Origin: Candidatus Cloacimonadota bacterium
GTDB taxonomy: Bacteria; Cloacimonadota; Cloacimonadia; JGIOTU-2; B8-G9
Assembly: GCA_003647765.1 (NCBI GenBank)
Contig: QMNM01000015.1
Coordinates: 1 to 11,757, forward strand
Length of the DNA: 11,757 bases
Direction: 5' to 3'
The position numbers and the translations under genes are program-made. Under the pieces are notes generated by a model that searched no databases, was not told the DNA's origin, and saw only the letters and a program-made list of their open reading frames with translations. The stretch's first letter is position 1; every line of letters starts with the position of its first letter. Shown piece after piece: positions 1 through 11,757 of this stretch.

Positions 1-861
1 ACAGATTTCATAATTGCGAAGTTGACTCTCTCTTTCTTTATATTCGTTTTCCTTGCTCTCTAATTTAGAAAGTTCACTTTTCTGTTTTTCAATCTTCTCA
101 AACAAGTTCTTAAGAGCATTGAGTTGCGTTTCTTTTTTTTGCTTTTCTGTAAGTTCACTAGAAATTTGCTTTATTTCGTTCTCCAAGTGTATAGATTTAC
201 TTTCTTCTTTTTTTATCATTTCATCAGTAATTTCACCTATTTGAGATAATTTCCCATTTATTTCCTGTATTTTTTCATCATTTAATTTTTTCAGCTTTGC
301 TACTCTGTCAGAAAATTCGTATTTTTCCAAATGGAATAATTCTCTCATCATTCGTGTTCTATCCGTATTTGTAAGTTGTAAGAATTCCTGAAACTGCCCT
401 TGTGGAATAATGATTGTTCTTCTGAAATTATCATAGCTCAGCCCAATAATTTGTTCTGCATTAGTGGTTTCCAATGGAACCCATTTGCCATTTTCTTTAC
501 GATATGCCTTACGGACAAAACTACGGATCTTCTCAAAATGTCGTTTATTTCGTTTGCCATTTACAACAAAGCAATACTCGTATTCCTCGTCGTTTCCTGG
601 TTTTCTTGCTTTAAATATGAATTCAATCAGCAGTTCATTTGATCTTAGGTTCATCATATTATAGTTGCGATTATCCTGCTTATTTAATCGTTCAGTTTGT
701 CCGTATAAAGCGAATGAAATTGCCTCAATAATAGTAGATTTTCCACTGCCAACAGGCCCAAAAATGCCAAAAAGATTAGTACTTGTCAGCTGGGTAAAAT
801 CAATTTTCTGCTCTGTTTGATATGAATATATGCCATTCAAACTTAAACTAATCGGTATCAT
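1..861 (-). CDS. sbcC: Exonuclease SbcC, N-terminal part (truncated by window edge)
   Basis: Large subunit of the SbcCD (Rad50-Mre11-like) nuclease, an SMC-type ATPase that binds DNA ends and hairpins and drives cleavage by SbcD. All 287 codons from ATG at 861 to base 1 are open. Visible parts: an N-terminal strand (IPISLSLNGIYSY), Walker A GPVGSGKST at residues 35-43, a Q-loop region IIIPQGQFQEFLQ around residues 150-162 (Q154), then from about residue 183 a Lys/Glu-rich heptad-like stretch that is the start of the long coiled coil. The Zn-hook, second coiled-coil arm and Walker B half lie outside the window. The start at 861 matches the usual SbcC N-terminus and has GGAG five bases upstream. 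The frame stays open upstream to 1029 through an unrelated FN3-like fragment. Partner sbcD lies 217 bp upstream on the same strand, an unusually wide gap for this pair. Confidence 0.95.
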   Translation of the reverse strand, partial: MIPISLSLNGIYSYQTEQKIDFTQLTSTNLFGIFGPVGSGKSTIIEAISFALYGQTERLNKQDNRNYNMMNLRSNELLIEFIFKARKPGNDEEYEYCFVVNGKRNKRHFEKIRSFVRKAYRKENGKWVPLETTNAEQIIGLSYDNFRRTIIIPQGQFQEFLQLTNTDRTRMMRELFHLEKYEFSDRVAKLKKLNDEKIQEINGKLSQIGEITDEMIKKEESKSIHLENEIKQISSELTEKQKKETQLNALKNLFEKIEKQKSELSKLESKENEYKERESQLRNYEIC

Positions 862-1029
862 TGATTCTCCATAAGGATTTGATGATTTATATACTACATA
901 ATAATCAACAGTAATTGACATTCCATAAATTGTAGTATCTACTGCTGCCCAATTTAAAATCACATCGTCATATAAAATAGTAATTTGAACTTTTGTTGGT
1001 GCGGCTGGCTGTACAGATTCACCTATTCC
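862..1029 (-). pseudogene. Decayed fibronectin type III (FN3) C-terminal domain fragment, in frame with sbcC
   Basis: Read in the sbcC frame, the 56 codons between a TAA at 1030-1032 and the sbcC ATG encode an FN3-like segment. It has a proline-rich linker and A strand (QPAAPTKVQITILYDDV), the conserved Trp of strand B (ILNWAAVDTTIYG) and a C-strand region with alternating Tyr/Val (TVDYYVVYKSSNPYGE). This is the first half of an FN3 domain; the second half is missing because sbcC begins directly after NPYGES. From memory, domains of this type (TTIYG-xPITVDYYLVYxSSNPYG) end many secreted Cloacimonadota proteins. No plausible start precedes it: the only in-frame ATG is at 921, inside the domain and without a good ribosome site. 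I read it as debris of a larger gene or of a recombined domain, not a translated gene. A 20-residue SbcC extension starting at 921 is a less likely alternative. Confidence 0.6.
867..870 (-). promoter_or_regulatory. Ribosome-binding site of sbcC
   Basis: GGAG lies five bases upstream of the sbcC ATG at 861. It decides for 861 over the in-frame ATG at 921, which has no comparable site. The same bases encode the Gly-Glu of the FN3-like NPYGE segment, so the site appears to be part of the inserted or retained FN3 sequence. Confidence 0.6.
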
Positions 1030-1041
1030 TTAAATTGATAG

Positions 1042-1063
1042 AACACGGATTACACGAATGACA
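1042..1063. repeat. Short dispersed-repeat-like sequence in the sbcD-sbcC gap
   Basis: The plus strand reads AACACGGATTACACGAATG and onward, with the internal near-repeat CACGGATTA/CACGAATGA. From memory, sequences of the type 'TTCGTGTAATCCGTGTT' recur in intergenic regions of many environmental bacterial genomes. There is only one copy in this window, so repeat status rests on that recollection. Confidence 0.3.
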
Positions 1064-1078
1064 TAAATATACAGGTGT

Positions 1079-2293
1079 TTACATTGATAAAATCTCGCGA
1101 TATAAATTGATAATATTTTTGTTTGGATTGTGTCCATTTTTATATTTGAAATAATCAATGAATAATTCCTCCATACTTTTTGTTAAATCAATTTTTCGGA
1201 GCTTCTCAGATATATAATCTTCTTTATTTTTAAGTTCAGGAATAATTGCTACAATGCCATTATGAACAGTATGTAATTGTCTTTGTTCTTCGGAAGTTGG
1301 ATAAGTATCTGTTGCCAAAGTAATTTCTACAAGAGTATTTTGATTTTCTTTTAGCCATTCAACTGCTTCTGGAATATTATAGAAAGTTTTTCTTTTTAGC
1401 ATTTTGCCTTTTTTTAGTGGGATAGAATCATAACTAATTGGCTTTCCTTTTGTTGCATCAATGATAATGACATATTTTTCTTGATTTGCTTCACTCATAC
1501 TATAAGCTATTGGACTTCCGCAGTAAATGATTGGGCAAGGATGCGATGAAATCATTTGTTTTCTATGAAGATGCCCCATTGCTACATATTGGATATTATA
1601 AGGTATATTTTCAGTATAAATTACTTGTGCTCCACCTATTTGAAGAATGGGCTTTTCATCTTCTGGTTCTTCTGGCGGCTTTTCCCCCTTTTTCATAATG
1701 AATAGATGAGCAATTAAAAGATTTACTCCATTCTCATCACAATATTTTTCACTTAATTGATTCCATCTTTGCTGTAAAATCTTTCTGAGCTCTTCCTCTG
1801 GATTTTCACAGCCCAAAAATTTTTTAAGTCGTACTTCATTTGCATAAGGTGTAATTAACAAACGTGCAGGAGTATCTATTCCATTTAATCTCATCTCTAT
1901 AAACCCTGGTTCAGATTTTGTGATTGCCAATCCTGTATAAAGGGAAAAAGGAATAGATGTAGAGTTTGGAGAGCCAAATAAAAATATTCCACATTCACGA
2001 GCTAAAGGGTCAGACACTTCTATTCCATTTGGAGAATCGTGGTTTCCAGCAATTGCAATTACTGCTCGTTCACCATTTTTTGCCAATGTCTTAACAGTTT
2101 TGTAAAATAATTCATTAGCCTCAACTGATGGATTAAAATTATCAAATAAGTCCCCTGAAATAATTACTAAATTGACATGCTCAATATCTGCAATATCACA
2201 AATTTCATTTAGAACATCTCTCTGCTCATCTAATCTGGAAAGACCTGAAAGACGCTTTCCAAGATGCCAATCCGAAGTATGTAAAATTTTCAT
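1079..2293 (-). CDS. sbcD: Exonuclease subunit SbcD (Mre11-like)
   Basis: Metallophosphoesterase subunit of SbcCD, a Mn-dependent nuclease that cuts DNA ends and hairpins; it works in the cytoplasm with SbcC. All metal-binding motifs of the family are present in order: DWHLG (D8, H10), GDLFD (D48), GNHDS (N84, H85, D86), H196 in LLIAHLF, and GHLH (H241, H243). The C-terminal part (about 290-404) is the SbcC-interacting and capping region and ends in a helix (SMEELFIDYF). At 404 residues it is a normal length for SbcD. ATG at 2293 starts the expected MKILHTSDWH. Its ribosome site is weak (AGAG), and it begins 12 bp after the ahcY stop, so it is probably translated from the same transcript. sbcC follows in the same direction. 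Confidence 0.97.
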   Translation of the reverse strand: MKILHTSDWHLGKRLSGLSRLDEQRDVLNEICDIADIEHVNLVIISGDLFDNFNPSVEANELFYKTVKTLAKNGERAVIAIAGNHDSPNGIEVSDPLARECGIFLFGSPNSTSIPFSLYTGLAITKSEPGFIEMRLNGIDTPARLLITPYANEVRLKKFLGCENPEEELRKILQQRWNQLSEKYCDENGVNLLIAHLFIMKKGEKPPEEPEDEKPILQIGGAQVIYTENIPYNIQYVAMGHLHRKQMISSHPCPIIYCGSPIAYSMSEANQEKYVIIIDATKGKPISYDSIPLKKGKMLKRKTFYNIPEAVEWLKENQNTLVEITLATDTYPTSEEQRQLHTVHNGIVAIIPELKNKEDYISEKLRKIDLTKSMEELFIDYFKYKNGHNPNKNIINLYREILSM

Positions 2294-2305
2294 ACTAATC
2301 TCTGA

Positions 2306-3565
2306 TTATGTTCCAAAAGACCAAGATGCCAAATATTTCTTCTGTTCTTCTGTCAACTGGTCAATTTGTATATTCATAGAGTTCAATTTTAATTTAGCAA
2401 TATATTCGTCAATATGCTTTGGCACAGGCATTACATCAACTGGTAATCGTTCACCTTTTCTATATGTTTTTGTGAAATATTCTGCTGTAAGTGCTTGATT
2501 AGCAAAGCTCATATCCATAACAGCAGCTGGATGTCCATTTGCAGCTGCAAGATTTATCAAGCGTCCCTCAGCTAATACATATATCCTTTTATCATCTAAT
2601 TTATACTCATCAACAAATTTTCTAACCCTCTGCCTTGACTTAGCAATTTTATTCAATGCGGTCAAATTTATTTCAACATCAAAATGTCCAGAATTACATA
2701 TAATTGCACCATCTTTCATTTTTTCTATATGAGGAATGTCAATAACATTTATATCCCCAGTAATAGTTATAAATAAATCGCCATAGAGTGCCGCATCTAT
2801 CATTTTCATCACACGAAATCCATCCATAGCAGCTTCAGTTGCTTTAAGATGGTCTACTTCCGTAATAATCACATTTGCACCCATACCTTTTGCACGCATT
2901 GCTACACCTCTTCCACACCAACCATAACCAGCAATAACTACTGTTGAACCAGCCAGTAAAATATCAGTTGCTCTAATTATTCCATCTATTGTGCTTTGTC
3001 CAGTGCCATAACGATTATCAAAAAAGTGCTTTGTTTTAGCATCATTTACAGCAATTATCGGATATTTAAGAGAATTATCTGCTAACATACTACGCAACCG
3101 AATTACACCAGTAGTGGTCTCTTCGCTGCCACCAATGACATTATTGCACTTTTCAGGATATTTAGAGTGAATTGTAGAGACCAAATCACAGCCATCGTCT
3201 TGTGTAATATGAGGATTAAACTCTAAAACACTATCAATATGCTTATAATATGTTTCGTTGTCTTCTCCATTTATTGAATATACATCCAAACCGTAATATT
3301 TGACTAATGCGGCTGCGACATCATCCTGAGTAGAGAGTGGATTAGAAGCACATAATTTAATTTGTGAGCCACCTGCTTTTAGTGTTCTCATCAAAATAGC
3401 AGTCTCTGTTGTAATATGCAGACAACTTGCAATTCTGATGTCTTGCAGAGGTTTCTCCTTCTCAAATCTATCCCGTATTATTCTTAATACTGGCATATTT
3501 TTTTCAACCCAGTTTATTCGTTCAAGACCTTGTTCTGCTAAATTGATGTCTTTTATATCTGGCAT
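2306..3565 (-). CDS. ahcY: S-adenosylhomocysteine hydrolase, short archaeal/Thermotoga-like form
   Basis: Cytoplasmic NAD-dependent enzyme that splits S-adenosylhomocysteine into homocysteine and adenosine, removing the inhibitor left by methyltransferases. Visible: the substrate motif [10 protein letters not shown] (48-56), GGSEETTTG (145-153), the catalytic stretch [14 protein letters not shown] with K179 and D183, the NAD-binding loop GYGWCGRG (213-220), SGHFDVEI (292-299) and [13 protein letters not shown] (334-346). At 419 residues it is shorter than the roughly 430-470-residue bacterial/eukaryotic forms. It ends in [11 protein letters not shown] instead of the Lys...Tyr tail (DHYRY type) that reaches into the partner subunit's NAD site. 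That tail is typical of archaeal and Thermotoga enzymes, at least one of which (Methanocaldococcus) prefers S-inosylhomocysteine. AGGAG lies six bases before ATG 3565. The gene is 12 bp from sbcD and probably co-transcribed with it. Confidence 0.96.
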
Positions 3566-3653
3566 ACTCTTCTCCTATATAAATTTTTTAAAAGGCGAAC
3601 TTAAACCAATTTCTTGCAGTTTAATTTATGAAATGTTATTAGACACTGGCTTG

Positions 3654-4100
3654 TTATATCTTTCCTTCTATTTTTTGAGTAGTACGGACCATTCTTTTTG
3701 CCATCAAATCATTAAGAGAAGCAAATATCTTTGCGGCAATTATCATATCACTTTTAAGTAAATCTATCATTTTCTGATAAGGATATCGGAATAATTCAAC
3801 AGTATCAAGTGCTTTAATATTTGCTGTTCTATGAATAGGTATAACAAAATTTATTTCGCCAATTGCTTCCCCTTCGTATAATTCAGTAATTTCTATTTCC
3901 TGTCCCTGTTCATCTGAATAGCAGACCAAAGCACTTCCTTTATGAATTACATAAATATCTCTGCCCTTATCACCTTCATGTATAATATATTCACCTTTTT
4001 GAAAAATAAGTTTTTCTTTAATTTTATCAAATAAAGTAACTTCATTATCATCAAGATATTTCAATAATTCATTATCATTTTTTCTGGTAAATATATTCAT
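3654..4100 (-). CDS. Stand-alone cyclic-nucleotide-binding (cNMP/CAP_ED) domain protein
   Basis: A 148-residue protein made of one cNMP-binding beta-roll with flanking helices. Visible: KGEYIIHEGDKGRDIYVIHKG (residues 35-55), typical of the first strands, and a phosphate-binding cassette EAIGEINFVIPIHRTANIKA with Gly-Glu at 81-82 and the phosphate-contacting Arg at 91. A C-terminal amphipathic helix (about 115-140) ends in Arg/Lys. No DNA-binding HTH, kinase or channel domain follows, so it is not a CRP-type regulator; any effector would be a separate protein. The ligand (cAMP, cGMP or none) cannot be told from sequence. I chose ATG 4100. An in-frame GTG at 4124 would add eight residues but falls inside the inverted repeat; neither start has a clear ribosome site. 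It sits between the lipoprotein and ahcY, all on one strand. Confidence 0.88.
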   Translation of the reverse strand: MNIFTRKNDNELLKYLDDNEVTLFDKIKEKLIFQKGEYIIHEGDKGRDIYVIHKGSALVCYSDEQGQEIEITELYEGEAIGEINFVIPIHRTANIKALDTVELFRYPYQKMIDLLKSDMIIAAKIFASLNDLMAKRMVRTTQKIEGKI

Positions 4101-4115
4101 ATATACAACACTAAG

Positions 4116-4180
4116 TTTAGCCACGAATTATACCGAAGGCATAAGCTAGGGCATAATTCGCAGCTCTATTTGTGGCTAAA
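4116..4180. repeat. Two-armed inverted repeat between lipoprotein and cNMP genes
   Basis: TTTAGCCAC (4116-4124) is the exact complement of GTGGCTAAA (4172-4180), and inside it CGAATTAT (4124-4131) pairs with ATAATTCG (4153-4160). An 11-base bulge (4161-4171) sits on one side and a 21-base loop between the inner arms. It starts six bases after the lipoprotein stop on the minus strand. It is not followed by a T-run on either strand, so it is not a standard terminator. An RNA hairpin protecting or separating the lipoprotein message, or a small palindromic repeat, would fit. TAGCCACGAA (4118-4127) recurs at 11524-11533. Confidence 0.65.
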
Positions 4181-4186
4181 TATTTC

Positions 4187-4981
4187 CTATTTCAAATACA
4201 ATTCTGTAATTTCTGTTGACAGCTGATATAGTTGTTTAACTTCTTTTTCATCAAAATACTCATCTTTTGAGCCAAAGATAATCTCTTTTATTTTCCTCAC
4301 ATTTGCCAATGATTTTTGGAAATATGACTGGTTGAGTACATTATTGTCACTAAGATTAGGCAAATCGTGTAGTAAAGCATTGATTACAGTTTTATTGGAA
4401 AGAAGTTTTGTGCCTTCTTTACCTTTCACATCTACAATTAACACATCAGAAACATTTTGTAATCCCTTTATCCAACCGCCAAATTGGATTAAAACCACAT
4501 AGTCAAAGTTCTCTAAACTATATAATTCATCAAGAATTGTCTTTTTGTAATTTTCTAATTTCTTCTCAATTCTCTCCCAATCATCTTGCTCTAATAGAAT
4601 TCTCAAAGAGTCAGAAAGCTGCAAAAATTTTTTACTTACACCAAGCATTTCACCATAGTTCACTAAATCATTAGCAATACTAATAAGTTCATTCTTGTTC
4701 TTTCCTTTAACACTAACAAGTGCATCTGCTACTTCTGCTCCAAGATTAAAAGCGATTTTGTCCAAACTTTTTGGGCTTGCTTTCTTACGATTCTTTAATA
4801 CACGATTAAAGTTAACAGCTCCTAATTTTTCCAAATCTGATAATATTTTAGAAAAAGGAGCTGGCTGAGTATAATATACATTAATTGATACTTTCTCTTT
4901 TGGCTCTTCCTTTTTAGCTTTCTTGCCGCAGCTCCACATAGCAAGAGCTATAATCAAGCATAATCCTATGACTTTTTTCAT
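4187..4981 (-). CDS. Predicted helical lipoprotein of unknown function
   Basis: A 264-residue protein with a lipoprotein signal: Met-Lys-Lys, a hydrophobic core (VIGLCLIIALAMW) and Cys18 followed by GKKAKKEE. The lipobox is MWSC; Trp at -2 is unusual but Ser at -1 and the context support lipidation. With Gly at +2 it is probably outer-membrane anchored and facing the periplasm if the cell is diderm. The rest is almost all alpha-helical, with AFNLGAEVADALVSVKG near residue 80, NDLVNYGEMLGVS, and VVLIQFGGWIKGLQ near residue 165. These recall a Bacteroidota lipoprotein family with 'LNLGVYGADLxY' and 'GGWIEGLY' motifs, whose function I do not know. I chose ATG 4981 because GGAGG lies five bases upstream; the longer start at 4993 would swallow that site. 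It is downstream of the ABC transporter (165 bp) and upstream of the cNMP-binding gene (86 bp). Confidence 0.85.
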   Translation of the reverse strand: MKKVIGLCLIIALAMWSCGKKAKKEEPKEKVSINVYYTQPAPFSKILSDLEKLGAVNFNRVLKNRKKASPKSLDKIAFNLGAEVADALVSVKGKNKNELISIANDLVNYGEMLGVSKKFLQLSDSLRILLEQDDWERIEKKLENYKKTILDELYSLENFDYVVLIQFGGWIKGLQNVSDVLIVDVKGKEGTKLLSNKTVINALLHDLPNLSDNNVLNQSYFQKSLANVRKIKEIIFGSKDEYFDEKEVKQLYQLSTEITELYLK

Positions 4982-5146
4982 CATTACCTCCATAGTTAAT
5001 CTTCAACACTATCCTTTGTCATGACTAGAGATGGCAAGCAGAATAACACTGATAAAAAACTTTATTCTTACTATATTTCCGATGTTCATCAGTCCATTTT
5101 GTCACTGTTTTTCTGCGCACTATTCTCAGCTTTTTCACTATTTTTA
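4982..5146 (-). other. Intergenic region with a tiny signal-peptide-like reading frame
   Basis: The 165-bp gap between the ABC gene and the lipoprotein contains no clear terminator or promoter. On the minus strand a 26-codon frame (ATG 5089 to TAG 5009) encodes a hydrophobic, signal-like peptide (NIVRIKFFISVILLAISS). It has no good ribosome site. One frame over, the end of the gap reads LPSLVMTKDSVED before a stop, so this could be the decayed start of an exported protein. I do not call a gene. Confidence 0.3.
4987..4991 (-). promoter_or_regulatory. Ribosome-binding site that fixes the lipoprotein start
   Basis: The minus strand reads ATGGAGGTAATGATGAAA. GGAGG is five bases from the ATG at 4981 and only two from the ATG at 4984, and it overlaps the ATG at 4993. 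Spacing therefore favours 4981, which also gives the standard M-K-K lipoprotein N-terminus. Confidence 0.7.
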
Positions 5147-8100
5147 TCATTTATGCCTAAAATAGAATTGTATGGAAAAATATGTCAATAAATTGATGAA
5201 CAATCCATAGATAATGATAATTAACACGTTCACATTATAAGTATTAGTAATCAATCCACAATATATTTTTTTACTACTCAAAAAGAAATTTTTCCGATTA
5301 TTATAAAATTTCCCATCCATTGTAGCGACTGCTATGTTAATAGATTCATTTATATACTTATTAGCATCAAATCTTTGTAATAATTTTGTTTTTTCTTGAT
5401 AAATGTGTTTTCTCTTTTGATTAAATTCTATATCATTGATTTTATGTTCCTTCCTTAAATTCTGTAGTTTTTTCTCAGCTAAATTCAATTTCGTGATCCT
5501 TCTCTTGTAACTATTCAATTTTGCCTGTGCAGTGAATAATCCTTCAAACAACCAACGAGAAGGTATAATTTGACAGAATTCAGGTATAACATTCTCTGGA
5601 TTTATTTTGAAAGTACGGTTCATTTTTTCAAACTCAATAACAGCACCAGCAAATATCATCTGCGGTATCATTAGTAAAGGAAGTATGTTTACTATTGCAT
5701 TTTTATCTTTCAAAATTGAAGACGCTAATAATCCTATAGAATATCCTATAAACGCAGACAAAAGCAAATATCCAATATAAACGAAATATATCCCTCTAAT
5801 TTGTAAAATTATACTGGAAATGAAAAAATACAATATGCTTTGGATGAGAGCAAAAATAGATAATGTAATGTTCTTCACTAATAAAAAATAACCTGGTTTA
5901 ATATTTAATTTCTGCTCTCTTAATAAAATTCTCTTCTCAGAGATTATTTCGTCTAAACTGTTTGATAATCCCAAAAAGATGAAAACAATAACTGAGATGA
6001 AAATGAATATTTTCATATTAACATTTGCGGCAAAACTATAGCTGACATCCTGTTCTGAATATTTTAATATAAATGAAATCAAAAGTGCTAAAATCGGAGA
6101 TGCAAGAAATGTAACATAAAGATTTGTCCTATTTTTCAACTTATTTTTTAAATTTCTAATAAAAAGATAATATATCTGATAAATATTCTCTTTAATACTT
6201 AATCTCGTATGAGAGAAGTCAAATTGTTTCCTTTCCTCTTTTTTTGCCTGTTCATTAGCTTGTTTAGAGATAATTTGTAGTAATTGATACTTCTTAAATT
6301 TTGTTTTCCAATATTCAGGCGGATATTTTCGTTGTTCCTCATTAACACCAGAATCAGGCTTATCCTTTTTATATATGAGATTACCCGAACTATCCAGCAA
6401 AGGATATTGTAAAATATCAAACAGATATTCAGCCATTCTTAACTCTTTTTTTCTCAATAAATTAGGCATCCCATAAATAAGCTCTTTAAGCTCATCATCA
6501 AAATAATCAAATACTTCCTCAGTATTACCGAAGAATACCTGTGTGCCATTTTTATCAATAAGTAGAATTTTATCAAATTGCTGGAAAATGTCAGGATTAG
6601 GCTGATGTATAGACGCAATGATTATTTTCCCTTGTTCTTTCAAGTCAGTAAGCATCTCAATAATTCTTTCAGAATCCTTAGAAGATAATCCTGATGTTGG
6701 CTCATCTAAAATTATAATTATAGGGTCAGAAAGGAGCTCCAAAGCAATATTCAATCTCTTGCGCTCACCTCCACTTAATTTCTTATCCATAACATTGCCT
6801 ACAATTAAATTTCTCTTCTCATATAAACCAATCTGTACTAATATATTATCTATTCTCTTTTTAATAACATCAGTATTTTTTATTTGTGGTAGACGCAATC
6901 TCCCACAATAATAAAGATTTTCATAAACAGTCAGATTATTGAATAGTAAATCATCTTGTGGCACATAGCCGAAATACTTTTGGAAATATGAGAAATTCTC
7001 ATATAAATCATAGTCATCTATTTCAATTCCACCTTGATTAGCAATAACTTCTCCGATAAGACACCTTAGTAAAGTAGTTTTTCCACTGCCACTTGCTCCC
7101 ATTATAGCTAGCAATTCACCTTTATTCACATTAAAATTGATTTCATCAAGAGCAATAGAATGTTCTTGCTTTCTACCAAAAGAGGAGTCATTTGGAAACA
7201 CATAATGAAGATTGTTAACACTAAGTCGTGAAATCTCATAATCAATTTTAACAATATCAAAAAATTTGTTGATTTTAAAATTCGTTTGCTTAATAGAGAT
7301 AATATCCTTATTAATTACAAAATCTTCTTGTCCTGCCAAAATATGATGATTGAGAAAAATAGGAATGTCTTTATCCAAAGGAGTAATACTAGCATTATTC
7401 TGATGTCGTGTAATTTTAGCTACAGAATGTCCAGTCCTCTTATCACTTATACGAAAAAAATTTTCAGAAGAGTCAATATATAGTGTCTCAAATGCTCGCT
7501 CTTCTTCACGGAATAGCAGTTTCTCTGTTAATATATCAAGAGGCGAAAATTCCAAAACATTATTGATTACTATAAAATCATTAATTGCTAACTCGTATCT
7601 GCTATCATAACTTAATGCATTTCCATTAACAGTAATATTGCCTTTATTTACCTGTATTTTTATATAATTATTCTCTTGCAAAATGTCTAAGTCAAAACTC
7701 TTTTTGGCATATTTAATTACTTTTGTGATGTTATTTTTTTTATTAGCATACAGCTTTACTATTTCGTCATAACTAAGTTGTAATCCCATTCTATCTGATG
7801 GCTCTGACAAATTCAGCATTTCATCTTTGCTTAATTTATACAATCTGTCCGTGTCTAATACATAACTACCAATACGATACCTTTTATCTATAAAACTGCC
7901 AATCAAAATAACATCTTCTATAATAAGAATAATTAGAATATAATCAGTAGAGATTTTTTCTTTAAATTTTACATCACAAGATTGCTTTTCACCAAAAACA
8001 AGAAAATTAGTGAACATTGATTGTCCCAAATGCTCACTGAATTCCTGTAATGATATATCCAAAAATTTTGACTCGCCTTCTATAATTTCAACAAGCTGAT

Positions 8101-8467
8101 CATAAAGATTGATATCAACCTGCAACATTTCAACTACTTCCAAAATATCAAGTCTGTCAACCACTGAAAAGCTTTCATTTATATGAGCAATAACTAACAA
8201 GTTCATTAACAGTTTTATTTTGTCAGGATAGTACAGGTAATTTTTAATAATATTTACAGCTTGTTTTAATGGATATGGATTTTCTATAAGTTTTTGTATC
8301 TGTTGAAGACGAATTTCTTTTTCACTGAATGTTGACTTAATAATATTATATACAATATTGACTTCTCGTTTGCCAATTTTTTGTGTATTAAATCTGATAA
8401 GATTGAGATAAAGAGCCACAACAGCATTGATAATATTGTCTATATCTTTTCTTGCCTCTTTTCGCAT
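5147..8467 (-). CDS. ABCG-type ABC transporter with TerB-like and FHA-like N-terminal regions
   Basis: An 1106-residue membrane ATPase with ABCG order (ATPase before membrane domain). Residues 1-135 are all-helical and TerB-like (NAVVALYLNLIRFN, then a helix pair ending YDQLVEIIEG). Residues about 135-410 are mainly beta, with an FHA-like piece (ITVNGNAL...YELAINDFIVINN, 278-303) and a possible second one near 360-395. The ATPase (415-650) is complete: Walker A GASGSGKTT 457-465, Q504, signature LSGGERKR 564-571, Walker B IIIILDEP with E589, H621. Six membrane segments follow at about 784-802, 819-835, 863-888, 893-917, 924-945 and 1079-1101. A charged helical insert of about 130 residues lies between segments five and six, presumably periplasmic. 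Substrate unknown; export or lipid handling is a guess. ATG 8467 has a modest GGAA nine bases upstream. The gene starts 32 bp after queC. Confidence 0.93.
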   Translation of the reverse strand: MRKEARKDIDNIINAVVALYLNLIRFNTQKIGKREVNIVYNIIKSTFSEKEIRLQQIQKLIENPYPLKQAVNIIKNYLYYPDKIKLLMNLLVIAHINESFSVVDRLDILEVVEMLQVDINLYDQLVEIIEGESKFLDISLQEFSEHLGQSMFTNFLVFGEKQSCDVKFKEKISTDYILIILIIEDVILIGSFIDKRYRIGSYVLDTDRLYKLSKDEMLNLSEPSDRMGLQLSYDEIVKLYANKKNNITKVIKYAKKSFDLDILQENNYIKIQVNKGNITVNGNALSYDSRYELAINDFIVINNVLEFSPLDILTEKLLFREEERAFETLYIDSSENFFRISDKRTGHSVAKITRHQNNASITPLDKDIPIFLNHHILAGQEDFVINKDIISIKQTNFKINKFFDIVKIDYEISRLSVNNLHYVFPNDSSFGRKQEHSIALDEINFNVNKGELLAIMGASGSGKTTLLRCLIGEVIANQGGIEIDDYDLYENFSYFQKYFGYVPQDDLLFNNLTVYENLYYCGRLRLPQIKNTDVIKKRIDNILVQIGLYEKRNLIVGNVMDKKLSGGERKRLNIALELLSDPIIIILDEPTSGLSSKDSERIIEMLTDLKEQGKIIIASIHQPNPDIFQQFDKILLIDKNGTQVFFGNTEEVFDYFDDELKELIYGMPNLLRKKELRMAEYLFDILQYPLLDSSGNLIYKKDKPDSGVNEEQRKYPPEYWKTKFKKYQLLQIISKQANEQAKKEERKQFDFSHTRLSIKENIYQIYYLFIRNLKNKLKNRTNLYVTFLASPILALLISFILKYSEQDVSYSFAANVNMKIFIFISVIVFIFLGLSNSLDEIISEKRILLREQKLNIKPGYFLLVKNITLSIFALIQSILYFFISSIILQIRGIYFVYIGYLLLSAFIGYSIGLLASSILKDKNAIVNILPLLMIPQMIFAGAVIEFEKMNRTFKINPENVIPEFCQIIPSRWLFEGLFTAQAKLNSYKRRITKLNLAEKKLQNLRKEHKINDIEFNQKRKHIYQEKTKLLQRFDANKYINESINIAVATMDGKFYNNRKNFFLSSKKIYCGLITNTYNVNVLIIIIYGLFINLLTYFSIQFYFRHK

Positions 8468-8499
8468 ATTAAATAATTCCTATTAAAATAGGTTAGACA

Positions 8500-9180
8500 T
8501 TACCATAATACTTTAATTGCATAAGGGATGTTGTCCTTAACTCCAGCTTGTTTAAATGCCTTAATTCTCAGTAAGCAGCTGTCACATATTCCGCAAGCGC
8601 ATTCTGAGTTTTTATAACAAGACCATGTCTTATCTAATGGAGCATTTAGTTTCTTGCCTAATTTTACAACCTCATATTTTTTTAGATGGATAATAGGCGT
8701 AATGATTTGTATATCTGTTTTTGGTTTGGTTCCATATTTAATTACTTGATTAAATTTTTTGAAAAATTCTTCTGTACAGTCAGGATAGCCAGAACTATCC
8801 TGTTCCATTGCACCAATAAAAATCTTTTTTGCTCCAATATTCTCTGCCCATGAAACAGCAAAAGATAAAAATACTGCATTACGAAATGATACATAAGTAT
8901 TCGGGATATTCCCTTCATTTTTATTGTAAATAGGAATTGAGATATTTGTATCTGTTAAACTAGAACCACCAATCTGTGCAAAAAATGGTAATTTTGTTAT
9001 TAGTCGTTCTTTAACATTATAAAACTCCGCTATCTCTTGAAAAGATATTAATTCTTTTTCCTCTGTTCTTTGGTTGTAGTTTATATGCAAAAAACATAAT
9101 TGATAATCCTGATAAGCAATAGCGGCTGTTACACAGCTATCTAATCCGCCACTTACTAAAACAACTGCCTTTTGGTTCAC
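8500..9180 (-). CDS. queC: 7-cyano-7-deazaguanine synthase QueC
   Basis: Cytoplasmic enzyme of the queuosine pathway that converts 7-carboxy-7-deazaguanine to preQ0 with ATP and ammonia. It has the ATP-pyrophosphatase loop SGGLDS at residues 10-15, the family stretch YVSFRNAVFLSFAVSWAE (96-113), GAMEQDSSGYPDC (123-135), and a zinc site of C188, C196, C199 and C202 within CYKNSECACGICDSC. The 226-residue length is normal. The start is GTG at 9180, supported by GGAGG six bases upstream; no in-frame ATG lies nearby upstream. No other queuosine genes (queD, queE, queF, tgt) are in the window. It is first in the minus-strand series and diverges from mnmG. I see no preQ1-riboswitch-like fold ahead of it. 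Confidence 0.97.
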   Translation of the reverse strand: MNQKAVVLVSGGLDSCVTAAIAYQDYQLCFLHINYNQRTEEKELISFQEIAEFYNVKERLITKLPFFAQIGGSSLTDTNISIPIYNKNEGNIPNTYVSFRNAVFLSFAVSWAENIGAKKIFIGAMEQDSSGYPDCTEEFFKKFNQVIKYGTKPKTDIQIITPIIHLKKYEVVKLGKKLNAPLDKTWSCYKNSECACGICDSCLLRIKAFKQAGVKDNIPYAIKVLW

Positions 9181-9420
9181 TTACTCCCTCCATTTTAGAT
9201 TGCCATTTGACTTTCTAAAAAAAGAATATATCTAAATTAAATGTCCAATTTTTTCTATTACTATAATATAAATTTTGCTTCTGTTTGATGTTATTAGTCG
9301 CCAAATATAAGAAGCTAGCTAATATTCAAAGGACAAAAAATTGACATCCAAAAGATTATTTATCTTTTTTTAGAACAAATGTCTAATAAAATATCAAAAT
9401 CCAAATTTCTAATGGAATGA
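9181..9420. other. queC-proximal half of the divergent intergenic region
   Basis: No gene is visible in these 240 bases. They are very AT-rich and presumably hold the queC promoter. Candidate -10-like sequences exist on the minus strand (for example TATATT/TATTAT in ctataatata near 9261-9271), but none has a convincing -35 at the right spacing, so I do not call one. Confidence 0.5.
9187..9191 (-). promoter_or_regulatory. Ribosome-binding site for the GTG start of queC
   Basis: The minus strand reads TGGAGGGAGTAAGTG. GGAGG ends six bases before GTG 9180. The only nearby upstream ATG (9193) is out of frame, so the GTG start is the supported one. Confidence 0.75.
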
Positions 9421-9506
9421 AAATGGTTAAAGCCATTTATATCGCTCCTACGGAGCTATGATTTGCTATTGTAATTATTGCTATAAATATTTCATCCCTA
9501 CGGGAT
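9421..9506. repeat. Cluster of three small hairpins, two with a shared CCTACGG core
   Basis: AAATGG/CCATTT (9421-9426 with 9433-9438) is followed by GCTCC-TAC-GGAGC (9444-9456) and ATCCC-TAC-GGGAT (9494-9506). The second and third share the loop TAC and the core CCTACGG, both preceded by an AT-rich ATAT stretch, but have different outer stem bases, as if the stems had co-varied. The third is followed by a run of seven T on the plus strand, which resembles a terminator although no plus-strand gene precedes it. From memory, 'TTTCATCCCTACGGGATT' and 'TCGCTCCTACGGAGC' elements recur between genes in many environmental genomes, so this is probably a dispersed palindromic repeat cluster. Confidence 0.65.
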
Positions 9507-9517
9507 TTTTTTTCGCA

Positions 9518-9556
9518 GAAACTCGACTCGGGTTCTTTGAACTCGAGTCGGGTTTC
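9518..9556 (+). repeat. Long 18-bp-stem palindrome upstream of mnmG
   Basis: Bases 9518-9535 pair with 9539-9556 around a TTT loop: GAAACTCGACTCGGGTTC against GAACTCGAGTCGGGTTTC. Sixteen pairs are Watson-Crick. The other two (T9523-G9551 and G9531-T9543) are G-U wobbles if read as plus-strand RNA and would be A-C mismatches in minus-strand RNA. No T-run follows, so it is not a simple terminator. It lies just ahead of the candidate mnmG promoter. It may be a palindromic dispersed repeat or a bidirectional boundary between queC and mnmG. Confidence 0.75.
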
Positions 9557-9590
9557 ACGGTCTTGGGGACTACCTATATTTTGTAGTCAT

Positions 9591-9596
9591 TATAAT
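9591..9596 (+). promoter_or_regulatory. Candidate -10 element of mnmG
   Basis: A perfect TATAAT lies 36 bases before the mnmG ATG. The -35 position (about 9568-9573, GACTAC) does not match TTGACA; TTGGGG at 9563 is too far. It is the best promoter candidate on this strand, but it is only a hexamer match in AT-rich DNA. Confidence 0.4.
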
Positions 9597-9632
9597 GTAT
9601 AGAAAATATTTTTTCTCTGTGGTGAAATAACG

Positions 9633-11465
9633 ATGTCTCAATCACAATCTTATGATGTAATAGTAGTTGGAGCTGGTCATTCTGGTTGTGAAGCAGGTTT
9701 AGTTTCAGCTCGTATGGGAGCAAAAACAGCTGTTTTTGTTATGCAAATGGAAACAATAGCCAGGATGTCCTGTAATCCTTCTATTGGCGGTCTGGCAAAA
9801 GGACATTTAGTCAGAGAAATAGATGCTCTTGGCGGCGAAATGGGCAAAGCCATAGATAAAGCTGGTATCCATTTCCGTATGCTGAATCAAAGCAAAGGAC
9901 CTGCTGTATGGGCTCCGAGAGCTCAAGCTGATAGAACTAATTATCATCTGCAAATGCGGAATGCTCTTGAACAACAGGATAATCTGGACATAATTGAAGG
10001 CATCATTGAAGAAATTATTGTCAAGCATAATAAAATTCAAGGAGTAATAACGAATTATAATGAGAGATATTTAGCAAAAGCCGTCATTTTAGCAAATGGG
10101 ACTTTTCTCAGAGGGCTTATTCATGTTGGGAAAAAGCATTACACCAGTGGCAGAGCAGGTGAATTATCTGCTGACAAATTATCATATTCTTTGTTGGCTA
10201 ATGGATTGGAATTATGCAGATTCAAGACAGGCACGCCTCCACGACTGGATAAAAGAAGGATTGATTTTTCAGTATTAGAAGTGCAAGAACCAGATGAACC
10301 TCCTGTAAAATTTTCACATTATACTAATATAATTCCAAAAAATTATTTCCCTTGCTATCTCACATATACGAATCAGAATACTCACAAAATAATTAAAGAA
10401 CATATTACAGAATCATCATTATTTAGTGGTAATATTAAAGGGATAGGACCTCGTTATTGTCCTTCTATTGAAGATAAAATTAAGAAGTTCCCTGAAAAAA
10501 AGCGACATCAGGTCTTTTTAGAACCAGAAGGTCTAATTAGTAACGAAATCTATCCTAATGGTATTTCAACAAGTTTTCCGCCTTATGTGCAGAGAAAAAT
10601 TGTCAAATCAATAAAGGGCTTGGAAAATGCTCACTTTGTAAGATTTGGCTACGCTATAGAATATGATTATATCCCACCTGACCAAATATATCCAAGTTTA
10701 GAAACAAAAAAGATTGAAGGGCTATTTTTAGCAGGTCAGATAAATGGCACTTCTGGCTATGAAGAAGCAGGTGCACAGGGTATTGTTGCTGGAATCAATG
10801 CTGTACGCAAAATTCAAAAAAAATCACCTATAATTTTTGATAGAGCAAATTCTTATATCGGCGTTCTGATTGATGATTTGGTTACAAAAGGCACTGATGA
10901 GCCGTATCGTATGTTCACTTCAAGGGCAGAATATCGCCTCAATCTTCGTCAAGATAATGCTGATGAAAGATTGATGCCATTAGGATATGAATTGGGTATA
11001 GTTAAAAAGGAAATATATGATAAATTCCAAAATATGCTCGCTATAAAACAAAGAGAATTAGAAAAGATAACTACACAAACAGTATCTAATAAACAAGATT
11101 TACAACAGAAAATTAAATATATTGATTTATTGAAGAGGCCAAACATAAATTTTGATGACTTACAAAAATATGGCTATAAGATTGAAAATGATGTTAGTGA
11201 ATTGATAAAGAATAAAATAAATTTAGAGATAAAATATGCTGGTTATATAAAGCGTCAAATGGAGAACATTGAAAAGTTTAAGTATTTGGAGAACAAAGAG
11301 ATACCGTCAGATTTTAATTATGTTCAAGCAAAGGCATTATCTTATGAATCTAGGGAAAAATTGAATAAAGTAAGACCTTATTCAGTTGGACAGGCGTCCA
11401 GAATTCCAGGTGTTACAAATGCTGATATTTCAGTTCTACTAATTCTATTGAAAAAAGGATATTAA
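9633..11465 (+). CDS. mnmG: tRNA uridine-5-carboxymethylaminomethyl modification enzyme MnmG (GidA)
   Basis: FAD-binding subunit of the MnmE-MnmG complex, which adds (carboxymethyl)aminomethyl at C5 of wobble uridine 34 in tRNAs using methylene-tetrahydrofolate and NADH; cytoplasmic. Visible: the dinucleotide-binding motif GAGHSGCEAG (13-22), SCNPSIGGLAKGHLVREIDALGG (46-68) with the essential-type Cys47, GTFLRGLIHVG (156-166), GidA signature 1 GPRYCPSIEDKI (272-283) with Cys276, signature 2 AGQINGTSGYEEAGAQG (367-383), the TSRAEYRL motif (429-436), and a complete C-terminal MnmE/tRNA-binding region ending KVRPYSVGQASRIPGVTNADISVLL. At 610 residues it is close to the E. coli length (629). ATG 9633 has GGTGA seven bases upstream. 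It is the only plus-strand gene, divergent from queC; mnmE is not in the window. Confidence 0.98.
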   Translation: MSQSQSYDVIVVGAGHSGCEAGLVSARMGAKTAVFVMQMETIARMSCNPSIGGLAKGHLVREIDALGGEMGKAIDKAGIHFRMLNQSKGPAVWAPRAQADRTNYHLQMRNALEQQDNLDIIEGIIEEIIVKHNKIQGVITNYNERYLAKAVILANGTFLRGLIHVGKKHYTSGRAGELSADKLSYSLLANGLELCRFKTGTPPRLDKRRIDFSVLEVQEPDEPPVKFSHYTNIIPKNYFPCYLTYTNQNTHKIIKEHITESSLFSGNIKGIGPRYCPSIEDKIKKFPEKKRHQVFLEPEGLISNEIYPNGISTSFPPYVQRKIVKSIKGLENAHFVRFGYAIEYDYIPPDQIYPSLETKKIEGLFLAGQINGTSGYEEAGAQGIVAGINAVRKIQKKSPIIFDRANSYIGVLIDDLVTKGTDEPYRMFTSRAEYRLNLRQDNADERLMPLGYELGIVKKEIYDKFQNMLAIKQRELEKITTQTVSNKQDLQQKIKYIDLLKRPNINFDDLQKYGYKIENDVSELIKNKINLEIKYAGYIKRQMENIEKFKYLENKEIPSDFNYVQAKALSYESREKLNKVRPYSVGQASRIPGVTNADISVLLILLKKGY

Positions 11466-11490
11466 AGTATAGCACAAAACATCAGTCCAT

Positions 11491-11508
11491 CATTCCATTT
11501 TAGGAATG
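11491..11508. other. Weak hairpin after mnmG
   Basis: CATTCC (11491-11496) pairs with GGAATG (11503-11508) around ATTTTA, 25 bases after the mnmG stop. There is no T-run after it, so it is at best a weak 3'-end stabilising hairpin. Confidence 0.3.
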
Positions 11509-11523
11509 CTAAATCATATATCA

Positions 11524-11593
11524 TAGCCACGAAGTTCACGAAATATTAGCCACAGAGACACAGAGAACACAGAGAATATTTTTTTTAATATTC
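11524..11593. repeat. Intergenic repeat-like sequence with tandem CACAGAGA units
   Basis: TAGCCACGAAGTTCACGAAA is followed by three CACAGAGA octamers (11551-11558, 11559-11566, 11568-11575), the last two separated by one A. Overlapping its end is a small palindrome, GAATATT (11574-11580) and AATATTC (11587-11593) with a six-T loop. TAGCCACGAA also occurs at 4118-4127. From memory, 'CCACAGAGACACAGAG' strings are common in intergenic DNA of environmental bacteria and seem to be non-coding dispersed repeats; their origin is not known to me. Confidence 0.55.
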
Positions 11594-11719
11594 ATTAGTC
11601 CACTTTAAAAATCTCTATAACTGGTTCTTTGTAAAGTTAGGATATACACATTTTCTATATTTTTGTTGATAGAGGCATATGATTTTAATCGTGGGTATAT
11701 AAGGTAATAACTAATATAT

Positions 11720-11739
11720 AACCGTTTTAACGGTTTTTT
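11720..11739 (+). terminator. Terminator-like hairpin near the right edge
   Basis: AACCGTT (11720-11726) pairs with AACGGTT (11729-11735) and is followed by TTTT; allowing for a four-base loop the usable stem is six pairs. It could end mnmG transcription 255 bases after its stop, or act as a leader hairpin for a gene to the right of the window. Confidence 0.5.
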
Positions 11740-11757
11740 GTACATATCAGATAAACC

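Follow-up and report, generated by a model that had tools for sequence, protein, structure and literature searches.

A half FN3 domain and the end of a dispersed repeat between sbcD and sbcC of a Candidatus Cloacimonadota bacterium: a likely insertion scar in a probably transferred operon

Results

In the window, by which we mean the whole stretch of 11,757 nucleotides analysed here, sbcD and sbcC are separated by 217 bp (862-1078, minus strand) that hold the first half of an FN3 domain and the end of a dispersed extragenic repeat. We consider it likely that about 210 bp made of these two pieces was inserted illegitimately into the tail of a transferred sbcDC operon whose genes were joined by an ATGA overlap, that the GGAG ahead of sbcC belongs to the old sbcD tail, and that the insert has no function. 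An earlier note on this DNA had already described the gap, the FN3 piece and the frame that stays open into sbcC, all of which we recovered; it overlooked the repeat, and its account of how the pieces came together has to be changed. The features are listed in Table 1.

Table 1. Features of the sbcD-sbcC region in the window.
Feature	Position	Strand	Remarks
sbcC 5' part, 287 codons	1..861	-	ATG at 861-859; TIGR00618 E 1e-39
ATG GAG AAT CAA TGA (MENQ*)	858..872	-	probable leftover sbcD tail, overlapping the sbcC ATG as ATGA; assignment inferred
FN3-domain fragment with end of preceding domain (GIGE)	865..1029	-	in frame with sbcC; identified by homology and by an intact homologue's modelled fold
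GGAG, likely Shine-Dalgarno of sbcC	867..870	-	5 nt before ATG
End of dispersed extragenic repeat, AATTGATAGAACACGGATTACACGAATGACATAAATATA on the plus strand	about 1032..1073		similar intergenic copies on other contigs
sbcD	1079..2293	-	TIGR00619 170.8 bits, cut-off 77.65; early stop EILS-M*, TAA 1081-1079

Integrity and origin of the sbcDC genes

Both genes are recognised by their family profiles, SbcD above the cut-off and SbcC on its N-terminal part. The remainder of sbcC lies on another contig (C34), whose start overlaps that of the window exactly over 123 bp, and the frame there reads on to a normal SbcC C-terminus to give a full-length protein. The homologues start sbcC at a Met that matches the MIPISL start in the window. 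SbcD is complete except for a few tail residues, the homologues mostly running 2-5 codons longer. Both genes look undamaged by the insert; what the window lacks, with the two genes 217 bp apart, is the overlapping ATGA stop/start that is the hallmark of a translationally coupled pair. Downstream of sbcC, C34 also carries dispersed simple repeats of other kinds in short runs (L155:2395-2470 and 3005-3110; AGAAATCAGGAGACAGGAGTCAG, GCGTAGGGCGTAATGCGTAG and CACCACAGAGACACAAAGGACACAGA). Elsewhere in the window, an ORF of 1106 aa (5147-8467) has an ABC-transporter ATPase core and a membrane part, and the region preceding the core looks FHA-like.

The closest SbcC relatives in a search of 84,980 species genomes were mostly from Bacteroidota, and among 124 genomes of the phylum, in which the source genome was the sole member of its family, only the source genome gave an SbcC match at E 1e-25 or better. 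Gene order and protein families are shared with the Bacteroidota-type sbcDC operon (a Mre11-Rad50 type nuclease), with identities of 54% at best for SbcC and 50-60% for SbcD. The contig also encodes an MnmG with 65-68% identity to that of same-order genomes, a normal value for the order. This, together with the repeat that the contig has in common with others, rules out contamination, and sbcDC was therefore probably acquired horizontally from Bacteroidota-like donors.

The FN3 fragment

Read on the minus strand, 1029-865 translates as GIGESVQPAAPTKVQITILYDDVILNWAAVDTTIYGMSITVDYYVVYKSSNPYGE, which is 55 open codons beginning with GIGESVQPAAPTKV and ending with SSNPYGE. It is immediately preceded by an in-frame TAA, and no stop follows from there into sbcC; base shuffles of these 165 nt were free of stops in 0.7% of cases. 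A Pfam search, one of the checks that the earlier note had proposed, found no family at all in the fragment. Intact homologues also missed the PF00041 cut-off of 25 (best 13.8 bits), with weak fn3 or Ig-like scores, so that on the Pfam criterion alone the FN3 claim would fail.

The claim stands on homology and fold. In a tblastn search of the source genome and its nearest relatives, the fragment was matched in 58 of 98 genomes, with the best match in another genome at 60% identity over 47 aa (E 8e-13) and the source genome itself gave a match (36%, E 2e-5) in the C-terminal domain of a protein encoded on contig C112. Every listed match sits in an open frame of at least 134 aa, and those that were read out form domains within multidomain proteins. 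The AlphaFold model made for an intact homologue (pLDDT 96.6) had FN3 domains as its best PDB matches, and weak profile matches to FN3 chains in the PDB were also obtained. As judged by these alignments and the model, the membership of the fragment in the FN3-fold family is solid.

The alignment places GIGE at the end of a preceding domain (G.GEYVPP; weak Pfam hints, HYDIN/ASH type), and alignment and model together put the fragment end NPYG(E) near residue 49 of 83, just past the third strand. With three strands only, it is not a complete seven-strand FN3 domain; the piece as aligned and modelled is a remnant spanning a two-domain junction and the first FN3 half, and not a working domain. It shares motifs, and an alignment over 47-55 residues, with FN3 domains near the C-termini of secreted multidomain proteins of the same class; unlike these, the window has the first half only and has it outside any secreted-protein gene. 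The fragment is undecayed, its profile score being higher than that of 30 of 31 intact domains, although these had been collected using the fragment itself.

A profile search of the genome for other FN3 scraps recovered four more copies, each in a frame of at least 521 aa, and the source genome, which is 89% complete, yielded no donor copy of high DNA identity. The FN3 piece was also missing from 26 genomes with close sbcDC relatives, an empty answer that alone shows little but agrees with the piece having come from the host lineage. We found nothing directly relevant in the literature on FN3 in Cloacimonadota.

The dispersed repeat

The other part of the insert belongs to a repeat with the consensus AATTAATAGAACACGGATNACACTGATTACACTGATT, similar copies of which lie between genes on seven other contigs. 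A few bases at most separate its outer end from the first codon of the FN3 piece. The repeat unit is about 100 bases long with inward-facing similar ends (TAGAACACGGAT ... ATCNGTGTTCTAT), and the intergenic copies include L002:1490-1600, L113:1420-1545 and L115:1230-1345. An Rfam search matched neither the repeat nor the insert, no terminator was found in the insert, and promoter-like sites were no commoner there than in shuffles.

The junction in Bacteroidota-type relatives

In order to read the window against its relatives, we compared Bacteroidota-type loci in which both genes were readable. The ATGA overlap of sbcD and sbcC is present in 46 of 77 such loci and is their usual junction, in contrast to the 217-bp gap with foreign sequence in the window. 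The sbcD tail just before the overlap is rich in Glu codons, and an SD-like motif (GGAG, GAGG or AGGA within the 16 nt before the sbcC start) is found in 30 of the 46 overlapping loci against a background of 15%. After a conserved E-V/I-L-S/A the tails are mostly 2-5 residues long (LSEEDSQ*, LSEENEK*, LSEEPE*). In the window, sbcD reads ...REILS and then ATG TAA, stopping at the point that matches the relatives, and the sequence ahead of sbcC is GGAGAATCAATGA; here ATG GAG AAT CAA TGA gives MENQ* if translated as sbcD is in the relatives. Joining REILS to MENQ* gives REILSMENQ*, a tail of ordinary length with an ordinary ATGA overlap. The match of MENQ* to an sbcD tail is probable and covers few codons.

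Gaps of more than 400 bp occur at the sbcD-sbcC junction in nine Bacteroidota relatives, and seven of these contain a GxxExxY-type gene; the one that we tested matched TIGR04256 (E 4e-43). In L039, L040, L042, L048, L053, L075 and L107 the GxxExxY-type gene lies exactly between sbcD and sbcC. The junction thus tolerates inserts and looks like a recurrent insertion site in Bacteroidota. The same junction was used and the operon otherwise retained in the window, but the Bacteroidota inserts are a complete gene whereas that of the window is debris. The literature on GxxExxY insertions or the sbcDC overlap yielded nothing directly relevant.

The ribosome-binding site of sbcC

SD motifs are present at 10 of 21 gene starts in the source genome (background 6%); because the genome uses such motifs, GGAG can credibly serve as an SD wherever it came from. 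As for its origin, the earlier note had taken it to be made of the Gly-Glu codons of the domain, and had suggested that debris was adopted as a translation signal. The FN3 frame does include GGA GAA, but the bases are not assignable to one source, and they sit where homologues have a Glu-rich sbcD tail with GGAG- or GAGG-like sequence, which argues against adoption. Some FN3 homologues also have Gly-Glu at the junction position (SSSPHGEF), and since this amounts to a few bases of microhomology, both origins are possible. The comparison of tails suggests that derivation from the old sbcD tail is the more likely of the two. Among experimentally tested overlapping gene pairs 13 of 14 were coupled, and SD motifs are rarely used in Bacteroidetes (PMC6728339), so that the SD-like bases in Bacteroidota sbcD tails may simply be Glu codons. 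The insertion would have broken the coupling of sbcC to sbcD, so that sbcC would have come to need initiation of its own.

Discussion

The reading that we favour would begin with a horizontally acquired Bacteroidota-type sbcDC operon whose genes were joined by the ATGA overlap. About 210 bp, comprising a dispersed repeat end and half of an FN3 domain that came from a gene for a secreted protein in the host lineage, would have entered the last sbcD codons by illegitimate recombination, with nothing or few bases lost. As a result sbcD would end a few codons early and sbcC would be shifted 217 bp away. The sbcC start would have stayed in place, as most likely would the last part of the old sbcD tail with its GGAG; sbcC would now probably be initiated independently from GGAG. 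The fragment is most likely functionless, its open frame reflecting youth or chance. The repeat and the FN3 piece could have arrived in two events, and a larger insertion later shrunk by deletion is possible. The recombination between dispersed FN3 modules proposed in the earlier note would leave the joint unaccounted for, since there is no FN3 module in sbcD or in sbcC to pair with and the junctions lie in the sbcD tail. We also considered a target-site duplication, ATCAATG being present at both ends (1088-1082 and 865-859), and rejected it as the main model: removing one copy leaves an in-frame sbcD-sbcC fusion without a stop, and a comparable match arises in 6.7% of flank shuffles.

It is unlikely, though it deserves weighing, that the old sbcD tail was lost and the Gly-Glu codons of the FN3 piece (GGA GAA) became the SD of sbcC. 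Intact FN3 homologues sometimes have PHGEF or PDGEF at this position and the codons fall within the FN3 frame; however, Gly-Glu is followed by Ser, at a position that is aromatic in the domain, and when translated in the frame that sbcD has in the relatives the same bases give a normal Glu-containing tail with an ATGA overlap. The insert might also have been kept as a host-derived 5' leader from which SbcC is made independently of SbcD, an overlap-coupled operon being re-set in an SD-using host, and we give this idea little credence.

Translation of the segment as an N-terminal extension of SbcC, or its retention for some other function, appears very improbable. The frame is open into sbcC and the fragment is undecayed, but the SbcC homologues, all from outside the family, begin at the internal Met, an FN3 domain cut in half would not be expected to fold, and the internal GTG and ATG codons of the fragment have no SD-like motif; the earlier note was right in treating the segment as foreign to sbcDC and not as a conserved extension. 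We likewise hardly believe in an assembly chimera in which the insert was wrongly joined at the dispersed repeat. The assembly is a draft in 360 contigs and one junction does have a repeat, but two false joins would be required, both at one point in the sbcD tail and neither costing any of it, and the 123-bp exact contig overlap suggests long k-mers.

The insertion scar is probably neutral, evolutionary debris rather than a new system. Its value is as a clear single case in which an overlap-coupled, transferred operon would have been split by host debris without breaking either gene. It also carries a warning, that a ribosome-binding site which seems to be part of the debris may predate it.
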